This document shows, in pieces, positions 1-64,000 of a DNA stretch of 64,000 nucleotides. The translations under genes were made by a program, and so were the position numbers. Under the pieces are notes generated by a model. That model had not been told where the DNA came from, did no database searches, and worked only from the letters and a program-made list of their open reading frames with translations. The stretch lies in the NCBI GenBank assembly GCA_016931115.1, contig JAFGFM010000088.1, positions 1-64,000 of the forward strand, in the 5' to 3' direction. The number at the start of each line of letters is the position of its first letter. Positions within the stretch are counted from its first letter, which is position 1. Origin of the DNA: Deltaproteobacteria bacterium (GTDB taxonomy: Bacteria > Desulfobacterota > DSM-4660 > Desulfatiglandales > HGW-15).

Positions 1-63
1 AGAAAAAACCTTGATTAGCGGTAGTAATTCTTTCTGTTCTTTTGTTAATATTTCACTGTGCAT
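1..63 (-). CDS. AbiEii-type nucleotidyltransferase toxin, N-terminus only (runs off window)
   Basis: The ATG is at 63-61 and the frame stays open to the window edge (21 codons). The visible start contains LTKEQKELLPLIKVFS, which matches the usual N-terminus of the nucleotidyltransferase AbiEii/AbiGii family, where this helix precedes the sugar-nucleotidyltransferase-like catalytic core. It overlaps the stop of the upstream DUF6922-like gene by 11 nt in a different frame, the arrangement expected for a translationally coupled antitoxin-toxin pair. The family call rests on a short stretch plus context; the catalytic residues lie outside the window. Confidence 0.6.
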   Translation of the reverse strand, partial: MHSEILTKEQKELLPLIKVFS

Positions 64-340
64 GTTTTGTAAAATATAATTTAAAAAAATTTAGTGTCCG
101 CTTATGATAATTTGAACGTTTGCCTGATATTTGCTTGTTAAATATCTCAGCTATAGTTTTTATCCCAACCAGGTCGAAAAGTTCTTTTACGCTTTTCTCA
201 TCGCCATAATTTAATATAGCCTCGACCACAGCATTTATACTTATATTCATTTTTTCTTCAGGCTTTACCCACCAGAATAGTGAACCATTCTGCTGAATAA
301 ATTCTTTAATTTCAGGGCTGTCTTGTGTTTTTAGATCCAT
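53..340 (-). CDS. DUF6922-like protein, probable antitoxin partner of AbiEii
   Basis: This 95-residue protein has the pattern GSLFWWVKPEEKMNI, then VVEAILNYGDEKSVKELFDLVG, ending TLNFFKLYF. That resembles DUF6922 proteins (FW-D/P-x at the start, hxxVLxYGD, and a terminal hNFhxLYF). In many bacteria this family lies directly upstream of an AbiEii nucleotidyltransferase, and here such a gene starts 11 nt before this one ends. I infer the antitoxin half of a type IV-like abortive infection or toxin-antitoxin module. No signal peptide or membrane segment is visible. The ribosome binding site is weak. Confidence 0.55.
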   Translation of the reverse strand: MDLKTQDSPEIKEFIQQNGSLFWWVKPEEKMNISINAVVEAILNYGDEKSVKELFDLVGIKTIAEIFNKQISGKRSNYHKRTLNFFKLYFTKHAQ

Positions 341-374
341 ATTATAAAGTTGAAAGGTAAAAGATCAAAGGTTT

Positions 375-425
375 AACGGTTCAGGGTTGAACTCGCAGAG
401 AGTCAAGCGCTAAGCGCATAAGATA
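375..425. repeat. Degenerate heptamer array (purine-rich arm)
   Basis: Weak period-7 pattern built from units such as GCTAAGC and GCATAAG, related to the GCGCATA family seen at 3162-3264 and 3748-3862. It lies in the 419 bp gap between the DUF6922-like and FemAB-like genes. Confidence 0.4.
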
Positions 426-497
426 AAACCCAGAAGTCGGAAATAAAAAACAGATTTTTTAAATACATTTAATCCAAAAGTCAGAATTCAGAAAACA

Positions 498-596
498 TTA
501 TTTACAAAGCAGATGCTTGAGAAATTCACGATCCTGAACATCCCTTGGCCTTATCCCCATTTTTGTTTTTTTGCCTATTTGCTTTTCTCTGTTCAT
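498..596 (-). CDS. Possible 32-residue small ORF or gene remnant
   Basis: An ATG at 596-594 follows an AAGGT-like Shine-Dalgarno at 4-6 nt spacing and opens a 32-codon frame ending in TAA at 498. The residues (core TKMGIRPRDVQDREFLKHLL) look like ordinary protein, with mixed charged and hydrophobic positions, unlike the low-complexity DNA around it. I do not recognise a family. It may be a real micro-ORF or the 3' end of a decayed gene. Confidence 0.25.
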   Translation of the reverse strand: MNREKQIGKKTKMGIRPRDVQDREFLKHLLCK

Positions 597-618
597 TTAC
601 TACCTTACTTATTCTTGT

Positions 619-745
619 GACACGGATTTCACGGATACACACGGAATTTTTATTTTATTAAAACCCTGAAAATCATTGTTTATAGATATCTTAATTGTTG
701 TTATTTTTTAATGATCCTGAAAATCTGTGTTAATCCGTGTCCTGA
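619..745. repeat. Inverted pair of CACGGATT-type repeats, period 9
   Basis: The left arm 619-645 repeats CACGGAT at about 9 nt spacing (CACGGATTTCACGGATA). The right arm 720-745 carries the complement (AATCCGTGTC). About 75 bp of AT-rich sequence separates them. The period differs from the more common 7 nt arrays here, but the arm-complement layout is the same. Confidence 0.6.
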
Positions 746-759
746 TTCCAGCATGTTTA

Positions 760-1791
760 CTACCCTATATGTCTATATAATAGATATCCGATTGCATTCA
801 GGACAGGAGATGGCATTTTCTTGAAAATGGGATAGGATGTCTTTGCGCGAAAGCTGTCTTTTATGAATTCATTATTCTTAAGACTGTATCTGTAATAATT
901 TACAAGAGACTCTGTGGCACCCCAGCCCCTTTTAAACTGCAAAAGACCCTGGTTTTCCATCTCGGTTATACCAAAGCTGAAATTACTGAAACTTTCCTTA
1001 GCGTAATGTTTTATTGCTTCCCACATTAGAAGATTATTGGGCCTCATGTTCAGATAGCCTTCATCTGAAGCGCCATACTTGTATACAGCTTTCTTATTGA
1101 AGTGAAGAAACACAGCACCTGCAATTGCCTTTTTTTTTGAGAAGGCCAGGGCAACAAAGCCTTTTTTTTTTGATATTACATCCTTAAATAGCTTATTAAA
1201 AAATATAAAAGGCTGAGGAGGAAGGCCATGCTTTTTCCTGGTCATGCAGTTAAGCTTGAAAAATTGTTTCACTGCATCAAGTGTATTGTTAAGGCTTACT
1301 TCAACACCTCTGCTCTGAGCATTTTTTATATTTCTTCTTGTACTGCTTTTCAAACTGGAAAAAAGTTTTTCTTCAGTTTCGTTTAACTTCACATCATGGC
1401 TATAAAAAGATAATGAAGAGGATGCCTTTTTAAAATTATCACTACCACCACGCCATTCAATGTGTTTCCAGTTTTTTTTTCTGCCGCATTCCCTGATCTG
1501 TTCAATTGCCATATCGAATAATTGTTGATCCATGACAATTGGTTCACAGTTATCTGTAAATGGCAGAGACACCCCCCTTTTCCCGGTTAGCATGCTCTTA
1601 ACCTCCATCATGGGAATTAGGGTGGTCAGTTTATTATCCTCAATGGTTGCGAAATAAAATGGGGTATAACCATAGGCACCATGCAGCACCTTTGCCCATT
1701 CTGATGTATGAAAAAAGGATGTGTTCTCATTTGTGAGAAGCAGTTCGTCCCAGTCGGGATATTCAATTGGATTTATGATATGCAAATTCAT
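760..1791 (-). CDS. FemAB-like peptidyl/acetyl-transferase of the exosortase/PEP-CTERM system
   Basis: This 343-residue protein has the double-GNAT fold signature of the FemAB family. The N-terminal half contains the typical FFHTSEWAKVL segment, and the C-terminal half contains AGAVFLHFNKKAVYKYGASDEGY and MRPNNLLMWEAIKHY. Length and motifs match the FemAB-related proteins repeatedly found beside exosortase genes (TIGR03019-type). The family transfers aminoacyl or acyl groups; the substrate here is unknown. It is the last gene of the minus-strand exopolysaccharide block, about 500 bp downstream of the exosortase with a decayed GxxExxY gene between. The protein is cytoplasmic, with no signal peptide. 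Confidence 0.75.
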   Translation of the reverse strand: MNLHIINPIEYPDWDELLLTNENTSFFHTSEWAKVLHGAYGYTPFYFATIEDNKLTTLIPMMEVKSMLTGKRGVSLPFTDNCEPIVMDQQLFDMAIEQIRECGRKKNWKHIEWRGGSDNFKKASSSLSFYSHDVKLNETEEKLFSSLKSSTRRNIKNAQSRGVEVSLNNTLDAVKQFFKLNCMTRKKHGLPPQPFIFFNKLFKDVISKKKGFVALAFSKKKAIAGAVFLHFNKKAVYKYGASDEGYLNMRPNNLLMWEAIKHYAKESFSNFSFGITEMENQGLLQFKRGWGATESLVNYYRYSLKNNEFIKDSFRAKTSYPIFKKMPSPVLNAIGYLLYRHIG

Positions 1792-1796
1792 TTTTT

Positions 1797-1826
1797 GACA
1801 GGATTAACAGGATTTCCAGGATTTTA
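1797..1826. repeat. Left arm of period-9 CAGGATT repeat flanking the GxxExxY pseudogene
   Basis: Units GACAGGATT, AACAGGATT and TCCAGGATT follow at 9 nt intervals. The complementary arm is at 2288-2318, so the two arms bracket the frameshifted gene at 1848-2229 as an imperfect inverted repeat. Confidence 0.7.
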
Positions 1827-1847
1827 TTTTTTTTAATCATATCAATT

Positions 1848-2229
1848 CTATAGATCCTGTCTAAACTTTTTATATTTCCGCTTTACTTCAACTCCGGAAG
1901 GACCGAAGTTTATGAGAAGGCCAACATCCTTTCTCAAGCCCTTTAGGTAGTTCACCAGTTGCACTTCGTGTTCTTTTACTAAATTTCTTACTGATTTTCG
2001 TTCAACAATAATATTGTTATCCACAAATATATCGATAAAAAACTCACCTACAACCTTATCATCATAGTAAACTTTAAGTGGCTTTTCTTCTTCTACTTTA
2101 AAATCATTTTTTTCAAGTTCCAGAACTAAAGCTTTTTTTTTATATCTTCTCTACAAAACCAAAACCTAATTGATTATAGACCTGATATGCTGCGCCTATT
2201 ATCTTTTTGGTTATGTTATCGTTTTCCAT
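1848..2229 (-). pseudogene. GxxExxY family protein, frameshifted at a 9-base homopolymer
   Basis: From ATG at 2229 the frame reads ENDNITKKIIGAAYQVYNQL, then GFGFVEKI and a stop, because of a run of nine A (T at 2133-2141 on plus). One frame over, reading resumes as KKALVLELEKNDFKVEEE and continues through IVERKSVRNLVKEHEVQLVN and GLLINFG to TAG at 1848. Together these rebuild a complete GxxExxY-type protein of about 126 residues, a small family of unknown function (possibly nuclease-related) often seen near repeats. The 382 nt length is not a multiple of three, consistent with one single-base indel. It is decayed or possibly rescued by slippage. No single frame longer than 100 codons exists. 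Confidence 0.75.
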
Positions 2230-2287
2230 TTTTTAATATTTAACAGGATTTAAATGATTTTCATGATTGTTTTTTAAAAAACCTACA

Positions 2288-2318
2288 TATCCTGTCTATC
2301 CTGTTAATCCTGTCTAAT
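2288..2318. repeat. Right arm of period-9 repeat flanking the GxxExxY pseudogene
   Basis: Units ATCCTGTCT, ATCCTGTTA and ATCCTGTCT at 9 nt spacing are the complement of the arm at 1797-1826. The array overlaps the 3' end of the exosortase gene, whose last codons (DIRQD) are read from it. Confidence 0.7.
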
Positions 2319-3152
2319 ATCTTTTCGATTTTGAAAATATTGGTCCGCTCCTATTGCTATGATCAAGACTACAAAAAACACGGTCCAGCTTATTATCACA
2401 TGAGGCCAGTGTTCTGCCATTTTGGGACTTATATAATGGGTAAGAATAAATATAGAAGACAGTCTTCCCACACTTGCAATAAGTGATATAAATATTGAAG
2501 AGACAACTACTGCAAGCCTGCTCCACAGGACGCTTTTAAAAAGATAGGCATATGCAAAACTGAATACGAAATATGATACAAGATATCTTATCCCGCTGCA
2601 TCCAATGGCAACCTCAAGGGTGGCATTATGAAGGTGTATCAGGTTGCCCTCATGGAAAAAAGGAATACCAAGGATTGATATAACAATCCTTGACCCGCCA
2701 AAGGAAATAACCCTTATAGTCTCAGCAAGATCAAGATATATATCATCCGGGATTGGAGTAAGGCTTATCAGGAAATAAAGCGGAAATGAAATTTCCTTAT
2801 AAAAACTCCAACCGAGTATCAGTAAGACTGCCCCTGACAGGTAAATAATAAAGCCCAAAATATGCAACTGATAAGGCCATCCGCTGAAAAAGACCGGCAC
2901 AAGGCCAATTGCGATGATAATCAAACCAAACATGTTGAATTCCGGTCTGATTTTTGCCAGGGCCTTATGGTTAAGCCATATAAAATATGCCGAAATAAAG
3001 GGCACAAATATACCATGGGAGCTGCCCTCACGATTCATTACCGCATATAAAAGGTGCCCCAGGGATTCTCGATACAGGATACCGACGGTGATCAGTGCCA
3101 GTACCAGGAAAATAATGCGAATAGGAGTTTGTTTCGAGTTTTCTGTATTCAT
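2304..3152 (-). CDS. Exosortase (PEP-CTERM sorting transpeptidase)
   Basis: An integral membrane cysteine transpeptidase that recognises C-terminal PEP-CTERM anchors and cleaves or transfers the cargo. From the Met at 3152 it has 282 residues with about eight hydrophobic segments. The expected catalytic triad is visible: Cys in EVAIGCSGIRYL (about residue 185), Arg in LIASVGRLSSIF (about 230) and His in EHWPHVIISWTVFF (about 248-251). An upstream in-frame ATG at 3188 adds a dozen residues, but those codons are read from the GCGCATA heptamer array, so I prefer 3152; neither start has a strong Shine-Dalgarno. The three PEP-CTERM proteins at 16-19 kb are its likely substrates. No EpsI/DUF3485 domain or gene is visible in the window. 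Confidence 0.85.
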   Translation of the reverse strand: MNTENSKQTPIRIIFLVLALITVGILYRESLGHLLYAVMNREGSSHGIFVPFISAYFIWLNHKALAKIRPEFNMFGLIIIAIGLVPVFFSGWPYQLHILGFIIYLSGAVLLILGWSFYKEISFPLYFLISLTPIPDDIYLDLAETIRVISFGGSRIVISILGIPFFHEGNLIHLHNATLEVAIGCSGIRYLVSYFVFSFAYAYLFKSVLWSRLAVVVSSIFISLIASVGRLSSIFILTHYISPKMAEHWPHVIISWTVFFVVLIIAIGADQYFQNRKDIRQD

Positions 3153-3161
3153 TGGATTATT

Positions 3162-3264
3162 TAGCATAGCGCAAAGCGCATGGCGCATAGGGTCAGAAGC
3201 TTAAAAGCTTGTAATGTTACGCTATGCTCTTAGCGCTCTGCCCTATGCGCTACGCGCTTATGCG
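3162..3264. repeat. Inverted heptamer array, GCGCATA family
   Basis: The left arm (AGCATAGCGCAAAGCGCATGG) is followed after about 25 bp by its complement (CTATGCTC.. CTATGCGCTACGCGC). The unit length is 7. The array supplies the last codons of the acetyltransferase at 3250 (ending RISA) and the extra N-terminal codons in front of the exosortase start. Confidence 0.75.
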
Positions 3265-3726
3265 TCTTATCACCTTTGCCGGATTACCTGCCACAATAGT
3301 ACCTTCAGGGACATCCTTAATAACCACACTACCTGCCCCCACAATTGCCTTTTCACCTACTGTTACGCCACAAAGGATTGTTGCATTTGAGCCTATGGAT
3401 GCACCTTTTTTAATTACTGTAGGAACCACCTTCCAGTCTGCCTCGGTTTGAAGGCCGCCTGCCTCGATGGTTGCACGGGGATACCTGTCATTAATGAACA
3501 TAACACCATGACCTATAAACACATCATCCTCTATCTGCACACCTTCACATATAAATGAATGGCTCTGTATCTTGCAATTTTTACCAACATAGGCATTTTT
3601 TTGTATCTCTACAAAGGTCCCTATCTTTGTGTTATCACCAATCTCACAACCATATAAATTAATAAAGGCATTGAGGACAACATCCTTTCCGAGAACCACA
3701 TTAGGGGCTATTTTTTTTAATTCCAT
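3250..3726 (-). CDS. Hexapeptide-repeat N-acetyltransferase, WbpD/WlbB-like
   Basis: This 158-residue left-handed beta-helix protein has repeated hexapeptides (IGDNTKIGTFVEI, VGKNCKI, IEDDVFIGHGVMF, IGSNATI, IVGAGSVVIKDVP) and the terminal GNPAKVI motif of sugar acetyltransferases. With the oxidoreductase at 4294 and the aminotransferase at 5422 it forms the set that in other bacteria makes UDP-2,3-diacetamido-2,3-dideoxy-glucuronate (WbpB, WbpE, WbpD): oxidation at C3, transamination, then N-acetylation by this enzyme. It is cytoplasmic. Its stop codon lies inside a heptamer array. The exact sugar substrate is inferred from the trio. Confidence 0.75.
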   Translation of the reverse strand: MELKKIAPNVVLGKDVVLNAFINLYGCEIGDNTKIGTFVEIQKNAYVGKNCKIQSHSFICEGVQIEDDVFIGHGVMFINDRYPRATIEAGGLQTEADWKVVPTVIKKGASIGSNATILCGVTVGEKAIVGAGSVVIKDVPEGTIVAGNPAKVIRRISA

Positions 3727-3747
3727 TTATTTTACTCCTTATATTTT

Positions 3748-3862
3748 AGCATAGCGCAAAGGGCATAGCGCATGGGGTAAAAGTCAGCTAAGCGCATGTT
3801 GCATAGCGCAAAGGGCATAGCGTAGTGCGCATGGGGCATAGGGCAAAGCGCATGGCGCAAAG
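3748..3862. repeat. Heptamer array, GCATAGC/GCAAAGG units (arm 1 of a bracketed gene)
   Basis: About 16 degenerate 7 nt units such as GCATAGC, GCAAAGG and GCATGGG on the plus strand. The complementary arm is at 4236-4299, with a frameshifted four-helix-bundle gene between the two. Confidence 0.8.
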
Positions 3863-3878
3863 TGAACATGTTATTAAA

Positions 3879-4234
3879 TTATTTAAGGGTATGTTGGAAA
3901 TTAGTTATCTGCCTACACAACATATCCAGTTTATCCAGTAGACTTTCCAATACCTCAAGGCTAATTAATTTTCTTCCGTTTAATATAATCAATATATTTG
4001 CATTTTCGAAGGTTGACCTTCTGGCAATATTTAAGAATTGTATAAATTCCTTATTAGAATTGGATCCTGACCCCTCCGCTATATTATTAGACATAGACAT
4101 TCCGGCAGCCCTCAACTGTTCCGTAAAACGAAACAGCTTTCTTTTTCCAGATCATCAGCGATATCAAAAAGTTGATCAGCGATTTCGATGGCCAATTGCC
4201 AAATCTTCAGATCCTGAAACCTAAATTTCGCCAT
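3879..4234 (-). pseudogene. Four-helix-bundle (23S rRNA IVP-type) protein, frameshifted
   Basis: From ATG at 4234 the frame reads MAKFRFQDLKIWQLAIEIAD and continues to DDLEKES, then goes out of frame in an A-rich run (GAAAAAGAAAGC). One frame over it resumes as LFRFTEQLRAAGMSMSNNIA, then EGSGSNSNKEFIQFLNIARR and on to the stop at 3879. The core QLRAAGMSMSNNIAEG matches the family signature (QxxRAxxSxxxNIxEG). The total of 356 nt is one base short of a 118-residue gene, so a single deletion explains it. A second copy at 11936 is intact and a third is fused to trpF. It is bracketed by complementary heptamer arrays. Confidence 0.8.
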
Positions 4235-4235
4235 G

Positions 4236-4299
4236 TCTTTATCTTTGCTCTTTGCGCTCTGCTCTTTGCGCCATGCGCTCCGCGCTCTGTGCTTTACAG
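4236..4299. repeat. Heptamer array, complementary arm of 3748-3862
   Basis: Units TTGCTCT, TTGCGCT, CTGCTCT, TTGCGCC and ATGCGCT follow at 7 nt spacing, the reverse complement of the left arm. It overlaps the stop region of the oxidoreductase at 4294. Confidence 0.8.
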
Positions 4300-5301
4300 G
4301 TCGATCGGAATCCCATTTCCGGCCAGAGATATTTTTGATGCTGCAAGTATTTTTACCACCTCAAGACCGGCCCTGCCATCTGTAAGAGGTTTTTTATTAC
4401 CTTTAATACAATCAACAAAATGCTGTGTTTCAAGGGCAAGGGCCTCAATATTATCTATCTTAGGTGCCCACATATCACCAACCCTGTACTGCACCTGCAT
4501 ATTATAGATATCTTCCTTTGTCTTAAGCATCTCAACACCCTTGTCATAAACCTTTATCTTTTCACTGGGTTCATTGTCATCGTAAAGAATCATCTTGTTA
4601 CTGCCGCCAATCAGGGTCTGGCGTATCTTTACAGGTGATACCCAGCTGACATTTATATGTGCAATAATATTATTTTCCATGTAAATAGTAAGAAGGGCCT
4701 TGGGTATAACCTCTTTACCATAATAGTGTGAACCGGTTGCAGATACTGTCAGTTTTTTATATGGCATAAAATAATCCATAATGGATATATCATGGGGGGC
4801 TAAATCCCAGATAACATCAACATCTTTCTGAAAAAGCCCGAGGTTAACACGGGTGGAATCATAATAAATCATATCACCCAGTTCACCTTTATCTATAAGG
4901 TCTTTGATCTTTCTCACAGCACCAGTATATATAAAGGTGTGATCAACAATCAGTACCTTGCCTTTCTTTTCTGCCATTTCAATAAGAATTTCGCCCTGCT
5001 CTACTTTCTCTGTCATGGGTTTTTCAAGCCATACATGCTTACCGGACTCAAAAGCCTTTTTTGCAAGCTCAAAGTGAGTAGACACAGGCGTAGCGATTGC
5101 TATAGCATCAATCGAAGTGTCATTAAAGAGGCTAGCTGTCTCATTCAGAAGTTTTGCATGAGGGTGATTTCTACCAGCAGCTTTCAATCTGTCAGGGGAA
5201 AAATCGCAAATTGCAGCCAGCTTCATCTCAGGATTGCTGCTGAAATTCCTGGCAAGATTGGGTCCCCAATATCCATATCCAATTAGTCCTATTTGTATCA
5301 T
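4294..5301 (-). CDS. Gfo/Idh/MocA-family sugar-nucleotide oxidoreductase, WbpB/WlbA-like
   Basis: This 335-residue NAD-dependent dehydrogenase has the N-terminal Rossmann motif IGLIGYGYWGPNLARNF, the cofactor-binding EKP motif in HVWLEKPMTEK, and the catalytic region DLAPHDISIMDYF. Length is normal. In the WbpB pathway the enzyme oxidises the C3 hydroxyl of UDP-GlcNAcA, providing the 3-keto substrate for the PLP aminotransferase encoded just upstream at 5422. It is separated from that gene by a heptamer array and probably co-transcribed. Cytoplasmic. Confidence 0.8.
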   Translation of the reverse strand: MIQIGLIGYGYWGPNLARNFSSNPEMKLAAICDFSPDRLKAAGRNHPHAKLLNETASLFNDTSIDAIAIATPVSTHFELAKKAFESGKHVWLEKPMTEKVEQGEILIEMAEKKGKVLIVDHTFIYTGAVRKIKDLIDKGELGDMIYYDSTRVNLGLFQKDVDVIWDLAPHDISIMDYFMPYKKLTVSATGSHYYGKEVIPKALLTIYMENNIIAHINVSWVSPVKIRQTLIGGSNKMILYDDNEPSEKIKVYDKGVEMLKTKEDIYNMQVQYRVGDMWAPKIDNIEALALETQHFVDCIKGNKKPLTDGRAGLEVVKILAASKISLAGNGIPIDL

Positions 5302-5317
5302 TTATTTCCTCCAAAAG

Positions 5318-5422
5318 GAGCTGAGAGCTCAAAGCTCAAAGCTCAAAGCTCAAAAAGTTTGAAGCTTAATGCTAGGAAGCTATTAAGCTTTTAAGCATCC
5401 CGGCTTTCAAGCCTTCCAGCGT
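5318..5422. repeat. Heptamer array, CTCAAAG family, with inverted second half
   Basis: Four near-perfect CTCAAAG units at about 5326-5356 are followed by AAGCTTAA and GCTATTAAGCTTTTAAGC units running in the complementary sense to about 5422. Period 7 in the first half. Confidence 0.75.
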
Positions 5423-6522
5423 TAAAAAAATTCTTTTATCGATTCGCAGACATACTCTATCTGTTCTTTTGTAAGTTCTGCAAACATGGGAAGAGATAAT
5501 AGTCTTTTGGCTACCTTTTCAGAAACCGGGAAATCACCCTCTTTAAAACCCATATTCGCATATGCCTTTTGCAGATGCAAAGGAACAGGATAATGCAGAC
5601 CTGTGCCAATACCTTTTCCGGCTAAATGCTTCTGAAGGCCATCTCTGTCATCAACAAGGATAAGGTAGATATGATATACAGATTCCATACCTTTTGCTTC
5701 AACCGGTGTAGTTATTCCATTTATTTTAGAAAGGAGCTCATTATAAATGGCAACATTCTTTCTGCGGGCATCATTCCAGGCCTTAAGTCTTTTCAGTTTT
5801 ATTCGAAGCACACCAGCCTGAATGGCATCAAGCCTTCCATTATAACCTTCTACCGCATGATAATATTTCTGTTCCTGGCCATGGTCTCTAAGCATGGACA
5901 TTTGTTTAGCCAGTTTTTCATCCTGGGTGACAACTGCCCCTCCTTCACCGAATGCCCCGAGATTTTTACCAGGATAAAAACTGAAGCAGCCTGCAAGCCC
6001 CATTGAACCTGCCTTTTTACCTTTATAAAGAGCGCCATGTGCCTGGCATGCATCTTCTATAACTATCAGGTTATGCATTTTTGCAATCTTGAGGATGGCA
6101 TCCATATCAGCCGGCTGTCCGTATAGATGAACAGGGAGGATGGCCCTTGTTTTTTTATTAATTTTGGCTTCAATCAAACCGGGATTGATATTGTATGTGT
6201 CCGGCAGGATATCAACAAATACAGGTTTGGCGCCGGCCTGGGATATTGCCTCTGTTGTCGCAATAAATGTATTTGGAACTGTTATAACCTCATCCCCCTG
6301 GCCGATCCCGGCAGCAATGAGAGCAAACCGCAGGGCGTCAGTACCTGAATTAACAGCCACACAATATTTCGTTTCACAGAATTCGGCAAATTCCTTCTCA
6401 AGGCCCGTAACCTGAGGGCCTCCTATAAATGCGGCATTAGACATGGCTTCAGTAAGCATTGGAAGCACTTCATTTTCAATCTGTTTATACTGAGTCTTTA
6501 GATTTAAAAAAGGAACATCCAT
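5422..6522 (-). CDS. DegT/DnrJ/EryC1/StrS aminotransferase, WbpE/WlbC-like
   Basis: This 366-residue PLP-dependent sugar aminotransferase has the substrate-entry region VNSGTDALRFALIAAGIGQG, the D-x-x-Q motif VIEDACQAHGALYKG, and the PLP lysine in GCFSFYPGKNLGAFGEGG. It transfers an amino group (usually from glutamate) to the 3-keto sugar made by the neighbouring oxidoreductase. Together with the genes at 4294 and 3250 it completes a three-gene module for a diacetamido sugar of the exopolysaccharide. Start ATG 6522 is preceded by a GGAG-type site. Confidence 0.85.
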   Translation of the reverse strand: MDVPFLNLKTQYKQIENEVLPMLTEAMSNAAFIGGPQVTGLEKEFAEFCETKYCVAVNSGTDALRFALIAAGIGQGDEVITVPNTFIATTEAISQAGAKPVFVDILPDTYNINPGLIEAKINKKTRAILPVHLYGQPADMDAILKIAKMHNLIVIEDACQAHGALYKGKKAGSMGLAGCFSFYPGKNLGAFGEGGAVVTQDEKLAKQMSMLRDHGQEQKYYHAVEGYNGRLDAIQAGVLRIKLKRLKAWNDARRKNVAIYNELLSKINGITTPVEAKGMESVYHIYLILVDDRDGLQKHLAGKGIGTGLHYPVPLHLQKAYANMGFKEGDFPVSEKVAKRLLSLPMFAELTKEQIEYVCESIKEFF

Positions 6523-6621
6523 TTTTTATCTCCTCATAAAAGTTTATAGTTAATAAAAATTATTGATTAATGTCTTTGTAAAAATCTGATCTTTCAAATA
6601 TAAAATCTAATAAAATAATCA

Positions 6622-7437
6622 CTACTGGTAATAGTTTTTATAATAATATGCCCTGTTCTTCTGGAGATGCGTATGGCCGTTAACAACAATACCTAAAATC
6701 TTGTCCTTGTCGAAGGAGGCAACAGCCTTCTGTACCATGTCCCTCGGGGTTGCATTTTCACGTACCACAAATACAATTCCATCAACAAAATTAGATATTA
6801 TGTTTGACTCTGCAAGAACCTGGCTCGGCGGGGTATCAAGTATGATAAAACGATCATCATAACGTTCTCTAACCTCTTCGAGAAAGGCTTTCATATCACT
6901 TGAGGCAAGAAGCTCTGATGGATTACGAGTAACATTTCCAGCAGGTAGAAAAGATAATTTATCAACACAAGTTTTTATCAATAGATCCTGCAGATTCTTC
7001 TCCTTTTTAAGATATTCATTCAACCCATTTTTGTTTGATACCCCAAACATCATATGAAGGCTTGATCGGCGCAGATCACAGTCTACCATGAGTACATGTT
7101 CATCTATACCCATAGCAATACTTGCAGCGAGATTGGCCGCAACAAATGTTTTGCCATCTCCTGGCATTGCACTTGTAACCATAATGGTTCTTGGTCTTTC
7201 CCGATTCTGGGTAAACAATATCTGTGCCCTGAGAAGCTTGAAGCTTTCGGCCTCATATGATTCCGGTGCAGTTACCACAACAAGTTTATTACTGATATTG
7301 TTTGCTTTTATACTGCTTAATAAAGATGTAACAGGCGCTTGCAGAGCCGGTGGCTCAGACATATTTGCAGGGATAGGTCCTGTAATAACAGCCTTTTCTT
7401 TTTTTGCTTTTTCCAATGCGTCGTATATTTTTCCCAT
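6622..7437 (-). CDS. Bacterial tyrosine kinase (CpsD/CapB type) of the exosortase-linked EPS system
   Basis: A 271-residue BY-kinase ATPase domain: Walker A MPGDGKTFVA (residues 91-100), Walker A' VLMVDCDLRR (115-124), Walker B FIILDTPPS (197-205), and a C-terminal tyrosine cluster RAYYYKNYY (262-270) that is the expected autophosphorylation tail. It lacks a membrane part; the partner is probably the Wzz-like protein at 10264. In such systems the phosphorylation cycle controls polymer length and export. It lies downstream of the merR-like gene and is probably driven by the -24/-12 promoter at 8081-8096. Confidence 0.85.
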   Translation of the reverse strand: MGKIYDALEKAKKEKAVITGPIPANMSEPPALQAPVTSLLSSIKANNISNKLVVVTAPESYEAESFKLLRAQILFTQNRERPRTIMVTSAMPGDGKTFVAANLAASIAMGIDEHVLMVDCDLRRSSLHMMFGVSNKNGLNEYLKKEKNLQDLLIKTCVDKLSFLPAGNVTRNPSELLASSDMKAFLEEVRERYDDRFIILDTPPSQVLAESNIISNFVDGIVFVVRENATPRDMVQKAVASFDKDKILGIVVNGHTHLQKNRAYYYKNYYQ

Positions 7438-7469
7438 GGAAGACCTTTGTTTGAGTTACTTGAGTATTA

Positions 7470-7568
7470 AAACAATTTTAAATTTTTAATTTTGAATTTT
7501 GAATTAGTCCTAACTTTGAGCCTCTAACTTTGAGCCTTCAGCTTTGAGCTTTCAGCTTTGAGCTTTTT
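7470..7568. repeat. Heptamer array, TTTGAGC/TTCAGCT units
   Basis: An AT-rich TTTTGAA stretch is followed by TTTGAGC, TTCAGCT and TTTGAGC units at 7 nt spacing up to the stop codon of the MerR-like gene. This is the pyrimidine-rich sense of the CTCAAAG family. Confidence 0.7.
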
Positions 7569-7910
7569 TTAAACTTCCTTATCATTCAGCATGAAATCAT
7601 AGATAGATGCCTTTACCACTTCGGCAATCTGGTTTGCGAGAAGGTCTATCTTCTTTGATTTTTCATCACTGCCTGACTGATTTAGTGACTTATCCATTTT
7701 GACTTTTATATCGCTAAGAGAAAGCCCGTTTTGTTTCAGCTTCTTTATCTCAGTGATAACCTGGAGATGTTTTACTGTATAACGCCTCTGACCACCCTTT
7801 GTCCTGAGCGGTACAATAACACCACTAAGGGTCTTTTCCCAAAAGCGCAGTGTATGTTTTGACACGCTCGCCAGACGGCTGACATCCTGTATTGAATAGG
7901 TATCAATCAT
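7569..7910 (-). CDS. MerR-family transcriptional regulator
   Basis: 113 residues. The N-terminal winged helix YSIQDVSRLASVSKHTLRFWE, then the wing LRTKGGQRRYTVKHLQVITEI, then a dimerisation helix, are typical of MerR (residues 5-75). It has no cysteine-rich effector domain, so it resembles the short MerR-like regulators found in exosortase loci. It is the first gene of a small operon with the tyrosine kinase. The upstream 520 bp hold a sigma-54 promoter and a GTAAAACA box, suggesting control by the PrsR-like activator. Confidence 0.8.
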   Translation of the reverse strand: MIDTYSIQDVSRLASVSKHTLRFWEKTLSGVIVPLRTKGGQRRYTVKHLQVITEIKKLKQNGLSLSDIKVKMDKSLNQSGSDEKSKKIDLLANQIAEVVKASIYDFMLNDKEV

Positions 7911-8080
7911 GGTAGAAATATGGCAGGCTCCGCCCCTTTGGGTTACATTCTACTACCCATGTGGATTTGAAGAGATACATATGCTTCTTATTCAAATCAC
8001 CTATATTTTTAAAAGTTAATTAAGAGGACTGTCAAATACTACAACAAAAATTAGAGCTAAGTCTAACTTTAAGTTTATTA

Positions 8081-8096
8081 TGCAAATAAAATGCCA
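8081..8096 (-). promoter_or_regulatory. Sigma-54 (-24/-12) promoter for merR-kinase genes
   Basis: Reading the minus strand: TGGCAT-N5-TTGCA, with GG and GC exactly 10 nt apart. It lies about 170 bp before the MerR-like start. The rest of the gap 7911-8433 is AT-rich with no gene. Confidence 0.6.
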
Positions 8097-8208
8097 ATAA
8101 CAAAACATCTCAAAAGTAATTATCTATGTTTTTGAAACTGTTACATTATCGGCAATTTCTTTAAAATACTTAAAAAATCTATCATATTTTTATTATGTAT
8201 TTTCTTCA

Positions 8209-8255
8209 CATTTACATGGATTGTTTTACGCATATTTATGTAATTTATTACATAT
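8209..8255. promoter_or_regulatory. Putative PrsR-type upstream box
   Basis: The minus strand reads GTAAAACAATCCATGTAAAT; next to it is the palindrome ATGTAATTTATTACAT (8239-8254). It lies 115 bp upstream of the -24 element at 8096, the same spacing as the related boxes upstream of two PEP-CTERM genes. Confidence 0.5.
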
Positions 8256-8433
8256 GAGGTTAAGGTACAAGTAATTTTTCAACAGAAAGAATCTTTGAAA
8301 GCTTCATACACTTGATAACGCAGGATTATAACAATGAATAAGTTAACACTGCGCTTTTGAAAAAGCTGCCAATACCCTCATGAATTATAGATATTTAACA
8401 TTAAATTTTACTTACAGGGATATTGCACACAGA

Positions 8434-10134
8434 TTATCTGGCCTTTAGACTTATTACATTTGCATACCCTGACACACCTTTATCAACGAGTTCCTTTGCA
8501 TACCCCTCTGCACTACTTTTATCAGTAAAGCTACCAATAGTAACACGAAAAACCTGCTTATCATCCTGATCATAAGCAGGCATAATATATACCTCATAAC
8601 CTTTTCTGGTAAGATCATAAAAAAGGTTATCCGCCTTTTCAAATAAGGTAAGAGATGCTATATGCACTGTATAGATCTGGTCGTTGGTAGAAGATATATC
8701 AATGGAAGGAAAATTAATTACCTGTCCTTCCCTGATCAAATTTATATCAGCAATTTCATGATTATATTCTTTAATCAGTTTGAGCACCCTTTCATTTGCA
8801 TAGCCATAAACTGCCAATGCCAGTTGGGCAAGGGTTTCGTTCTCTTTTACCGTAATAATTCTACCATTCGATTCTTTAGGTATATTTGAGTTATCTGAAG
8901 ATGCCCCAATATCTGTGTTTACATCAATTCCTTGTCTGTTGATGTTTTCTTCAGTAATTTCTTCTTCATTGTTTATATCTGAATCATTACCTATCTTTGC
9001 ATAGGAGATACTTTCTTTCATCCCTTCATCAGGGGCTGTTTCCAGGGACCCACTGTCTTGATCGAGAGAGGCAATATTCACCTTTTGAGGCACCTGTTCG
9101 GGTATCTTTTTAAGCGGATTAACAGAGACAATTTTGTTTTCGGATAAGGTGTGTGACAAACGCGAATATATTCCCATGCCCAAAATTCCACTTATGACAG
9201 CTAAAATAATTAGAAGTAGGATAAACAGTATTTTTCTCCAGAATGATGCAGAAGTTGAATCTGGGTTTTTTCTTGAGAGGCTGTTTTCTTTTTCAGAACT
9301 ATTTTGTATTCCTAAAGGGGAATTTGAAAGTTGCAGGTCGTTATAACACTCTTTAATCATCTCAGGAGTCAGTTTTTTTAAACCTCTTGAGTAACCTAAA
9401 AGCAGGGCATTATCAGCCAGGATATTTATAATCCTGGGATAACCGCCAGAGAATCCGTGTATTGCCTTAATAGTGTTTTTTGAAAATATACGCGAACCAT
9501 CTTCTGATCCTGCCCTTTTAAGACGAGACAGGATATAATCACTTGTACCTTTGAGGTCCAGTGGCTTTATGTGATACCTAACACTAATCCTCTGGAGAAG
9601 AGGCCGGCACTCAACACGGTTCAGGGTATCATTAAGCTCTGGCTGACCAATCAAAAAAATTTTTATAAGTTTCTCATCTGCAGTTTCCATATTTGAAAGC
9701 AGGCGGATTTCTTCAAGAAGTTCAACTGAAAGCTTTTGAGCTTCATCTATTATCAGTATAAAGTTTTTATGACTCTGGAATTTCTCTTGCAGAAAAGACT
9801 CAAACTGAATAAGAAAATCAGCCTTTGACTGAAAATGTATCTTTTTCTTAAAGGCAGAAAAGGCCAGGTAATCCATAAAATCATTAACAGAAAAGAGTGG
9901 ATTTGAAAGATATACATACTGGACATCATCGCCAAGACTGTTAAGCAATGCATGAACCATAGTGGTCTTTCCTGTACCAACCTCTCCCGTAAGCAGGATG
10001 AACCCCATGCGTTCAGTAACACCATATGTTAAAAGTGCAAGGGCTTCTTTGTGGATATCACCCAAGTAAAGGTATTTTGATGATGGCGTAAGATTAAAAG
10101 GCTTTTCTTTCAGGTCGTAAAAATCTGTGTACAT
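8434..10134 (-). CDS. ExeA/GspA-like AAA ATPase with transmembrane, LysM and SPOR domains
   Basis: About 566 residues from Met at 10134; an earlier ATG at 10152 lies in the repeat-like leader. Order: MYTDFYDLKEKPFNLTPSSK start typical of exosortase-associated ATPases, Walker A LLTGEVGTGKTTM (near 47), Walker B FILIIDEAQKL (near 130), a membrane helix near 300-320, an acidic linker, a LysM domain (ITVKENETLAQLALAVYGYA) and a C-terminal SPOR domain (YTVHIASLTLFEKADNLF to the end). LysM and SPOR bind peptidoglycan, so this protein likely couples a cytoplasmic ATPase to the wall. The known exosortase-linked ATPases are mostly shorter and lack these tails. Confidence 0.85.
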   Translation of the reverse strand: MYTDFYDLKEKPFNLTPSSKYLYLGDIHKEALALLTYGVTERMGFILLTGEVGTGKTTMVHALLNSLGDDVQYVYLSNPLFSVNDFMDYLAFSAFKKKIHFQSKADFLIQFESFLQEKFQSHKNFILIIDEAQKLSVELLEEIRLLSNMETADEKLIKIFLIGQPELNDTLNRVECRPLLQRISVRYHIKPLDLKGTSDYILSRLKRAGSEDGSRIFSKNTIKAIHGFSGGYPRIINILADNALLLGYSRGLKKLTPEMIKECYNDLQLSNSPLGIQNSSEKENSLSRKNPDSTSASFWRKILFILLLIILAVISGILGMGIYSRLSHTLSENKIVSVNPLKKIPEQVPQKVNIASLDQDSGSLETAPDEGMKESISYAKIGNDSDINNEEEITEENINRQGIDVNTDIGASSDNSNIPKESNGRIITVKENETLAQLALAVYGYANERVLKLIKEYNHEIADINLIREGQVINFPSIDISSTNDQIYTVHIASLTLFEKADNLFYDLTRKGYEVYIMPAYDQDDKQVFRVTIGSFTDKSSAEGYAKELVDKGVSGYANVISLKAR

Positions 10135-10179
10135 ATTTAATACCAGGCCCAAGGTACAGGGTGTAAGGTTTAAGATTAA

Positions 10180-10268
10180 TGGCTAAATAGCAAAGCGCAC
10201 GGAGCATAGGGCATGGCGCAAAGAAGAATGAACGCTTTAACGCTATGCTCTCTGCGCTCTGCGTTATC
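10180..10268. repeat. Inverted heptamer array, GCGCATA family
   Basis: Left arm AAAGCGCACGGAGCATAGGG, then after a short loop the complement GCTATGCTCTCTGCGCTCTG. It lies between the Wzz-like gene's stop and the ATPase gene. Confidence 0.75.
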
Positions 10269-11850
10269 CTCCAAAGATTCCTTTAACATAGCCTATTGTT
10301 GTATCAAACCCTGTCAGGGTAATAATTATAAACCCTGCGGCAACAAAAAAACCCAAAAAGACGAAAATCCCGGTGAAAATTTCCTTTTTCTTTTTCATCA
10401 TCATCTCATTCTCAGTGACAAGCAGCGGTATACTTGCAAGCACCGGGATCTTAAGGTCATCACCTGCTTCTTCAGGGGTCTTGTATGATGTATCCATCAT
10501 TTCCAGAAGATATGCAACACCGCACCCAAGACCAAGACCGAGCGCCAGGGTAAGCAGTATTATCTTCTTGAAATCCGGTTTAATAGGGGTACTGGGTATC
10601 TTTGCCGGATCAATAATCCTGAACTGCTCACCCTTTTGCTTTTTTTCCATGCTTAGAGATATACTTGCTTCAATCTGCCGGTTTCGAAGGGATTTGTAGT
10701 TTTCACTCAAGTTTTCATAGTCTCGATTAAGTTCAATCAGCTCCTGCTCTCTTTTAGGTGTGTCTTCCACCATTTTCTGATAATAGGTTATTTGTGAGGT
10801 AGCCTTTTCAATCTCTGACTTTAGATGAGAGATAGTGAGCTTGACATCCTCAAGCTGCTTCCTCATGGTTTGATCGGCTGTCCCCATACCTATTGTTTCG
10901 TCATCAGGGGATTCACCGGCCTTTTCCTTTGCCTGGGCATTTTCTTTTTCTATTCTGGTGATAAGTTCCTTGAGCCTGATGACATCCGGATGATTTAGGG
11001 TATAGCGGGACAGCAGTGCTTCCAGTTCTCTTTTTAATGATAGGAGATCGTTCTTTCCGCCTGAGGCCTGATTCTGAGGCGTATCAGGACGGGAAATCTG
11101 CCCATCACCGGCTAAGATGTCACGTAGAATGGCATCTCTTCTGTTTTCCGCATCTCTCAGGTTGCTGTTATACTGATCAAGCTGCTGCCGTAACCCTTCC
11201 AGGATTTTCAGATTTGTCTCAAGCTGCTGAGGAAGCCCTCCCATGTATTTTTCACGGTATATCTTAAGCTCTTCCTCTTTTGTCTTAAGCTGTTTTTCTA
11301 TTGTCCCAAGTTCATCTGTAATAAAATCGGAAGTTCCCAGTGCCTGTTCTTCTCTTATCTTCAGATTCTCAGTGATAAAGTTGGAAGCGAGGGCATTCGT
11401 CACCTCCATGACCTTCTTCGGGTCATCCCCCTGAAAGCTTATCGTAAAGGCACTTGTCTCGGAATCTCTCCGCCCTTTGTCAGTGCTGACATCAATAGAA
11501 ATCAGTTGTCTTAATTTCTCTACTTTTTTATCAATCAGCATATCATTGCCGGAGGAGGTATAGAGACCATATTCAGAGATAATTTTTTCAAGGTTGGTCC
11601 GACTCGTCACCTGCTGTGTAATGGTCTTAAGCCTGTCATCTATAGTAGTTGATACAATAGACCTTACAAATTCCTCAGGAACCCTCTGTGCCTGCACCAG
11701 GATTAAGGTCTGAGCCTCATATATTTTTGGTGTAACAATCAGATAGGTCATGCCCCCCAGTATTGAAACCAGAAAGGTTATAATAATCCACCACTTTCTT
11801 TTAAGTGCGATATTTATATATTTTGATATGTCAAAATTATCCATAATCAC
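10264..11850 (-). CDS. Wzz/GNVR polysaccharide chain-length determinant (exosortase-linked)
   Basis: A 528-residue inner-membrane protein: N-terminal Wzz domain with a helix at 17-37 (WWIITFLVSILGGMTYLIV), a long periplasmic coiled coil (about 150-390) and a second membrane segment near 435-455 (ILLTLALGLGLGCGVAYLL), followed by a cytoplasmic part and another hydrophobic segment near 500. The kinase-binding tail is followed by DLKIPVLASIPLL, typical of this family. It controls polymer length with the BY-kinase at 6622. Start ATG at 11850, or MDNFDIS two codons later. Confidence 0.85.
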   Translation of the reverse strand: MIMDNFDISKYINIALKRKWWIIITFLVSILGGMTYLIVTPKIYEAQTLILVQAQRVPEEFVRSIVSTTIDDRLKTITQQVTSRTNLEKIISEYGLYTSSGNDMLIDKKVEKLRQLISIDVSTDKGRRDSETSAFTISFQGDDPKKVMEVTNALASNFITENLKIREEQALGTSDFITDELGTIEKQLKTKEEELKIYREKYMGGLPQQLETNLKILEGLRQQLDQYNSNLRDAENRRDAILRDILAGDGQISRPDTPQNQASGGKNDLLSLKRELEALLSRYTLNHPDVIRLKELITRIEKENAQAKEKAGESPDDETIGMGTADQTMRKQLEDVKLTISHLKSEIEKATSQITYYQKMVEDTPKREQELIELNRDYENLSENYKSLRNRQIEASISLSMEKKQKGEQFRIIDPAKIPSTPIKPDFKKIILLTLALGLGLGCGVAYLLEMMDTSYKTPEEAGDDLKIPVLASIPLLVTENEMMMKKKKEIFTGIFVFLGFFVAAGFIIITLTGFDTTIGYVKGIFGG

Positions 11851-11861
11851 GTCATTAGCTA

Positions 11862-11935
11862 TTTAGGCTGTAGGCTATAGGCTTAAAAAATTGAGCCTTA
11901 TAGACTACAGGCTACAGCCTATAGCCTTCTAGATG
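11862..11935. repeat. Inverted heptamer array, AGCCTATA family
   Basis: AGGCTGTAGGCTATAGGC is followed by the complement ACTACAGGCTACAGCCTATAG; period 7. It lies immediately downstream of the four-helix-bundle gene at 11936. Confidence 0.8.
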
Positions 11936-12298
11936 TTAAATATCTGTTTTTCGCATTGACCTCAATAATGAACCCAATACCTTTTCTGTTTCCAAGATCA
12001 ATGTCTCACATTCAGTTATATCTTTATTTTTAATAAATCCTAAACGTTTTGAAAGACTTAATTGATAGCCCAATTCTTTTAACGATCCGAAGGATATATC
12101 CAGAAATCTATGATATTCCATCTGGCTTTCACGGGCACAGCCTTCAACAATATTTGATGCCACTGAAACTGCTGCCCTTCTCATTTGAGATGTCATGCCA
12201 TATATCTCTTCCTTTGGAAAATCTCTTGTTAACATATATATCATAACAGCGACCTGATCTGCCAACTCAAACGCCCTCAGTTTTGCATGATCTCGCAT
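11936..12298 (-). CDS. Four-helix-bundle protein (23S rRNA intervening-sequence type)
   Basis: An intact 120-residue protein with the family core: LRAFELADQVAVMIY, then TSQMRRAAVSVASNIVEGCA, then HRFLDISFGSLKELGYQL. Proteins of this family fold as a pentameric four-helix bundle; function is unknown, and the rRNA name comes from occurrences in rRNA insertions. Here it sits between the Wzz-like and outer-membrane genes of the exopolysaccharide locus, framed by heptamer arrays, like the pseudogene at 3879 and the trpF fusion at 50667. Nothing indicates a role in polysaccharide synthesis; I regard it as an accessory insertion. Confidence 0.85.
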   Translation of the reverse strand: MRDHAKLRAFELADQVAVMIYMLTRDFPKEEIYGMTSQMRRAAVSVASNIVEGCARESQMEYHRFLDISFGSLKELGYQLSLSKRLGFIKNKDITECETLILETEKVLGSLLRSMRKTDI

Positions 12299-12299
12299 G

Positions 12300-12376
12300 G
12301 TTTCCTCAAATTTAGTCTATAGTCTATAGTCTATAGACTAAAGACTAAAAGCTAACGCCTACAGCCTACAGACTAT
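12300..12376. repeat. Inverted heptamer array, TATAGTC family
   Basis: TAGTCTATAGTCTATAGTC is followed by TATAGACTAAAGACTAAAA and GCCTACA units, period 7. It lies between the four-helix-bundle gene and the barrel gene at 12373 and overlaps that gene's stop. Confidence 0.8.
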
Positions 12377-13638
12377 CTGTACGGCCTGCTCCACTCAATC
12401 CCAACCATTACACGGTTAACATTATAATCTTCATCTTCCTGATCTTCATCTCTTTTAGCGAAGGAATAATCAATAAGAGCAGTATAATATTTTAAGAATA
12501 GCCACCTAAAACCATAGCTGAACCTTAATGATTTTGATTTACGATTGGCTGAGTCCTTATCCTGCCTGTAACTGATTCTTGAATAATTTGTCAGGTTCTT
12601 TGTCATATTATAATTAAAAGTTGAACCCAACTGCTGATATTTCGTAAAACCTCGCCTGTCAGCTTCAAGAACAATTTCATCCCACCCGCCTTTAGCATCG
12701 ATAGAAAGACTCCCCTTGCTTAATTTTTTCTGCAAAGAAGCATCGAAAATTAAACCATTTCCATCATCGGAATAATCCCTATCCTGAATAAAATATCCCG
12801 CGGAAATGGTATAGGACAAGTCTGTTGACAATTGCTTTTCCAGACCCAAAGATGCCTCATGCACCATATAATCTTCCTCACCCATCAGTCCCTTAAAGTT
12901 ACGGGTGTTATAGTCATATCTCAATGACATAGTTGTAAGAGAATTAGCCCTGTATTTATAAGCTACCCCTGATCTTCCGCCTGAATAGTCATCATCAGGT
13001 ATATTACCATCATCCCTGGAAAACTCAGCCACCGTGTATCCGAGATTTAAATCCATACCGTGCTTTTGATTAAACCAGTAGGAAAGCGTGCCATAAGGGT
13101 CAAATATTTTACCATCATCTATTGTAACATCATCATTTTCAAGCCACGAATGGTTAAAACCCAAAATAAAAGAATTTGAAGGTCCAAAAATAAAATTGAT
13201 ATTTGATCCAAGATTATTTCGCTGATAGATATTCCTCGTTTCCCTTGTACCAATAACACCTTCTGTAGACTCAAGGGGGTCTTCAGATTTTACATAACTA
13301 TCATTAATGGTGAACCTTATATTCTTTAAAAGCATCTCACTGAACGAAAGGCTGGCTAAATGTCTGACTGTGTTATTCTGATCTTCATCTTTATACCTGA
13401 CAATAGAGGGGGAATACTTAAGGGAGAATATATTGTCTTGAGAAAGGATATTTAAAGTTACCCCCGGAGTAATGGCTGTTATCCAGTCGCTTTTTTCATT
13501 TTCATTATCCAGATCAATATTATCATCCCAGAGTTCTGTTATTGATATAGATGGTATGAATTCTGTCTGGTATTTTGCACTTAACTGTTGCGGGAGCAGC
13601 ATTATAATCCCAATCAGTAATATACTTATTTTTTTCAT
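12373..13638 (-). CDS. Outer-membrane beta-barrel protein, PEP-CTERM/exosortase-associated
   Basis: 421 residues with a signal peptide (KKISILLIGIIMLLPQQLSA, cleavage after SAK-like residues) and then many alternating amphipathic strands ending in aromatic residues (LRYDYNTRNFKG, LSYTISAGYFIQDRDYSDDG, NYSRISYRQDKDS), finishing with a strand RVMVGIEWSRPYR. This matches the outer-membrane barrel proteins (BBP2/TIGR03016-like) found in exosortase EPS loci, which probably form part of the outer-membrane secretion channel with the Wza-like protein at 13815. A -24/-12 promoter lies 100 bp upstream. Confidence 0.75.
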   Translation of the reverse strand: MKKISILLIGIIMLLPQQLSAKYQTEFIPSISITELWDDNIDLDNENEKSDWITAITPGVTLNILSQDNIFSLKYSPSIVRYKDEDQNNTVRHLASLSFSEMLLKNIRFTINDSYVKSEDPLESTEGVIGTRETRNIYQRNNLGSNINFIFGPSNSFILGFNHSWLENDDVTIDDGKIFDPYGTLSYWFNQKHGMDLNLGYTVAEFSRDDGNIPDDDYSGGRSGVAYKYRANSLTTMSLRYDYNTRNFKGLMGEEDYMVHEASLGLEKQLSTDLSYTISAGYFIQDRDYSDDGNGLIFDASLQKKLSKGSLSIDAKGGWDEIVLEADRRGFTKYQQLGSTFNYNMTKNLTNYSRISYRQDKDSANRKSKSLRFSYGFRWLFLKYYTALIDYSFAKRDEDQEDEDYNVNRVMVGIEWSRPYR

Positions 13639-13737
13639 AATATCTGTTCCTCGATAAAGGTCAAAATTCCGGCGCTTTCAACTGTTATTGACGTAAAAAC
13701 ACACAATATTCTACTTTTAGTTAATCTCCAAAGGTAA

Positions 13738-13754
13738 TAGCAATTTTTATACCA
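13738..13754 (-). promoter_or_regulatory. Sigma-54 promoter for the outer-membrane barrel gene
   Basis: The minus strand reads TGGTATAAAAATTGCTA: GG and GC 10 nt apart, -24 slightly off consensus (TGGTAT for TGGCAC). It lies about 100 bp before the start at 13638. No upstream GTAAAACA box is seen at the spacing found for the other promoters. Confidence 0.5.
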
Positions 13755-13814
13755 GTTATCACCAACAGCTTTTGCCTTTGAGAGTATAACCTACAGTTTT
13801 AAGCTTCCAGGTTT

Positions 13815-14414
13815 TTAGGGCACCACAATAGTGTCTCCGGGCTCAAGCAGAATATTCTGGCTAAGGTCCTTACCTGCAATAAAATCCTGGTAATTAAACC
13901 TGTACATGGTTTCCTTGTTATCAAGCCTGCGAACAACCATTACAAATTTTCTGTCCGCCCATTCGGTAAATCCCCCTGCAACAGATAATGCCTGTAGAAC
14001 GGTCATCTTTGACTCCAATGGATATGGACCGGGCCTACCGACATTTCCTATAGTATAAATACGTCTACTGTTACTCTGCCTTACCATGACTGTAACTACC
14101 GGGTTTTTAATAAATTCCGTAAGCTTTTCTGTAATTGAATCCTTTAATTCTATTGCGGAGTGGCCTTCTGCCATAATTTCACCAATCATTGGGAAAATAA
14201 TACGGCCATCAGGCATCACAACCATATCCTGTGTTAAAGCGGCTTCATCCTTCACAAAGATGCCAAGTAGATCATTGACACCGATTTTGTAATATGCCTG
14301 GGCCTCTTTTGGTTGACTGCCTGTTGCAGAATCCTGTGCCAGCAATGAATTACAGGAAAAAAATAGTAAAATCGAGATAAAGCCGGTAATTTTTTTCAGT
14401 TTCTTTATGTTCAT
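13815..14414 (-). CDS. Wza-like polysaccharide export protein
   Basis: About 199 residues from Met at 14414, chosen over 14441 because GGAGAG stands 8 nt upstream and a signal peptide follows immediately (FISILLFFSCNSLLA). It contains a Poly_export domain (YYKIGVNDLLGIFVKDEAAL, VVMPDGRIIFPMIGEI) and one SLBB domain (RIYTIGNVGRPGPYPLESK to VVRRLD), ending LLEPGDTIVVP. It is short compared with E. coli Wza (no C-terminal barrel helix), as usual for exosortase loci where a separate barrel protein is present. It acts in the periplasm and outer membrane in polymer export. Confidence 0.85.
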   Translation of the reverse strand: MNIKKLKKITGFISILLFFSCNSLLAQDSATGSQPKEAQAYYKIGVNDLLGIFVKDEAALTQDMVVMPDGRIIFPMIGEIMAEGHSAIELKDSITEKLTEFIKNPVVTVMVRQSNSRRIYTIGNVGRPGPYPLESKMTVLQALSVAGGFTEWADRKFVMVVRRLDNKETMYRFNYQDFIAGKDLSQNILLEPGDTIVVP

Positions 14415-14437
14415 TTTTTCTCTCCGGGTTATTGAAT

Positions 14438-14592
14438 TCAAGATTTAAGATTCAAGATTCAAGATTCAAAATTGAAAACTTTGACCTTCTATATTTCAGC
14501 TCTCTTCATTATTTCCTGACTTCTGATTTCTGTCTCCTGACTCCTGTCTTCTGCTTTATCCCTTTCAGCTTTCAGCCTTGAGCTTTGAGCTC
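14438..14592. repeat. Heptamer arrays: ATTCAAG units, then CTGACTTCT-type and TTTCAGC units
   Basis: ATTCAAG repeats at 14440-14470 (purine-rich sense), then pyrimidine-rich units (TTCTGAT, TTCTGTC, TCCTGAC, TCCTGTC) from about 14515, ending in TTTCAGC/CTTGAGC units. The last units encode the C-terminal residues ELKAQG of the regulator at 14572. Confidence 0.75.
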
Positions 14593-15564
14593 ACCGCCCA
14601 TCTTATTAAAAAGCGTTTTATAACTAATTTTTAGTATCTTTGCGGTTTTGACCTTATTCCCATTTGTCATACTTAATACATGGTCTATTGCCTTTTTTTC
14701 TATATAATTTGCAGCTACTGTCTTAACTTCTTTAAGGGATACCTTTCCTGAGTTGCCGATGATATCGGAAGCTGCATCAACCAGTGAAATTGCTTTACCA
14801 TCTATATCCGGGACACTTGTCTTCTGCTCTATTTCAGCTCTGATGTTATCAGGGTTATCCCCCATCATGAGTCGCAGGATGAATGCTGAGAGCTCTCTTA
14901 TGTTGCCAGGCCAGTTATACTGTAAAAAAACCGCCTGTAGTTCAGGTGATATGTTGTAATCACCCATATTAAGCTCCTGCTGGTTTTTCTTTATGAGATA
15001 ATCAACAAGCAGGGGGATATCCTCTTTTCTTTCCCTTAAAGGGGGCATCTCTATTTTGATGACATTTAGGCGGTAAAACAGGTCTTCCCTGAAACGCCCT
15101 TCCTTTATATCCTTACTTAAGTCATGATTGGTGGAGCTTATTACCCATGCATTAACCTTAACACTTTGAGAACCACCTAATCTGTTGTATTCACCGCTCT
15201 GGAGGACATTAAGGAGCTTTGCCTGCAAGGGGAGAGGCATGTCGCCTATCTCATCAAGGAACATGACACCATCGGATGCCTGCTCAAACCTGCCGGGTTT
15301 CAACTTATCCGCCCCTGTAAAGGCCCCCTTTTCATAACCGAATAATTCGCTTTCAAGAAGAGAAAGGGGCAGGGCTGCACAGTTAACCTTTATAAATTTA
15401 TTGTTTTTTCGTGGTGAAGACTGGTGAAGAAAACGTGCAACAACGTCCTTGCCTGTGCCTGTTTCACCGAGCAGAAGGACATTTAACACCATATCAGAGA
15501 CCATGGAAACAAGTTCTCTGATCTTCTTAATTGAATGATGATTACCGATAAAGGGATATTCCAT
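14572..15564 (-). CDS. Sigma-54-dependent activator without sensory domain
   Basis: 330 residues: the AAA+ domain starts at residue 4 ([15 protein letters not shown]), Walker [17 protein letters not shown], canonical GAFTGA loop in [16 protein letters not shown], Walker [13 protein letters not shown], and the R-fingers [12 protein letters not shown]-type segment. A C-terminal Fis-like HTH follows ([20 protein letters not shown]). There is no receiver or GAF domain, so activity must be set by protein partners or expression level, as in PspF. Together with the PrsR-like protein at 19571 it could serve the -24/-12 promoters in this locus. Its last codons come from a heptamer array. Confidence 0.85.
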
Positions 15565-15624
15565 AATGTGGCAAAGATTTACACATCAGGCCTTTTTTGT
15601 CAATAGTTATTGGAGGTTAGTAAT

Positions 15625-15880
15625 AACTACTTGGGTTATAGGTTGTAGACTGTAGGCTGTAGGGAAGAGCGCTGAAAGCTCAAAGCTCAAAGCTGAAAGA
15701 AAAAAGATAGAGATCAGAGATCGGAGTTCATAAAGCAGAGGGCAAAGCGCATGGGGCATGGGGCAAAGACAATTGATTAGATCGAGATGTAAGACCGTAA
15801 GTCAGAGGTCAGGAATCAGAAGACAGAAGTCAGGAGACAAGGAAAAGCTGAAGGCTCAAAGTTCAAAGCTGAAAGAAATA
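15625..15880. repeat. Long heptamer array region of several unit families
   Basis: In order: GTAGGCT units (15640-15665), CTCAAAG/CTGAAAG units (15670-15700), GCAAAGC/GCATGGG units (15735-15770), then GTCAGAG, GTCAGGA, ATCAGAA, GACAGAA units (15800-15840) and AAAGCTG units. All are purine-rich on plus, period 7. The whole gap 15565-16046 contains no gene. Confidence 0.75.
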
Positions 15881-16046
15881 ACCGGGGGATAGGTTCATAA
15901 TGGCGAGACAAGAGACAGAATAAAGATCTATTCCCTTTGTTATAAGTTATTATGTTTCAAGGGAAGCTATTCAAGACAATATTTGTCTTTTTACCCCTGC
16001 TCTATTTCTCTTTAAACATGATATATCAGTGATAATAAAGGAAAAA

Positions 16047-16073
16047 CAAAGCGGGACAAATTGCCCCGCTTTG
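16047..16073 (-). terminator. Rho-independent terminator of the PEP-CTERM gene at 16118
   Basis: Perfect 9 bp stem CAAAGCGGG / CCCGCTTTG with a 9 nt loop, followed on the minus strand by TTTTT. It lies 45 bp after the stop codon. Confidence 0.8.
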
Positions 16074-16117
16074 ATCACAAAGGTATTCTACCTAAAAACA
16101 CTATCAAGATTAGTATA

Positions 16118-16819
16118 TTACTTGAAAAATTTTCTCCTGCCAAAGGCTAAAACCCCCAACAGACCGCTGCCCAGGAGGATCATTGTAGCCGGCTCAGGGA
16201 CACTGGTATAAACCACATCATTGGCACAGGTTGGCGCCCAAGCGATAGTAACGCTCTTGCCACCAGCGTCAATGCCCAAGCCTGAGAATGAAATAGGAAT
16301 AAGATTTTTAAATAGGGATTGAACTGTTGCGCCATCTACTTCGCGAGAAGCAGCAAGTTCTAATGCAGAATCACTTGCATAAACAGGGTGATCTTCTCTA
16401 TAGCTTGGTATACCATAAGCTTCATTAGAAAGAACATAAAATTTTTCGAAATCTGTTTTTGTCAGACCAAAAACACCATCATCATAAGTACAAATATCCC
16501 CTGTTTTTGCCTGAACAACATAATCCCAGAAACCATTGGAACCCAAATCAATAAATAGGTCACCTGAAAAAATAGAACTATGATTTTTGTTATAATTAAA
16601 ATATACTTCATTTAATGTTTCGCCTTCAAATACTAATCCTCCACCAGTAATCTCTGGTGAACCTATTGACTCATTTCCAATTTTATCGTCTAAGGTTCCA
16701 TTACTCCATGTTGGCCAGTAAATAGAATCATCACCAAAAGTAATTGTATCTGCATATGAAGCTGTGAAGGTGAATAAAATTAAAATCACTAAAATCATAA
16801 AACCGGTTAATTTTTTCAT
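16118..16819 (-). CDS. PEP-CTERM sorting-domain protein 1
   Basis: Exported protein of about 233 residues from the ATG at 16819, which has GGAGG 10 nt upstream; the longer frame to 16876 has no such site. Signal peptide KKLTGFMILVILILFTFTAS ending SYA, a mature region with no recognised domain containing a Cys pair region (APTCANDVVY), then the PEP-CTERM anchor: VPEPATMILLGSGLLGVLAF and a basic tail GRRKFFK. It is a predicted exosortase substrate. The CAND motif before the anchor resembles the CGND of the protein at 17395. Confidence 0.85.
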   Translation of the reverse strand: MKKLTGFMILVILILFTFTASYADTITFGDDSIYWPTWSNGTLDDKIGNESIGSPEITGGGLVFEGETLNEVYFNYNKNHSSIFSGDLFIDLGSNGFWDYVVQAKTGDICTYDDGVFGLTKTDFEKFYVLSNEAYGIPSYREDHPVYASDSALELAASREVDGATVQSLFKNLIPISFSGLGIDAGGKSVTIAWAPTCANDVVYTSVPEPATMILLGSGLLGVLAFGRRKFFK

Positions 16820-16920
16820 GCTAAAAAATCCTCCTTTTAATATTGTTAATAAATAGTTACACAAACCTGATAACAAAATCTTTTTTTTACATGCTAATTT
16901 ATTTCATAAAAATGAAAACA

Positions 16921-17295
16921 CTAAATCATCATTGATTTCCAGCTAATTCGTCTATCATTTGCTGCTATCCGCATATCCATGTTTGAAAAAGTAGTATTGC
17001 AGTCATCTCTCCGGTCTTTCCCGGTTCTCCTTTCACTTAATGACCTGCGATCAGCCCCGTAGCGCCTCTCAGGGATATGGTTTGAATAGGAGAAATATCT
17101 CCTGTCAACACCAGATCGCCTTCCTCCATTATCCTTTAATTCAGATTTAAAAAACTTTTCCATATGTAATAGATTCCTGAACATTAACGGATTGCGTTCT
17201 CCCTGATGAGAAATGGCCTGAAAAAGGATCTTTCGTAAAACCTGCAAATGAAAGAGGCATACCCTTTTGAGAGGCCCATATCCCTCAGACGGCAA
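16921..17295 (-). CDS. Small basic protein with repeated RRxGxDRR motifs
   Basis: Up to 124 residues; the first ~40 look less protein-like and a start at MFRNLLHMEKFF (17184) or MEKFF (17163) is plausible. The recognisable part repeats RRSGVDRRYF, ERRYGADRRS, ERRTGKDRRD and NDRRISWK, a pattern seen in small uncharacterised proteins of sulfate reducers and relatives. It is very Arg-rich and without cysteine pairs. It lies between two PEP-CTERM genes on the same strand. I do not know its function; nucleic-acid or polyanion binding is only a guess from charge. Confidence 0.55.
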   Translation of the reverse strand: MPSEGYGPLKRVCLFHLQVLRKILFQAISHQGERNPLMFRNLLHMEKFFKSELKDNGGRRSGVDRRYFSYSNHIPERRYGADRRSLSERRTGKDRRDDCNTTFSNMDMRIAANDRRISWKSMMI

Positions 17296-17394
17296 TATAC
17301 ATGCAACGGATTAAGATAATGTTTTATTGTTCCCATATTTTTTACTTCTTTATACTTAAACTTTAGGCCTTACAAATAAAATCTATAACATATA

Positions 17395-18159
17395 CTAGTT
17401 CTTGAAAAATTTACGTCTGCCAATACCTGCAAGCCCGACCAATGCGGCGCCAAGAAGAAGCATAGGTGTTGGTTCAGGGACAGATGCGCCCCCCTCAATG
17501 GAATCATTACCACAATCTTGACTCCATTTCAGCCCAATGATATCACCATATTCACCAAGTGATGCCAGCTCGATTTTATATAATAAATACCCTCCATCTC
17601 CTGCATTACTCAAGTCAACCGTGCTATCATCAGCAATTGAGTTTCCATTAGCTTTATATAAAACTTCCTGGCCATTTCTATAAATAAAGTTTGTAGGCCA
17701 AATATTTTCTGGAAATAAAATATAATTAGAAATGTTACTGTCAGTATAGGCGGGAAGCTGATATAGAATTCCATCGCTTGTATCAAATACAAATTCCCAA
17801 TCTTCTCCATTTGTATAATTGTCTATCTTATAACCATCGGAAGAAGACCCTGAGGGGCTCCATCCGTCAGTGCTTATAAAAAGATCACCATATTTTGATC
17901 CATATGTTGGAAAATCACGAGTATCTGACGTACTTTCTTTAAAGTTCGTGTTTATTTTCACATTCATAAAACCACCGCTGAATGTGACATCCATATTATC
18001 AATTTGAAAAACATTGGTATTGGAAGATTGAATTACATCTCCATAACCATTGTCATCTGAGCCAATGTAGTTATCATCTATAATCTCAGCAGATACGTTA
18101 CCGCTTGATAAAAATACTACTAGTAACAAAAACATTAAAATTTTCAGGTTCCTTTTCAT
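17395..18159 (-). CDS. PEP-CTERM sorting-domain protein 2
   Basis: 254 residues: signal peptide (LKILMFLLLVVFLSS ending NVSA), an acidic Ser/Asp/Asn/Gly-rich mature region, a CGND motif (WSQDCGNDSIEG) and the anchor VPEPTPMLLLGAALVGLAG followed by the basic tail GRRKFFKN. The CGND-then-anchor layout is common in PEP-CTERM proteins of this group. The GGAGGAG site lies right before ATG 18159. It is driven by a near-perfect -24/-12 promoter at 18227-18243 with an upstream box at 18358, so expression is probably under the PrsR-like activator. Confidence 0.9.
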   Translation of the reverse strand: MKRNLKILMFLLLVVFLSSGNVSAEIIDDNYIGSDDNGYGDVIQSSNTNVFQIDNMDVTFSGGFMNVKINTNFKESTSDTRDFPTYGSKYGDLFISTDGWSPSGSSSDGYKIDNYTNGEDWEFVFDTSDGILYQLPAYTDSNISNYILFPENIWPTNFIYRNGQEVLYKANGNSIADDSTVDLSNAGDGGYLLYKIELASLGEYGDIIGLKWSQDCGNDSIEGGASVPEPTPMLLLGAALVGLAGIGRRKFFKN

Positions 18160-18226
18160 TACTCCTCCTTCACTCCTAATCTCTGTATATCAACCTTAAA
18201 AATAATTTCATAATCTGCATTGGATA

Positions 18227-18243
18227 TAGCAACAGGTGTGCCA
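18227..18243 (-). promoter_or_regulatory. Sigma-54 promoter of PEP-CTERM gene 2
   Basis: The minus strand reads TGGCACACCTGTTGCTA, matching the consensus TGGCAC-N5-TTGCT exactly. About 70 bp upstream of the start codon. Confidence 0.8.
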
Positions 18244-18357
18244 TAGTTTTTTATATGATTAAAATATTGCAACTCTCTTTTTTATGTTGCTATTTCAATT
18301 AGTTACCGTCGTCAGCAAAAAATGATAAAACTGAAAAAAATGGCCATAAATGAAAAG

Positions 18358-18373
18358 TATGTAAAACATTTCC
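18358..18373. promoter_or_regulatory. GTAAAACA box upstream of PEP-CTERM gene 2
   Basis: TATGTAAAACATTTCC, 115 bp upstream of the -24 element. It matches the box at 19056 (ATGTAAAACATTACC) and resembles that at 8209. Confidence 0.55.
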
Positions 18374-18477
18374 ATTTTTATAGGTAATCGGCTTCCTAAT
18401 TGGGGCAATAGATTACATAGGACGATTGATATAGTTACAAATAGGGTTGATCGATACGCGCAAGAAGCAGGGAGGAG

Positions 18478-18560
18478 ATAAAAGCTGAAAGCGCAAAGGT
18501 GGAGGCTGAAAGGTCAAAGCTCAAGGCTCAAAGGCGAAAGCTAAAGGGTAAGAGGCTACA
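18478..18560. repeat. Heptamer array, CTGAAAG/CTCAAAG units
   Basis: Purine-rich units CTGAAAG, GCTCAAG, GCTCAAA, GGCGAAA, GCTAAAG at 7 nt spacing, between the promoter region of PEP-CTERM gene 2 and the terminator of the mini PEP-CTERM gene. Confidence 0.7.
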
Positions 18561-18592
18561 TGGTAAAAATTCTAAGACCAAAAGATAAAGAA

Positions 18593-18628
18593 AATGTGGG
18601 AAAAGGCATCTCCACCTTTTCCCACATT
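18593..18628 (-). terminator. Rho-independent terminator of the mini PEP-CTERM gene
   Basis: Perfect 14 bp stem AATGTGGGAAAAGG / CCTTTTCCCACATT with an 8 nt loop, followed on minus by TTCTTT. It lies 24 bp after the stop codon. Confidence 0.85.
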
Positions 18629-18651
18629 ATTTATATTACAAAACTATAAGA

Positions 18652-18819
18652 TTATTTTATAAATTTTCTGCGTCCAAATGCTGCCAGACCTATGAGGCCA
18701 GCACCAAGAAGAAGCATTGTTGATGGTTCAGGCACTTCATTTACAGGAACCGCATAAACACTACCGGTAAACAATAAAAAGATTACGACTGTTGATACTA
18801 GTAATTTTAAACCCTTCAT
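18652..18819 (-). CDS. Miniature PEP-CTERM protein (signal peptide directly joined to sorting anchor)
   Basis: 55 residues from the ATG at 18819, which has GAGGGA 6 nt upstream; an ATG two codons earlier (18825) is too close to that site. The protein is a signal peptide (LKLLVSTVVIFLLFTGSVYA), about five residues (VPVNE), and at once the anchor VPEPSTMLLLGAGLIGLAAF with basic tail GRRKFIK. So after both cleavages almost nothing would remain. It has its own -24/-12 promoter, upstream inverted box and strong terminator, which argues for a maintained monocistronic gene rather than a fragment. Confidence 0.8.
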   Translation of the reverse strand: MKGLKLLVSTVVIFLLFTGSVYAVPVNEVPEPSTMLLLGAGLIGLAAFGRRKFIK

Positions 18820-18922
18820 TTTCATTCCCTCTTTTCTTTTAAAAACTAATATTTATAAATCTGCATCTAATCCGGTAAATTGTTAAACTCTGCATTAAAT
18901 CTTTTTGATGATATCCTGTATA

Positions 18923-18938
18923 AGCAACGGGTATGCCA
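18923..18938 (-). promoter_or_regulatory. Sigma-54 promoter of the mini PEP-CTERM gene
   Basis: The minus strand reads TGGCATACCCGTTGCT; GG and GC are 10 nt apart. It lies about 105 bp before the start codon. Confidence 0.75.
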
Positions 18939-19055
18939 CCGAATCAGTAAGGTTGCCTTATTTTGAAAAAATCATTTTTATGCATTTATTTCAACATGTT
19001 ATAATATTATTATTTTTTCGTTTTTAAGTCATGAAGATATGAAATTAGGCCTAAT

Positions 19056-19114
19056 ATGTAAAACATTACCAATTAATAATGAAAATCTCTTCCATATGTG
19101 GTAATTTTTTACAT
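19056..19114. promoter_or_regulatory. Inverted ATGTAAAACATTACC box, candidate activator site
   Basis: Arms ATGTAAAACATTACC (19056-19070) and GGTAATTTTTTACAT (19100-19114) are complementary at 14 of 15 positions and separated by 29 nt. The near arm is 118 bp upstream of the -24 element, a typical distance for a sigma-54 enhancer. Confidence 0.6.
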
Positions 19115-19132
19115 AACAGAAAATGAACGGTA

Positions 19133-19225
19133 AAATTCAAAGGGACAAGGTGCAGGGCACAAAGCACAGGGTTATAGGTATAATACTGGGAAGGTAAGCA
19201 TAAATTAGAAGACAGGAGACATTGG
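19133..19225. repeat. Heptamer array, purine-rich arm
   Basis: AAGGTGC/AGGGCAC units and then GACAGGA, GACATTG, GTCAGAG units at 7 nt spacing. The complementary arm is at 19440-19568. Confidence 0.65.
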
Positions 19226-19345
19226 TCAGAGGTCAGCATACAAAACTACTTCTCGTTTGTGGATATATATAATCCTCATATTTTCTGGTGTAATAACCAT
19301 CTTCTCTGAATCAAGCATCTTCTGAAAAGCAGGCACGAGGGGCAC
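19226..19345 (-). CDS. Possible 39-residue ORF or gene remnant between heptamer arms
   Basis: A GTG-started frame (19345) reads VPLVPAFQKMLDSEKMVITP and then ENMRIIYIHKREVV before stopping in the flanking repeat. The residue pattern is protein-like, but no family is recognised. It occupies the same kind of position between repeat arms as the four-helix-bundle genes. It may be the 3' end of a decayed gene. Intergenic 19346-19570 otherwise holds repeats only. Confidence 0.25.
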   Translation of the reverse strand: MPLVPAFQKMLDSEKMVITPENMRIIYIHKREVVLYADL

Positions 19346-19400
19346 CTAAGGTGAAGGTTGAAAGCTCAAGGTTCAAGACTGAAGGTTATAATTATAGATT
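19346..19400. repeat. Heptamer array, GTTCAAG/GCTCAAG units
   Basis: GGTTGAA, AGCTCAA, GGTTCAA, GACTGAA at 7 nt spacing; purine-rich sense. Confidence 0.6.
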
Positions 19401-19439
19401 ATGAGTAAGTAACAGGGAAAAGGGGTTTTGTTGTTTGCA

Positions 19440-19568
19440 GCTGAATTCTGACCACGGTCTTCTGACTTCTGTCTCCTACCAACTGTCTACTGACCTCTGT
19501 CTTCTGACTTCTACCTTCTGTCCCCCTCTTCCAGCCTCCAGCCTATAGTCTACAGCCTATAGCCTATT
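19440..19568. repeat. Heptamer array, GACTTCT/GTCTCCT units, pyrimidine-rich arm
   Basis: One of the clearest arrays: GACTTCT, GTCTCCT, ACCAACT, GTCTACT, GACCTCT, GTCTTCT, GACTTCT, ACCTTCT in exact 7 nt register, then GCCTATA-type units up to the stop of the gene at 19571. Confidence 0.85.
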
Positions 19569-19570
19569 CT

Positions 19571-20974
19571 TCACTGCTTTATCCCAAACTCCTGCATTCG
19601 GTTTATAAGGGTCTTATAGCTCACACCCAGTATTTCTGCTGCCTTTGTCCTGTTCCACCTGGTCTTATTAAGAATATCCAGTATAGCCTCATGCTCCTTT
19701 TCAGATACATATGCCTTGCTGATCTTTCTTAAGGAATATTCCTGCTCCTTGAACATTTTGAGTTGCCTCAAATGTTCAGGGTCTTCACCGGGCACGTCAA
19801 CTGTATTAGCGGGAATCTGCTTTACAGAGGCATCCATATTGGACTGATCAAGCTCCTGAAAGATAAAGCTCCAGTCTGATACAGCAATGGCCCTGCGCAT
19901 GATATTCTCAAGCTCCCTGATATTCCCGGGCCAGTTGTATGAGACCAGAAAATCAAGGACCCTTTCTGGCAGTTCACTGATCTTCTTTTTATACTCAAAG
20001 CAGTATTTATTAAGGAAAAAATGTATGAGCAGGGGGATATCATCCCTTCTCTCCCTTAAAGGGGGTACCCTGATCTGCATGATGTTGAGGCGATAGAAGA
20101 GGTCATTCCTGAATTGGCCGTTCTGCACCTTTTTCCACAGGTCTGCGTTGGTTGCGGCAACCACCCTTGTATCTACAATCTTCTGATCGGTTGAACCCAG
20201 CCTTGAGAACTCCTTGTCTTCAAACACCTGAAGAAATTTTACCTGCAATGAAAATGAGATATCACCTATTTCATCTACAAACAGGGTACCCCCATTTGCC
20301 ATCTCAAGGCGGCCAGGTTTATCCTTGTACGCATCTGTAAATGCCCCCTTCTGAAAACCGAAGATCTCACTTTCAAGAAGTTCATCAGGCAGGGATGTGC
20401 AGTCTACCTTTACAAGCGGCCCCATCTTTCTGGGGGAATGAAAATGTATAGAGCGTGCAACCAGCTCCTTACCTGTGCCTGTTTCACCTGTAACAAGCAC
20501 GGTGATATCCTTTTCCGCCACCCTCCTGATCTTTCTCCTTACATCCACAATCCCCTTGCTCTTGCCGATTATAAATGTTGTATCGGGCCTGTGAGCATGT
20601 TCTTTGCTGTAGACAAGCGCCTCATCCACTGTATTTTCAAGGGTTTTCTGTTCAGCGCCAGGCGTAAGAAAATGAACGCCCTCAAACGGCGCAAAGCATT
20701 CACCCGCCGGAAGACACTCCTCTGATGAGGTTAAGACAGGTGTCACAGGATTAAGTATCTTGATCTTCTGTATTGCCTTTAATGAGGAGTCCGCATCCAG
20801 CAAGGGGTCAAGGATAACAAGATCAGGCTTAAGGCTATTGAGGTGATCAATGCCTGAATTGTGATCAATAGAGACACATGACCTTACCTGCGCACTGTTC
20901 AGCCTGGCCTCTATATCCTTTGCATGTTCCGGGTGTTCTGATTCTAATAGCACAACATTGATGTCAGAGATCAT
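19571..20974 (-). CDS. prsR: PrsR-like sigma-54 response regulator of the PEP-CTERM system
   Basis: 467 residues: a divergent receiver domain (residues 5-115; the phospho-acceptor Asp is in DLVILDPLLD, but the acidic pocket is LLESEHPE rather than DD), a linker, the AAA+ domain with Walker A VTGETGTGKELVARS and Walker B GTLFVDEIGDISF, and a Fis-type HTH (LDILNKTRWNRTKAAEILGV). The sigma-54 contact loop reads GAFTDA, not GAFTGA. Domain order, length and neighbours (exosortase, PrsT-like lipoprotein, sensor kinase) fit the PEP-CTERM response regulator PrsR, the likely activator of the -24/-12 promoters at 8 and 18 kb. Confidence 0.8.
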   Translation of the reverse strand: MISDINVVLLESEHPEHAKDIEARLNSAQVRSCVSIDHNSGIDHLNSLKPDLVILDPLLDADSSLKAIQKIKILNPVTPVLTSSEECLPAGECFAPFEGVHFLTPGAEQKTLENTVDEALVYSKEHAHRPDTTFIIGKSKGIVDVRRKIRRVAEKDITVLVTGETGTGKELVARSIHFHSPRKMGPLVKVDCTSLPDELLESEIFGFQKGAFTDAYKDKPGRLEMANGGTLFVDEIGDISFSLQVKFLQVFEDKEFSRLGSTDQKIVDTRVVAATNADLWKKVQNGQFRNDLFYRLNIMQIRVPPLRERRDDIPLLIHFFLNKYCFEYKKKISELPERVLDFLVSYNWPGNIRELENIMRRAIAVSDWSFIFQELDQSNMDASVKQIPANTVDVPGEDPEHLRQLKMFKEQEYSLRKISKAYVSEKEHEAILDILNKTRWNRTKAAEILGVSYKTLINRMQEFGIKQ

Positions 20975-20999
20975 TTTATTCCCCTTTAGAAATCCACTG

Positions 21000-23435
21000 T
21001 CAGTTTGCCAGCGCCTGGAATAACATACTGCTCAAGGCAGAGGCGCCACAGGGTTTTGTCAGATAACCCTTAATTGCCTGTCTTATATCATCATCAATAC
21101 CGTTTGGGCCTTCGCTCTCATAACCTGAGATAATGATAATTTTTGCAGCAGGGTCTATCTTAAGCAGGTTCGCGATGCAACGGGCGCCATCCATATCAGG
21201 CATGTTCCTGTCTATCAGCACCAGGTCAGGCGCCCACTCTTTATAGGCTGATATTGCCTCTGTAGACCTGCTGATTCCCATTGCCTGGTAACCCAGCTGT
21301 TTCACCAGGTTTGACATGGAGTCAAGCACAGATTCCTCATCATCAATAATAAGTATCTTCTGGCCTGAACCCCTTACAGGCTTATCCCTTACCTCCTGTA
21401 TTCGCTCAAGTTTACCCTTTGAAACAGGAAGGGTTATCTTGAATGAGGTGCCCTTACCCACCTTTGATGCAACAGTAATGGTGCCCTTATGCTGCTCAAA
21501 AATACCATGGGTTGTTGATAACCCCAGCCCTGTGCCGGCCCCCACCTCCTTTAATGTGAAAAAGGGATCAAAGATCTTGTCAATAACCTCCTCTTCAATC
21601 CCGTGCCCTGTATCAGTTACATATGTCACAACCTTATTATTTATCTTTTTTGCTTTTACTGTAAGGTCACCGCCATTGGGCATTGCATCCCTTGCGTTTG
21701 TAAAGAGGTTCATGAATGCCTGGCTTAAGAGTGAGATGTTCCCCCTTACCTGCAGATCATCTTCAAGTATCATCTTTATCCTGATATTCTTGTTAAAGAC
21801 CTTTTCGATGATATCATGTGTCTTCATGATAACCTCTGCAAGATCAATCTCCTCCATTTCAAGGGCCCACCCCTGCTTGGCAAAATGTAAAAGGTTGTTA
21901 ATGAGGCCAACCCCCCTGTCAATGGAGCTGTATATATTTTTTGTAAGCTCCTTTACCTCGGGCTTTTCACCATATACAACCTCAAGATATTCCACATTGC
22001 CAGATATGGCCTGGAGAATATTCCTGAAATTATGGGCAGTGCCCCCTGCAAAGGCCCCTATGGACTTCATTTTCTGGGCAGCAAAAAGCTGCTCCTGAAG
22101 CGCCTTCTGTTCTAACTCCGCATTCTTTTTTTCGGTTATATCATCAAAAATTGCTACAAGCTCATTATCAGGAAGGGGGCATATGTAGTACTCCCTCCAG
22201 CTTTTTCTGTTTTCACGCTTTTCTATGGTTATCGGGCATCTTTCAGCCTTTCCCGTGTTCCAGACCTTTTCAAGCCTCTGGATCAGACCTGCCTCCTTCA
22301 GTTCGGGGAGAACATCAATAACACTTTTACCTATGGCATCCTTCTTGTTTATATTATCTATTTTTGAATCCGCCTTATTGATGTCAAGGATAAGAAAATC
22401 CCTGCCATCATCAACAACCTTGAAGATAATCACCCCACTGTTAAGGTTATTAAACATTGCCCTGAAGCGCTTTTCACTCTCGCTCAGCATCTTTTCAGCA
22501 TCATTCAGATCGCTTGTCTGCTGCTCTATAATGGTTTCAAGGTTACGATACAGCATGGCGTTTTCTATAGCGATTGCAGCGGTGCTGCACAGGGCTGTTA
22601 CAAGGGCAAGGTCATCCTCCCTGAAACCGTACGGGATCTTTATTGAGTCTACATAAAGCACCCCCAGCACCTTTTCCCTGCTGACTAACGGGGCACACAT
22701 GACAGACTTAACATGCATGAGCTCCATGCTCTCAGAGACATCAGCATCATCCTGGCCGAATGTATCAAGGATGGTAAGAGGCTTGCCGCTCCTTATAACC
22801 CCGTCAACTATTGTTTTGCTGTAGCTGTATGAGACTGAACCATCGTCAGCTGATTTTGCTATGCGGGATATCACATTGGTAAACTCGCCTGTATCACTGT
22901 CCACCAGTATGATAAAACCCCTGTCTATCCGTTTGAGCAGCTCAAAAAGATAATCCAGCACCTTCTGCATGATTTCATTTATATTAAGTGACTGGTTAAT
23001 TATGTTTGATACCTTGAACAGAAAATCCATGTTTTTGGGAGGGGTCATGGGCCGGTCTTTATAGGCGGTAAACATGGCAGTACTTGAGAAATGGGCGGAG
23101 AGATCTGCCATCTCACTAGGGCTGAAGACCGGATCCGCAGATATTACCCCGATAGACATGGCAACATTTCCGGCGGCAAAGGGGATCCCCTCATTGAGTT
23201 CATAGTCAATATCCGGGATAAGCTGCTTCCCTTTGAGAAATGTCCCGTTTTTACTGCCAAGGTCCCTTATAATAAATTTATCACCACTCCTGGTGATTCG
23301 AAGATGTTTTCTTGATACTGTCTTATCCATTATCTGGATATCACTGTCAGGGAGTCTGCCTATATATATGATATCTCCCTGCACATCGAGGCTTTTACCT
23401 TTTTTATCTCCATTAAGAAAAAATAATTTGAGCAT
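21000..23435 (-). CDS. Hybrid histidine kinase: FHA-GAF-PAS-HisKA-HATPase-receiver
   Basis: 811 residues, soluble. FHA domain at 20-90 (IYIGRLPDSDIQI, TVSRKHLRI, GSKNGTFLKG), GAF 150-292, PAS 320-440, phospho-acceptor His468 in FAGGTAHNFRNILQ, N box LFTNARDAMPNGG, G boxes DTGHGIEEE and GAGTGLGLS, and a C-terminal receiver with ILIIDDEE and LIDRNMPDMDG. It probably phosphorylates the receiver protein at 23445 and/or the PrsR-like regulator encoded 25 bp downstream. The usual PEP-CTERM kinase PrsK is membrane bound with a GAF domain; this protein lacks membrane segments and has FHA instead, so it is not a standard PrsK. The FHA suggests input from a phosphothreonine protein. Confidence 0.85.
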   Translation of the reverse strand: MLKLFFLNGDKKGKSLDVQGDIIYIGRLPDSDIQIMDKTVSRKHLRITRSGDKFIIRDLGSKNGTFLKGKQLIPDIDYELNEGIPFAAGNVAMSIGVISADPVFSPSEMADLSAHFSSTAMFTAYKDRPMTPPKNMDFLFKVSNIINQSLNINEIMQKVLDYLFELLKRIDRGFIILVDSDTGEFTNVISRIAKSADDGSVSYSYSKTIVDGVIRSGKPLTILDTFGQDDADVSESMELMHVKSVMCAPLVSREKVLGVLYVDSIKIPYGFREDDLALVTALCSTAAIAIENAMLYRNLETIIEQQTSDLNDAEKMLSESEKRFRAMFNNLNSGVIIFKVVDDGRDFLILDINKADSKIDNINKKDAIGKSVIDVLPELKEAGLIQRLEKVWNTGKAERCPITIEKRENRKSWREYYICPLPDNELVAIFDDITEKKNAELEQKALQEQLFAAQKMKSIGAFAGGTAHNFRNILQAISGNVEYLEVVYGEKPEVKELTKNIYSSIDRGVGLINNLLHFAKQGWALEMEEIDLAEVIMKTHDIIEKVFNKNIRIKMILEDDLQVRGNISLLSQAFMNLFTNARDAMPNGGDLTVKAKKINNKVVTYVTDTGHGIEEEVIDKIFDPFFTLKEVGAGTGLGLSTTHGIFEQHKGTITVASKVGKGTSFKITLPVSKGKLERIQEVRDKPVRGSGQKILIIDDEESVLDSMSNLVKQLGYQAMGISRSTEAISAYKEWAPDLVLIDRNMPDMDGARCIANLLKIDPAAKIIIISGYESEGPNGIDDDIRQAIKGYLTKPCGASALSSMLFQALAN

Positions 23436-23444
23436 GATTCAGGC

Positions 23445-23813
23445 CTACTTTGCCAGGAGCCTGTCAACATGTTCTTTTAATACAGCCATTTTTACCGGTT
23501 TTGACAGGACAATATCTGCCTTTTTTTCCACGGCAGCTGATTCAGGCTCTTTTCCAAAGCCTGTGATGGCTATAACAGGTATTTCCGGCCTCTTTTCCTT
23601 GAGGGTGGTAACCACCCCGACACCGCTTACAAAAGGCATAACAATATCCGTGATAACAATATCATACCCGCCCGCATCCACCTTTTTTAACCCGTCCAGA
23701 CCGTCGGTCGCAACGATCACATCATAACCGAGGTATTTAAAATTTTTAACAAAGGCAGACAAGACATCAAGGTCATCCTCAATTATTAAAATCGTTTTTC
23801 CTTCTGTGCCCAT
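23445..23813 (-). CDS. Single-domain response regulator (CheY-like)
   Basis: 122 residues, a complete receiver: acidic pair in ILIIEDDLDVL, phospho-acceptor in DIVITDIVMPFVSG, Thr in VIAITGFG and Lys in VLSKPVKMAVL. There is no output domain. It lies 9 nt upstream of the hybrid kinase on the same strand and so is likely a phosphorelay partner or an allosteric effector in the same operon. Confidence 0.85.
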   Translation of the reverse strand: MGTEGKTILIIEDDLDVLSAFVKNFKYLGYDVIVATDGLDGLKKVDAGGYDIVITDIVMPFVSGVGVVTTLKEKRPEIPVIAITGFGKEPESAAVEKKADIVLSKPVKMAVLKEHVDRLLAK

Positions 23814-23845
23814 ATCATTCTTCCTTTTTTGTGTTATTTCTGTCT

Positions 23846-25006
23846 CTACGTATATTCCCTTTCCAAATAACCAAGATCCTGTGTTTGCGTGGCTTTTGTA
23901 CCTATTGCGATGATATTGCTTTTTGCCTTTGTCTCCTTCTGGTAGTATATCCTCCCTGAATAGGCAAAATCAACCTCAAGCACATTTATTTTGCCACCTT
24001 TGCTGAATACCTTTCGCCTGATATTAATGTCTGAGTCATCCTCATTGATCCGATGGATAACCTCTTCCGCCTTGAGCTGCAACTCATCGGATAGTTCAAC
24101 AAAACCCTCTATAGCCTTTTCTGTAAAGGTAAGGTTTTTATATAACACCCTGAATCTTTTATCTATTATTTCCTGCTTTCTGCTCTTTTTTTTCGGTTTT
24201 TCACTCTTAAGCTTTATCTCTTCTATCTCTTTCTTAAGGGTATCTATCTCACTTTCTCTTGTTTCACGCAGCTCCTTCTGAGTCTTAAGACCGGATTCAA
24301 GCCTCTCCATCTCCTCCAGCAGCCCGTCTATATCTGATGAAAGATTTGCCTTTTCCCTGTTTAATTCCCCTATACTCTCCGAATACCCCTTCTCCTTTTC
24401 CTTGATATTTGAGAGCTCATTTTCATATGAAGAGAGCCTTTCCGAGAGTTTTATTATAGTACTGGTCTGTTCCTGTTCTCTTTCCTCATTGTATTTCAGG
24501 CTTTTCAGGATAAAAAATCTCAGCACAAGCAGCGCCAATGCAATAAAAAAGACAAGTATGCTGTTTGATAACCAGCTGTTATTCCTTATCCTTACCTCGG
24601 TTAAAATTTCAAGGCCGTCATTCAGTATACTATAGTTTTCAGCCGCCACATCCATATAGTTTACTATCTCATCTGAACCATTATGCTGGTATTCATTTTT
24701 ATCACCGTTCAGTTGAGCCGGATACAATACACGGTTGCCCTTTGTCTTTACTTTAATATCTGTATTGATCCCAAGCCTGTACAGGAACGCCTTTTCAATC
24801 AGGTACCCGCTGATATTTCTGTTTATTTCATCCCTTACAGCATACCTTCCTTCATATAATTCATTATCATTCTTAATAATTATAGCCGAGACCCTTTCCT
24901 CTGTTTTTTTCTGAAGATATATTTCAAGCCCGTTTAGGGTGAATATATAGAGTACAGGAGGAAAGAAGATACATAAAAAAAGAATTTTAAAAGGGAAATT
25001 TTTCAT
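23846..25006 (-). CDS. Membrane sensor-like protein with coiled coil and C-terminal RelE/ParE-like domain
   Basis: 386 residues, not a recognised family. Visible: membrane helix 7-26 (KILFLCIFFPPVLYIFTLNG), an extracytoplasmic segment of about 120 residues, a second helix near 145-168 (SNSILVFFIALALLVLRFFI), a heptad-rich coiled coil of about 100 residues, a Lys-rich hinge (EKPKKKSRKQE), and a C-terminal segment FRVLYKNLTFTEKAIEGFVE to GRIYYQKETKAKSNIIAIG that resembles the RelE/ParE fold pattern (SGRIYY, IIAIGTKATQTQDL). The layout is that of a transducer. Upstream of the receiver and kinase, it may feed the same pathway. The domain call is by eye. Confidence 0.5.
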   Translation of the reverse strand: MKNFPFKILFLCIFFPPVLYIFTLNGLEIYLQKKTEERVSAIIIKNDNELYEGRYAVRDEINRNISGYLIEKAFLYRLGINTDIKVKTKGNRVLYPAQLNGDKNEYQHNGSDEIVNYMDVAAENYSILNDGLEILTEVRIRNNSWLSNSILVFFIALALLVLRFFILKSLKYNEEREQEQTSTIIKLSERLSSYENELSNIKEKEKGYSESIGELNREKANLSSDIDGLLEEMERLESGLKTQKELRETRESEIDTLKKEIEEIKLKSEKPKKKSRKQEIIDKRFRVLYKNLTFTEKAIEGFVELSDELQLKAEEVIHRINEDDSDINIRRKVFSKGGKINVLEVDFAYSGRIYYQKETKAKSNIIAIGTKATQTQDLGYLEREYT

Positions 25007-25030
25007 TATCCTTAGAACCTATTATAGTAA

Positions 25031-25195
25031 AAAGGAGACAGGAGGTAGTAGACAGGAAACAGAAGGAAGAAGATTGTGTAAGTTGCAATTATTTTATACC
25101 ATATTGCTGTATTCTGACTCCCGTATTCTGTCCGCTGCCTACTGAATTCTGCCTACTGAATTCTGTCTACTGAATTCTGACCTCTATTGATTTAC
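25031..25195. repeat. Inverted heptamer array, GACAGGA / TCTGACT families
   Basis: Purine arm 25031-25068 (GGAGACA, GGAGGTA, GTAGACA, GGAAACA), AT-rich centre, then pyrimidine arm 25110-25186 (ATTCTGA, TGCCTAC, TGAATTC, TGTCTAC units). Overlaps the stop of the PrsT-like gene. Confidence 0.75.
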
Positions 25196-27505
25196 TCCAG
25201 CCTCTATATCTTGTAATACCTTTTTTGCCTCATCAGCCCCCTTAAAAGCGGGATCAAGTGTGAGGGCCTTTTCCAGATACCCTTTGGCCTCAGCCGGTTT
25301 ATTGTTTTTAAGTAATGCCATACCAAGATGATAATTTATAACCGGGTTTTCAGGCACCTTCTCAGCACTGTCCTGCAGCTCTGAAATGGCATTCAGGTAG
25401 CTCCCCTTAAGGTAATATATCCAACCCAGTGTATCCATTACTGAGGGGTTATCGGGCATCTGCTCCTTGGCGATCCTTGCATACTCAAGCGCCTCATCTA
25501 TATTCTCTCCCTTTTCTGCAAGTTTCCATGCTAGATTATTTGCAGCAGCCCCAAAATCCTTCTTGATTGCCAGTGCCTTTCTGTAGAACTCCTCTGCCTT
25601 GTTATTATCACCCTGCTGGTCATATATAGTACCGATGGCCATAAACCCGGCCAGATAATCCGGCTTTTTTGCAATTATCTCTTCGTACCTTTTTATGGCA
25701 TCCATGTAATTTTTGTCTTTTAAGGAAATCTTTGCAAGGATCTCATATGGGGGCAGGAGGTTAGGGTCTGTCTCTATTGCCTTTTCAAAATATCCCCTGG
25801 CCTCATCTGTTTTTTCCTGCTCAAGGAATAAATTACCGCGTAAATACTCTATTATTGCAAGCATTGGCTTTTTATCCCCGGCCTTTGCACTGTAGGTGTT
25901 GCAGAGCTCAATTGCATTGTCATATTTCTTTTCTTTTGCCAGGATACCGACAAGGATGCCGAGTGCATCTACCCTGTTGGGATCAATTTCAAGTGTCTTT
26001 TGAAGCATGCCTTTTGCCTCTTCGACCCTTTTGGTCATATTATAGAGTACACCAAGCCTCATATAGCTTCCTGCATCATCAGGGTTAAGATCCTTTACCT
26101 TTATGTATGCCTCCTCAGCACCCTTTGCATCTCCTTCAAGTATCCTGAGATTACCAAGCAGGGTAAGGGCCTGGATATTATCAGGCAGAATTTCAAGTAC
26201 GCTGTCGATCTGTTTGCGTGCAAGCTCCTTATCCCTTGACCTTACATAAAAATTGGCAAGCATCAGCCGTGCCTCTACAAGGCGCGGATTAAGCTCAACC
26301 GCTTTCAGGAGACTACCCTTGGCAAGTTCGAGATCACCTTTGTTAATCAGACAGAGGCCCTTCAAATAAAGGGCAGCACTGTTTTCCGGCTGATCGCGGA
26401 GCACAAGCTCAAGGCGTTCAAGTGCATTATTGAAATCCTTTTTTGCCAGATAAAGCCTTGCCTTTAAAAAATTGGCGCCAATGTGCCCTTTATCCTTTGC
26501 AAGTATGCTGTCGATAACCGCTTCGGCAGCATCCAGTTTTGCGAAATCAAAATGCAGGGCGGCAATATTCATCAGGATATTTGTGTCATCATTTTTAATG
26601 GCGCTTGCCTTTTGCATGGCATCGAGCGCCTTTTCATATGATTTCTGGCGTGCATAAAAGGCCCCGAGGTTAATTAATGGGGCTATGTCCTGAGCAGGCG
26701 CCAGTTCAACCGCCTTTAAATACTGTTTTTCCGCATCCTCCTGCCTTTTTCTGCTTTCATAAAAATTGGCGAGCACATTAATACCCTGATATTTTGACTC
26801 TATTGACTCAGCCATTAAAAGAAGCTCTTTTTCCGCCCTTTCCCATTCCCCCCTGGAGCCGTAAATCCTGGAGAGTTCTATATAGGAGGCCTGATCCTTT
26901 GGATCCTGTTTTATAACCCCCAGGAACATCTTTTCAGCATTTTCCAGGTCATTTTTCATCAAGTATACTTTGCCAAGAGAAACCTTTGTATTCAGATGAT
27001 CAGGTTTGATTTCAGAGGCCTTAAGAAGCATTGACAGGGCAGAATCCAGATCTTTCTCCTGTAAATATATCCCTGCCATCAGGCTTATTGCCTCTATATC
27101 CTCAGCCATTTTCGAGAGAACAAGCTCTGCCTTTTCCTTTGCCTCTTTTGTCTGCCTTCCAAGTAAAAGAAGCTGACCCATCTTCAACTGTGCAGGGATA
27201 TTTTCAGGATTTATGGATACAGCCCGTGAGAATGACTGGTATGCCTCCTGTACCTCTTTCAGTTTGAGATATGCCTCACCAAGTTCATAATGGGCTGTGT
27301 CATTTTTAGGCTCAAGCTGGATAACGTTTTTATACTCTATCACAGCCTTTTTGTATTCATTGCTGGCAGCATACTCCTTTGCCCTTGCCAGATGCTTCTC
27401 CATCTTGTCCTCTTTGCTCCCGCATCCGGCTACAAATACAGCAAGAATCATGACTGAGACCAATCTTAGGCACTGCACAGGGATATTTGAAACCTTCATC
27501 TTCAT
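25184..27505 (-). CDS. prsT: PEP-CTERM system TPR-repeat lipoprotein (PrsT)
   Basis: 773 residues. Lipoprotein signal peptide with lipobox VFVAGC (Cys near residue 28), then about 20 tetratricopeptide repeats filling the rest (for example AHYELGEAYLKLKEVQEAYQ, INPENIPAQLKMGQLLLLGR, DNPSVMDTLGWIYYLKGSYL). Length and repeat content match PrsT, the TPR lipoprotein that accompanies the PrsK/PrsR regulators in exosortase loci; it is probably anchored to the outer membrane facing the periplasm. It is the first gene of the regulatory block reading to 19571. Confidence 0.85.
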   Translation of the reverse strand: MKMKVSNIPVQCLRLVSVMILAVFVAGCGSKEDKMEKHLARAKEYAASNEYKKAVIEYKNVIQLEPKNDTAHYELGEAYLKLKEVQEAYQSFSRAVSINPENIPAQLKMGQLLLLGRQTKEAKEKAELVLSKMAEDIEAISLMAGIYLQEKDLDSALSMLLKASEIKPDHLNTKVSLGKVYLMKNDLENAEKMFLGVIKQDPKDQASYIELSRIYGSRGEWERAEKELLLMAESIESKYQGINVLANFYESRKRQEDAEKQYLKAVELAPAQDIAPLINLGAFYARQKSYEKALDAMQKASAIKNDDTNILMNIAALHFDFAKLDAAEAVIDSILAKDKGHIGANFLKARLYLAKKDFNNALERLELVLRDQPENSAALYLKGLCLINKGDLELAKGSLLKAVELNPRLVEARLMLANFYVRSRDKELARKQIDSVLEILPDNIQALTLLGNLRILEGDAKGAEEAYIKVKDLNPDDAGSYMRLGVLYNMTKRVEEAKGMLQKTLEIDPNRVDALGILVGILAKEKKYDNAIELCNTYSAKAGDKKPMLAIIEYLRGNLFLEQEKTDEARGYFEKAIETDPNLLPPYEILAKISLKDKNYMDAIKRYEEIIAKKPDYLAGFMAIGTIYDQQGDNNKAEEFYRKALAIKKDFGAAANNLAWKLAEKGENIDEALEYARIAKEQMPDNPSVMDTLGWIYYLKGSYLNAISELQDSAEKVPENPVINYHLGMALLKNNKPAEAKGYLEKALTLDPAFKGADEAKKVLQDIEAGVNQ

Positions 27506-27634
27506 TTTTTCCGTCTCCTTGGATGATTTATTTTAATCAAGCTGACCTGTTATGATATTTATGATTGTTATGACCGGTTTTCAATATAACAAGCAAAACA
27601 TCACAATGTCAAACTTATTGAATTTAAACCTTTT

Positions 27635-28729
27635 TTAACTAAAAACACTTTTCATTATCATATCATGTATTACTGGCCTGAATAACCTTATCTTTGTATT
27701 TTCCCTGGTCAGGTGAACACGGTTTGAAAGGAGTATAATCATTATATCCTGTTCAAGATCCATCCAGACCGATGTGCCTGTAAAACCAAGGTGTCCAAAA
27801 CTTTTGTTTGAAAAATATCTGCCAGAGCTTGAAGCTTGTTTAGACGGGGTATCCCACCCTAATGCCCATGTACTCTCTTTAACAATATTCTGGCTGCTGA
27901 AAAACATCTGTACTGTCTCAGGTCTGAAAAAATCATTCCTCTCAGCATAATAGTGCCCCCTTAACATATTGAGCAATATGAAAAGATCCCCTGCGCACCC
28001 GAACAGGCCTGCATGACCTGAATAACCGCCAATCGCATAGGCGTTTTCATCATGCACATCCCCATGAATGATCCTTTTTCGCCAGGGGCACGCTTCTGTT
28101 GCAGCTATTTCATGAAGGCTAAAAGGCGCCTTTTTATTTATAAGAAAGGTGCGATCAAGCCTTAGGGGGTGGTAAATGAATTCATTCAGGTATTCATCCA
28201 TCTTCATACCTGATGCCTGCTCAATTATCCATTCAAGGAGCATGAACCCGAGATCACTGTATTTTGCACCTTTACCGCATGGATAGATAAGGGGTTCACT
28301 TAGAATCCCTTCACGTAAGATGCCTTTTCTTTTTTCAGGGGCATATTTCATAAGATCAATATAGAATGGTTTCCAGTCCGTGAGGCCCGATGAATGGCAC
28401 AGCAACAGACGTACTGTTATTCCCTTTTTTTCATCAGGGAGAGGGAATGGCAATATCTCTGAAATGGTTTGATCCAGGGATAATACCCCTTTATCAACAA
28501 GCCTCATAAGAGCAATGGTGGTTGCAAAGGGTTTCGTTAATGAGGCCAGATCAAATATACTGTTTACCCTGACATCTGCATGTGGAGCGGCTGTTGATAA
28601 AACACCAGCTGCCTTTGAAAAAATAACCTCACCACCAAGGGCTATTAAGAGGACAGCGCCCGGAAAGACATTGGTCTTTACCCCATTATCAAGAAGCGAG
28701 GTAATCCTATCTTCATCTTTTTTATTCAA
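27635..28729 (-). CDS. Serine hydrolase, beta-lactamase/class C-like family
   Basis: 364 residues. The catalytic tetrad S63-x-x-K66 is in FDLASLTKPFAT, the second motif is YSDLGFMLLEW (Y-x-D/N class), and a C-terminal HLGFTG corresponds to the KTG/HxG box. The family includes esterases, D-aminopeptidases and penicillin-binding protein homologues; resistance is not implied. No signal peptide is evident, suggesting a cytoplasmic enzyme, which fits its coupling (ATGA overlap) to the upstream M20 peptidase at 28726. Confidence 0.8.
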   Translation of the reverse strand: MNKKDEDRITSLLDNGVKTNVFPGAVLLIALGGEVIFSKAAGVLSTAAPHADVRVNSIFDLASLTKPFATTIALMRLVDKGVLSLDQTISEILPFPLPDEKKGITVRLLLCHSSGLTDWKPFYIDLMKYAPEKRKGILREGILSEPLIYPCGKGAKYSDLGFMLLEWIIEQASGMKMDEYLNEFIYHPLRLDRTFLINKKAPFSLHEIAATEACPWRKRIIHGDVHDENAYAIGGYSGHAGLFGCAGDLFILLNMLRGHYYAERNDFFRPETVQMFFSSQNIVKESTWALGWDTPSKQASSSGRYFSNKSFGHLGFTGTSVWMDLEQDIMIILLSNRVHLTRENTKIRLFRPVIHDMIMKSVFS

Positions 28730-29961
28730 ATAGTATCATCCAGAAATAGTGATGCAAAGACCTTAATATCATCTATGATATCAGGTATCCTGCAATATTC
28801 ATTAGGTTGATGCGCCACATCAAGACAGGTGCTCCATACTGCGGCATTGAACCCTGCCTTTCGGAAAAAAGAGGCCACCGTTCCCCCGCCTATGCCTTTG
28901 GTTGATGCCTCAACACCCTTTACCTTTTTTATGGCCCTCTTCAAGGCGGCTACAACAGGCGCATTTACAGGGGTTGCCTCTGAGGCATCCTCCCTGTTTA
29001 CTGTTTCAATTGTTATTTCAAGGTTTAATTCTCCTTCAATCCTATCGGCTGCCTTTCTGACATACTTGAGTATTTCATCAGTCTTATAGACAGGAAGCAC
29101 CCTGCAATCCAGATAAAAGACATCCCTGCCGGGTATGGTATTCACATTGGGTACATTCGCCTCGATCTTTGTAGGTTCAAAGGTAGAATAAGGGGGAGAA
29201 AAAAGTTCATCACTGAAATTATAGGCCCCTTTCAATTTTTCAAGTTCAATAATAAGCCTTGCCACCCCGAATAAGGTATTATTTCCCCTCTCCGGGGTGC
29301 TTGCATGACACTGTTTTCCCTTAACTATGAACTTCAGCCAGAGCATGGATTTCTCTGCAACCTCTATGAGGGAGCCATCGGGGGCACCCCAGTCAGGCAC
29401 AATAATCAGATCATCAGGCTTAAATAAATCCTTATTGTTTTTGACTAAATATTCAAGGCCATATCTGCTACCTGTCTCCTCGTCAGCAACCATGATAAGC
29501 CCCATGCTGTTATACTTGAGGCCCGATTCAAGCACTGCCTTTACAGCAAGGGTTGATGATACTATGCCATGCTGGTTATCCTCAACACCCCTGCCAATTA
29601 TCCTGTCGCCATCCACCCGAACCTTATAAGGGGCGCTCTCCCACAGGGAGAGATCACCGGGCGGAACTATATCCATATGGCTCAATACCCAGACAACAGG
29701 TTTTGATTCATCCTTGCCCCACCCTGCTATGATATTTGGCCTGTAACCATCCTGTGCCCTGCTGTCCGGTGACCTTACCTCATGCAGGATATCAGGGTTC
29801 ATCTCTTCAAACCTTTTTACTATATAGTCTGCCTTTTCATGTTCTCCTGTACCCCCATTATCCGGGCCAAGGGCCACCCTTTTGGTCAGTTCTGACTGGA
29901 ACAGGATTATCTCATCCCTGTATTTATCTATCTCAGTAAAAATATTTTTTTGCATTTTCAT
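28726..29961 (-). CDS. M20-family metallopeptidase/deacylase (ArgE/DapE/ACY1-like)
   Basis: 411 residues. Zinc ligands are visible: LSHMDIVPPGD (His and Asp of the first motif), GRGVEDNQHG (bridging Asp), VADEETGSRYG (catalytic Glu pair), and VPDWGAPDG. A dimerisation domain lies in the middle and the terminal His is in LDVAHQPNEY. The sequence is close to peptidase/dipeptidase-like M20 proteins with unusually conserved GGTGEHEKADYI. Substrate unknown; overlap with the serine hydrolase suggests linked peptide or amide turnover. Confidence 0.8.
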   Translation of the reverse strand: MKMQKNIFTEIDKYRDEIILFQSELTKRVALGPDNGGTGEHEKADYIVKRFEEMNPDILHEVRSPDSRAQDGYRPNIIAGWGKDESKPVVWVLSHMDIVPPGDLSLWESAPYKVRVDGDRIIGRGVEDNQHGIVSSTLAVKAVLESGLKYNSMGLIMVADEETGSRYGLEYLVKNNKDLFKPDDLIIVPDWGAPDGSLIEVAEKSMLWLKFIVKGKQCHASTPERGNNTLFGVARLIIELEKLKGAYNFSDELFSPPYSTFEPTKIEANVPNVNTIPGRDVFYLDCRVLPVYKTDEILKYVRKAADRIEGELNLEITIETVNREDASEATPVNAPVVAALKRAIKKVKGVEASTKGIGGGTVASFFRKAGFNAAVWSTCLDVAHQPNEYCRIPDIIDDIKVFASLFLDDTI

Positions 29962-29987
29962 AGGTTCACCCTCAGCCCTTAAATTTT

Positions 29988-30599
29988 TTAATTATTTCTG
30001 AATCCTGATAACTTTGATATCTGGCCCATTATCATTGCAAATAATGCCTGTGAATATTTAAAATCAGCACCCTTAAGGGCACTGCCAATATTTATCCTGA
30101 CATCTGTCCTGTATCTCTGTCTTATATATTCTATCCCTGCCGGGATAAACAATGTATCCATATTTTCATGGATGTATCTGATCAGCCCCGGATGGCCATG
30201 CCCAATTTTATCTTTATAATATGTGCCTTCCGGAAATACCACGACCCCCTCACCGTTAGAGAGTTTCTGAAGCAGCGAGGAGCAGGTATTTCTGTTTCTT
30301 GCAGGGCGCTTTCTGTCAAGAGGGATGCCCCCCAGCATGGCAATAAACCTCTTTGATATAAAATTATCAAACAGCTCCTGTTTTGCTATATAGTATAGAT
30401 ACCTTTTTATCGAAGTGGCAATCAGGGGGATATCTTCCCATCTCTGGTGCCTTGGAAGAAGCACAAAGGCCCCTTTCTGAGGGATATTATTCGCACCGCT
30501 GACACTCAGCCTGAAAATGGGAGAAAGGAATGCCTTTGCTGCAAGCCTTACTATGCCAGCAACAAAAAGATTCCTTTCCAATATAACCGGTGCGGTCAT
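29988..30599 (-). CDS. PlsC-type lysophospholipid acyltransferase
   Basis: 203 residues with the acyltransferase HX4D motif in LLPRHQRWEDIPLI and the substrate-binding EGT motif in VVVFPEGTYYKDK. It has a short hydrophobic N-terminus, so it is probably membrane-associated. Family members transfer acyl groups to lysophosphatidate or related acceptors; substrate preference cannot be read here. It lies 18 nt after glmS in a minus-strand operon serS-glmS-plsC-like-M20-hydrolase. Confidence 0.8.
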   Translation of the reverse strand: MTAPVILERNLFVAGIVRLAAKAFLSPIFRLSVSGANNIPQKGAFVLLPRHQRWEDIPLIATSIKRYLYYIAKQELFDNFISKRFIAMLGGIPLDRKRPARNRNTCSSLLQKLSNGEGVVVFPEGTYYKDKIGHGHPGLIRYIHENMDTLFIPAGIEYIRQRYRTDVRINIGSALKGADFKYSQALFAMIMGQISKLSGFRNN

Positions 30600-30617
30600 C
30601 AGACTTAAATCAGCCCT

Positions 30618-32444
30618 CTATTCGACAGTCACACTCTTAGCAAGGTTTCTGGGTCTATCAATATCCCTCTTAAGCATCAAAGCACAATAATATGCGAGCA
30701 ACTGACAGGGGACAACTGTAAGTATGGGATACAGGAAATCAAGGGTCTGGGGAATCTCTATAAAGTCATCCACCATCTCCTTTAATGCAGTGTCTCCCTC
30801 TGTACCTATGCCTATTATCGGGCCCCTTCGGCTCTTTATCTCCTGTATGTTGCTGATCATCTTGTCATACAAGGAGTCCTTTGGCGCTATTGCAACTGTA
30901 GGCATCTGGGGATTAATAAGGGCAATAGGCCCATGCTTCATCTCTCCTGCGGCATATCCTTCGGCGTGTATATATGATATCTCTTTTAGCTTCAGGGCAC
31001 CCTCCATGGCAATGGGAAACTGATATTTTCTACCCAGGAATAGCCAGTTGCTCTTGTCATGATATTTTGCGGCAATGGCCTCTATGTGGTTTGCCTTTGA
31101 GAGAATAGACTGCACCTGATCAGGCAGTGCCTCCATAGCCCTTATGGCCTCAACCCCTTCGGTAAGGGAGAGGTTCTGGTGCCTTCCAAGCAGTATGGCA
31201 AGAAGGGTAAGGATGGTCAGCTGTGATATAAAAATCTTTGTGGATGCAACACCTATCTCAGGGCCTGCATGGTTATATATGCCCGCATCTGTCTCGCGGG
31301 CAATGGAGCTGTCTACCACATTCACAATACCAAGCAGATGCGCCCCCTTTCTTCTGGCCTCTCTCATGGCGGCAAGGGTATCAGCCGTTTCACCTGACTG
31401 GCTCATGGATATTATAAATGTATTTGGCGGGAAATTAAGCTTGCGGTAGCGGAACTCTGATGCAAGCTCTACCTGCACATCTATCTCTGTAAGTTTTTCA
31501 AAGACATACCTGCCAACACACCCTGAATAGTAGGATGTCCCGCATGCAATGATTACTATATGCCTGCATTCTTTAAGCTTGTCCCAGACAGGTATTATAC
31601 CTCCAAGCCTGGGCACACCCTCCCCCTTATCAAGCCTGCCCCTCATTGCATTTTTAATGGTCTCAGGCTGCTCAAAGATCTCCTTGAGCATATAGTGGGG
31701 AAACCCGTCCAGCTCAACATCCTCTGCTGACCACTCAACTCTCTCTGCCTCTCTTTTAATGGCAGTTGCCTGTAAAGTAGAAATAGAGACATCATCCTTT
31801 GTGATGGTGGCAAGCTCATTATCATTCAGATGTATTACATTCTTTGTATGCCTTACCATTGCTGAGACATCTGATGCCGCAAAGTTGCCGTCTTCACCCA
31901 GGCCGATTATAAGAGGGCTCCCTCTACGAGCAACAACTATCTGCCCTGGAATATCTTTGTGCAGAACAGCTATGCCGAATGTACCCTCTATCTGAGACAT
32001 GGCCTTTCGTACCGCTTCATTCAGGTTACCAGTAAAATTCTCAGCTACAAGATGGGCAATAACCTCTGTATCAGTATCACTTCTGAAAATGACCCCCTTT
32101 TTCTCAAGTCTTTTCTTGATAGACTGGTAGTTTTCAATGATCCCGTTATGAATAACATATATCTTTTCTTCCATGTCCCTGTGAGGGTGGGCATTTTTTT
32201 CAGTAGGCTCTCCATGAGTAGCCCACCTTGTATGGGCAATCCCGGTTGTGCCGTTGATCTCAAGCCCGTTGATCCTCTTTTCCAGCTCTACGATCTTACC
32301 AACTGCCCGGTAATAATCCATTCTACCTGTATCCTGAACCGCTATACCTGAAGAATCATAGCCCCTGTATTCCAGTCTTTTAAGACCTTCTATAAGAAGT
32401 GGTTTGGCCTTGCTGTTTCCTACATAGCAGACTATGCCGCACAT
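30618..32444 (-). CDS. glmS: Glutamine-fructose-6-phosphate aminotransferase
   Basis: 608 residues, the full length of GlmS. The N-terminal Ntn glutaminase starts with Cys2 (MCGIVCYVGN) and has RWATHGEPT and GIENYQSIKKRL; two SIS domains follow (IIACGTSYYSGCVGRYVFE, SMSQSGETADTLAAMREARR) with the terminal LAKSVTVE. It makes glucosamine-6-phosphate, the first committed step to UDP-GlcNAc for peptidoglycan, lipid A and the diacetamido sugar pathway above. Only 12 nt separate it from serS, so no ribozyme or riboswitch leader fits upstream. Confidence 0.95.
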   Translation of the reverse strand: MCGIVCYVGNSKAKPLLIEGLKRLEYRGYDSSGIAVQDTGRMDYYRAVGKIVELEKRINGLEINGTTGIAHTRWATHGEPTEKNAHPHRDMEEKIYVIHNGIIENYQSIKKRLEKKGVIFRSDTDTEVIAHLVAENFTGNLNEAVRKAMSQIEGTFGIAVLHKDIPGQIVVARRGSPLIIGLGEDGNFAASDVSAMVRHTKNVIHLNDNELATITKDDVSISTLQATAIKREAERVEWSAEDVELDGFPHYMLKEIFEQPETIKNAMRGRLDKGEGVPRLGGIIPVWDKLKECRHIVIIACGTSYYSGCVGRYVFEKLTEIDVQVELASEFRYRKLNFPPNTFIISMSQSGETADTLAAMREARRKGAHLLGIVNVVDSSIARETDAGIYNHAGPEIGVASTKIFISQLTILTLLAILLGRHQNLSLTEGVEAIRAMEALPDQVQSILSKANHIEAIAAKYHDKSNWLFLGRKYQFPIAMEGALKLKEISYIHAEGYAAGEMKHGPIALINPQMPTVAIAPKDSLYDKMISNIQEIKSRRGPIIGIGTEGDTALKEMVDDFIEIPQTLDFLYPILTVVPCQLLAYYCALMLKRDIDRPRNLAKSVTVE

Positions 32445-32456
32445 AATTTTTCTCCT

Positions 32457-33743
<1,287 letters not shown>

Positions 33744-33825
33744 TTAGTTCGTTAATTTTTAACATGAATCAAGGCATATGGTCAAATGCCTTTTTTGATG
33801 GTTTCCTAAAAAAGCTGAATCTCAC

Positions 33826-33902
33826 ACAAAGACACAAAGTCGCAAAGGTAACAACTTAAAATAAAACTGTTTTTCTTGGTGTTCTTTGCGGCTTTGCGTG
33901 AT
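33826..33902. repeat. Inverted CACAAAGAC-type repeat, about 9 nt period
   Basis: Left arm CACAAAGACACAAAGTCGC and right arm GTTCTTTGCGGCTTTGCGTG are complementary around an AT-rich centre. It lies between the divergent serS and resB genes. The rest of 33729-34012 is AT-rich with no gene. Confidence 0.65.
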
Positions 33903-34012
33903 AACTTACCTTTTTACAATGTTGCCTTTTTTGTTAATTGCGGCTTAATATTTTACATGGTATACAACTAAAATGAATTACATCGGGCAAATAAAGGTTT
34001 AACATAAAAGAC

Positions 34013-35422
34013 ATGAATAAAACGCAAGCAAACCCCATTTGGAATTTCCTCTGCTCTGTAAAGCTTACCATCTTTATACTTATTTTACTGGCAGCCACAT
34101 CAATTATCGGGACAATTATACCTCAGGGAGAGGCAGGGGAAGAGTTTATTAAAAACATCAGCCCTGCTTTACAGAAGATCATCATATCCTTTCACCTGTA
34201 TGACATGTATCATTCTGCCTGGTTTCAACTGATTATCTTTATTCTTGCACTTAACCTGATAGCCTGCTCCATGAATAAAATACCGGGTACGATCAGGTTG
34301 TTTAAAAAGCTGCCATCGCCGGACAGGGAGAAGATCTTTACGAATATCCATCCTGACAGGATCATAAAGAGCAGGCTTAATAAGAATGATACCGCCAATG
34401 TACTAAGAGAGATTATCAGCAGGCACTACACAAGAATCGCAGAAAAGGATACAGAAAATAGGGCATACTTTTATGGGGATAAAGGGCGCTACTCCATGTT
34501 AGGGGTATATCTTGTTCATTTCAGTGTGCTGCTCATATTAGTGGGCGCCATTATTGGTTCCATATTCGGGTTTAAGGGATACGTAAATATCCTTGAGGGG
34601 GAATCAATTGATTATATAACCCCTACAGGCGTTAGCAGCCATAGTCATATAGACCTTGGCTTTACTGTAAGCTGTGACAGGTTCTCGGTCGAATTTTATG
34701 ATAATGGCCAGCCAAAGGAATATAAAAGCGATATCAGGTTTTCTGTTGATGGAAATACTGTAAAACAGGGACACCTCCTTGTTAATCACCCGCTAACCTT
34801 TATGGGAATAACCTTTTATCAGAATAGCTACGGGGTATTATCGGGCGATGAGGCATCTATAATAGTTAATCAAAAAGGTCATGAAGATCCAGTCAGGATG
34901 AAAATTATCAGGGGTAAAGGGGTCCCCCTGCCTGAGAGCGGCGGAGAAATCATTCTTGAGGAGATAAGGGACGATTTCATGAGGATGGGTCCGGCAGTAA
35001 AGATTCATGTAAAACCGGTAAATAGCGAAGGTGCTGATATCTGGCTCTTTAAAAATTATGAGGATATCAGGGAGCGCTTCTCAACCGAGTTTGACCAGTT
35101 CCCACAGTTTAACCCATCCATTATTGAACCATATACCTTTTCCCTGGATGGGATAGAATCTGCTTACTACACAGGGTTACAGGTAAATAAAGACCCCGGC
35201 ATACCTTTCATTTATGCCGGTTTTTTTATAATTGTTATTGGGCTCATCGTAACCTTTTTTACCTCTTTCAGACATATTTGGATAAAGATAGATGGATCAG
35301 GTGATATGATCTCATTATATATAGCAGGCACCGCAAATAAAAACCCTGTTGGCCTGGATCGAGAGCTTGACCAAATAACCAATCAGTTGAATTTAAAATT
35401 AAACAGGAATAATAACATATGA
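34013..35422 (+). CDS. resB: ResB/CcsB-type cytochrome c biogenesis protein
   Basis: 469 residues. Three N-terminal/central membrane helices (near 13-35, 62-82, 163-188), a large periplasmic domain and a C-terminal helix near 395-418 (GIPFIYAGFFIIVIGLIVTF) match ResB (CcsB). With CcsA encoded next (4 nt ATGA overlap) it forms the system II heme-delivery complex that attaches heme to apocytochromes c in the periplasm. This fits an anaerobe rich in c-type cytochromes. Confidence 0.9.
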   Translation: MNKTQANPIWNFLCSVKLTIFILILLAATSIIGTIIPQGEAGEEFIKNISPALQKIIISFHLYDMYHSAWFQLIIFILALNLIACSMNKIPGTIRLFKKLPSPDREKIFTNIHPDRIIKSRLNKNDTANVLREIISRHYTRIAEKDTENRAYFYGDKGRYSMLGVYLVHFSVLLILVGAIIGSIFGFKGYVNILEGESIDYITPTGVSSHSHIDLGFTVSCDRFSVEFYDNGQPKEYKSDIRFSVDGNTVKQGHLLVNHPLTFMGITFYQNSYGVLSGDEASIIVNQKGHEDPVRMKIIRGKGVPLPESGGEIILEEIRDDFMRMGPAVKIHVKPVNSEGADIWLFKNYEDIRERFSTEFDQFPQFNPSIIEPYTFSLDGIESAYYTGLQVNKDPGIPFIYAGFFIIVIGLIVTFFTSFRHIWIKIDGSGDMISLYIAGTANKNPVGLDRELDQITNQLNLKLNRNNNI

Positions 35423-36627
35423 TAAACGGCATGATTTTAAACTACATTACCTTTTTTTATTTTTTCTCCTTTCTATTCTACCTTCTTCTGATGATTGCAG
35501 ATAAAAAGATATTCGGAAAGATTGCTACAATTATTACAGCAGCAGGATTCCTGGGCCACACTACAGCCATTATACTAAGATGGATAGAATCATACCAGAT
35601 GGGAATAGGCAGGGCGCCGCTATCCAATATGTATGAGTCACTGGTCTTTTTTTCATGGACTGTTATTCTTTTGTACCTCCTTATTGAATGGCGGATATCA
35701 AATAAAAGCATAGGTGTATTTGCAACACCTATCGCATTTCTCATTATGGCCTATTCATCCTTCTCAAACAGCGATATACAGCCACTTCTCCCTGCCCTGA
35801 AAAGTAACTGGCTTATTGCCCATGTAATAACATGCTTTTTCGGTTATGCGGCCTTTGCGCTGTCATTCGGGTTAAGTTATATGTATTTTCTTCGGGGACT
35901 TAATAAACTTAATCCACTATCAACAAACAGTCGTTTAAGTCGTGACAAATATTTAGATATATTTGTAATTCTTTTTATACATGTTGTGTTTATTATTCTC
36001 ATTTTTATTTTAGCATACGATTCATTGATAAAAAACATAGGATCAGACAGTATGGGTTTAACGAAATTTTTATCCTTGTTTGCTTTAGTGATTTATCTTT
36101 TACTTATCATTTTAACCTTTCTGATCTTTTTATTTCAATCAATACGAAGAACACATGATCTTAATACACAGGGTATTATTTTATTAATACCCATATATAA
36201 TTTTTTTATTTTATTTTTGCTTCTTTTTGAAAAAGGGTTAGAAAAAAACAATAAATATGGCCCTCCTGATATGTATTATGATGACTCAACCACTAGCCTT
36301 TTAAAAATTGTCCCTAACCACAGTATATTAGAAGAACTCAGTTACCAGATGGTTGTAATAGGTTTTATCATGCTGACACTGGGGATTATCACCGGGGCTG
36401 TCTGGGCTAACTCCGCATGGGGTACCTACTGGAGCTGGGACCCAAAGGAGACATGGTCGCTTATAACATGGTTTGTCTATGCTGCCATGCTGCATTCACG
36501 CCTGATTTCAGGCTGGCGCGGTAAAAGGCTTGCTCTATTCTCTATAATCGGTTTCTGCTGTGTTATCTTTACATACCTGGGTGTAAACCTGCTTCTTTCA
36601 GGGCTTCACAGCTATGGCTCATCATAG
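35419..36627 (+). CDS. ccsA: CcsA heme-export/cytochrome c assembly protein with an inserted DUF805-like domain
   Basis: 402 residues, some 120 longer than typical short CcsA of sulfate reducers. The N-terminal CcsA half (to about residue 165, SYMYFLRGLNKL) and the C-terminal half (from about 302, ILEELSYQMVVIGF) with the WWD heme motif (WGTYWSWDPKETWSLITW) are normal. Between them, residues about 171-288 read like a complete DUF805 membrane domain: SRLSRDKYLDIFVILF, then SIRRTHDLNTQGIILLIPIY, then EKNNKYGPPD. That segment (35929-36282) is markedly more AT-rich. The frame is intact, so a functional chimera or a tolerated insertion is likely. Confidence 0.85.
   Translation: MINGMILNYITFFYFFSFLFYLLLMIADKKIFGKIATIITAAGFLGHTTAIILRWIESYQMGIGRAPLSNMYESLVFFSWTVILLYLLIEWRISNKSIGVFATPIAFLIMAYSSFSNSDIQPLLPALKSNWLIAHVITCFFGYAAFALSFGLSYMYFLRGLNKLNPLSTNSRLSRDKYLDIFVILFIHVVFIILIFILAYDSLIKNIGSDSMGLTKFLSLFALVIYLLLIILTFLIFLFQSIRRTHDLNTQGIILLIPIYNFFILFLLLFEKGLEKNNKYGPPDMYYDDSTTSLLKIVPNHSILEELSYQMVVIGFIMLTLGIITGAVWANSAWGTYWSWDPKETWSLITWFVYAAMLHSRLISGWRGKRLALFSIIGFCCVIFTYLGVNLLLSGLHSYGSS
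35929..36282 (+). other. DUF805-like domain inserted in ccsA
   Basis: The inserted stretch has the DUF805 order: a start like GRxSRxxY (here SRLSRDKY), two hydrophobic helix pairs, RRxHD (here RRTHD), IPI, and a final NKYGPP. It is followed by CcsA sequence in frame. Base composition is locally more AT-rich than either flank. Confidence 0.6.
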
Positions 36628-36630
36628 GAG

Positions 36631-37260
36631 ATGACAGTTAGCCTTACATATATCACCTCTGCTTTTATTCTGGGCCTGAGCGGATTGATCCCAGGCCCAT
36701 TATTAACCCTTGTGATATCTGAAACCCTGAAACACGGCACAAAGGAGGGGATCAAGGTTGCTGTATCCCCGCTCATTACAGACCTTCCCATAATAGTTAT
36801 GACCATCCTTGTCATGTCAAGGATCGCAAATATTGATTACCTGCTCGGTATGATTGCCTTTGGAGGGAGTATCTTCCTCATATACCTTGCATTTGAAAGC
36901 ATTTCATTCAAGGGAATTACTCAGGACGCTGTAGATCATGTGAGTGTCATCAAAAAGGGTATCATCGCCAATTTCCTTAACCCAAGCCCATATGTGTTCT
37001 GGTTTACAATAGGCGCACCAACTATATTAAAGGCTTATCATGAAGGATTTATATATGCAGTACTCTTTCTGATTGTATTTTACTCTGTCCTGATAGGCTC
37101 AAAGGTGGTTATTGCTGTAATCACAGGTAAATCCAGACACATTCTGAGCAGCCGGTTCTATTTATATCTGATAAGGTTTCTGGGAATTGTCCTTTTTCTT
37201 TTTGCCATATACTTCATAAAAAGCGGGATATCCTATCTTTACTTTTCTTCTCACACATAA
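36631..37260 (+). CDS. LysE/RhtB-family exporter
   Basis: 209 residues with about six hydrophobic helices and the family start LGLSGLIPGPLLTLVISETLKHGTKEG (shortened), where the PGP motif is typical of LysE transporters. It starts 3 nt after ccsA with GGAG immediately before, so it is probably co-transcribed. The family exports amino acids or related metabolites; substrate unknown. Confidence 0.75.
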   Translation: MTVSLTYITSAFILGLSGLIPGPLLTLVISETLKHGTKEGIKVAVSPLITDLPIIVMTILVMSRIANIDYLLGMIAFGGSIFLIYLAFESISFKGITQDAVDHVSVIKKGIIANFLNPSPYVFWFTIGAPTILKAYHEGFIYAVLFLIVFYSVLIGSKVVIAVITGKSRHILSSRFYLYLIRFLGIVLFLFAIYFIKSGISYLYFSSHT

Positions 37261-37300
37261 TTCATTTGGGTAACACCTCATCAATAGGCTGCCACAGTTT

Positions 37301-37663
37301 TCATAGAAAATCCATTAACCTGGAAATAACCATTTGACAGCCCTTCAGTACATGTTCAAGGGTATCGTTATCGAGAGTGCCGATCTTCTCAAGGAGTCTT
37401 TCTTTATCCACAGTTGCTATCTGACTGACAACTGCTACGCTTGTTTTAGGCAGATTTGCAGTACCCTTCTCTAATAAAACATTGCCGGGTATCAAAGAAA
37501 GTTTTGTATTGGATGTGAGTAGAGAGACAACAGTTGTTCTGATATTGCTGCTATTCAGGATATTATTCTGGATGATTATCGCAGGCCTTTTCCCCGATGG
37601 TCCGGAATCGTTAGACGTACCAAACCTTACCCAGTATATATCACCCTGTACAGGCTTTACCAT
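37301..37663 (-). CDS. MazF/PemK-family endoribonuclease toxin
   Basis: 120 residues with the MazF signature: GDIYWVRFGTSNDSGPSGKRPAIIIQN at the N-terminus (GxxGKRPAxIxQ), a second strand region TTVVSLLTSNT and PGNVLLEKGTANLPKTSVAVV. The toxin cleaves mRNA at short sites when not neutralised. Its start overlaps the antitoxin gene by 7 nt. Confidence 0.85.
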   Translation of the reverse strand: MVKPVQGDIYWVRFGTSNDSGPSGKRPAIIIQNNILNSSNIRTTVVSLLTSNTKLSLIPGNVLLEKGTANLPKTSVAVVSQIATVDKERLLEKIGTLDNDTLEHVLKGCQMVISRLMDFL

Positions 37664-37911
37664 GGCAATTCTTCCAGATCAGTATTATCTGCAATCATCT
37701 TTGCCATAACACCCTGCTCATTTAAGATATCCGGATCATTAAGTACTTCATTAATCTGTTGTATCAGTGCCTCGGCCTTCATTTTTTTAGTTTTTTCTGC
37801 AATGGCCTCAGATACAAAATGGCTAATTTTACATTTCCTTTTTAAGGAAAGGCTTTTAATCTCCTCATACATTTCTTCAGGAATAGTGACACTTAATTTT
37901 GCATATCCCAT
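37657..37911 (-). CDS. Ribbon-helix-helix antitoxin (MazE-like partner)
   Basis: 84 residues. The N-terminal ribbon-helix-helix (YAKLSVTIPEEMYEEIKSLS) would bind the operon promoter, and the C-terminal acidic segment ending TDLEELPW would wrap the toxin. A strong AAGGAGG lies before ATG 37911, and a partial CCTA-rich dyad at about 37941-37965 may be the operator. Confidence 0.8.
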   Translation of the reverse strand: MGYAKLSVTIPEEMYEEIKSLSLKRKCKISHFVSEAIAEKTKKMKAEALIQQINEVLNDPDILNEQGVMAKMIADNTDLEELPW

Positions 37912-37999
37912 AATTACCTCCTTATTACCCGATTTCTCAACCTATTTGATCATACCAATAGTAGGATTGTCAATCATCTTCTAAAGCCTTGCAGTGGTC

Positions 38000-39265
38000 T
38001 TATAATGCTTCCCATAATTCCCAGAACGTTGGAAAAGATTTTATAACACAGTTCTCATTGTTTATTACGATACCAGGGATTTTTAAACCAGCCATAGCAA
38101 AACTCATAGCCAACCGGTGGTCATTATGTGGGTCTATCTCTGCCCCATGGAGTTTTTCTCCACCATAAATAATGAGGCCATCCTCCTTTTCTTCAATCCT
38201 GCCGCCCATACGCCTTATTTCATTTGCAGTATCAGCTATCCTGTCACTTTCCTTGTGCCTGAGGTGCGGAACATTAACTATCTCGGTTTTTCCTTCTGCA
38301 AAAAGGGCTATAACCGCAAGGGTAGGAACCATGTCGGGCATAGCGCCCATATCAACATTTATTCCACTTAATCGCCCCCCGTTCACTGTTACAGAATTAT
38401 CTTTGCGTGTTACGCTGCAACCCATTTGCTTCAGGATTTTTAAAAGCCCGATATCCCCCTGCAGTGTTTTAAATGGGTAGATATTCTCTGTTTTAACCCT
38501 GCCCCCTGTTATGGCCGCAGCGCCCCAGAAATAGGATGCGGATGACACATCCCCCTCTATTACTAATTCTCTTGCCCTGTATAATTGTCCGGCAGGCACA
38601 TGAAAGACATGATAATCTTCATGTTCTACAATCACCCCAAAGGAAGCCATAACATCAAGTGTAAGATCAATATAAGGTTTTGAAACCAGTTCTCCATCAA
38701 TCTCTATTGTCACATCAGATTCGGCATATGGCCCTGAAAGAAGAAGGGATGAGATGTATTGACTGCTGATTTCCCCTGCAACCTTTACCCTCCCGCCTTT
38801 TATCCCCGATGCGTTTATCAAAACCGGCGGATAGCCATCCTTTTCCAGATAACCTGCATCAACACCGAGGGAGCTGAGCGCATTGACAAGATAGGCCACC
38901 GGTCTTGCCTTCATCCTTTCACTTCCGGTAAAGAGATACTCTCCATTAGCAAGGGCTGCTATTGACAGAAGCAGCCTGTATGATGTCCCTGAATTACCAA
39001 GATCTATCTCCTGTTTAATGTTCGGCTTGTGGAATCGCCCTCCATTACCATGCACAATGGCAATATTACCAGTGACATCTATATTTATGCCTAACTTTTG
39101 AAGCGTGCTTGCTGTATAAAGTGTATCCTCACATGATAAAAAAGATCTGAGCGTGCTCTTTCCATCTGCAAGACCGGCAGTAATAAGTGCTCGATGAGTA
39201 AGGCTTTTTGAGCCGGGGATACTCACTGTGCTGTTCAGATTATTTTTTTGTTTTATTATTTTCAT
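38000..39265 (-). CDS. aroA: 3-phosphoshikimate 1-carboxyvinyltransferase (EPSP synthase)
   Basis: 421 residues. Signatures: PGSKSLTHRALITAGLADG near the start, LGNSGTSYRLLLSIAA, the catalytic Asp in MGAMPDMVPTLAV, and LRHKESDRI. It converts shikimate-3-phosphate and PEP to EPSP. Last gene of the minus-strand aromatic operon; it overlaps aroE by 4 nt. Cytoplasmic. Confidence 0.95.
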   Translation of the reverse strand: MKIIKQKNNLNSTVSIPGSKSLTHRALITAGLADGKSTLRSFLSCEDTLYTASTLQKLGINIDVTGNIAIVHGNGGRFHKPNIKQEIDLGNSGTSYRLLLSIAALANGEYLFTGSERMKARPVAYLVNALSSLGVDAGYLEKDGYPPVLINASGIKGGRVKVAGEISSQYISSLLLSGPYAESDVTIEIDGELVSKPYIDLTLDVMASFGVIVEHEDYHVFHVPAGQLYRARELVIEGDVSSASYFWGAAAITGGRVKTENIYPFKTLQGDIGLLKILKQMGCSVTRKDNSVTVNGGRLSGINVDMGAMPDMVPTLAVIALFAEGKTEIVNVPHLRHKESDRIADTANEIRRMGGRIEEKEDGLIIYGGEKLHGAEIDPHNDHRLAMSFAMAGLKIPGIVINNENCVIKSFPTFWELWEAL

Positions 39266-40089
39266 CTTTTATATAGGTATTCTTCAACCACCTTTTTCAT
39301 GACATCCACAGGTGCATCTTTACCTGTCCACAACCTGAACTGCTCTGCCCCCTGATTGATAAACATGCTAAGTCCATTTACTATATTGCAGCCCTTTTGA
39401 GAGGCAAGGTGAAGGAGTTTTGTTGTTCCGGGATTGTAAATTATATCCATGACTGTCATCCCAGGTTTTAAAACATCCTCAGAAACAGGTGAGAACTCTG
39501 TGTTGGGCGACATACCAACAGAGGTAGTATTGATAAGGATATCAATCTCAACATCTAAAACCTCCTCAAGCCTTATAAAGGTAGCATTGAGGGCGCTGCT
39601 CAATGCCTTACCCCTTTCAGCAGAACGATTGGCTATCATAAGGTCTGCGCTATTCTTATTCAGGATATAACCTATTGCCCTGGCAGCCCCTCCGGCACCA
39701 AGAATAACGCAGAGCTTTCCATTTACCTGAATAACATCGGAAAGGGCCCTCAATGCGCCTGTGGCATCAGTATTATAGCCGGTCAGTTTGTTGTTTTCAT
39801 TTACTATCGTATTTACTGCACCTATCTCTCTTGCAAGGGGATCAATCTCATCAAGCAGAGGCATCACAGATTCCTTGTGGGGTATTGTTACACTCATACC
39901 CTTTATACCCAGGCTGCGCATCCCCTTAACAGCGCCTTCAATATCATTAGATTCAAATGCAAGATAAACTGCATTTATACCTTTATGAGAGAAGGCAGCA
40001 TTATGCATTATCGGGCCAAGGGAATGCCTGACCGGATTTCCTAGCACCCCATATAGTTCGGTATATTGGTCTAATTTTTTAAAATTCAT
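39262..40089 (-). CDS. aroE: Shikimate dehydrogenase
   Basis: 275 residues. Catalytic region VTIPHKESVMPLLDE with Lys, substrate motif NPVRHSLGPIMHNAAF, and NADP-binding ILGAGGAARAIGYIL and ANRSAERGKAL. Reduces 3-dehydroshikimate to shikimate. Overlaps aroA by 4 nt, so coupled. Upstream (135 bp) a heptamer array separates it from aroD. Confidence 0.95.
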   Translation of the reverse strand: MNFKKLDQYTELYGVLGNPVRHSLGPIMHNAAFSHKGINAVYLAFESNDIEGAVKGMRSLGIKGMSVTIPHKESVMPLLDEIDPLAREIGAVNTIVNENNKLTGYNTDATGALRALSDVIQVNGKLCVILGAGGAARAIGYILNKNSADLMIANRSAERGKALSSALNATFIRLEEVLDVEIDILINTTSVGMSPNTEFSPVSEDVLKPGMTVMDIIYNPGTTKLLHLASQKGCNIVNGLSMFINQGAEQFRLWTGKDAPVDVMKKVVEEYLYKR

Positions 40090-40136
40090 CTACTTCACCA
40101 TATGTCTAATTCTAATCAATTTACACCGCTGTAATG

Positions 40137-40216
40137 GTAACAGGAAAGAGAAAATAGAATAGAGAAATGAGAAGTCGGAATATCTTACATTGATACTCTT
40201 TCCTATATTCTGCTTT
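40137..40216. repeat. Inverted heptamer array, GAAAATA family
   Basis: Purine arm AACAGGAAAGAGAAAATAG.. AGAGAAATGAGAAG and, after a short loop, pyrimidine arm ACTCTTTCCTATATTCTGC, TTTCTGTTTCC. Period 7. Located between aroD and aroE. Confidence 0.8.
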
Positions 40217-40224
40217 CTGTTTCC

Positions 40225-40893
40225 TCAAACTGCAAAAAACTCCAGTAATCGTTTCATCTCCTGAACCGGGATCTGTCCAGCCGCTGACTCTTCCCCTTCT
40301 TCAAGTGAAGCAAAGGTTAAATACCCTCCCATAAGAGGGCTGAATACCCTGCTCATACGTCCCAGCGGCCCCATACAAAAGGCAATTATATCAATTTTTC
40401 TTTTTTTCGCTTCTGAAACAAGTTCCAGCACCCTCAAATTTTCTTCAATGCTGTTTGCCATGGTAACTATCTTTACTATATCACCGCCTGCCCTGACACT
40501 CTCATCAAGGAGAACCCGCAGATCATCCATTGGTGGTGTATGATCCATTATATGTGTAGAAATAATTATCCTGCTGTTTCTTCTGTTATCAATAATTTTG
40601 TTGCGTAAAATAACAGGCATGTTTAATTCCACATCAATATATGCGGCATTGGCATGAGCGGCCCTGATGAGGTAATCCGCAACAGCCAGAGGGTCATGCT
40701 CCCCCTGCCCGCCCTCTCTCTTTGAGCGGTATGTCACGATAACCGGCTTTTCTGCCGCTGATATCATCGCATGCAGATCAAAGGAATCCATGAGATCAAG
40801 ACGAAATTCAAGCACATCTGTGTGCTCTTTTGCCTCAGATATCTTTTCCAGGGCGCTTTTCGTATCATGCTCGATTATCGGGATACAGATCAA
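40225..40893 (-). CDS. aroD: Type I 3-dehydroquinate dehydratase
   Basis: 222 residues, a type I TIM-barrel enzyme. VLEFRLDLMDSF (Glu/Arg/Asp), VIVTYRSKREGGQG, a catalytic His in ISTHIMDHT and the Schiff-base Lys in GGDIVKIVTMANS are all visible. It dehydrates 3-dehydroquinate to 3-dehydroshikimate. It lies 22 nt downstream of the chorismate-mutase/prephenate-dehydratase-like gene. Confidence 0.9.
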   Translation of the reverse strand: MICIPIIEHDTKSALEKISEAKEHTDVLEFRLDLMDSFDLHAMISAAEKPVIVTYRSKREGGQGEHDPLAVADYLIRAAHANAAYIDVELNMPVILRNKIIDNRRNSRIIISTHIMDHTPPMDDLRVLLDESVRAGGDIVKIVTMANSIEENLRVLELVSEAKKRKIDIIAFCMGPLGRMSRVFSPLMGGYLTFASLEEGEESAAGQIPVQEMKRLLEFFAV

Positions 40894-40914
40894 TTGAGCT
40901 ATCCTTATCAGGGG

Positions 40915-41970
40915 TTAATCCACCCTCTTCTCTTTATAACAGCCCATAAACCTTAAACTTGATGTTACCTTCTTTATCTGTTCCATGGAAGAAATCACCT
41001 TTTCGTCCTTGTTTGAACCTATAAAATCAAGGAAAAAGGTGTAATTGCCTGCGCCGCTCTGGATCGAGCCGATACGAGTCAGGTTAATATCATGTTTGGC
41101 AAATATCTCAAGCACACTAAACAGGGTGCCTGCACGATGGGCCGTTGAAAAAAGTATTGAGCATTTATCACCCTCTGCAACATTCGCCTTTGCCGAGAGG
41201 ATAAGAAACCTTGTCATGTTCCTTTCAAAGTCATCTATATCTTCTTTAATGATCTCCAGATCATATATCTCAGCAGCAAGCTTACTTGCAATAACCGCTG
41301 ATGATTTTGGTGTATCCTCTGCCAGCATCTTTGCTGCACCCGCAGAATCATAATACTGGAGAGCCTCAAGATGATTTCTCTCAAGAAAATTATGGCACTG
41401 CACAAGGGCCTGGGAGCTTGAATATACGCTCCTGATATCACGATGGTCAGTCCCAGGGAGGGTCATTAAGCAGAGGTAAACCGGCAGCTCCACTGCACCT
41501 GCAACATAGAGGTCTGTATTTACCAGAAGCTCATTCACCTCGCCAACTACCCCGCCAAGGGTGTTTTCTACTGCAACTATCCCATAATCAAACAGCCCTT
41601 TTTTAATGCCTTCAAAAACGGCTGAATAGCCTGCACAGGGTACAGAGACCCATTCACTGTTCCATGCCCTTAAAGCCACTTCGCCATAGGCCCCGTGTTC
41701 GCCCTGAAACCCTATCAGCCTGTGATCCCTCTGTTGAAGGCCTTTGCTTTCTTTAATTATCTCTGTATAAACCTTTTCAACAAATTCGGCGTTTATAAGG
41801 CCTGTTGAATTCAACCTGATCCTTTCCAGGATCTCCTTTTCCCTATCTTTATCTTCAATGCTGGTCTTTAATTTTTTTGCCATCAGGGCCAGCTCCATGC
41901 GGTAATTGAGTATCCTTAAAATCCTTGAGTCAAGAAGATCTATCTTTTTTCTTATTTCTTTTAGTTCCAT
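40915..41970 (-). CDS. pheA: Chorismate mutase-prephenate dehydratase-like protein with divergent ACT domain
   Basis: About 351 residues from Met at 41970, which has AAGGGG nine nt upstream; the frame extends to 41997. The AroQ-type mutase helix (EIRKKIDLLDSRILRILNYR) fills the first 90 residues, then a periplasmic-binding-like PDT domain (VAVENTLGGVVGEVNELLV, catalytic NMTRFLILS) and an ACT domain. The usual ACT ESRP motif is replaced by TRIGSIQSG, so phenylalanine inhibition may be lost or the ligand changed. The operon has a second, canonical prephenate dehydratase, so this one could serve a regulatory or alternative role. Confidence 0.85.
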   Translation of the reverse strand: MELKEIRKKIDLLDSRILRILNYRMELALMAKKLKTSIEDKDREKEILERIRLNSTGLINAEFVEKVYTEIIKESKGLQQRDHRLIGFQGEHGAYGEVALRAWNSEWVSVPCAGYSAVFEGIKKGLFDYGIVAVENTLGGVVGEVNELLVNTDLYVAGAVELPVYLCLMTLPGTDHRDIRSVYSSSQALVQCHNFLERNHLEALQYYDSAGAAKMLAEDTPKSSAVIASKLAAEIYDLEIIKEDIDDFERNMTRFLILSAKANVAEGDKCSILFSTAHRAGTLFSVLEIFAKHDINLTRIGSIQSGAGNYTFFLDFIGSNKDEKVISSMEQIKKVTSSLRFMGCYKEKRVD

Positions 41971-42044
41971 GTTATGCCCCTTTATTCTGGTTTTCATATG
42001 ATCATTTTATTAGATTTTTTATGAAATACACAGCTAGCTCAAAA

Positions 42045-42135
42045 AATAAAGAAAATAGAAAAGAGGAATGAGAAAAGAGTAAAAACCAGTTTGCCCTGTT
42101 CCCCCTTTCCTCTTTTCTATTTTCTATTTACTGCT
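42045..42135. repeat. Inverted heptamer array, GAAAATA family
   Basis: Purine arm AAAGAAAATAGAAAAGAGG and pyrimidine arm CCTTTCCTCTTTTCTATTTT separated by 30 bp. It includes the stop region of aroF. Confidence 0.8.
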
Positions 42136-42966
42136 TTCTCTATCCAATGCATTTATTTCCACCATACATTCCTGCAGTTTCCTTACCTTTTTCATCATGC
42201 TCATAAACATAGGCGGTGAAAGGCTCTGATCACCGTCACAGAGAGCCTCAGCAGGATTGCGGTGCACCTCAACCATTACGCCATCTGCGCCGGCTGCAAT
42301 TGATGCCAGACACATCCTCTCCACAAGGCTTAGTCTTCCTGTGCCATGGGAAGGGTCCACAATAACAGGCAGGTGTGACACCTCCTTTATTGAAGGCACA
42401 ATAGCAAGGTCAAGTGTATTTCTTGTATATGATTCAAATGTCCTTATACCCCTTTCGCACAGGATCACATTCGGGTTTCCCTCTGCAAGCACATATTCAG
42501 CGCAGCTGAGCCATTCGCTCAGGGTAGAAAACATGCCCCTTTTCAGAAGCACCGGTTTACCTGCCTTTCCAACCTCCTTTAAAAGTGAAAAATTCTGCAT
42601 GTTTCTTGTGCCGACCTGAAGTATATCCACATACTCGCACACCCATGATACATCGCGCGGATCAAGCACCTCTGTTACAACCGGAAGGCCTGATTCTTTA
42701 CCGGCCTTTTCAAGTATCTGAAGACCTTTAATCCCTAAGCCCTGGAATGCGTATGGAGATGTCCTGGGCTTGAATGCCCCACCCCTTAAGATATCAGCAC
42801 CCGCCTCCTTTACCCTGATTGCGGTCTCTATTGCCTGCTCTTCACTCTCAATGCTACATGGGCCTGCAATAACAGTGAACCCTTCACCGATCGTGATATC
42901 CTTAACCTTGACAAGGGTCCTTGCCTGATTCTTCACCTTTATTGTAGTAAGTTTTAGATTTTTCAT
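42124..42966 (-). CDS. aroF: DAHP synthase, type I-beta (KDPG-like)
   Basis: 280 residues: [63 protein letters not shown] and [14 protein letters not shown], the signatures of the short AroG/AroF family without the N-terminal regulatory domain. It joins PEP and erythrose-4-phosphate in the first committed step. No ACT or mutase fusion is attached, so feedback control may be absent or work through a partner; operon control by the Phe attenuator would provide an alternative. Confidence 0.9.
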
Positions 42967-42977
42967 TTTTTAACCAT

Positions 42978-43826
42978 TTAACCTTTTGGAATTCTGGGAT
43001 AGGAGCCCAGTATTTTCAGGAATACACAATCTCTTTCCATCTCCCTCAGGGCGGCATCTAATTTTACATCCTCCCTGTGACCTTCTATATCCACAAAAAA
43101 GAGATACTCCCATTTTAAAGTCTTTGCAGGCCTTGACTCAATCCTTGTCATGTTAACCTCCCTGTCAGCAAGCACAGAAAGACATTTGTACAGTGTGCCC
43201 GGCCTGTCCTTAAGAAAGAACATGATGGATGTCTTATCCTCCCCGGTTGGTTTCGGGCTATCTTTTCCAATGACAAAAAACCTTGTAACATTGCTTTTAT
43301 CATCCTCTATTCCTTCACACAGGATATTGAGCCCATATCTCTCAGCCGCAAAACTGCCTCCAATTGCCCCTGCATTAGGCTCTGCCTTTACTGTTTTTGC
43401 GGCAAGAGCTGTACTGGAGAGCTCATAAACCTCTATCCCCGGCATATTTGACCTTAGCCATGCCCTGCACTGGGCAATTGCCTGCGGATGAGAGTATACC
43501 CTGCGAATGTCATTAATACTTTTCTCTCTGCTTAAAAGGTTTTGCCTGACCCTTAAATAATATTCTGCGCATATATTAACATCATATTTATTAAAGAGAT
43601 CCTGTGTGATGTTAACTGTCCCTTCACAGGAGTTTTCTATTGGCACAACGCCCTGCTCACACTCCCTGTTTACAACCATTAAAAAGACATCCTCAATGGT
43701 CTCTGCACCTTTAAGAAGTGTATTACCGCTGAAAAGCATAGTTGCCGCCTCGTGAGAAAATGTTGCCTCAGGGCCGAGATACCCAATGCATGTTGGTTCA
43801 CTTTTTTCCATTTTGAGATTCTGCAT
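42978..43826 (-). CDS. pheA: Prephenate dehydratase (canonical, ACT with ESRP)
   Basis: 282 residues, no mutase domain. PDT motifs: IGYLGPEATFSHEAA, VVPIENSCEGTVN, RVYSHPQAIAQCRAWL and KSNVTRFFVIG. ACT domain with DRPGTLYKCLSVL and the phenylalanine-binding motif MTRIESRPAK. It converts prephenate to phenylpyruvate and is likely Phe-inhibited. It overlaps aroC by 29 nt. It is the second PDT in this operon. Confidence 0.9.
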   Translation of the reverse strand: MQNLKMEKSEPTCIGYLGPEATFSHEAATMLFSGNTLLKGAETIEDVFLMVVNRECEQGVVPIENSCEGTVNITQDLFNKYDVNICAEYYLRVRQNLLSREKSINDIRRVYSHPQAIAQCRAWLRSNMPGIEVYELSSTALAAKTVKAEPNAGAIGGSFAAERYGLNILCEGIEDDKSNVTRFFVIGKDSPKPTGEDKTSIMFFLKDRPGTLYKCLSVLADREVNMTRIESRPAKTLKWEYLFFVDIEGHREDVKLDAALREMERDCVFLKILGSYPRIPKG

Positions 43827-44895
43827 CCTGTAATTTCCTATAGTTTTCGGTAATCATGCTGCGGAGGAAATGATCGGCAAGCGTAATCTTAACCATTGCC
43901 TCCAAAACAGGTATAACCCTTGGAATGGCCGTCACATCAAATCTACCTGAGGCCTTTATCTTTTCAGGGTTACCATTCTTATCCACTGTATCCTGCGCCA
44001 GAGCTATTGATGGAATGGGTTTGATTGCTACCCTGAGGATAATATCATCACCGTTTGATATGCCTGCAAGTATCCCCCCTGCATTGTTTGAGCTGAAACC
44101 AGATAGCGTAAGGGGATCATTGTTTTGTGATCCTCTAAGCCTTGCAGCCTCAAACCCGGCGCCTATTTCAACCCCCTTGATTGCCCCTATGGACATGACA
44201 GCCTTGGCAAGGTCAGCGCTCAGTTTATCAAACACCGGATCACCTAAGCCCGCCGGGCACCCTTTGACAAGCACCTCTACTATTCCGCCAAGGGAGTCAC
44301 CCATTGCCTTTGCATCAGAAAGGGCCTTCTCCATCTCTTTATATCTTTTCATGTCAGGGCAGCATAGAGGGTTTTCAGTTATAACTGAAAGATCCTTTGA
44401 CTCTATGCCTATCCCGCCTATCTCAACAGTATAGGCAGTCACCTTTATGCCTGCCTGAGAGAGGATCTTTCCTGCAATTACCCCTGCCGCTACCCTTGCA
44501 GCGGTCTCCCTGGCTGAATATCTTCCTGCACCCCTGTAATCATAATGGCCGTATTTCATATGATAGGTGTAATCGCCATGGCCTGGCCTGAACAGGGTTT
44601 TCATGTAGTCATATGATTTGCTGCTCGCATCCCGGTTCTTTATAAAAAGGGCAATTGGCGCACCGGTTGTAACCTCTTCAAACACACCCGAGAGGATCTC
44701 CACATCATCCTCTTCTTTTCTGGGTGTATCAAACTCACCTGATCCCGGCCTTCTCCTTGCCATCTCATGATCAAAATCCGCCTGTTTAAGCATTATGTGG
44801 GGGGGGCACCCGTCAACAACCACGCCTATCCCTTTACCATGAGATTCCCCAAAGGTGGTGATCCTGAATATCTCTCCAAATGAATTGCCTGCCAT
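43798..44895 (-). CDS. aroC: Chorismate synthase
   Basis: 365 residues. FGESHGKGIGVVVDGCPP, RRRPGSGEFDTPRKEEDDVE, RGAGRYSARETAARVAAG and GCSITEN-type region FKLRGSQNN (here LRGSQNNDPL) identify AroC. It uses reduced FMN to make chorismate from EPSP. Normal length. Start ATG 44895 follows AGGAG. Confidence 0.95.
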   Translation of the reverse strand: MAGNSFGEIFRITTFGESHGKGIGVVVDGCPPHIMLKQADFDHEMARRRPGSGEFDTPRKEEDDVEILSGVFEEVTTGAPIALFIKNRDASSKSYDYMKTLFRPGHGDYTYHMKYGHYDYRGAGRYSARETAARVAAGVIAGKILSQAGIKVTAYTVEIGGIGIESKDLSVITENPLCCPDMKRYKEMEKALSDAKAMGDSLGGIVEVLVKGCPAGLGDPVFDKLSADLAKAVMSIGAIKGVEIGAGFEAARLRGSQNNDPLTLSGFSSNNAGGILAGISNGDDIILRVAIKPIPSIALAQDTVDKNGNPEKIKASGRFDVTAIPRVIPVLEAMVKITLADHFLRSMITENYRKLQDAESQNGKK

Positions 44896-44902
44896 TTTTT
44901 CT

Positions 44903-44968
44903 CCTGCCTACTCCCTTCCGACTTCTGACTCCTGACTCCTGACTTCTGACTTCTGTATTCTGTCTCCT
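44903..44968. repeat. Heptamer array read as the C-terminus of AroK
   Basis: Units TTCTGAC, TCCTGAC, TCCTGAC, TTCTGAC, TTCTGTA at strict 7 nt spacing (44920-44968). Read on minus they give the 7-residue periodic tail QKSEVRS-QESEVGR of AroK. Confidence 0.85.
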
Positions 44969-45480
44969 GTTTCCACTCTTTCAATTACCATATCTGCCAC
45001 ATCATTGATATTCATTTTACTCGTATCAACTTTCATATTACAGGCCTTACTGTAAAGAGGCCCTCTTTTTTCCATAACCTCAGCGGTTTCATCAACAGGG
45101 TTATTACCGGTCAGCGAGGGGCGGTTTTCTGTTGATCTATTATCTCCCTTAAGTCGCCTTTTTACACTATCTATATTTGCATCCAGCCAGATGATAAAAC
45201 CATTGGCCTTCAAATTTTCCATATTGATATCCTTGATTACAGCCCCCCCTCCTGTTGCTATAACAAGATTATCCTGTTCTGAGACCTCTTTTATGACAGC
45301 TTTCTCCATATCCCGGAAATATGGCCACCCCTTTTCCTTAACCATTTCATTGATGCTGCAACCAGCTTTTTCCATAATCAAATCATCTGTATCCACAAAT
45401 CCCCTGCCGAGTTTATGAGCTATCAGCTTCCCGACAGATGTCTTGCCAGAACAGCGGTATCCAATAAGAACGATATTCAT
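44908..45480 (-). CDS. aroK: Shikimate kinase
   Basis: About 190 residues from ATG at 45480 (NIVLIGYRCSGKTSVGK, Walker A); a GTG two codons earlier (45486) is too close to the GAGG site. LID and substrate regions: FVDTDDLIMEK, ATGGGAVIKD and RPSLTGNN. It phosphorylates shikimate. The enzyme proper ends about residue 172; the remaining tail is encoded by a heptamer repeat and is probably non-functional. It is the first gene of the aromatic operon and lies directly behind the Phe attenuator. Confidence 0.9.
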   Translation of the reverse strand: MNIVLIGYRCSGKTSVGKLIAHKLGRGFVDTDDLIMEKAGCSINEMVKEKGWPYFRDMEKAVIKEVSEQDNLVIATGGGAVIKDINMENLKANGFIIWLDANIDSVKRRLKGDNRSTENRPSLTGNNPVDETAEVMEKRGPLYSKACNMKVDTSKMNINDVADMVIERVETGDRIQKSEVRSQESEVGRE

Positions 45481-45501
45481 TTTCACAATACCTCAAAAAA
45501 A

Positions 45502-45529
45502 AGGCCGTGAGTATTTCCACCCACGGCCT
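45502..45529 (-). terminator. Attenuator terminator before aroK (phe attenuator)
   Basis: On minus, AGGCCGTGGG pairs with CTCACGGCCT around an 8 nt loop, followed by eight T just before the GAGG and start of aroK. An alternative stem is possible: CTGCCCATGG at the end of pheL (45556-45565) with CCGTGGGTGG (45517-45526), 10 pairs including wobbles, which would disrupt the terminator. Confidence 0.85.
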
Positions 45530-45550
45530 TTAATTCATAAAAAAGAAACA

Positions 45551-45622
45551 TTAAACCATGGGCAGACCTCTTGTGCCAAAAAAGTAAAAAAAGAAAACCT
45601 GCCATGTATCTGTTTGTTTCAT
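45551..45622 (-). CDS. pheL: Phenylalanine leader peptide (pheL)
   Basis: 23-residue ORF, ATG 45622 to TAA 45551, too short for usual gene finding. It encodes MKQTDTWQV then FFFYFF (Phe codons TTC TTT TTT, TAC, TTT TTT) and ends in GLPMV. The dense Phe codons, the promoter 27 nt upstream of the start and the terminator between it and aroK match the attenuation leaders of pheA operons. A ribosome stalled at Phe codons would free CTGCCCATGG to form the antiterminator; a ribosome at the stop would cover it and let the terminator form. Thus low Phe should switch on aroK-aroC-pheA-aroF-pheA-aroD-aroE-aroA. Confidence 0.8.
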   Translation of the reverse strand: MKQTDTWQVFFFYFFGTRGLPMV

Positions 45623-45655
45623 AGTGTATTAACTCGCATAAAATAAATTATTGAA

Positions 45656-45685
45656 ATTATATGGGAACTTGCTTTTTATTGTCAA
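45656..45685 (-). promoter_or_regulatory. Sigma-70 promoter of the aromatic (aroK) operon
   Basis: The minus strand has perfect hexamers: TTGACA (45685-45680), 18 nt, TATAAT (45661-45656). The expected start near 45649 leaves a 27 nt leader before pheL. Confidence 0.8.
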
Positions 45686-45705
45686 GGCTAAAAATAGCTT
45701 GACAA
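45679..45705. promoter_or_regulatory. Dyad joining both -35 elements
   Basis: TTGTCAAG and CTTGACAA are complementary, and inner CTA/TAG extend the dyad with one extra G. It contains both -35 boxes (45680-45685 minus, 45699-45704 plus), separated by 13 bp. Confidence 0.6.
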
Positions 45706-45727
45706 ATATTTACCCGGCTAATATTTT
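45699..45727 (+). promoter_or_regulatory. Sigma-70 promoter of the trp operon
   Basis: TTGACA (45699-45704), 17 nt, TATTTT (45722-45727). The expected start is at about 45733-45735, only 1-3 nt before the trpL start codon. Confidence 0.75.
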
Positions 45728-45735
45728 ACATCCCC

Positions 45736-45816
45736 ATGTGCAGAGAACTTTTAAATATCACGAACATTAACTGGTGGTGGCGTACCTATAACGGTAAGGA
45801 GTGCCCGCCAGTATAA
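45736..45816 (+). CDS. trpL: Tryptophan leader peptide (trpL)
   Basis: 26 residues, ATG 45736 to TAA 45816. It begins MCRELLNITNIN and then carries three consecutive Trp codons (TGG TGG TGG, 45772-45780), followed by RTYNGKECPPV. No Shine-Dalgarno fits before the ATG because the predicted transcript starts just upstream. Tandem Trp codons upstream of trpE with an attenuator (45871-45903) are the hallmark of ribosome-mediated trp attenuation: Trp shortage stalls the ribosome and favours the antiterminator. Confidence 0.85.
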   Translation: MCRELLNITNINWWWRTYNGKECPPV

Positions 45817-45903
45817 GCTTTTTTGTTAATAACCGGGGCACTTTCTTGAGGCCCGCGGTTAAAATATTTCAGGCCGTGGGTTTTAAACTCACGGCCTTTT
45901 TTT
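45801..45903 (+). terminator. Multi-segment trp attenuator ending in a terminator
   Basis: Terminator: AGGCCGTGGG (45871-45880) with CTCACGGCCT (45889-45898), then T-run to 45903. Other complementary segments: CTGGTGG (45771) with CCGCCAG (45805), GTGCCC (45801) with GGGCAC (45836), AACCG-GGGC (45831) with GCCCGCGGTT (45851), and CCCGCGG (45852) with CCGTGGG (45874). Each segment competes with its neighbours, giving a relay of six segments instead of the usual four. Confidence 0.75.
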
Positions 45904-45919
45904 ATTTCAGGAGCAGTAA

Positions 45920-47389
45920 TTGAAAAAGAAACCTTCATTTACAGATTTTCAGCAGATGGCAAGGCATGGCAACCTGATACCTGTTTATCAGGAACTGCTT
46001 GCGGATATAGAGACCCCTGTATCAACATATCTTAAACTCCGTGACAGTTCATTTTCATACCTTCTGGAAAGCGCTGATGGCGGCAGCAGGTGGGGCAGGT
46101 ATAGCTTTATCGGTTTTAAACCCTTTATCAGCATACTCTCCAGGGAAAATAGTGTAACGATACACAGGGGAGAAGATAAAGAGGTGATCACGGATGTGAA
46201 AAACCCATTTGATGTACTTAAGGATATTTCACGAAGATATACACCTGTCATGAATCCTGAGCTGCCTCCATTTCAGGGGGGGCTTGTAGGGTATGTTAAT
46301 TATGACCTTATACGAAAATGGGAACGGCTGCCAGACATCGAGCCTCTGGATAGGGCTCTCCCTGAATCTGTTTTTACCGCGAGCCAGAACCTGATCGTAT
46401 TTGATCACCTTACCCATATGATGAAGGTGATCTCCTTTGCTTATATAGAAGATGGCTGCGACATGAAGGAGTGTTACCAAAGGGCCTGTAACGAGGTTGA
46501 TGAGACCATTGCTAAATTAAAAAGGCCGGTCCGTGATAGCGATAAAGGTGTAACAATAACTGAGCTCAAGTCAAATTTCAAAAAAGAGGCATTTGAGGAG
46601 GCAGTAAGAAAGGCAAAGGAATATATTGTTGCAGGGGATGTAATCCAGGTTGTTATTTCACAGCAGTTTACAGGAGAGATAGAGGGTGAAGATTTCCAGC
46701 TCTACCGCCAGCTTAGGAGCGTCAACCCTTCACCATACATGTTTTACCTTAATTTCGGAGATATAAAATTCATTGGCGCATCGCCTGAAATCCTTGTGAG
46801 GCTGACTGATGGAAAGATTGAACTGAGGCCAATTGCAGGTACCAGGCCGCGCGGTGCCACAGATGAGGAGGACATCAGGCTGGAAAAAGAGCTTATGGCT
46901 GACCCAAAGGAGAGGGCAGAGCATATCATGCTTGTTGACCTTGGCAGGAATGATGCCGGCAAAGTCGCTGCCCCCGGTTCTGTAAGTGTGCCCAGGTTAA
47001 TGGAGATAGAACGATACTCCCATGTTATGCATATTGTCTCACGGGTTGAGGGCACATTAAGAAAGGACAGGGATTGTTTTGACCTTTTTGTATCATCATT
47101 CCCGGCTGGCACTGTAAGCGGGGCACCCAAGATAAGGGCAATGGAGATAATAAGCGAGCTTGAACCTGGGCAGAGAGGCCCATATGCGGGCGCAGTGGGC
47201 TACTTTGGATTCAATGGCAATATGGATTTCTGTATCACAATCAGAACTATTACCATTTCAGGCAACAGGCTCTCCATACAGGCAGGGGCAGGCATAGTAG
47301 CAGACTCAGACCCTGAAGAGGAATACAAAGAAACCATAAGAAAGGCCAGCGCAACATTTAATGCAATAGAAAGGGTAAAGGAACAATGA
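45920..47389 (+). CDS. trpE: Anthranilate synthase component I
   Basis: 489 residues, TTG start at 45920 with GGAG six nt upstream. The chorismate-binding core is complete: AGDVIQVVISQQF, SPYMFYLNFGDIKFIGASPE, PIAGTRPRGATDEED, ERAEHIMLVDLGRND and FPAGTVSGAPKIRAMEII. The N-terminal LLESADGGSRWGRYSFIG contains the tryptophan feedback-binding motif (LLES). With TrpG it converts chorismate and glutamine to anthranilate. First structural gene of the trp operon; its stop overlaps trpG by 4 nt. Confidence 0.95.
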   Translation: MKKKPSFTDFQQMARHGNLIPVYQELLADIETPVSTYLKLRDSSFSYLLESADGGSRWGRYSFIGFKPFISILSRENSVTIHRGEDKEVITDVKNPFDVLKDISRRYTPVMNPELPPFQGGLVGYVNYDLIRKWERLPDIEPLDRALPESVFTASQNLIVFDHLTHMMKVISFAYIEDGCDMKECYQRACNEVDETIAKLKRPVRDSDKGVTITELKSNFKKEAFEEAVRKAKEYIVAGDVIQVVISQQFTGEIEGEDFQLYRQLRSVNPSPYMFYLNFGDIKFIGASPEILVRLTDGKIELRPIAGTRPRGATDEEDIRLEKELMADPKERAEHIMLVDLGRNDAGKVAAPGSVSVPRLMEIERYSHVMHIVSRVEGTLRKDRDCFDLFVSSFPAGTVSGAPKIRAMEIISELEPGQRGPYAGAVGYFGFNGNMDFCITIRTITISGNRLSIQAGAGIVADSDPEEEYKETIRKASATFNAIERVKEQ

Positions 47390-47964
47390 TACTCCTCATA
47401 GATAATTACGACAGCTTTACATATAACCTTGTCCAGTTGATAGAGCCTATGGGACAGGAGGTTAAGGTGTACCGGAATGATGAGATAGATATCCCTGAAA
47501 TAAGCTTACTCTCCCCAGACAGGCTGATGATCTCCCCAGGGCCATGCACCCCTGCAAAAGCAGGTATCTCGATAAATGCCATAAAGGAGTTTGGTAAAAG
47601 AATCCCTACACTCGGTGTATGCCTTGGGCACCAGGCAATAGGTGAGGCATATGGCGGGGTTGTGATAAGGGCAGGAAGGATCATGCATGGAAAGACATCA
47701 ATGATTTTTCATGATGAAAAGGGTATATTCAGGGGGATACCTAACCCCTTTGAGGCGGTGAGATACCATTCACTTCTGGTGGAGAAAAATACCCTGCCAG
47801 CATGTTTTGAAATAAGCGCATGGACTGATGAAGGTGAGATAATGGGTCTAAGACATAAAGAACATCCGGTTAATGGTGTACAGTTTCACCCGGAATCCAT
47901 ACTAACAGATGCGGGAGACCTGCTTTTAAATAATTTCATAAACCTCGGGGGTAACTGTTTATGA
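47386..47964 (+). CDS. trpG: Anthranilate synthase component II (glutamine amidotransferase)
   Basis: 192 residues, class I GATase: DNYDSFTYNLVQ start, SPGPCTPAKAG, nucleophile Cys in LGVCLGHQAIGEAYGG and catalytic His-Glu in VQFHPESILT. It supplies ammonia to TrpE. Overlaps trpE and trpD by 4 nt each. Confidence 0.95.
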   Translation: MILLIDNYDSFTYNLVQLIEPMGQEVKVYRNDEIDIPEISLLSPDRLMISPGPCTPAKAGISINAIKEFGKRIPTLGVCLGHQAIGEAYGGVVIRAGRIMHGKTSMIFHDEKGIFRGIPNPFEAVRYHSLLVEKNTLPACFEISAWTDEGEIMGLRHKEHPVNGVQFHPESILTDAGDLLLNNFINLGGNCL

Positions 47965-48995
47965 TACGTGAATACCTAACAAGACTTGTAGATGGCGTGA
48001 GCCTTACTGAGTCAGAGATGGAAACTGCAATGGATGAGATCATGTCCGGTGAGGCGACCCCTGCACAGATAGGCGCTTTTATTACTGCATTAAGGATAAA
48101 GGGCGAGACGGTTGATGAGATAACAGGCGCAGCAAAGGTGATGAGGAAAAAAGCAACAAAGGTTAACATATCACCCATAAAGGCCAAAGATGGAATAATA
48201 CTTGATGTTGTCGGTACAGGCGGTGATGGCGCCAAATCATTTAATGTCTCTACCGCTACTGCATTCGTAACAGCAGGGGCAGGCATCACAGTCGCAAAGC
48301 ATGGCAACAGGGCAGTATCAAGCAGATGCGGCGCTGCGGATGTGCTTGAAGGTCTGGGAGTAAACCTGAATATAAAGAGTACAGATGTGGAACAATGTAT
48401 AAATGAAACCGGCATTGGCTTTCTCTTTGCGCCCCTGTTTCATGGGGCAATGAAACATGCAGCCGGCCCCAGAAAAGAGATTGGCATAAGGAGTGTATTT
48501 AACCTCCTGGGTCCACTTACCAACCCTGCGGGGGCAACGGTATTAGTACTTGGCGTGTACAATATGAACCTTACTGAGAAGATTGCAATGGTGATTAACA
48601 GGCTCGGGGTAAAAGAGGCATTCGTTGTATGCGGCGAAGGGAACCTTGATGAGATCAGCATATGCGGTTTTACAAAAATATCGCATGTTAAGGATGGCAT
48701 AATAAATACCTTTAAAATAACCCCTGAAGAGGCCGGTTTAAAAAGGGCTGATATAAAGGATATTGAGGGTGGTGATGCCTCTTACAATGCCCGCATTATT
48801 AATGATATACTTGATGGCATAAAGGGGCCGAAAAGGGACATGGTACTTTTTAATGCCTCTGCCGCATTTGTTGCAGCAGGTTATGCAAAGGACTTTAATG
48901 AAGGTGTAATGCTTGGTGAAAAGATTATAGATTCAGGCAAGGCAAAGGCAAAACTGGATGAGTTGATCAGGTTTACCAGCAGCCTGCAGGGCTGA
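47961..48995 (+). CDS. trpD: Anthranilate phosphoribosyltransferase
   Basis: 344 residues. The PRPP-binding loop GTGGDGAKSFNVST, VAKHGNRAVSSRCGAADVLE and KHAAGPRKEIGIRSVFNLLGP (shortened) are clear TrpD motifs, and the normal length indicates a single-domain enzyme not fused to TrpG. Start ATG 47961 overlaps trpG by 4 nt. Confidence 0.95.
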   Translation: MIREYLTRLVDGVSLTESEMETAMDEIMSGEATPAQIGAFITALRIKGETVDEITGAAKVMRKKATKVNISPIKAKDGIILDVVGTGGDGAKSFNVSTATAFVTAGAGITVAKHGNRAVSSRCGAADVLEGLGVNLNIKSTDVEQCINETGIGFLFAPLFHGAMKHAAGPRKEIGIRSVFNLLGPLTNPAGATVLVLGVYNMNLTEKIAMVINRLGVKEAFVVCGEGNLDEISICGFTKISHVKDGIINTFKITPEEAGLKRADIKDIEGGDASYNARIINDILDGIKGPKRDMVLFNASAAFVAAGYAKDFNEGVMLGEKIIDSGKAKAKLDELIRFTSSLQG

Positions 48996-49004
48996 AAGAC
49001 AAGG

Positions 49005-49100
49005 AATTAGAAAAGAGAAAATAGGAAAGAGGGGTAAAGATTCCAGTTAGGACTCGGATGCGGAAGGCTTTCCTATATTCTCTTTTCTCTTAACTCAAAG
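49005..49100. repeat. Inverted heptamer array, GAAAATA family, between trpD and trpC
   Basis: Purine arm AGAAAAGAGAAAATAGGAAA and, after about 30 bp, pyrimidine arm CTTTCCTATATTCTCTTTTC. Period 7. A hairpin could form in the trp mRNA without a T-run. Confidence 0.85.
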
Positions 49101-49171
49101 CCCTATACCGGTTAGAAAATATTATGAATTTAATCAGCAAATAATTGCATTACAAATAGAAGGCAACACCC

Positions 49172-49978
49172 ATGCACCAGAAACTAAAAGAAATAATAGA
49201 GCAGAAACATAAAGAGGTAGCCATACTTAAAAGGGAGGGTTTATCTCAGCCTGACATCAATATCCCACCATTAAGGGATTTCAAAAAGGCGATTTCTACT
49301 CCGAATATGATCAACCTTATTTCTGAAATCAAGTTCGCATCACCTTCTGCCGGTATAATACGTAAGGATGGTAACCCTGCTGAGATCGGACTTGCATATA
49401 AAAAGGCAGGTGCATCTGCCATATCTTTCCTCACTGATAAAGTTTTTTTTAATGGAGATATAAAAAACCTATCGGTTGTAAAAGATACAGTAACTCTCCC
49501 CATATTGAGAAAGGATTTTATAATCGATGAAATACAGGTCCGAGAGGCATTAATCTATGGTGCAGATGCGATTCTGTTGATTGCCCGGATACTCACAGAA
49601 AGTAAGCTCCGGGACTTGATTACGCTTTGCAGTGAACATAGACTGGCTGCACTAACAGAGGTGCATGACATAAATGACCTTGATCTTGCTCTTAAATGTG
49701 GCGCTGATATTATTGGGATAAACAACCGTGACCTTGATACCTTTCATGTTGATATCAATACGACAATGGAACTTGTAAAACATGTACCAAAAGAGTGTAT
49801 ACTGGTTAGCGAGAGCGGGATAGAGAGCGGTGATGATATCAGAAAGCTTAAAGGAAAAGGGGTAAATGCCGTCCTTGTGGGCTCGGCTCTCATGTCAAGC
49901 GGAGACCCGGGAAAAAAGGTAATAGAACTTGTTGAGGCAGGAAAAGGGGATAATCAGGAAATAGGGATTAGAAAATAG
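49172..49978 (+). CDS. trpC: Indole-3-glycerol phosphate synthase
   Basis: 268 residues, TIM barrel. LISEIKFASPSAGIIR (catalytic Lys), LPILRKDFIIDEIQVREA (shortened), ADAILLIARIL, TEVHDINDLDLAL, GINNRDLDTFHVDI and ILVSESGIESGDDIRKL are the family signatures. The last dozen residues (KGDNQEIGIRK) run into a GAAAATA heptamer array and are probably not part of the fold. Followed 28 nt later by trpF. Confidence 0.95.
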   Translation: MHQKLKEIIEQKHKEVAILKREGLSQPDINIPPLRDFKKAISTPNMINLISEIKFASPSAGIIRKDGNPAEIGLAYKKAGASAISFLTDKVFFNGDIKNLSVVKDTVTLPILRKDFIIDEIQVREALIYGADAILLIARILTESKLRDLITLCSEHRLAALTEVHDINDLDLALKCGADIIGINNRDLDTFHVDINTTMELVKHVPKECILVSESGIESGDDIRKLKGKGVNAVLVGSALMSSGDPGKKVIELVEAGKGDNQEIGIRK

Positions 49979-50000
49979 AAAAGAGGGAAGAGAAATCGGT
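49955..50000. repeat. Heptamer array covering the trpC end and trpC-trpF gap
   Basis: GATAATC, AGGAAAT, AGGGATT, AGAAAAT, AGAAAAG, AGGGAAG units at 7 nt spacing. Supplies the last TrpC codons and the TAG stop. Confidence 0.75.
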
Positions 50001-50006
50001 CAGACT

Positions 50007-51056
50007 ATGTTGAAAGTAAAGATATGCGGGATTACGAATTATGATGATGCAGCCATGGCAGTTAGCCTTGGCGCTGATGCACTGGGATTTATATTTGCAC
50101 CAGCGAGCCCCAGGCAAATAGAACCGGCCACAGCGGCTGATATTATAAGAAGGCTGCCGCCATTTATTAAAAGTGTGGGAGTATTTGTTAACGAAGATAT
50201 CAAAAAAATAAGAGATGTTTCTGATTATTGCGGACTTGATATTATCCAGCTTCATGGTGACGAGACACCTGAGATGTGCGAAAGCCTTATGCCCAGGACA
50301 ATAAAGGCTATCAGGGTAAAGGATGATACTGACATATCACAATTGCAGGTATACAGGGGTAAAACAAGGGCGCTTCTTTTAGATACCTATTCTGAAAAGG
50401 CGGCAGGCGGGACAGGAAAGAGGTTTAACTGGGACAGGGCCGTAGAGATCAAGAGACTTGATATCCCTGTAATACTTGCAGGCGGTCTTACACCTTCAAA
50501 TATAGAAGAGGCCATTAAAAAAGTCAGACCATACGTGGTTGATATAAACAGCGGTATTGAGAAAAGTCCGGGCATAAAAGACCATGAGCTTATGAAGGAG
50601 CTGTTTCAAAATATAGGGAAAGAGAAGATAGAAAATAGGAAACGGAATATAGGAAAGAGTAAAGAGATGTATGGACCAATCAAACATTTCACTGATATTG
50701 AGGCATGGAAACTGGCAAAAGAGCTTCGCGTAGAGCTATATAAAATAGCAAGGTTACTACCGCCCGATGAAAAATACAACCTGACTTCCCAGATGATGAG
50801 AAGTGCTGTCTCGTGCACAGCTAATATTGCTGAGGGTTATGGCCGTTTTCATTATCAGGAAAACATCCAGTTCTGTAGAATTAGTCGAGGATCCATGTAT
50901 GAAGCTCAGGATCATTTAATCACATGTCTTGATAATAATTACATTAACAAAGAAGAATATGAAAAAACAAATAATATCTCCACCAATGCTATCAAGGTAA
51001 TTGATGGGTATATTCGATACTTAAAGAATAAATCAAAAGAACAGGAGAAGCAGTAA
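50007..51056 (+). CDS. trpF: Phosphoribosylanthranilate isomerase fused to a four-helix-bundle protein
   Basis: 349 residues in one uninterrupted frame. Residues 1-203 are complete TrpF: VKICGITNYDDAAMAVSLGA, catalytic Cys7 and Asp in LLLDTYSEKAAGGTGKRFNW, VILAGGLTPSNIEEAI and VVDINSGIEKSPGIKDHELM. Residues 204-220 (GKEKIENRKRNIGKSKE) are encoded by a GAAAATA heptamer array. Residues 221-349 are a four-helix-bundle protein of the 23S rRNA intervening-sequence type. Normal TrpF ends where the array begins, so the stop codon was lost or replaced. An internal ATG at 50667 might let the second half be made alone. Confidence 0.9.
   Translation: MLKVKICGITNYDDAAMAVSLGADALGFIFAPASPRQIEPATAADIIRRLPPFIKSVGVFVNEDIKKIRDVSDYCGLDIIQLHGDETPEMCESLMPRTIKAIRVKDDTDISQLQVYRGKTRALLLDTYSEKAAGGTGKRFNWDRAVEIKRLDIPVILAGGLTPSNIEEAIKKVRPYVVDINSGIEKSPGIKDHELMKELFQNIGKEKIENRKRNIGKSKEMYGPIKHFTDIEAWKLAKELRVELYKIARLLPPDEKYNLTSQMMRSAVSCTANIAEGYGRFHYQENIQFCRISRGSMYEAQDHLITCLDNNYINKEEYEKTNNISTNAIKVIDGYIRYLKNKSKEQEKQ
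50616..50666. repeat. Heptamer array encoding the TrpF fusion linker (purine arm)
   Basis: AGGGAAA, GAGAAGA, TAGAAAA, TAGGAAA, CGGAATA, TAGGAAA, GAGTAAA in 7 nt register. It lacks a stop in the TrpF frame. The complementary arm lies at 51062-51140 on the other side of the four-helix-bundle part. Confidence 0.85.
50667..51056 (+). other. Four-helix-bundle (IVP-type) domain inside the trpF ORF
   Basis: 129 residues starting MYGPIKHFTDIEAWKLAKEL, with the family core TSQMMRSAVSCTANIAEGYG and a helical end (VIDGYIRYLKNKSKEQEK). It is related to, but clearly different from, the copies at 3879 and 11936. It could also be translated from its own ATG at 50667, which has only a weak purine-rich site. 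Confidence 0.85.
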
Positions 51057-51061
51057 AATGA

Positions 51062-51140
51062 AAACAGTAAAAGGGATAAATTTTAGTTTTGCACTATATC
51101 CTCTTTTCTCTATACTCTTTCCTCTTTCCTTTTTTCAAGG
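51062..51140. repeat. Heptamer array, pyrimidine arm (partner of 50616-50666)
   Basis: CCTCTTT, TCTCTAT, ACTCTTT, CCTCTTT, CCTTTTT at 7 nt spacing, ending just before the AAGGAG site of trpB. Confidence 0.8.
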
Positions 51141-51149
51141 AGCATTTCA

Positions 51150-52376
51150 ATGATCACAACAAAATATTATGGGAAATTTGGCGGTGCATATATCCCTGAA
51201 ATACTGGTTTCGACCTTTGAACAGCTTGTAAATGCATTTGAAGAGGCAAAGAGAGACCCTCAATTCTGGAAAGAATATACTGCAATAATGTCCAACTATT
51301 CATGCAGACCAACACCTCTTACCTATGCGGAAAACCTGACAAAACATTTGGGGGGCGCAAGGATATATATCAAGAGGGAAGACCTGAACCATACAGGCGC
51401 ACATAAGGCCAATAATGTTATGGGTCAGGGTCTATTAGTAAAAAGGATGGGTAAGACCCGTGTAATAGCAGAGACAGGGGCGGGCCAGCATGGTGTGGCC
51501 ACAGCAACAATGGCCGCCAAATTCGGATTTGCATGTACTATCTACATGGGAGAAAAGGATGTTGAAAGACAGAGGCCCAATGTCTTCTGGATGGAGCGAT
51601 TAGGTGCAACAGTCGTCCCTGTGACTGACGGGACAAGGATACTCAAGGATGCCATCAATGAGGCATTCAGGGACTGGTCAGCAAATATGGACGATACCCA
51701 TTATGTGCTGGGCACTGCATGCGGGGCACACCCGTTCCCTGAAATGGTTATGTATTTCCAGTCCATCATCGGTAAAGAGGCAAGAAAACAGGTTATGGAT
51801 ATAACCGGCAGGCTTCCAAAGCGTGTATACGCCTGTGTTGGAGGAGGTTCAAACGCGCTCGGTATATTCAGCGGTTTTTTAAATGACCCTGTGGAGCTTG
51901 TTGGTGTTGAGGCAGGGGGAAAAGGCCTTGATTCAGGTATGCATGCATCAAGGCTTGCGAGCAAAGACGGCTCACCTGGTATAGCACAGGGTTACAAGAC
52001 CTATTTTTTACAGAACAAGGATGGGCAGATGATGGAGACACACAGTGTGTCAGCGGGGCTTGATTATGTCGGGGTTTCACCAATACTGGCCGACTTAAAG
52101 GAAAAAGGGAGAATAAGGTTTGAGGCTGCGACCGACAAAGAGGTGCTGGATGCATTCACCCTGACACTCAGGAAGGAAGGGCTTATACCTGCCCTTGAAT
52201 CATCCCATGCATTTGTCCAGGCATATAAAGAGGCAGGTTCGTTAACAAAGGATGATGTTATTATCATTAACCAGTCAGGGAGGGGTGACAAGGACATATT
52301 CACTGTGGCTGATGCATTTAAAGACCCTGAGTGGATGAAATTTATTAAGAAAAAGGCGGAAAATTATGGCGCTTGA
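51150..52376 (+). CDS. trpB: Tryptophan synthase beta subunit
   Basis: 408 residues, TrpB1 type. YYGKFGGAYIPEIL, PLP lysine in LNHTGAHKANNVMGQ, GAGQHGVATATMAA, phosphate loop CVGGGSNALGIF and NQSGRGDKD are all present. Strong AAGGAG before ATG 51150. It overlaps trpA by 11 nt. It joins indole and serine to tryptophan. Confidence 0.95.
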   Translation: MITTKYYGKFGGAYIPEILVSTFEQLVNAFEEAKRDPQFWKEYTAIMSNYSCRPTPLTYAENLTKHLGGARIYIKREDLNHTGAHKANNVMGQGLLVKRMGKTRVIAETGAGQHGVATATMAAKFGFACTIYMGEKDVERQRPNVFWMERLGATVVPVTDGTRILKDAINEAFRDWSANMDDTHYVLGTACGAHPFPEMVMYFQSIIGKEARKQVMDITGRLPKRVYACVGGGSNALGIFSGFLNDPVELVGVEAGGKGLDSGMHASRLASKDGSPGIAQGYKTYFLQNKDGQMMETHSVSAGLDYVGVSPILADLKEKGRIRFEAATDKEVLDAFTLTLRKEGLIPALESSHAFVQAYKEAGSLTKDDVIIINQSGRGDKDIFTVADAFKDPEWMKFIKKKAENYGA

Positions 52377-53130
52377 AAAATATATAAGGACTCAGCTTGC
52401 TGAAAAAAAGATACTGCTCATGACACATATTGTGCTTGGCTACCCTTCTCTTGATGCAAGCTACAGGATTATTCAAACCATGGTAAAGGCAGGTGTTGAT
52501 ATCATGGAGCTTCAGATACCCTTTTCTGAACCCACAGCAGACGGCCCTGTGATAGTAAAGGCAAATCAGCACGCCATTGATAATGGCACAACTGTTGAGG
52601 CATGCATGCAACTTGCAGGCAAGGCTGCAAAGGAATTTAAAATACCATTCCTGATAATGACCTATTACAATGTACCTTACAAATATGGCATTGAAAAATT
52701 TACCCTGAGGATGAAAGAAAATAACCTCATGGGCACCATTATCCCTGACCTGCCACCTGAAGAGGGAAAGGATTTCTTAGAGGCCATGAACCGTGTAGAT
52801 ATTGCACCTATACTTATCTTTTCACCCACAACAACTGATGAGAGGATGAGTTACCTCTCTTCAAGTACAAAGGGTTTTATCTATTGTGCCGCAAGAAAAG
52901 GGGTCACAGGGAAGGATACAAATTTTTCCGAGGATTTGTCAGCCTATCTTAAAAGATGCAGAAAGGCTACATCACTGCCCATCGCAGTAGGCTTTGGCAT
53001 TAAGCATAAGGAAGATGTGGATTTTTTAAAGGGTAAGGCCGATATCGCAGTGATAGGTACACAGTCCATCAGGGTGATGGAGGAATCTGGCGTTGATGCG
53101 GTTGGAGCCTTTATCAGGGGGTTGAGATAA
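52366..53130 (+). CDS. trpA: Tryptophan synthase alpha subunit
   Basis: 254 residues, TIM barrel. The catalytic Glu and Asp are in IMELQIPFSEPTADGP (usual form ELGIPFSDPLADGP), so Gly is replaced by Gln and Asp by Glu near the active site, while the second acidic residue of ADGP is kept. Other motifs: YCAARKGVTG and VGFGIKHKEDVDFL. It cleaves indole-3-glycerol phosphate. Last gene of the operon. Confidence 0.9.
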   Translation: MALEKYIRTQLAEKKILLMTHIVLGYPSLDASYRIIQTMVKAGVDIMELQIPFSEPTADGPVIVKANQHAIDNGTTVEACMQLAGKAAKEFKIPFLIMTYYNVPYKYGIEKFTLRMKENNLMGTIIPDLPPEEGKDFLEAMNRVDIAPILIFSPTTTDERMSYLSSSTKGFIYCAARKGVTGKDTNFSEDLSAYLKRCRKATSLPIAVGFGIKHKEDVDFLKGKADIAVIGTQSIRVMEESGVDAVGAFIRGLR

Positions 53131-53235
53131 GGGGGAGGGGAGAGAAATCAGAAGTCAGGAGTCAGAAGATAATATACAGCCCTGCTGACTTCCGACTTCA
53201 GGCCTCTGACTTCTAATCTTCCTCTTTTCTTTTTT
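53131..53235. repeat. Inverted heptamer array, GTCAGAA family
   Basis: Purine arm AAATCAGAAGTCAGGAGTCA and pyrimidine arm CTGCTGACTTCCGACTTCAG.. CTCTGACTTCTAATC. It lies between the convergent trpA and M16C genes and may end both transcripts; a short T-run follows on plus. Confidence 0.8.
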
Positions 53236-56150
53236 TATAGCGCCCTTACAATCTTGAGCCAGCCCGGCTTCCCTTTCATTACTTCTGTAGTGGCAGTATC
53301 AGACCCTGCAATTTTTACAATTCCTTTGTCTCTCACGATACCTAAAAATTCTGAAAAGGCCCTGAAGTCATTTTTACCTGTACTCAATATTTCATCCCTG
53401 ATCTGCTGCCTCTCCTGATCAGTCTCACCTGACAGGTGTCGAATCATCGAGATATAGCCCTTTGCATCAGGTAGCAGATAGCTGTCCATATTACCTATTG
53501 TACCGATAATTGTCTTCTCCAGTTCAGCCTGATTTATATCCAGCATCTTCATGAAACCTGCTGTATCATCAAACGCCCTGATAGTTTTTATTATATTGGG
53601 ATCGCGGTATGATAAAAAGGTCAGCATACCTGAAAGCCGGTCAAAGGTACAATAGACACCATAAGCGCCACCCTTTACCCTCACCTCTTCCCACAGCCTT
53701 GAGGTCCTTAAAAATCTGGTAATCACATGAACTGAGCCGCTGGGTTTGTAACCATATGTACAGATATTCGTACCCTTTGCAACATAGTTCACCTGGGAAG
53801 GGATAATAATTGCCTCACCATCAGGGAAATTACTGCACTGCCAATCTTGTGCAGGGGTATCTTCTGCTGGGAAATCTTTTATAAAATTAATTGTTACAGG
53901 ATTTATCTCTTGCCAGACAGCATGGTTTGTCGTGATATTCAGGATCATATGATTTCTATTGACCAGGATTCTGCGGATTTCTTCAAGGTCCGAAAGTACC
54001 CCCTGCCAATCCTCTTCAATTCTCTGAATCAGATTTCTTAAGAAGAAGAGATAACTGATACCGCTCATCTGCTCTGCTGCCCAGTCAGCCTCATTGAAAT
54101 TAGCCTTCAGCCTGAGGCTTGCTATCTGGTGCCCTGAAGAGAGCATCTTTTGCTCCTCCCTGGCCTTTGCCTCAAGCACGATCTGCCTGAACCTCTCAAG
54201 ATTATCCAATCTGATATCTAATAAAATATCGCGGAAGATCTCAAGCAGTTCACCCGCGTTTGATTGCATGGCCTTACCGCGCAGAAACATGTAGGCCCCG
54301 CTCTCGGTTACGCCTTTCCTGCATGAGGTATGAAATACCGGTCTTATGCCACCTGTCTTTCTGCTTATTCGCTGTGAGAGGGTAATATAATCTTCTTTAC
54401 TGGTGCCCATTTCCAGGAGCGCCCTTCCAAATAGATGTGAATATGGAAGAAATCTCTGTGGGAGAGAATGCAGGTTTAATCCCAGATCAACATATACTAT
54501 GCCATGGGTAAAAAGATCATGGAACATAATCCTTGTCCCGCTCTCTTCTGACTCTTCACATGGGAAAATCCTGTTCACTTTTTCCATATCAGATAGTTTA
54601 AGAACCGGGATAGAGGCAAGGCCTTCAGGGGTATCCGCCCTTTCCTGTAACTCTATAAGGGTACAGGCATCCCCTATAATTTTCTGGCTTTCTGAGTCAC
54701 TTAACCTTTCCAGGTATTCAGCAAGAACCTTTTCCTGCGCATCTTTCTCTTTTTCGATAAGACCCTTTTCAGGCCTGAGGATCACAGTTGTCCTGTGAGG
54801 GTTATCAAGCAGATACTTTTCTATCAGTTCTTCAAAATAGCGTGGATTATCTTTTATGGCAGATTTTACATCGTTTAATGGCCTTTCAAAGGCAACAAGG
54901 GCCAGGGGATCATGATCATACAGCCACGAATTGAGTGCCCTCAGCATTAATACAAGCCCTCTTGGATAACTCCCGGTATTATTCTCCCTGAGGGCAAACT
55001 CAATAGTATTAACCGCAGCCTCAATATCATTCCTGTTAATCCCGTTTGCGGCAAGGCCCCGCAGGGTCTGGATAATCAGATTCTGTGCCCGGTCAATATT
55101 TTCAGGGGCTATCCCCTTAAGCCCTGTGGAAAAATAGGGTTGTACCAGATCGGTCTCAAGACCCACACCTGCAAGGTCTTCACCCAGCCCCGACTCTATA
55201 AGCGCTTTCCTTAATGGAGAGCCCGGCATACCAAGCAGGATATATTCAAGCAGGTACATGGCAAAAATATTGGCAGGGTCATTACCCTGTGGCAAAAGCC
55301 AGTTGATCGTAAACCTGGCTTTATGATCCTGGTTATCATCACCAGGATCATATGACCTGATTAACCTTACCGGGGAGCTGAAGGGTTTCTGGTTTTGGAT
55401 TTTTGAATCAATCTCATTTTTATCAAATTGTTTCAGGTATTCATCAATTATCGTTAGCCTCTTTTCAGGGTCATCATCACCATAAAAATAAACCAGAGCA
55501 TTAGATGGATGGTAATACTGTTTATGGAACTCTCTGAATCTTTCAAAGGTGAGATCCGGTATCTTTTTAGGATCACCGCCTGAATCATACACATATGCAT
55601 TATCAGGGAACAGGGAACGCATGGTATAATCGGATAAAAGTGCATCAGGTGATGAGTATGCACCCTTCATCTCACTGTATACAACACCCTTGATATCAAG
55701 AGGCCCTTCCGGGGTTGACAGTTCATAATGCCACCCCTCCTGCATAAGCTTATAAGGGGTAAGGTCAGGGAAAAACACTGCATCAAGGTAGACATCAATA
55801 AGATTATAAAAATCCTGGAGATTCTGGCTTGCTACAGGGTAGCATGTCTTGTCAGGAAAGGTCATTGCGTTTAAGAAGGTCTGGAGCGAACTCTTCATAA
55901 GCTCAACAAAGGGTTCTTTTACCGGATATTTTCGGGAACCGCACAGCACAGAATGTTCCAAAATATGAGGCAGCCCTGTCGAGTCATTGGGTGGTGTGCG
56001 GAATGTTATGCCAAACACCTTGTTTTCATCGTCATTAACAAGAGAAAGGATCTGTGCCCCTGTCTTTATATGCCTGTAAAGGAAGGCAAGACTTTTTATC
56101 TCAGGGATCTCCTGTTTTTTTATTAATTCAAATTTATCATTATTTGTCAT
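53235..56150 (-). CDS. M16C zinc metallopeptidase (presequence protease/insulinase-like)
   Basis: 971 residues, the length of PreP-type M16C enzymes. The inverted zinc motif HxxEH is at residues 62-66 (PHILEHSVLCGSRKYP), followed by the distal Glu region in MQEGWHYEL. The four M16 domains and the M16C-associated domain follow. Such enzymes degrade short unstructured peptides inside a closing chamber. No signal peptide; probably cytoplasmic. Monocistronic, convergent with trpA. Confidence 0.9.
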   Translation of the reverse strand: MTNNDKFELIKKQEIPEIKSLAFLYRHIKTGAQILSLVNDDENKVFGITFRTPPNDSTGLPHILEHSVLCGSRKYPVKEPFVELMKSSLQTFLNAMTFPDKTCYPVASQNLQDFYNLIDVYLDAVFFPDLTPYKLMQEGWHYELSTPEGPLDIKGVVYSEMKGAYSSPDALLSDYTMRSLFPDNAYVYDSGGDPKKIPDLTFERFREFHKQYYHPSNALVYFYGDDDPEKRLTIIDEYLKQFDKNEIDSKIQNQKPFSSPVRLIRSYDPGDDNQDHKARFTINWLLPQGNDPANIFAMYLLEYILLGMPGSPLRKALIESGLGEDLAGVGLETDLVQPYFSTGLKGIAPENIDRAQNLIIQTLRGLAANGINRNDIEAAVNTIEFALRENNTGSYPRGLVLMLRALNSWLYDHDPLALVAFERPLNDVKSAIKDNPRYFEELIEKYLLDNPHRTTVILRPEKGLIEKEKDAQEKVLAEYLERLSDSESQKIIGDACTLIELQERADTPEGLASIPVLKLSDMEKVNRIFPCEESEESGTRIMFHDLFTHGIVYVDLGLNLHSLPQRFLPYSHLFGRALLEMGTSKEDYITLSQRISRKTGGIRPVFHTSCRKGVTESGAYMFLRGKAMQSNAGELLEIFRDILLDIRLDNLERFRQIVLEAKAREEQKMLSSGHQIASLRLKANFNEADWAAEQMSGISYLFFLRNLIQRIEEDWQGVLSDLEEIRRILVNRNHMILNITTNHAVWQEINPVTINFIKDFPAEDTPAQDWQCSNFPDGEAIIIPSQVNYVAKGTNICTYGYKPSGSVHVITRFLRTSRLWEEVRVKGGAYGVYCTFDRLSGMLTFLSYRDPNIIKTIRAFDDTAGFMKMLDINQAELEKTIIGTIGNMDSYLLPDAKGYISMIRHLSGETDQERQQIRDEILSTGKNDFRAFSEFLGIVRDKGIVKIAGSDTATTEVMKGKPGWLKIVRAL

Positions 56151-56172
56151 TCATTTACCTCTCTATCAAACA

Positions 56173-56199
56173 AAAAAGCCAGTTTTAAACCGGCTTTTT
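56173..56199 (-). terminator. Terminator after the 145-residue membrane protein gene
   Basis: AAAAAGCC / GGCTTTTT stem with an AAAC/GTTT extension. Symmetric A and T runs could stop both strands, but only the minus strand has a gene (56230) immediately upstream. Confidence 0.7.
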
Positions 56200-56229
56200 A
56201 AGAAAGTAAAGGTTGTATTAAAATATATC

Positions 56230-56667
56230 TTATGGATTTTCAGATTGTTGTGTCTCTTCACCAGCCTTCATAAAATCACCCATATACATATTGACCATAA
56301 CCTGTTTTGAATAAACCAGCTTTATCCTTTCAAGCAGGTCATCATCCGGGATATCCTTTAACACAGGATAGCGCTCTTTTAGCTTCTTAAGACCAAGATT
56401 TGAATCAACCTTTGGAATGGGCAGTTTCATGTTTATTGCCTCACCAAGGGTCTTGTCCACCAGTTCCCAGTTTTCATCCATATCACTCATCTTCTTCCAG
56501 TTATTATCAACAAGCCTCCATGCGTCACCTGTCCATTTATCTACCTTCATTGTCAGGGCTGCTGTCTTTTTAATTTCATACCTGGGGGCAAAATAATTGA
56601 AGAAAAAATAAGAGATAACAACACCAATAATGATCCCTAAAAACAACGTTTTTTTACCGTTTTTCAT
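56230..56667 (-). CDS. Small single-pass membrane protein of unknown function
   Basis: 145 residues: a membrane helix at 7-26 (TLFLGIIIGVVISYFFFNYF), then a hydrophilic domain with DKWTGDAWRLVDNNWKKM, a Trp-rich segment and DIPDDDLLERIKLVYSKQVM. Not recognised; the helix and position suggest an envelope protein. It overlaps the CapD/WbpM-like gene by 4 nt, so it is likely translated with it. Confidence 0.7.
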   Translation of the reverse strand: MKNGKKTLFLGIIIGVVISYFFFNYFAPRYEIKKTAALTMKVDKWTGDAWRLVDNNWKKMSDMDENWELVDKTLGEAINMKLPIPKVDSNLGLKKLKERYPVLKDIPDDDLLERIKLVYSKQVMVNMYMGDFMKAGEETQQSENP

Positions 56668-58562
56668 GAAACCCTCTCCTGTTCTATATATTCCGGCAGA
56701 ATCTCTTTAAGGGCTAGCCTTATGCCATCTCCATCCTGCTTTACCATCAGTCTCTTCATATTTTCAAGCCTGCCATTAAGTATGGTAAGATCACAGGCAG
56801 TGCCTTTTAATACCATTATCTTCTTATGAGATGTGTTTACAATCCCCTCGCCCTCTGTGATCAATTCCTCATAGAGTTTTTCACCGGGCCTTAAACCTAC
56901 AAATTTGATATCTATATCCCTGTATGGTTCAAACCCTGAAAGGCGGATCAGGTCTTCAGCCATGTCTGCTATCTTAATGGGCACACCCATATCAAGTATA
57001 AATATCTCACCGCCATTACCCATGGAACCTGCCTGAAGTATAAGCTGGCACGCTTCAGGTATGGTCATAAAAAACCTGGTTATGTCAGGATGAGTTACTG
57101 TTACAGGGCCGCCCTTTTCTATCTGCCTTTTAAATAGAGGGATTACACTGCCTACACTGCCTACCACATTCCCGAACCTTACAGTGATAAACTTTGTATC
57201 AGTCAGGTTGCATCCATTCTGCGCCTGAATCATCAGCTCGGCCACCCTTTTTGAGGAGCCCATAACATTTGCAGGCCTTACTGCCTTATCAGTAGAGACA
57301 AAAACAAATCTCTCAACCTTTGCATTGTTGGCAGCTGCAATCACATTTCTTGTTCCAAGGATGTTGTTGCCTACTGCTTCCCAGGGATTATGCTCAAGCA
57401 TGGGCACATGCTTATATGCAGCCGCGTGAAACACCACCTCAGGCTTTGTATCTGTAAATGCCTTTTCAAGTTTACAGGTATCTGTAATATCAGCAAGCCT
57501 TGGGATAATGGTTACATTCGGGAAACGCTCTTTCAGCTCCAGATCAATCTCATAAAGCGGGCTTTCAGCACGCTCATAAAGCACAAGGCTTTGAGGCGAA
57601 AACCTGCATACCTGCCTGCACAGTTCAGAACCTATTGATCCGCCAGCGCCTGTAATAAGAACCCTTTTACCCTTGAGGTATGCCCCAATTTTTTCCTCAT
57701 CCAGCTTTACAGGCTCCCTGCCAATAAGGTCATTATATGAAACATCCCTGATGGCCTTTATCGTTACCTTACCATTAATTAGCTCACCCATACCGGGGAC
57801 AGTCTTATATGGCACGCCGCTTTTTTCGCAAAGTTTAACAACCTCCCGCATTTCCCTGGTAGCAATGGATGGCATTGCAATCAGTAGCTCCTGTGCATCA
57901 AGTTGCTCTACATAATAGGTAATCTCATTTCTATTACCCAGTACAGGTATTCCATGTATGTGCCTGTTTGCCTTAATGGGGTCATCATCAATATAACCCA
58001 TGATCCTGTATCCAAGATTCGGGTTATCATGTATCTCGCGGCTGATCTTTTCTGCGCAATCGCCTGCACCGATTATTAAAAGTCTCTTACCCTTTCTGCC
58101 TGGTTTTACAAGGGACTTTAAAAAATTGATGCTCCTTACCCCTGCTGATTCATCCCCTGTACCTAACCAGTAATAGAGCCTGATCGCAACACGACTACCT
58201 GCTATAAAGAGAAGAGTAAGCACCCAGTCAATAATGAATATTGAGCGTGAAAACCCTCCGAGCCTGTGTGTAAAAAAGGTAAGCAGTATAACAATCAATG
58301 ATGCAATGCTGGCGGCCTTAAGGATAGAAAGCATGTCTGCCAGGCTTGTATATCTCCACATGCCCTCGTAGAGGTTAAAGAGGTAGAAGATAATTATTTT
58401 GGTGATTATTACAAATGGAATAAATCGCTGGAGTATTGATATGGAACTTTCGGGAATAGCAAAATTATGCCTGAGCAGATGGGCAAAATACCAGGAAAAA
58501 CCAATAAGGATAATATCAATTAAAAAGATTATAAAAAAGTTTTTATATAAAAATCTGGGCAT
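56664..58562 (-). CDS. CapD/WbpM-like UDP-sugar 4,6-dehydratase (polysaccharide biosynthesis)
   Basis: 632 residues: four to five N-terminal membrane helices, a first Rossmann domain (LLIIGAGDCAEKI), then the SDR catalytic domain (VLITGAGGSIGSELCRQV, AAYKHVPML) with the WbpM-type active site FVFVSTDKAV and VMGSSKR (Met in place of the SDR Tyr). This class dehydrates UDP-GlcNAc for synthesis of rare sugars. It starts one base into the stop of the HepT-like gene. Confidence 0.9.
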   Translation of the reverse strand: MPRFLYKNFFIIFLIDIILIGFSWYFAHLLRHNFAIPESSISILQRFIPFVIITKIIIFYLFNLYEGMWRYTSLADMLSILKAASIASLIVILLTFFTHRLGGFSRSIFIIDWVLTLLFIAGSRVAIRLYYWLGTGDESAGVRSINFLKSLVKPGRKGKRLLIIGAGDCAEKISREIHDNPNLGYRIMGYIDDDPIKANRHIHGIPVLGNRNEITYYVEQLDAQELLIAMPSIATREMREVVKLCEKSGVPYKTVPGMGELINGKVTIKAIRDVSYNDLIGREPVKLDEEKIGAYLKGKRVLITGAGGSIGSELCRQVCRFSPQSLVLYERAESPLYEIDLELKERFPNVTIIPRLADITDTCKLEKAFTDTKPEVVFHAAAYKHVPMLEHNPWEAVGNNILGTRNVIAAANNAKVERFVFVSTDKAVRPANVMGSSKRVAELMIQAQNGCNLTDTKFITVRFGNVVGSVGSVIPLFKRQIEKGGPVTVTHPDITRFFMTIPEACQLILQAGSMGNGGEIFILDMGVPIKIADMAEDLIRLSGFEPYRDIDIKFVGLRPGEKLYEELITEGEGIVNTSHKKIMVLKGTACDLTILNGRLENMKRLMVKQDGDGIRLALKEILPEYIEQERVS

Positions 58563-59017
58563 TAGTCTTTTATCTCATTATAGTATTTCGATGAATATAT
58601 AAAAATATTCTCCACACATTCCAGCAATGGTGGCGTAAGGGTCAATACACTTTTATATATGTCATATATTGTATCTGATTTATATTCATGTGAGATTTCA
58701 TTTCTTAGAAGTCTTATCTTTACAAAATCATCTGCGGATTTGATAATTCCTTTCTTTTCCGCCCTGTTTATACGATCTCGAATAGTCCCTTCATCTTCAA
58801 GATCGAGGGAATCAAAATACCTTAATATTTTTTGAATTATCAGATCACTCAATCTCGCGAACCGGCTGGTCAGGGCCTCAAAACTTTCAAGTTCATCATT
58901 TGTTAAATCATCCCTCAGACCAATTAAAGAACATTTCTTATAGGAATATTGAAGAATATGATTGGCTTTCTCAAGTTCTTCCAACTCATTTTTCATGACT
59001 TCTAATAAATTACTCAT
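58562..59017 (-). CDS. HepT-like HEPN-domain toxin (MNT/HEPN module)
   Basis: 151 residues, helical. The RX4-6H active site is RNEISH in IRLLRNEISHEYKSDTIYDI. Such proteins are RNases (or are AMPylated by MNT partners). The partner MNT gene overlaps by 4 nt upstream. Its stop overlaps the CapD/WbpM-like start, so it is embedded in a polysaccharide operon. Confidence 0.85.
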   Translation of the reverse strand: MSNLLEVMKNELEELEKANHILQYSYKKCSLIGLRDDLTNDELESFEALTSRFARLSDLIIQKILRYFDSLDLEDEGTIRDRINRAEKKGIIKSADDFVKIRLLRNEISHEYKSDTIYDIYKSVLTLTPPLLECVENIFIYSSKYYNEIKD

Positions 59018-59298
59018 TGCAGCCTGATACCTTTCTCAAGAGCTAATTTTACAAATGGATCACCCCTGTGTTTTGCTATCAGGAGGTCAACCTTCTGCTC
59101 CTCTATCCTTTCAAACAGTTCAGCCTTGATGGCAAGCTTATCAAAAAATTCCAGTTGATCGGATAACACTAAGATATCTATATCTCCACCCTTTTTCAGC
59201 GCATCTGTCCTTGATCCAAACAGATAAACCTCAGCATCAGGATCTAACTTTCTTACTGATTCTAAAATTGCTCTCTTTTCTTTTTCTGTTAACCGCAT
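59014..59298 (-). CDS. MntA-like minimal nucleotidyltransferase antitoxin
   Basis: 94 residues with the nucleotidyltransferase motif GSRTDALKKGGDIDILV (GSx10D-x-D), the hallmark of MNT antitoxins that AMPylate HEPN toxins. Overlaps the HepT-like gene by 4 nt. 48 nt after the YjbH-like gene's stop. Confidence 0.85.
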   Translation of the reverse strand: MRLTEKEKRAILESVRKLDPDAEVYLFGSRTDALKKGGDIDILVLSDQLEFFDKLAIKAELFERIEEQKVDLLIAKHRGDPFVKLALEKGIRLQ

Positions 59299-59346
59299 AT
59301 TATAATTATTATCAAACCCCTTGTTTCAAGTAAAGATACCTGCCTG

Positions 59347-61398
59347 TCAGTCTTTTATCTCATTTGATTCATCTTTAAATCTTGCAGGCATTAGCTCACC
59401 CACAACGCTGTAGATATCCTTCCAGTGGGAAATTGTCTGCCCCACGTCCCTTGTCCAGGGTGATATACCATAATTAAGCTTTTTTGTTGAGTCCTTTGTA
59501 TAAAACATACGCAACGGTATACTCATATAAACACCCTTATGGTTATAGTCATCATTAAAATCAGGCTGATTAATATTGTCTGTATCAGTAAAGGTGACAA
59601 ACATACCAAGTATTACCCCTGTCTTATATCTCCGGTTTACGTCAATTTTCCAGCCCACATCACCGGCCAGGAACCTTCCATATTGTGTCTTGAATGTAAT
59701 ATCAAGCCCAGGGTAGTAATAGTATGCATTCCCAAGCAGTGTGTATCGGTCTACATCCATCAGTTCAAACAGTTTTTTGGGTACACGCTTTTTCACCCAG
59801 TCTGCTTCAATGCCCAGTGCGGCCCTGCCATCGCCAATAAAATAGAGAGACTCACCACCCACACCGGCATACATTGAATCAAAATATCCAAGGCTTACAC
59901 GGCTGAACAATCTGTCAGAGAGGCGCAAAATCTGATTTATTAATAGTCTATCAAATGTATAATTATCCTTTTTATACTTGGATATATCACTTCTGATAAC
60001 GTCAGGGGGTAACTCCTCGGTTGAAGGGGATGAAATATTGGAATAGAAAGGCACAGTAAACCGAGCATATACTGATGCACCTTTCCAGAGATCAAATGTG
60101 ACATAGGGTGCTAGACCGGCTGAAAACTTCCAGAAACCTGAAGGGTCATTCCAGTATATATCAAGATCAGGGCTTATTTCCCATTCAAAATTGAAATCCT
60201 TTACATCAGCTACCTTTGAATAGCTTTTACCTTCAACCCCTTTTATATCATTTGCAATCTCCACCTTAAGGAGCTTATTCACAAAGGTCTCTTCAGGTAT
60301 ATCACCCAGGATATATTTATCCATATGATTGGGTTTTACAGATACCTTGATTATCGGAAAATGCCCACTTTTTATAACCGCTGTTAAAAGATTTGTATCC
60401 TGCGGGGAATGGAAAAGCATATGCCTTAATACCCTTCCAGCCGCCTTCTGGTTTGAGAGATATTTATTATTCTGGAATTCACAAATGATGTTATTGGCAT
60501 CTGTATAAACCGCTACATCATCAAAGCCTGCCTTCTTAACAGCATCATAAATGGACTGGATTACCTCACTGTTTTCCCGCTCATTAAATGGCCTTCTGTC
60601 TACTGGTAAAAGAGGGGCTGGGTCAGGGGCATTGGGAAGCACCTGATCGCCCAATAGAGAACCAATACTGAGGGAGAGACCCAGGGTATCCCCGCGCTGA
60701 AACGATACCCCCATATCAATACCCTTTATTATTCTTGCCCTTAGGCCAACATTAACAGGTGTCTTGGCTCCCTGAGGCACACCACGAGCGCTTGGGACAT
60801 CATCTTCATATTTAATAGGGTTATATTCTGCCATAAACATGAACCTGTCACTCAGTTCAAACTCAAACCCTCCAAAAAGGCTGTAGCTGTCAGTGAAAAA
60901 TTTAACATGGCCCCCGCTGAACCTTTTACTCCCTATTCCAAAGGTAAGATCAAGCGGGTACACCTGCCGGCTCACAACAATATATTCACTTGGAAAAAGA
61001 CTGGTTCCGTGGAAGTCATTGAATCCAATGGCTACAGCAGGCAATTCCCTTGATTCTGGAAAAAGTTGGTACTTGATGTCAAATGCCTTGTCTTTATTTG
61101 AACCATACTCCTCTGTGAGGGCAGGTATATTTGTTATCGCGGTCAATCGACCTGAAAACTCTAAACCGGGGAGTATGCCCATCCCTGCATTGATCCACCT
61201 GTAGGGTGATGCAACAGCACCGCTGAACCTCACAACCCCGTCATCCAGTATCCTTGCATTGGGGATCTCCATAAGGCCTGTACCGCCCCAGTTTGAAGTG
61301 TTAACAAACTGCTGGTCAGATGAAAATGAATATCCAGGGAATGATATTATTAATGAAGTGAGTATAAATAGTGAAAAAAGAGATTTTATTTTATTCAT
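59347..61398 (-). CDS. YjbH-like exopolysaccharide outer-membrane protein
   Basis: About 683 residues from Met at 61398 (an ATG at 61452 lies before the signal peptide). Signal peptide KIKSLFSLFILTSLIISFPG ending SFSS, then FVNTSNWGGTGLMEIPNARI, typical of YjbH/WbfB family proteins, followed by a beta-rich body (DMGVSFQRGDTLGLSLSIGS) to the end. YjbH proteins are predicted porin-like partners in exopolysaccharide release. The usual yjbEFG partners are not nearby; instead an MNT/HEPN pair and a CapD-like gene follow. Confidence 0.8.
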   Translation of the reverse strand: MNKIKSLFSLFILTSLIISFPGYSFSSDQQFVNTSNWGGTGLMEIPNARILDDGVVRFSGAVASPYRWINAGMGILPGLEFSGRLTAITNIPALTEEYGSNKDKAFDIKYQLFPESRELPAVAIGFNDFHGTSLFPSEYIVVSRQVYPLDLTFGIGSKRFSGGHVKFFTDSYSLFGGFEFELSDRFMFMAEYNPIKYEDDVPSARGVPQGAKTPVNVGLRARIIKGIDMGVSFQRGDTLGLSLSIGSLLGDQVLPNAPDPAPLLPVDRRPFNERENSEVIQSIYDAVKKAGFDDVAVYTDANNIICEFQNNKYLSNQKAAGRVLRHMLFHSPQDTNLLTAVIKSGHFPIIKVSVKPNHMDKYILGDIPEETFVNKLLKVEIANDIKGVEGKSYSKVADVKDFNFEWEISPDLDIYWNDPSGFWKFSAGLAPYVTFDLWKGASVYARFTVPFYSNISSPSTEELPPDVIRSDISKYKKDNYTFDRLLINQILRLSDRLFSRVSLGYFDSMYAGVGGESLYFIGDGRAALGIEADWVKKRVPKKLFELMDVDRYTLLGNAYYYYPGLDITFKTQYGRFLAGDVGWKIDVNRRYKTGVILGMFVTFTDTDNINQPDFNDDYNHKGVYMSIPLRMFYTKDSTKKLNYGISPWTRDVGQTISHWKDIYSVVGELMPARFKDESNEIKD

Positions 61399-61582
61399 AA
61401 TGCTTATCAATGATAATTTTTTTACAGATTGCAAAACCAGACCAAACGCCACTCAAAATGATGACAACGCTAAACCATCGAACCTATTTACCTTCTTTTA
61501 ATATAAAGGTGATGTCAACCTTAATCTTATAATACACTCAACAGCTAATGCCATATATGATTTTTTCTTTTTATGCTTACTA

Positions 61583-62068
61583 TTATTTGGCAGGTCTTTT
61601 GGTTTTACTTGATATCCTGTGAGTTTTCCCGAAAAGTCCTATAGAAAACGATGAAAAGGAAGAATCAAATGGGTTTACCACTGTAATACCTCTCCAAATA
61701 AAACCTGGCTGCAAATCTTCACTTAAAAGCAGGCGACACTTATTCTCTGCAGCAACAGCCATAATCAATGCATCCCATATTTGTATCTTATGATCAACTG
61801 AAAGATCCATTGCGGCTTGGAATGAATCCCAGGAGGATTGGGCGACTTCAAAACTATCAGCCCAGCTAATAACCGCCTCTCTCGAAAGCTTCGCGTCTCG
61901 ACCTGCCTTACCCGTAAGTACCCTGAAGAGTTCTCCCAAAGTCTGGGCAGGTACAAGGATCACTTCAGAGGGTAATTGTTCTATTAGATGAATCGCTTTA
62001 CTACAGCGTGCCTCATCTCCAATTCCTTCAGCATATGCCAAAATATTTGTATCAAGGGCTATTCGCAT
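61583..62068 (-). CDS. VapC-like PIN-domain toxin
   Basis: 161 residues; PIN domain with acidic residues in RIALDTNILAY (Asp6), TLGELFRVL (Glu), IQIWDALIMA (Asp) and LLLSEDLQPG. The last ~30 residues (FGKTHRISSKTKRPAK) are basic and unusual. PIN toxins are tRNA- or rRNA-cleaving RNases. It starts 2 nt after the antitoxin stop. Confidence 0.85.
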   Translation of the reverse strand: MRIALDTNILAYAEGIGDEARCSKAIHLIEQLPSEVILVPAQTLGELFRVLTGKAGRDAKLSREAVISWADSFEVAQSSWDSFQAAMDLSVDHKIQIWDALIMAVAAENKCRLLLSEDLQPGFIWRGITVVNPFDSSFSSFSIGLFGKTHRISSKTKRPAK

Positions 62069-62070
62069 TG

Positions 62071-62307
62071 TTAGTCACTATAAAGGTCTTCTCGTGTCCA
62101 ATTTCGAATCCCTGTTGCAGATTGGGACTTAAGACGGGATACAAGAAATTTTTTCATAGCGCTTTTTCGTATGGTTTCTGATGATATTGATGTTATTTTT
62201 GCTACAGGAGTCCCTCTAGAAAGAATGGTAACCTCTTCACCCGTACGAACTTCCTTCAATAGTTTAGAAAAACCACGATTTGCATTAGCTGATGATATCG
62301 TTTTCAT
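62071..62307 (-). CDS. Phd/YefM-like antitoxin (VapB partner)
   Basis: 78 residues; Phd/YefM fold with ANANRGFSKLLKEVRTGEEV and VTILSRGTPVAKI. The C-terminus (TGIRNWTREDLYSD) is typical for toxin binding. It reads from a promoter that overlaps a perfect dyad operator at 62320-62348. Confidence 0.85.
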   Translation of the reverse strand: MKTISSANANRGFSKLLKEVRTGEEVTILSRGTPVAKITSISSETIRKSAMKKFLVSRLKSQSATGIRNWTREDLYSD

Positions 62308-62319
62308 ATAAATCCTTCT

Positions 62320-62348
62320 ATTAAAGTAGTTAATAACACTACTTTAAT
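62320..62348 (-). promoter_or_regulatory. VapBC operator: perfect 11 bp inverted repeat over the -10
   Basis: ATTAAAGTAGT and ACTACTTTAAT are exact complements with a 7 nt spacer, 13 nt upstream of the antitoxin ATG. A promoter on minus has TTGACA (62369-62364), 17 nt, TAAAGT (62346-62341), so the -10 lies inside one arm. Confidence 0.8.
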
Positions 62349-62420
62349 GAAAGAAAGCCCGACTGTCAATTGGTTTTACTGATTTCCTACTGCCCCATAT
62401 AAAAGTGGCCAAATAACAAA

Positions 62421-62450
62421 AAAGCCGGGATGACGCACTGCCCCCGACTT
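62421..62450 (-). terminator. Possible terminator after the TumE-like gene
   Basis: On minus, AAAGTCGGG pairs with CCCGGCTTT with one mismatch, followed by a T-run. A heptamer array (62450-62580) lies between it and the gene. Confidence 0.4.
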
Positions 62451-62580
62451 TTCAGACTTCTGGCTCCTGTTCTCTGACTCTTGTCTCAAGTTTCAGGTCT
62501 CAGCCCTCTATCTCCTGTCCTCTTGTCTCCCCTCTTATCTCAGGTCTCAGCCCTCTCATTCCGGTCTCTACCAAAACAAC
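62450..62580. repeat. Heptamer array, pyrimidine-rich (TCTGACT/TCTCAGC units)
   Basis: Units GACTTCT, GGCTCCT, GTTCTCT, GACTCTT, GTCTCAA, GTTTCAG, GTCTCAG at 7 nt spacing; a second run follows to about 62575. No purine arm is seen nearby. Confidence 0.75.
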
Positions 62581-62583
62581 TTT

Positions 62584-62976
62584 TTATATCTCTATTTTCA
62601 TGATAATTTCTTCAAGGACAGAATCTAAAAACGGAGCATCTGCTGCGACCACATTATCTTCACTTTTTTCATGTTTATGATTAGGGTATGTTGACAAACC
62701 CAACTTCTTATGATGCCCGGTATTATCATATCTGAAAATGAAGTTATTGGACGAATCTGTGTAATTAAAAACATACATCAGGCGATCCACTTCAATCTCG
62801 ACATCCACATATTCTCTAAATTGAAGCATTGAACCGTCAATGAAAGTCAGGTTTCCTTTAATAAAACCTTCGTGAGTACCCCGTTTTTCAAAGGTGATTT
62901 CTGATAGCTGAATTAAGGCGAAAGATTCAATTGTCTGCTCAATTTCACGAAAATACCGCTCAATTCGCAATTTCAA
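62584..62976 (-). CDS. TumE/DUF6516-like toxin component
   Basis: 130 residues. GNLTFIDGSMLQFREYVDVE, then YVFNYTDSSNNFIFRYDNTG and PNHKHEKSEDN match the DUF6516/TumE family pattern (IFRYDN...H.HHK), which is annotated as a toxin-antitoxin component. It overlaps the gene at 62960 by 17 nt. Function not shown experimentally for most members. Confidence 0.6.
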   Translation of the reverse strand: MKLRIERYFREIEQTIESFALIQLSEITFEKRGTHEGFIKGNLTFIDGSMLQFREYVDVEIEVDRLMYVFNYTDSSNNFIFRYDNTGHHKKLGLSTYPNHKHEKSEDNVVAADAPFLDSVLEEIIMKIEI

Positions 62977-63250
62977 TATCCTTTAGCATCTCTAATTTTT
63001 CTTTAAGCCTCTCAAAAATCCTTATTTCCCCAATCCACTCGGCGGAATCCATATTTTCATCCATCTCGTCTCTCTCATATAACTCAAGAAATTCACTACT
63101 GCCCAACTTATATTTTACTTCAAAATATTTCAGCCTTGTTTCAGTGCGTTTAATACCTGCGGAGATAATTTTCGACTCATTTTCCAGGGCTGCAGTCACA
63201 ATGGGTTTTAGTTCACAGTTGCGAGAAGAAATAACCCTAACATCACTCAT
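62960..63250 (-). CDS. Small helical protein, probable partner of the TumE-like gene
   Basis: 96 residues; begins MSDVRVISSRNCELKPIVTA, then a long predicted helix (GIKRTETRLKYFEVKYKLGS and ERLKEKLEMLKDIEIAN). I do not recognise a family; the size, charge and 17 nt overlap with the TumE-like gene suggest its antitoxin or partner. Confidence 0.5.
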   Translation of the reverse strand: MSDVRVISSRNCELKPIVTAALENESKIISAGIKRTETRLKYFEVKYKLGSSEFLELYERDEMDENMDSAEWIGEIRIFERLKEKLEMLKDIEIAN

Positions 63251-63439
63251 ATTTTATCACCTCCTTGAGGATTGCTTACTCTTTTTTTCTAATACAATCA
63301 TGCGATATTCTAATAATATCTTTTATACTGTTAACAAATAATAACTAATTTATGGAAACATATCAAGGTTTGTCATCTGGTTGGAAATTCATTGTAAATA
63401 TAAAAGCCTTAGGTTGAAAAGGATGAGGCCACAACAAAT

Positions 63440-63722
63440 TAAACCGTCTCAAAGCTCAGGTCTTTTATTCCGGCCTTTGACCTCTGTCTTCCGTTAATGT
63501 CTTTACAGCCTCCCAGCTTCCAGGCTTTCCAGCTTTTAAAGCTTTTATCCCCTGACTCCTGACTGCTGCCTACTATCTCCTGTCTTCTGACCTCTGACTT
63601 CTGTCTTCTGGCTCATGCCTTCTGGCCATTGGTTACTGTCTTTACAGCCTCAAAGCTTTCCTGCTTTTTAAATGCCTTTTGACCTCTAACTTGTGATTTC
63701 TGACCACTATTTTCTGCAGTTC
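63440..63722. repeat. Long pyrimidine-rich heptamer array region
   Basis: CTCAAAG-sense units, then GACCTCT, GTCTTCC and after a break GACTCCT, GACTGCT, GTCTTCT, GACCTCT, GACTTCT, GTCTTCT, GGCTCAT at 7 nt spacing. The gap 63251-63814 contains no gene otherwise. Confidence 0.75.
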
Positions 63723-63814
63723 TCTAATTTAGCAGTAATCAGTTTTCTCAGTTTTCAGAAATCTCTTTCAATTATGCCAGCTAAATGATTTGTTTCGGTC
63801 GATCCAAAAGTTGC

Positions 63815-64000
63815 CTATGAAAACATGTCAACATTTTCCTTATAAAATTTCTGAGCAGTAATGATACGAATAAACTGATATTGCTCCAATTCTAACAGAT
63901 GTTTATCTCCTGAAATCAAGACTTCAACATTTGCAGACAGAGCACAGGACAGAAATTTTTCATCGTCCGTGTCAGTACATACGCCCTCAACTGTTTTATC
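63815..64000 (-). CDS. PIN-domain toxin, C-terminal part (runs off window)
   Basis: The frame is open from the window edge for 61 residues to TAG at 63815. It contains CTDTDDEKFLSCALSANVEV and LISGDKHLLELEQYQFIRII, the third and fourth motifs of PIN toxins of the COG1569 type (C-x-D-x-DD-x-FLxCAL; SGDKHLL). The catalytic N-terminal Asp lies outside. It ends the window's minus-strand accessory block. Confidence 0.75.
   Translation of the reverse strand, partial: DKTVEGVCTDTDDEKFLSCALSANVEVLISGDKHLLELEQYQFIRIITAQKFYKENVDMFS

Follow-up and report, generated by a model that had tools for sequence, protein, structure and literature searches.

What is the unit when a small gene lies between two complementary repeat arrays, and do gene and arrays belong together at all? 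The question arises at a gene of the PF05635/TIGR02436 four-helix-bundle family in the window (the whole 64,000-nucleotide stretch of DNA analysed here). This gene lies on the minus strand, is split by one frameshift (N-terminal part at 4115-4234, the remainder at 3882-4151 in another frame) and is bracketed by mutually complementary heptamer arrays of the GCGCAAA/TTTGCGC family. An earlier note, made from the sequence of the window, had proposed a non-autonomous element composed of an arm, a small ORF and a complementary arm.

Four-helix genes and their complementary arms

The bracketing of the frameshifted gene was confirmed at the positions given in Table 1. As the earlier note had also claimed, the same layout was found around an intact copy, with arrays on both sides, and around the four-helix C-terminal part of a trpF fusion (50681-51056). 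All three four-helix genes of the window are thus armed. They sit between or inside protein genes and not in a 23S rRNA helix, and an Rfam search of the window matched no known RNA family. The frameshifted copy and both of its neighbours are encoded on the same strand. A further proposed example, a 39-codon four-helix remnant at 19133-19440, held up only as regards its arms, which are complementary; hmmsearch --max gave no four-helix match there at E ≤ 0.5, and we rejected the remnant for want of a profile match. The complementary arms in this part of the window (19126-19520) enclose about 250 nt; the stretch of 39 open codons within them (VPLVPAFQKMLDSEKMVITPENMRIIYIHKREVVLYADL) is not four-helix. 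Elsewhere in the window, 37301-37663 gave a weak MazF-like match (NF007386, 26.5 bits, below cut-off).

Table 1. Positions in the window of the armed four-helix genes, their arms and neighbours, with an ORF-less hairpin for comparison
Feature	Coordinates	Strand	Remarks
Arm upstream of frameshifted gene (on coding strand)	4236-4299		AAAGAGC/GAGCGCA words
Frameshifted four-helix-bundle (PF05635) gene	3882-4234	-	profile match; two frames
Complementary arm downstream of frameshifted gene	3748-3862		
Upstream neighbour, oxidoreductase-type (GFO/IDH-like) gene	4294-5301	-	family from own sequence, no profile search
Downstream neighbour, hexapeptide acyltransferase-like gene	3250-3726	-	family from own sequence, no profile search
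Arm downstream of intact copy	11858-11935 (approximate bounds)		TATAGCC/TAGGCTG words
Intact four-helix-bundle gene P0002	11936-12298	-	120 aa
Arm upstream of intact copy	12303-12375		
trpF ORF, in-frame extension by four-helix domain	50007-51056	+	domain at residues about 225-349
5' arm inside trpF fusion	50616-50666		GGAAAGA words
3' arm just upstream of trpB	51092-51140		
Hairpin without an ORF, formed by heptamer arrays, between two genes (comparison)	42039-42141		

The proteins belong to the 23S rRNA intervening sequence (IVS) or 'S23' four-helix-bundle family, matching PF05635 and TIGR02436 above cut-off and the S23p fold in the PDB (2gsc, E = 7e-23). The genome holds 18 PF05635 matches, 14 of which (L001-L013 and L016) have flanking repeat arrays, each locus with a repeat word of its own. 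The remaining four (L014, L015, L017 and L018) form a divergent group with no arrays seen in their flanks; these four match only about positions 9-73 of the PF05635 model. Among named organisms, the nearest TrpB relatives are those of Desulfobacula and Desulfospira (78-79% amino acid identity). An armed copy with complementary repeats was also found in a Bacteroidales genome, so the pairing of arms and gene is not confined to this order. The cultivated Desulfospira joergensenii likewise carries a copy, whose flanks are complementary over a short length.

Arms around four-helix genes are complementary beyond chance. The comparison drew on this genome and 60 relatives (drafts), which gave 98 non-redundant loci, 93 of them usable; the fetched loci are the better-scoring members of the family. 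At each locus we compared the 200 nt upstream with the 200 nt downstream. At a local score of at least 15, inverted similarity within the same locus was present in 81% of the 93 loci, compared with 6% of cross-locus pairs and 12% of other genes (32 of 263, in a 343-kb sample of this genome); at a score of at least 18, the corresponding values were 68%, 2% and 3%. Direct (non-inverted) similarity between arms was found in 29% at the score of 15, against the 81% for inverted similarity. The flanks peak at a period of 7, with a mean of 20-21 matches at lag 7 in the best 35-nt window, compared with 14-16 at most of the other lags; in the interior of the ORF the value is about 14. Some protein lineages have repeats with periods of 8 and 9.

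The G-rich arm comes first in 72 of the 75 loci with alignable arms. We considered whether this order proves an orientation with respect to the ORF and dropped the idea, because a G-first hairpin is G-first on both strands; being symmetric between strands, the order is a property of the hairpin and not of the direction of the ORF. RNA fold z-scores for the three units in the window were -6.4, -2.6 and -1.8, the latter two of which are modest, so the case for an RNA structure rests mainly on the matched arms across loci.

Most of the compared protein pairs are under purifying selection. Ka/Ks was 0.06-0.29 in most vertical and transposed pairs (saturated pairs excluded) and 0.06-0.20 in syntenic orthologues, and was about 1 in one very recent pair (L125/L128). 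The genes lie mostly in sense with their surroundings, the four-helix gene being co-directional with both neighbours in 59 of 75 cases (by crude gene calls), which is what dependence on host transcription would predict. No recombinase is encoded in the unit, which makes 'non-autonomous' a reasonable description.

Occupied and empty sites across genomes

The earlier note had looked to polymorphic empty sites as the mark of an element, and such sites are present in congeneric and family-level relatives. The trpF/trpB gap measures 534 nt here and 14 nt, with no arms, in the congener G001 (TrpF and TrpB 85% and 92% identical in amino acids to those of this genome); it is 14-31 nt in many members of the order and contains arrays without a gene in G015 and an ORF-less hairpin in G073. 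The junction that holds the frameshifted copy is 570 nt long in this genome, compared with 17-26 nt in G023, G028 and G047 and 154 nt, with no arms, in G005; in G057 its occupant is another four-helix gene, with identity at 29 of 82 residues and a 9-nt word. The DegT/nadE gap is 573 nt both here and in G016, the latter with another word and gene. It measures 5 nt in G006 and 13 nt in G012, and in G001 it contains a hairpin that lacks the ORF and is built of a related word. That relatives have such ORF-less hairpins at the same junctions indicates that gene and hairpin are separable.

Three further sites differ in G001: the L008 site keeps one same-word array and no gene, the tRNA/hypB site has no arms, and the site of the intact window copy (11936) holds a half-deleted, truncated orthologue with same-word arms. 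Some empty sites could therefore be deletions of an ancestral unit, such as the truncated orthologue and the L008 site with its one arm. The L010 unit is retained in both congeners. The L016 site is also occupied in both, by genes that share 30 of 51 residues and have different words. At L010, an insert of about 250 nt with GTCATTCCCGCG palindromes (392-645) is absent at the same place in G001, and represents a separate polymorphic REP-like element.

Arms differ between lineages and are alike only among related proteins: arm words are shared only between loci whose proteins are above about 50-60% identical. Among non-syntenic pairs, a third share arm sequence at 60-75% protein identity, and at most 2% do so below 50%; the overall rank correlation between arm and protein similarity is weak (0.06, within permutation range). 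This tracking of close protein relatedness suggests that the arms move with the gene and then change quickly, the two arms together. Related copies also cross families, with L046 and L145, from different families, having 398 nt in common at 90.5% identity.

No terminal sequence is common across lineages, and ordinary copies showed no target-site duplication. In a scan of 79 loci for matches beyond the arms, shared flanking stretches of at least 7 nt were found in 6% (1.5% expected) and of at least 8 nt in 4% (0.4% expected); this is near chance level, and a general target-site duplication was rejected. Two sub-lineages look like units riding in MITE-like units. In G013, at least seven related copies, with a relative in G049, are embedded in a larger unit whose terminal repeats are imperfect, and two of the copies have 8-9 bp duplications, judged by eye. 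In G045, L145 has GTAACTAC ends and an 8-bp duplication (AAGCAGAT), and L148 has a 9-nt flanking direct repeat.

We also considered that the words derive from the target site, as suggested by pglX of G072 (CAGGGAGCAGGGG) and by the L008, nadE and trpF sites. We did not keep this as the main model: related ORFs take their arms with them, and a clear array is lacking at the empty trpF and DUF1156-like sites. Judged by sequence, an array at a target site would look the same whether it is the remnant of a unit or the seed of one.

Units inside protein genes

Units were also found within three methylase genes, which we take to be pglX-type, DUF1156-like and Eco57I-like on the basis of recognised sequence motifs rather than a profile search. 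The pglX-type gene of this genome (G000) is interrupted between MEYYIRPDTSG and SEEDFLRI; the uninterrupted pglX of G072 reads MEYYIRPDASGSRGEETFIRI at the insertion point, and the homologues in G450, G170 and G337 are also uninterrupted. The DUF1156-like gene holds a unit in G025 and is uninterrupted in eight genomes at 80-92% amino acid identity. In the Eco57I-like gene of G057 the unit lies just before motif I, as it does in pglX.

All three methylase insertions leave the +2 frame, counted from the four-helix ORF, open across the unit; in the 75-unit set, this frame is open only in the G057 copy. In G025 and G057, the open frame is the host gene's own, and in pglX the four-helix frame carries the upstream half of the host gene and the open frame the downstream half. 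Because a change in the number of heptamers in pglX shifts the frame, phase switching of this gene by heptamer number is possible.

Translated repeats were also observed at two loci of G057. At L120 (contig C42, reverse-complement frame 1), the same methylase ORF contains a second heptamer array (HSPLATRRSPSSRHSPLATGNSPSSHNSPLTTGHWPF), which is translated in frame and immediately precedes the NPPW motif, with no four-helix gene there. At L073 (contig C5), a 9-nt repeat that is itself translated (PNKPNKLNK...) links a four-helix domain, in frame, with a hexapeptide acyltransferase.

Relation to known elements and rival explanations

In 23S rRNA, the termini of an IVS are complementary, the S23p ORF lies in the loop between them, and the IVS is excised by RNase III; in the Coxiella rRNA IVS, tandem GACAGAT heptamers, variable in number between strains, lie between the Shine-Dalgarno region and the ORF (PMC4990558). 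Known for more than 25 years as rRNA oddities, IVSs are of unclear origin, as is the function of S23 (PMC4990558). The units described here resemble the IVSs of Coxiella burnetii, Leptospira and others in their protein family, an ORF between complementary ends, the lack of a recombinase, a scattered distribution and, in the case of Coxiella, tandem heptamers (PMC4990558). They differ in lying in mRNA-coding operons or inside genes rather than in rRNA, in being many per genome with a word for each locus, and in encoding proteins under purifying selection, whereas the Coxiella S23p is decaying. We consider the feature to be, with a probability of roughly 60%, a small mobile unit, about 450-600 bp in length, that corresponds outside ribosomal RNA to the 23S rRNA IVS.

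In the mechanism that we propose, two complementary arrays of a locus-specific 7-nt (sometimes 6-, 8- or 9-nt) repeat, G-rich arm first, flank one S23-family gene. The unit would be transcribed in sense with its host operon or gene, and the arms would pair to place the ORF in a hairpin loop. The hairpin RNA may then be processed, probably by RNase III as in rRNA, such that host transcripts tolerate the unit. The protein might bind its own hairpin or repeat, nucleic-acid binding being plausible from its homology to Avd of diversity-generating retroelements (DGRs), and might be needed either for the spread of the unit or for its tolerance by the host transcript. Repeat slippage together with copying between arms could keep the arms matched as words turn over, and movement would probably depend on enzymes of the host or of other elements, because the unit encodes no recombinase.

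There is also a broader reading, which we regard as less likely than not. The repeat hairpins would have as sequence-specific partners the S23/IVP proteins that they carry, and a mobile protein-RNA element would place a hairpin and its own binder into host transcripts. Both arms would be kept matched while the word changes, and the element would persist because the host mRNA needs the protein to survive the hairpin. The 23S rRNA IVSs would be just one landing site, and units in methylase genes would keep a second frame open so that the host gene stays readable.

A literature search on the pairing of repeats with four-helix genes found no description of such arms outside rRNA. An element known mainly from rRNA may be widespread in ordinary genes. 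If it is a common mobile unit of ordinary operons, with its own repeat word at each locus, a protein under purifying selection and congeners that differ by clean empty sites, then the origin of IVSs and the role of S23 become testable. It might also explain some locus-specific heptamer arrays and the four-helix 'suffix' fusions of environmental genomes, and be a source of phase-variable insertions in methylase genes.

The arms might instead be intergenic heptamer microsatellites born of slippage, where four-helix genes happened to land and template switching at hairpins made the flanks alike. Gene-less arrays are indeed abundant: a 343-kb sample of this genome holds 45 lag-7 arrays (compared with 1-6 at other lags tested), 37 of them intergenic. 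Extrapolated to the genome, the 45 arrays become several hundred, compared with 18 PF05635 genes, and same-word arrays without a gene occur in related strains at the L008 and nadE sites. Heptamer arrays are also known elsewhere without such genes: those of cyanobacteria (STRs) and Beggiatoaceae (TAACTGA; PMC4679880) are likewise 7-nt, intergenic, near genes and present in hundreds per genome, but they are single arrays of shared words without a gene, whereas here matched inverted arms flank one gene family. On the frequency of arms without a gene, a point raised in the earlier note, gene-less arrays are far commoner, but they are mostly single; most solo arrays have no complementary partner, and complementary pairs are concentrated on the four-helix family (81% against 12% at other genes). 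In the methylases and trpF, moreover, the arms arrive with the gene, relatives having no array or at most an array-like stretch, and related genes with related arms occur at unrelated sites. We consider a microsatellite origin unlikely.

A MITE or IS-derived non-autonomous transposon, mobilized in trans by a DDE or similar transposase and carrying the four-helix gene as cargo, would account for a short unit with inverted ends and no transposase, and for the terminal repeats and duplications of the G013 copies, L145 and L148. Ordinary copies have neither conserved ends nor duplications, their matches beyond the arms being near chance in 79 loci, and no terminal sequence is shared across lineages that have a word for each locus; the gene carried is, moreover, under purifying selection. 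We judge this explanation improbable. In the earlier note's proposal, the arm-ORF-arm unit and its movement are thus supported by empty sites, gene insertions and cross-family copies, whereas its status as a transposon is not, as duplications are absent from ordinary copies and the layout fits the 23S rRNA IVS better. Less probable still is that there is no element and that the host retains, at particular operons, a resident regulatory gene equipped with an attenuator-like hairpin of its own. Such a gene would be consistent with the purifying selection in syntenic orthologues, the retention of L010 in both congeners and co-direction with host operons, but the hosts are unrelated (trpF, a recA neighbour, nadE, pglX and secretion genes), related copies cross families, and units are inserted in coding genes that have uninterrupted homologues. 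The frameshift in the 3882-4234 copy and the truncation of the 11936 orthologue in G001 also argue against a gene kept by its host.

The Avd proteins of DGRs have a homologous four-helix-bundle fold (PMC10053308), and the Avd profile NF033474 gave a match at E = 3.2e-6, below cut-off. Unlike in DGRs, no template or variable repeat is visible beside the units shown. The genome has three reverse transcriptase matches on contigs C39 and C133, neither of which holds a listed PF05635 gene, and the DGR feature of a reverse transcriptase gene next to Avd is absent at the listed units. In Maledivibacter halophilus, three loci (L317, L322 and L324) have identical-scoring PF05635 matches without arms, followed by what appears by eye to be template-repeat-like sequence.
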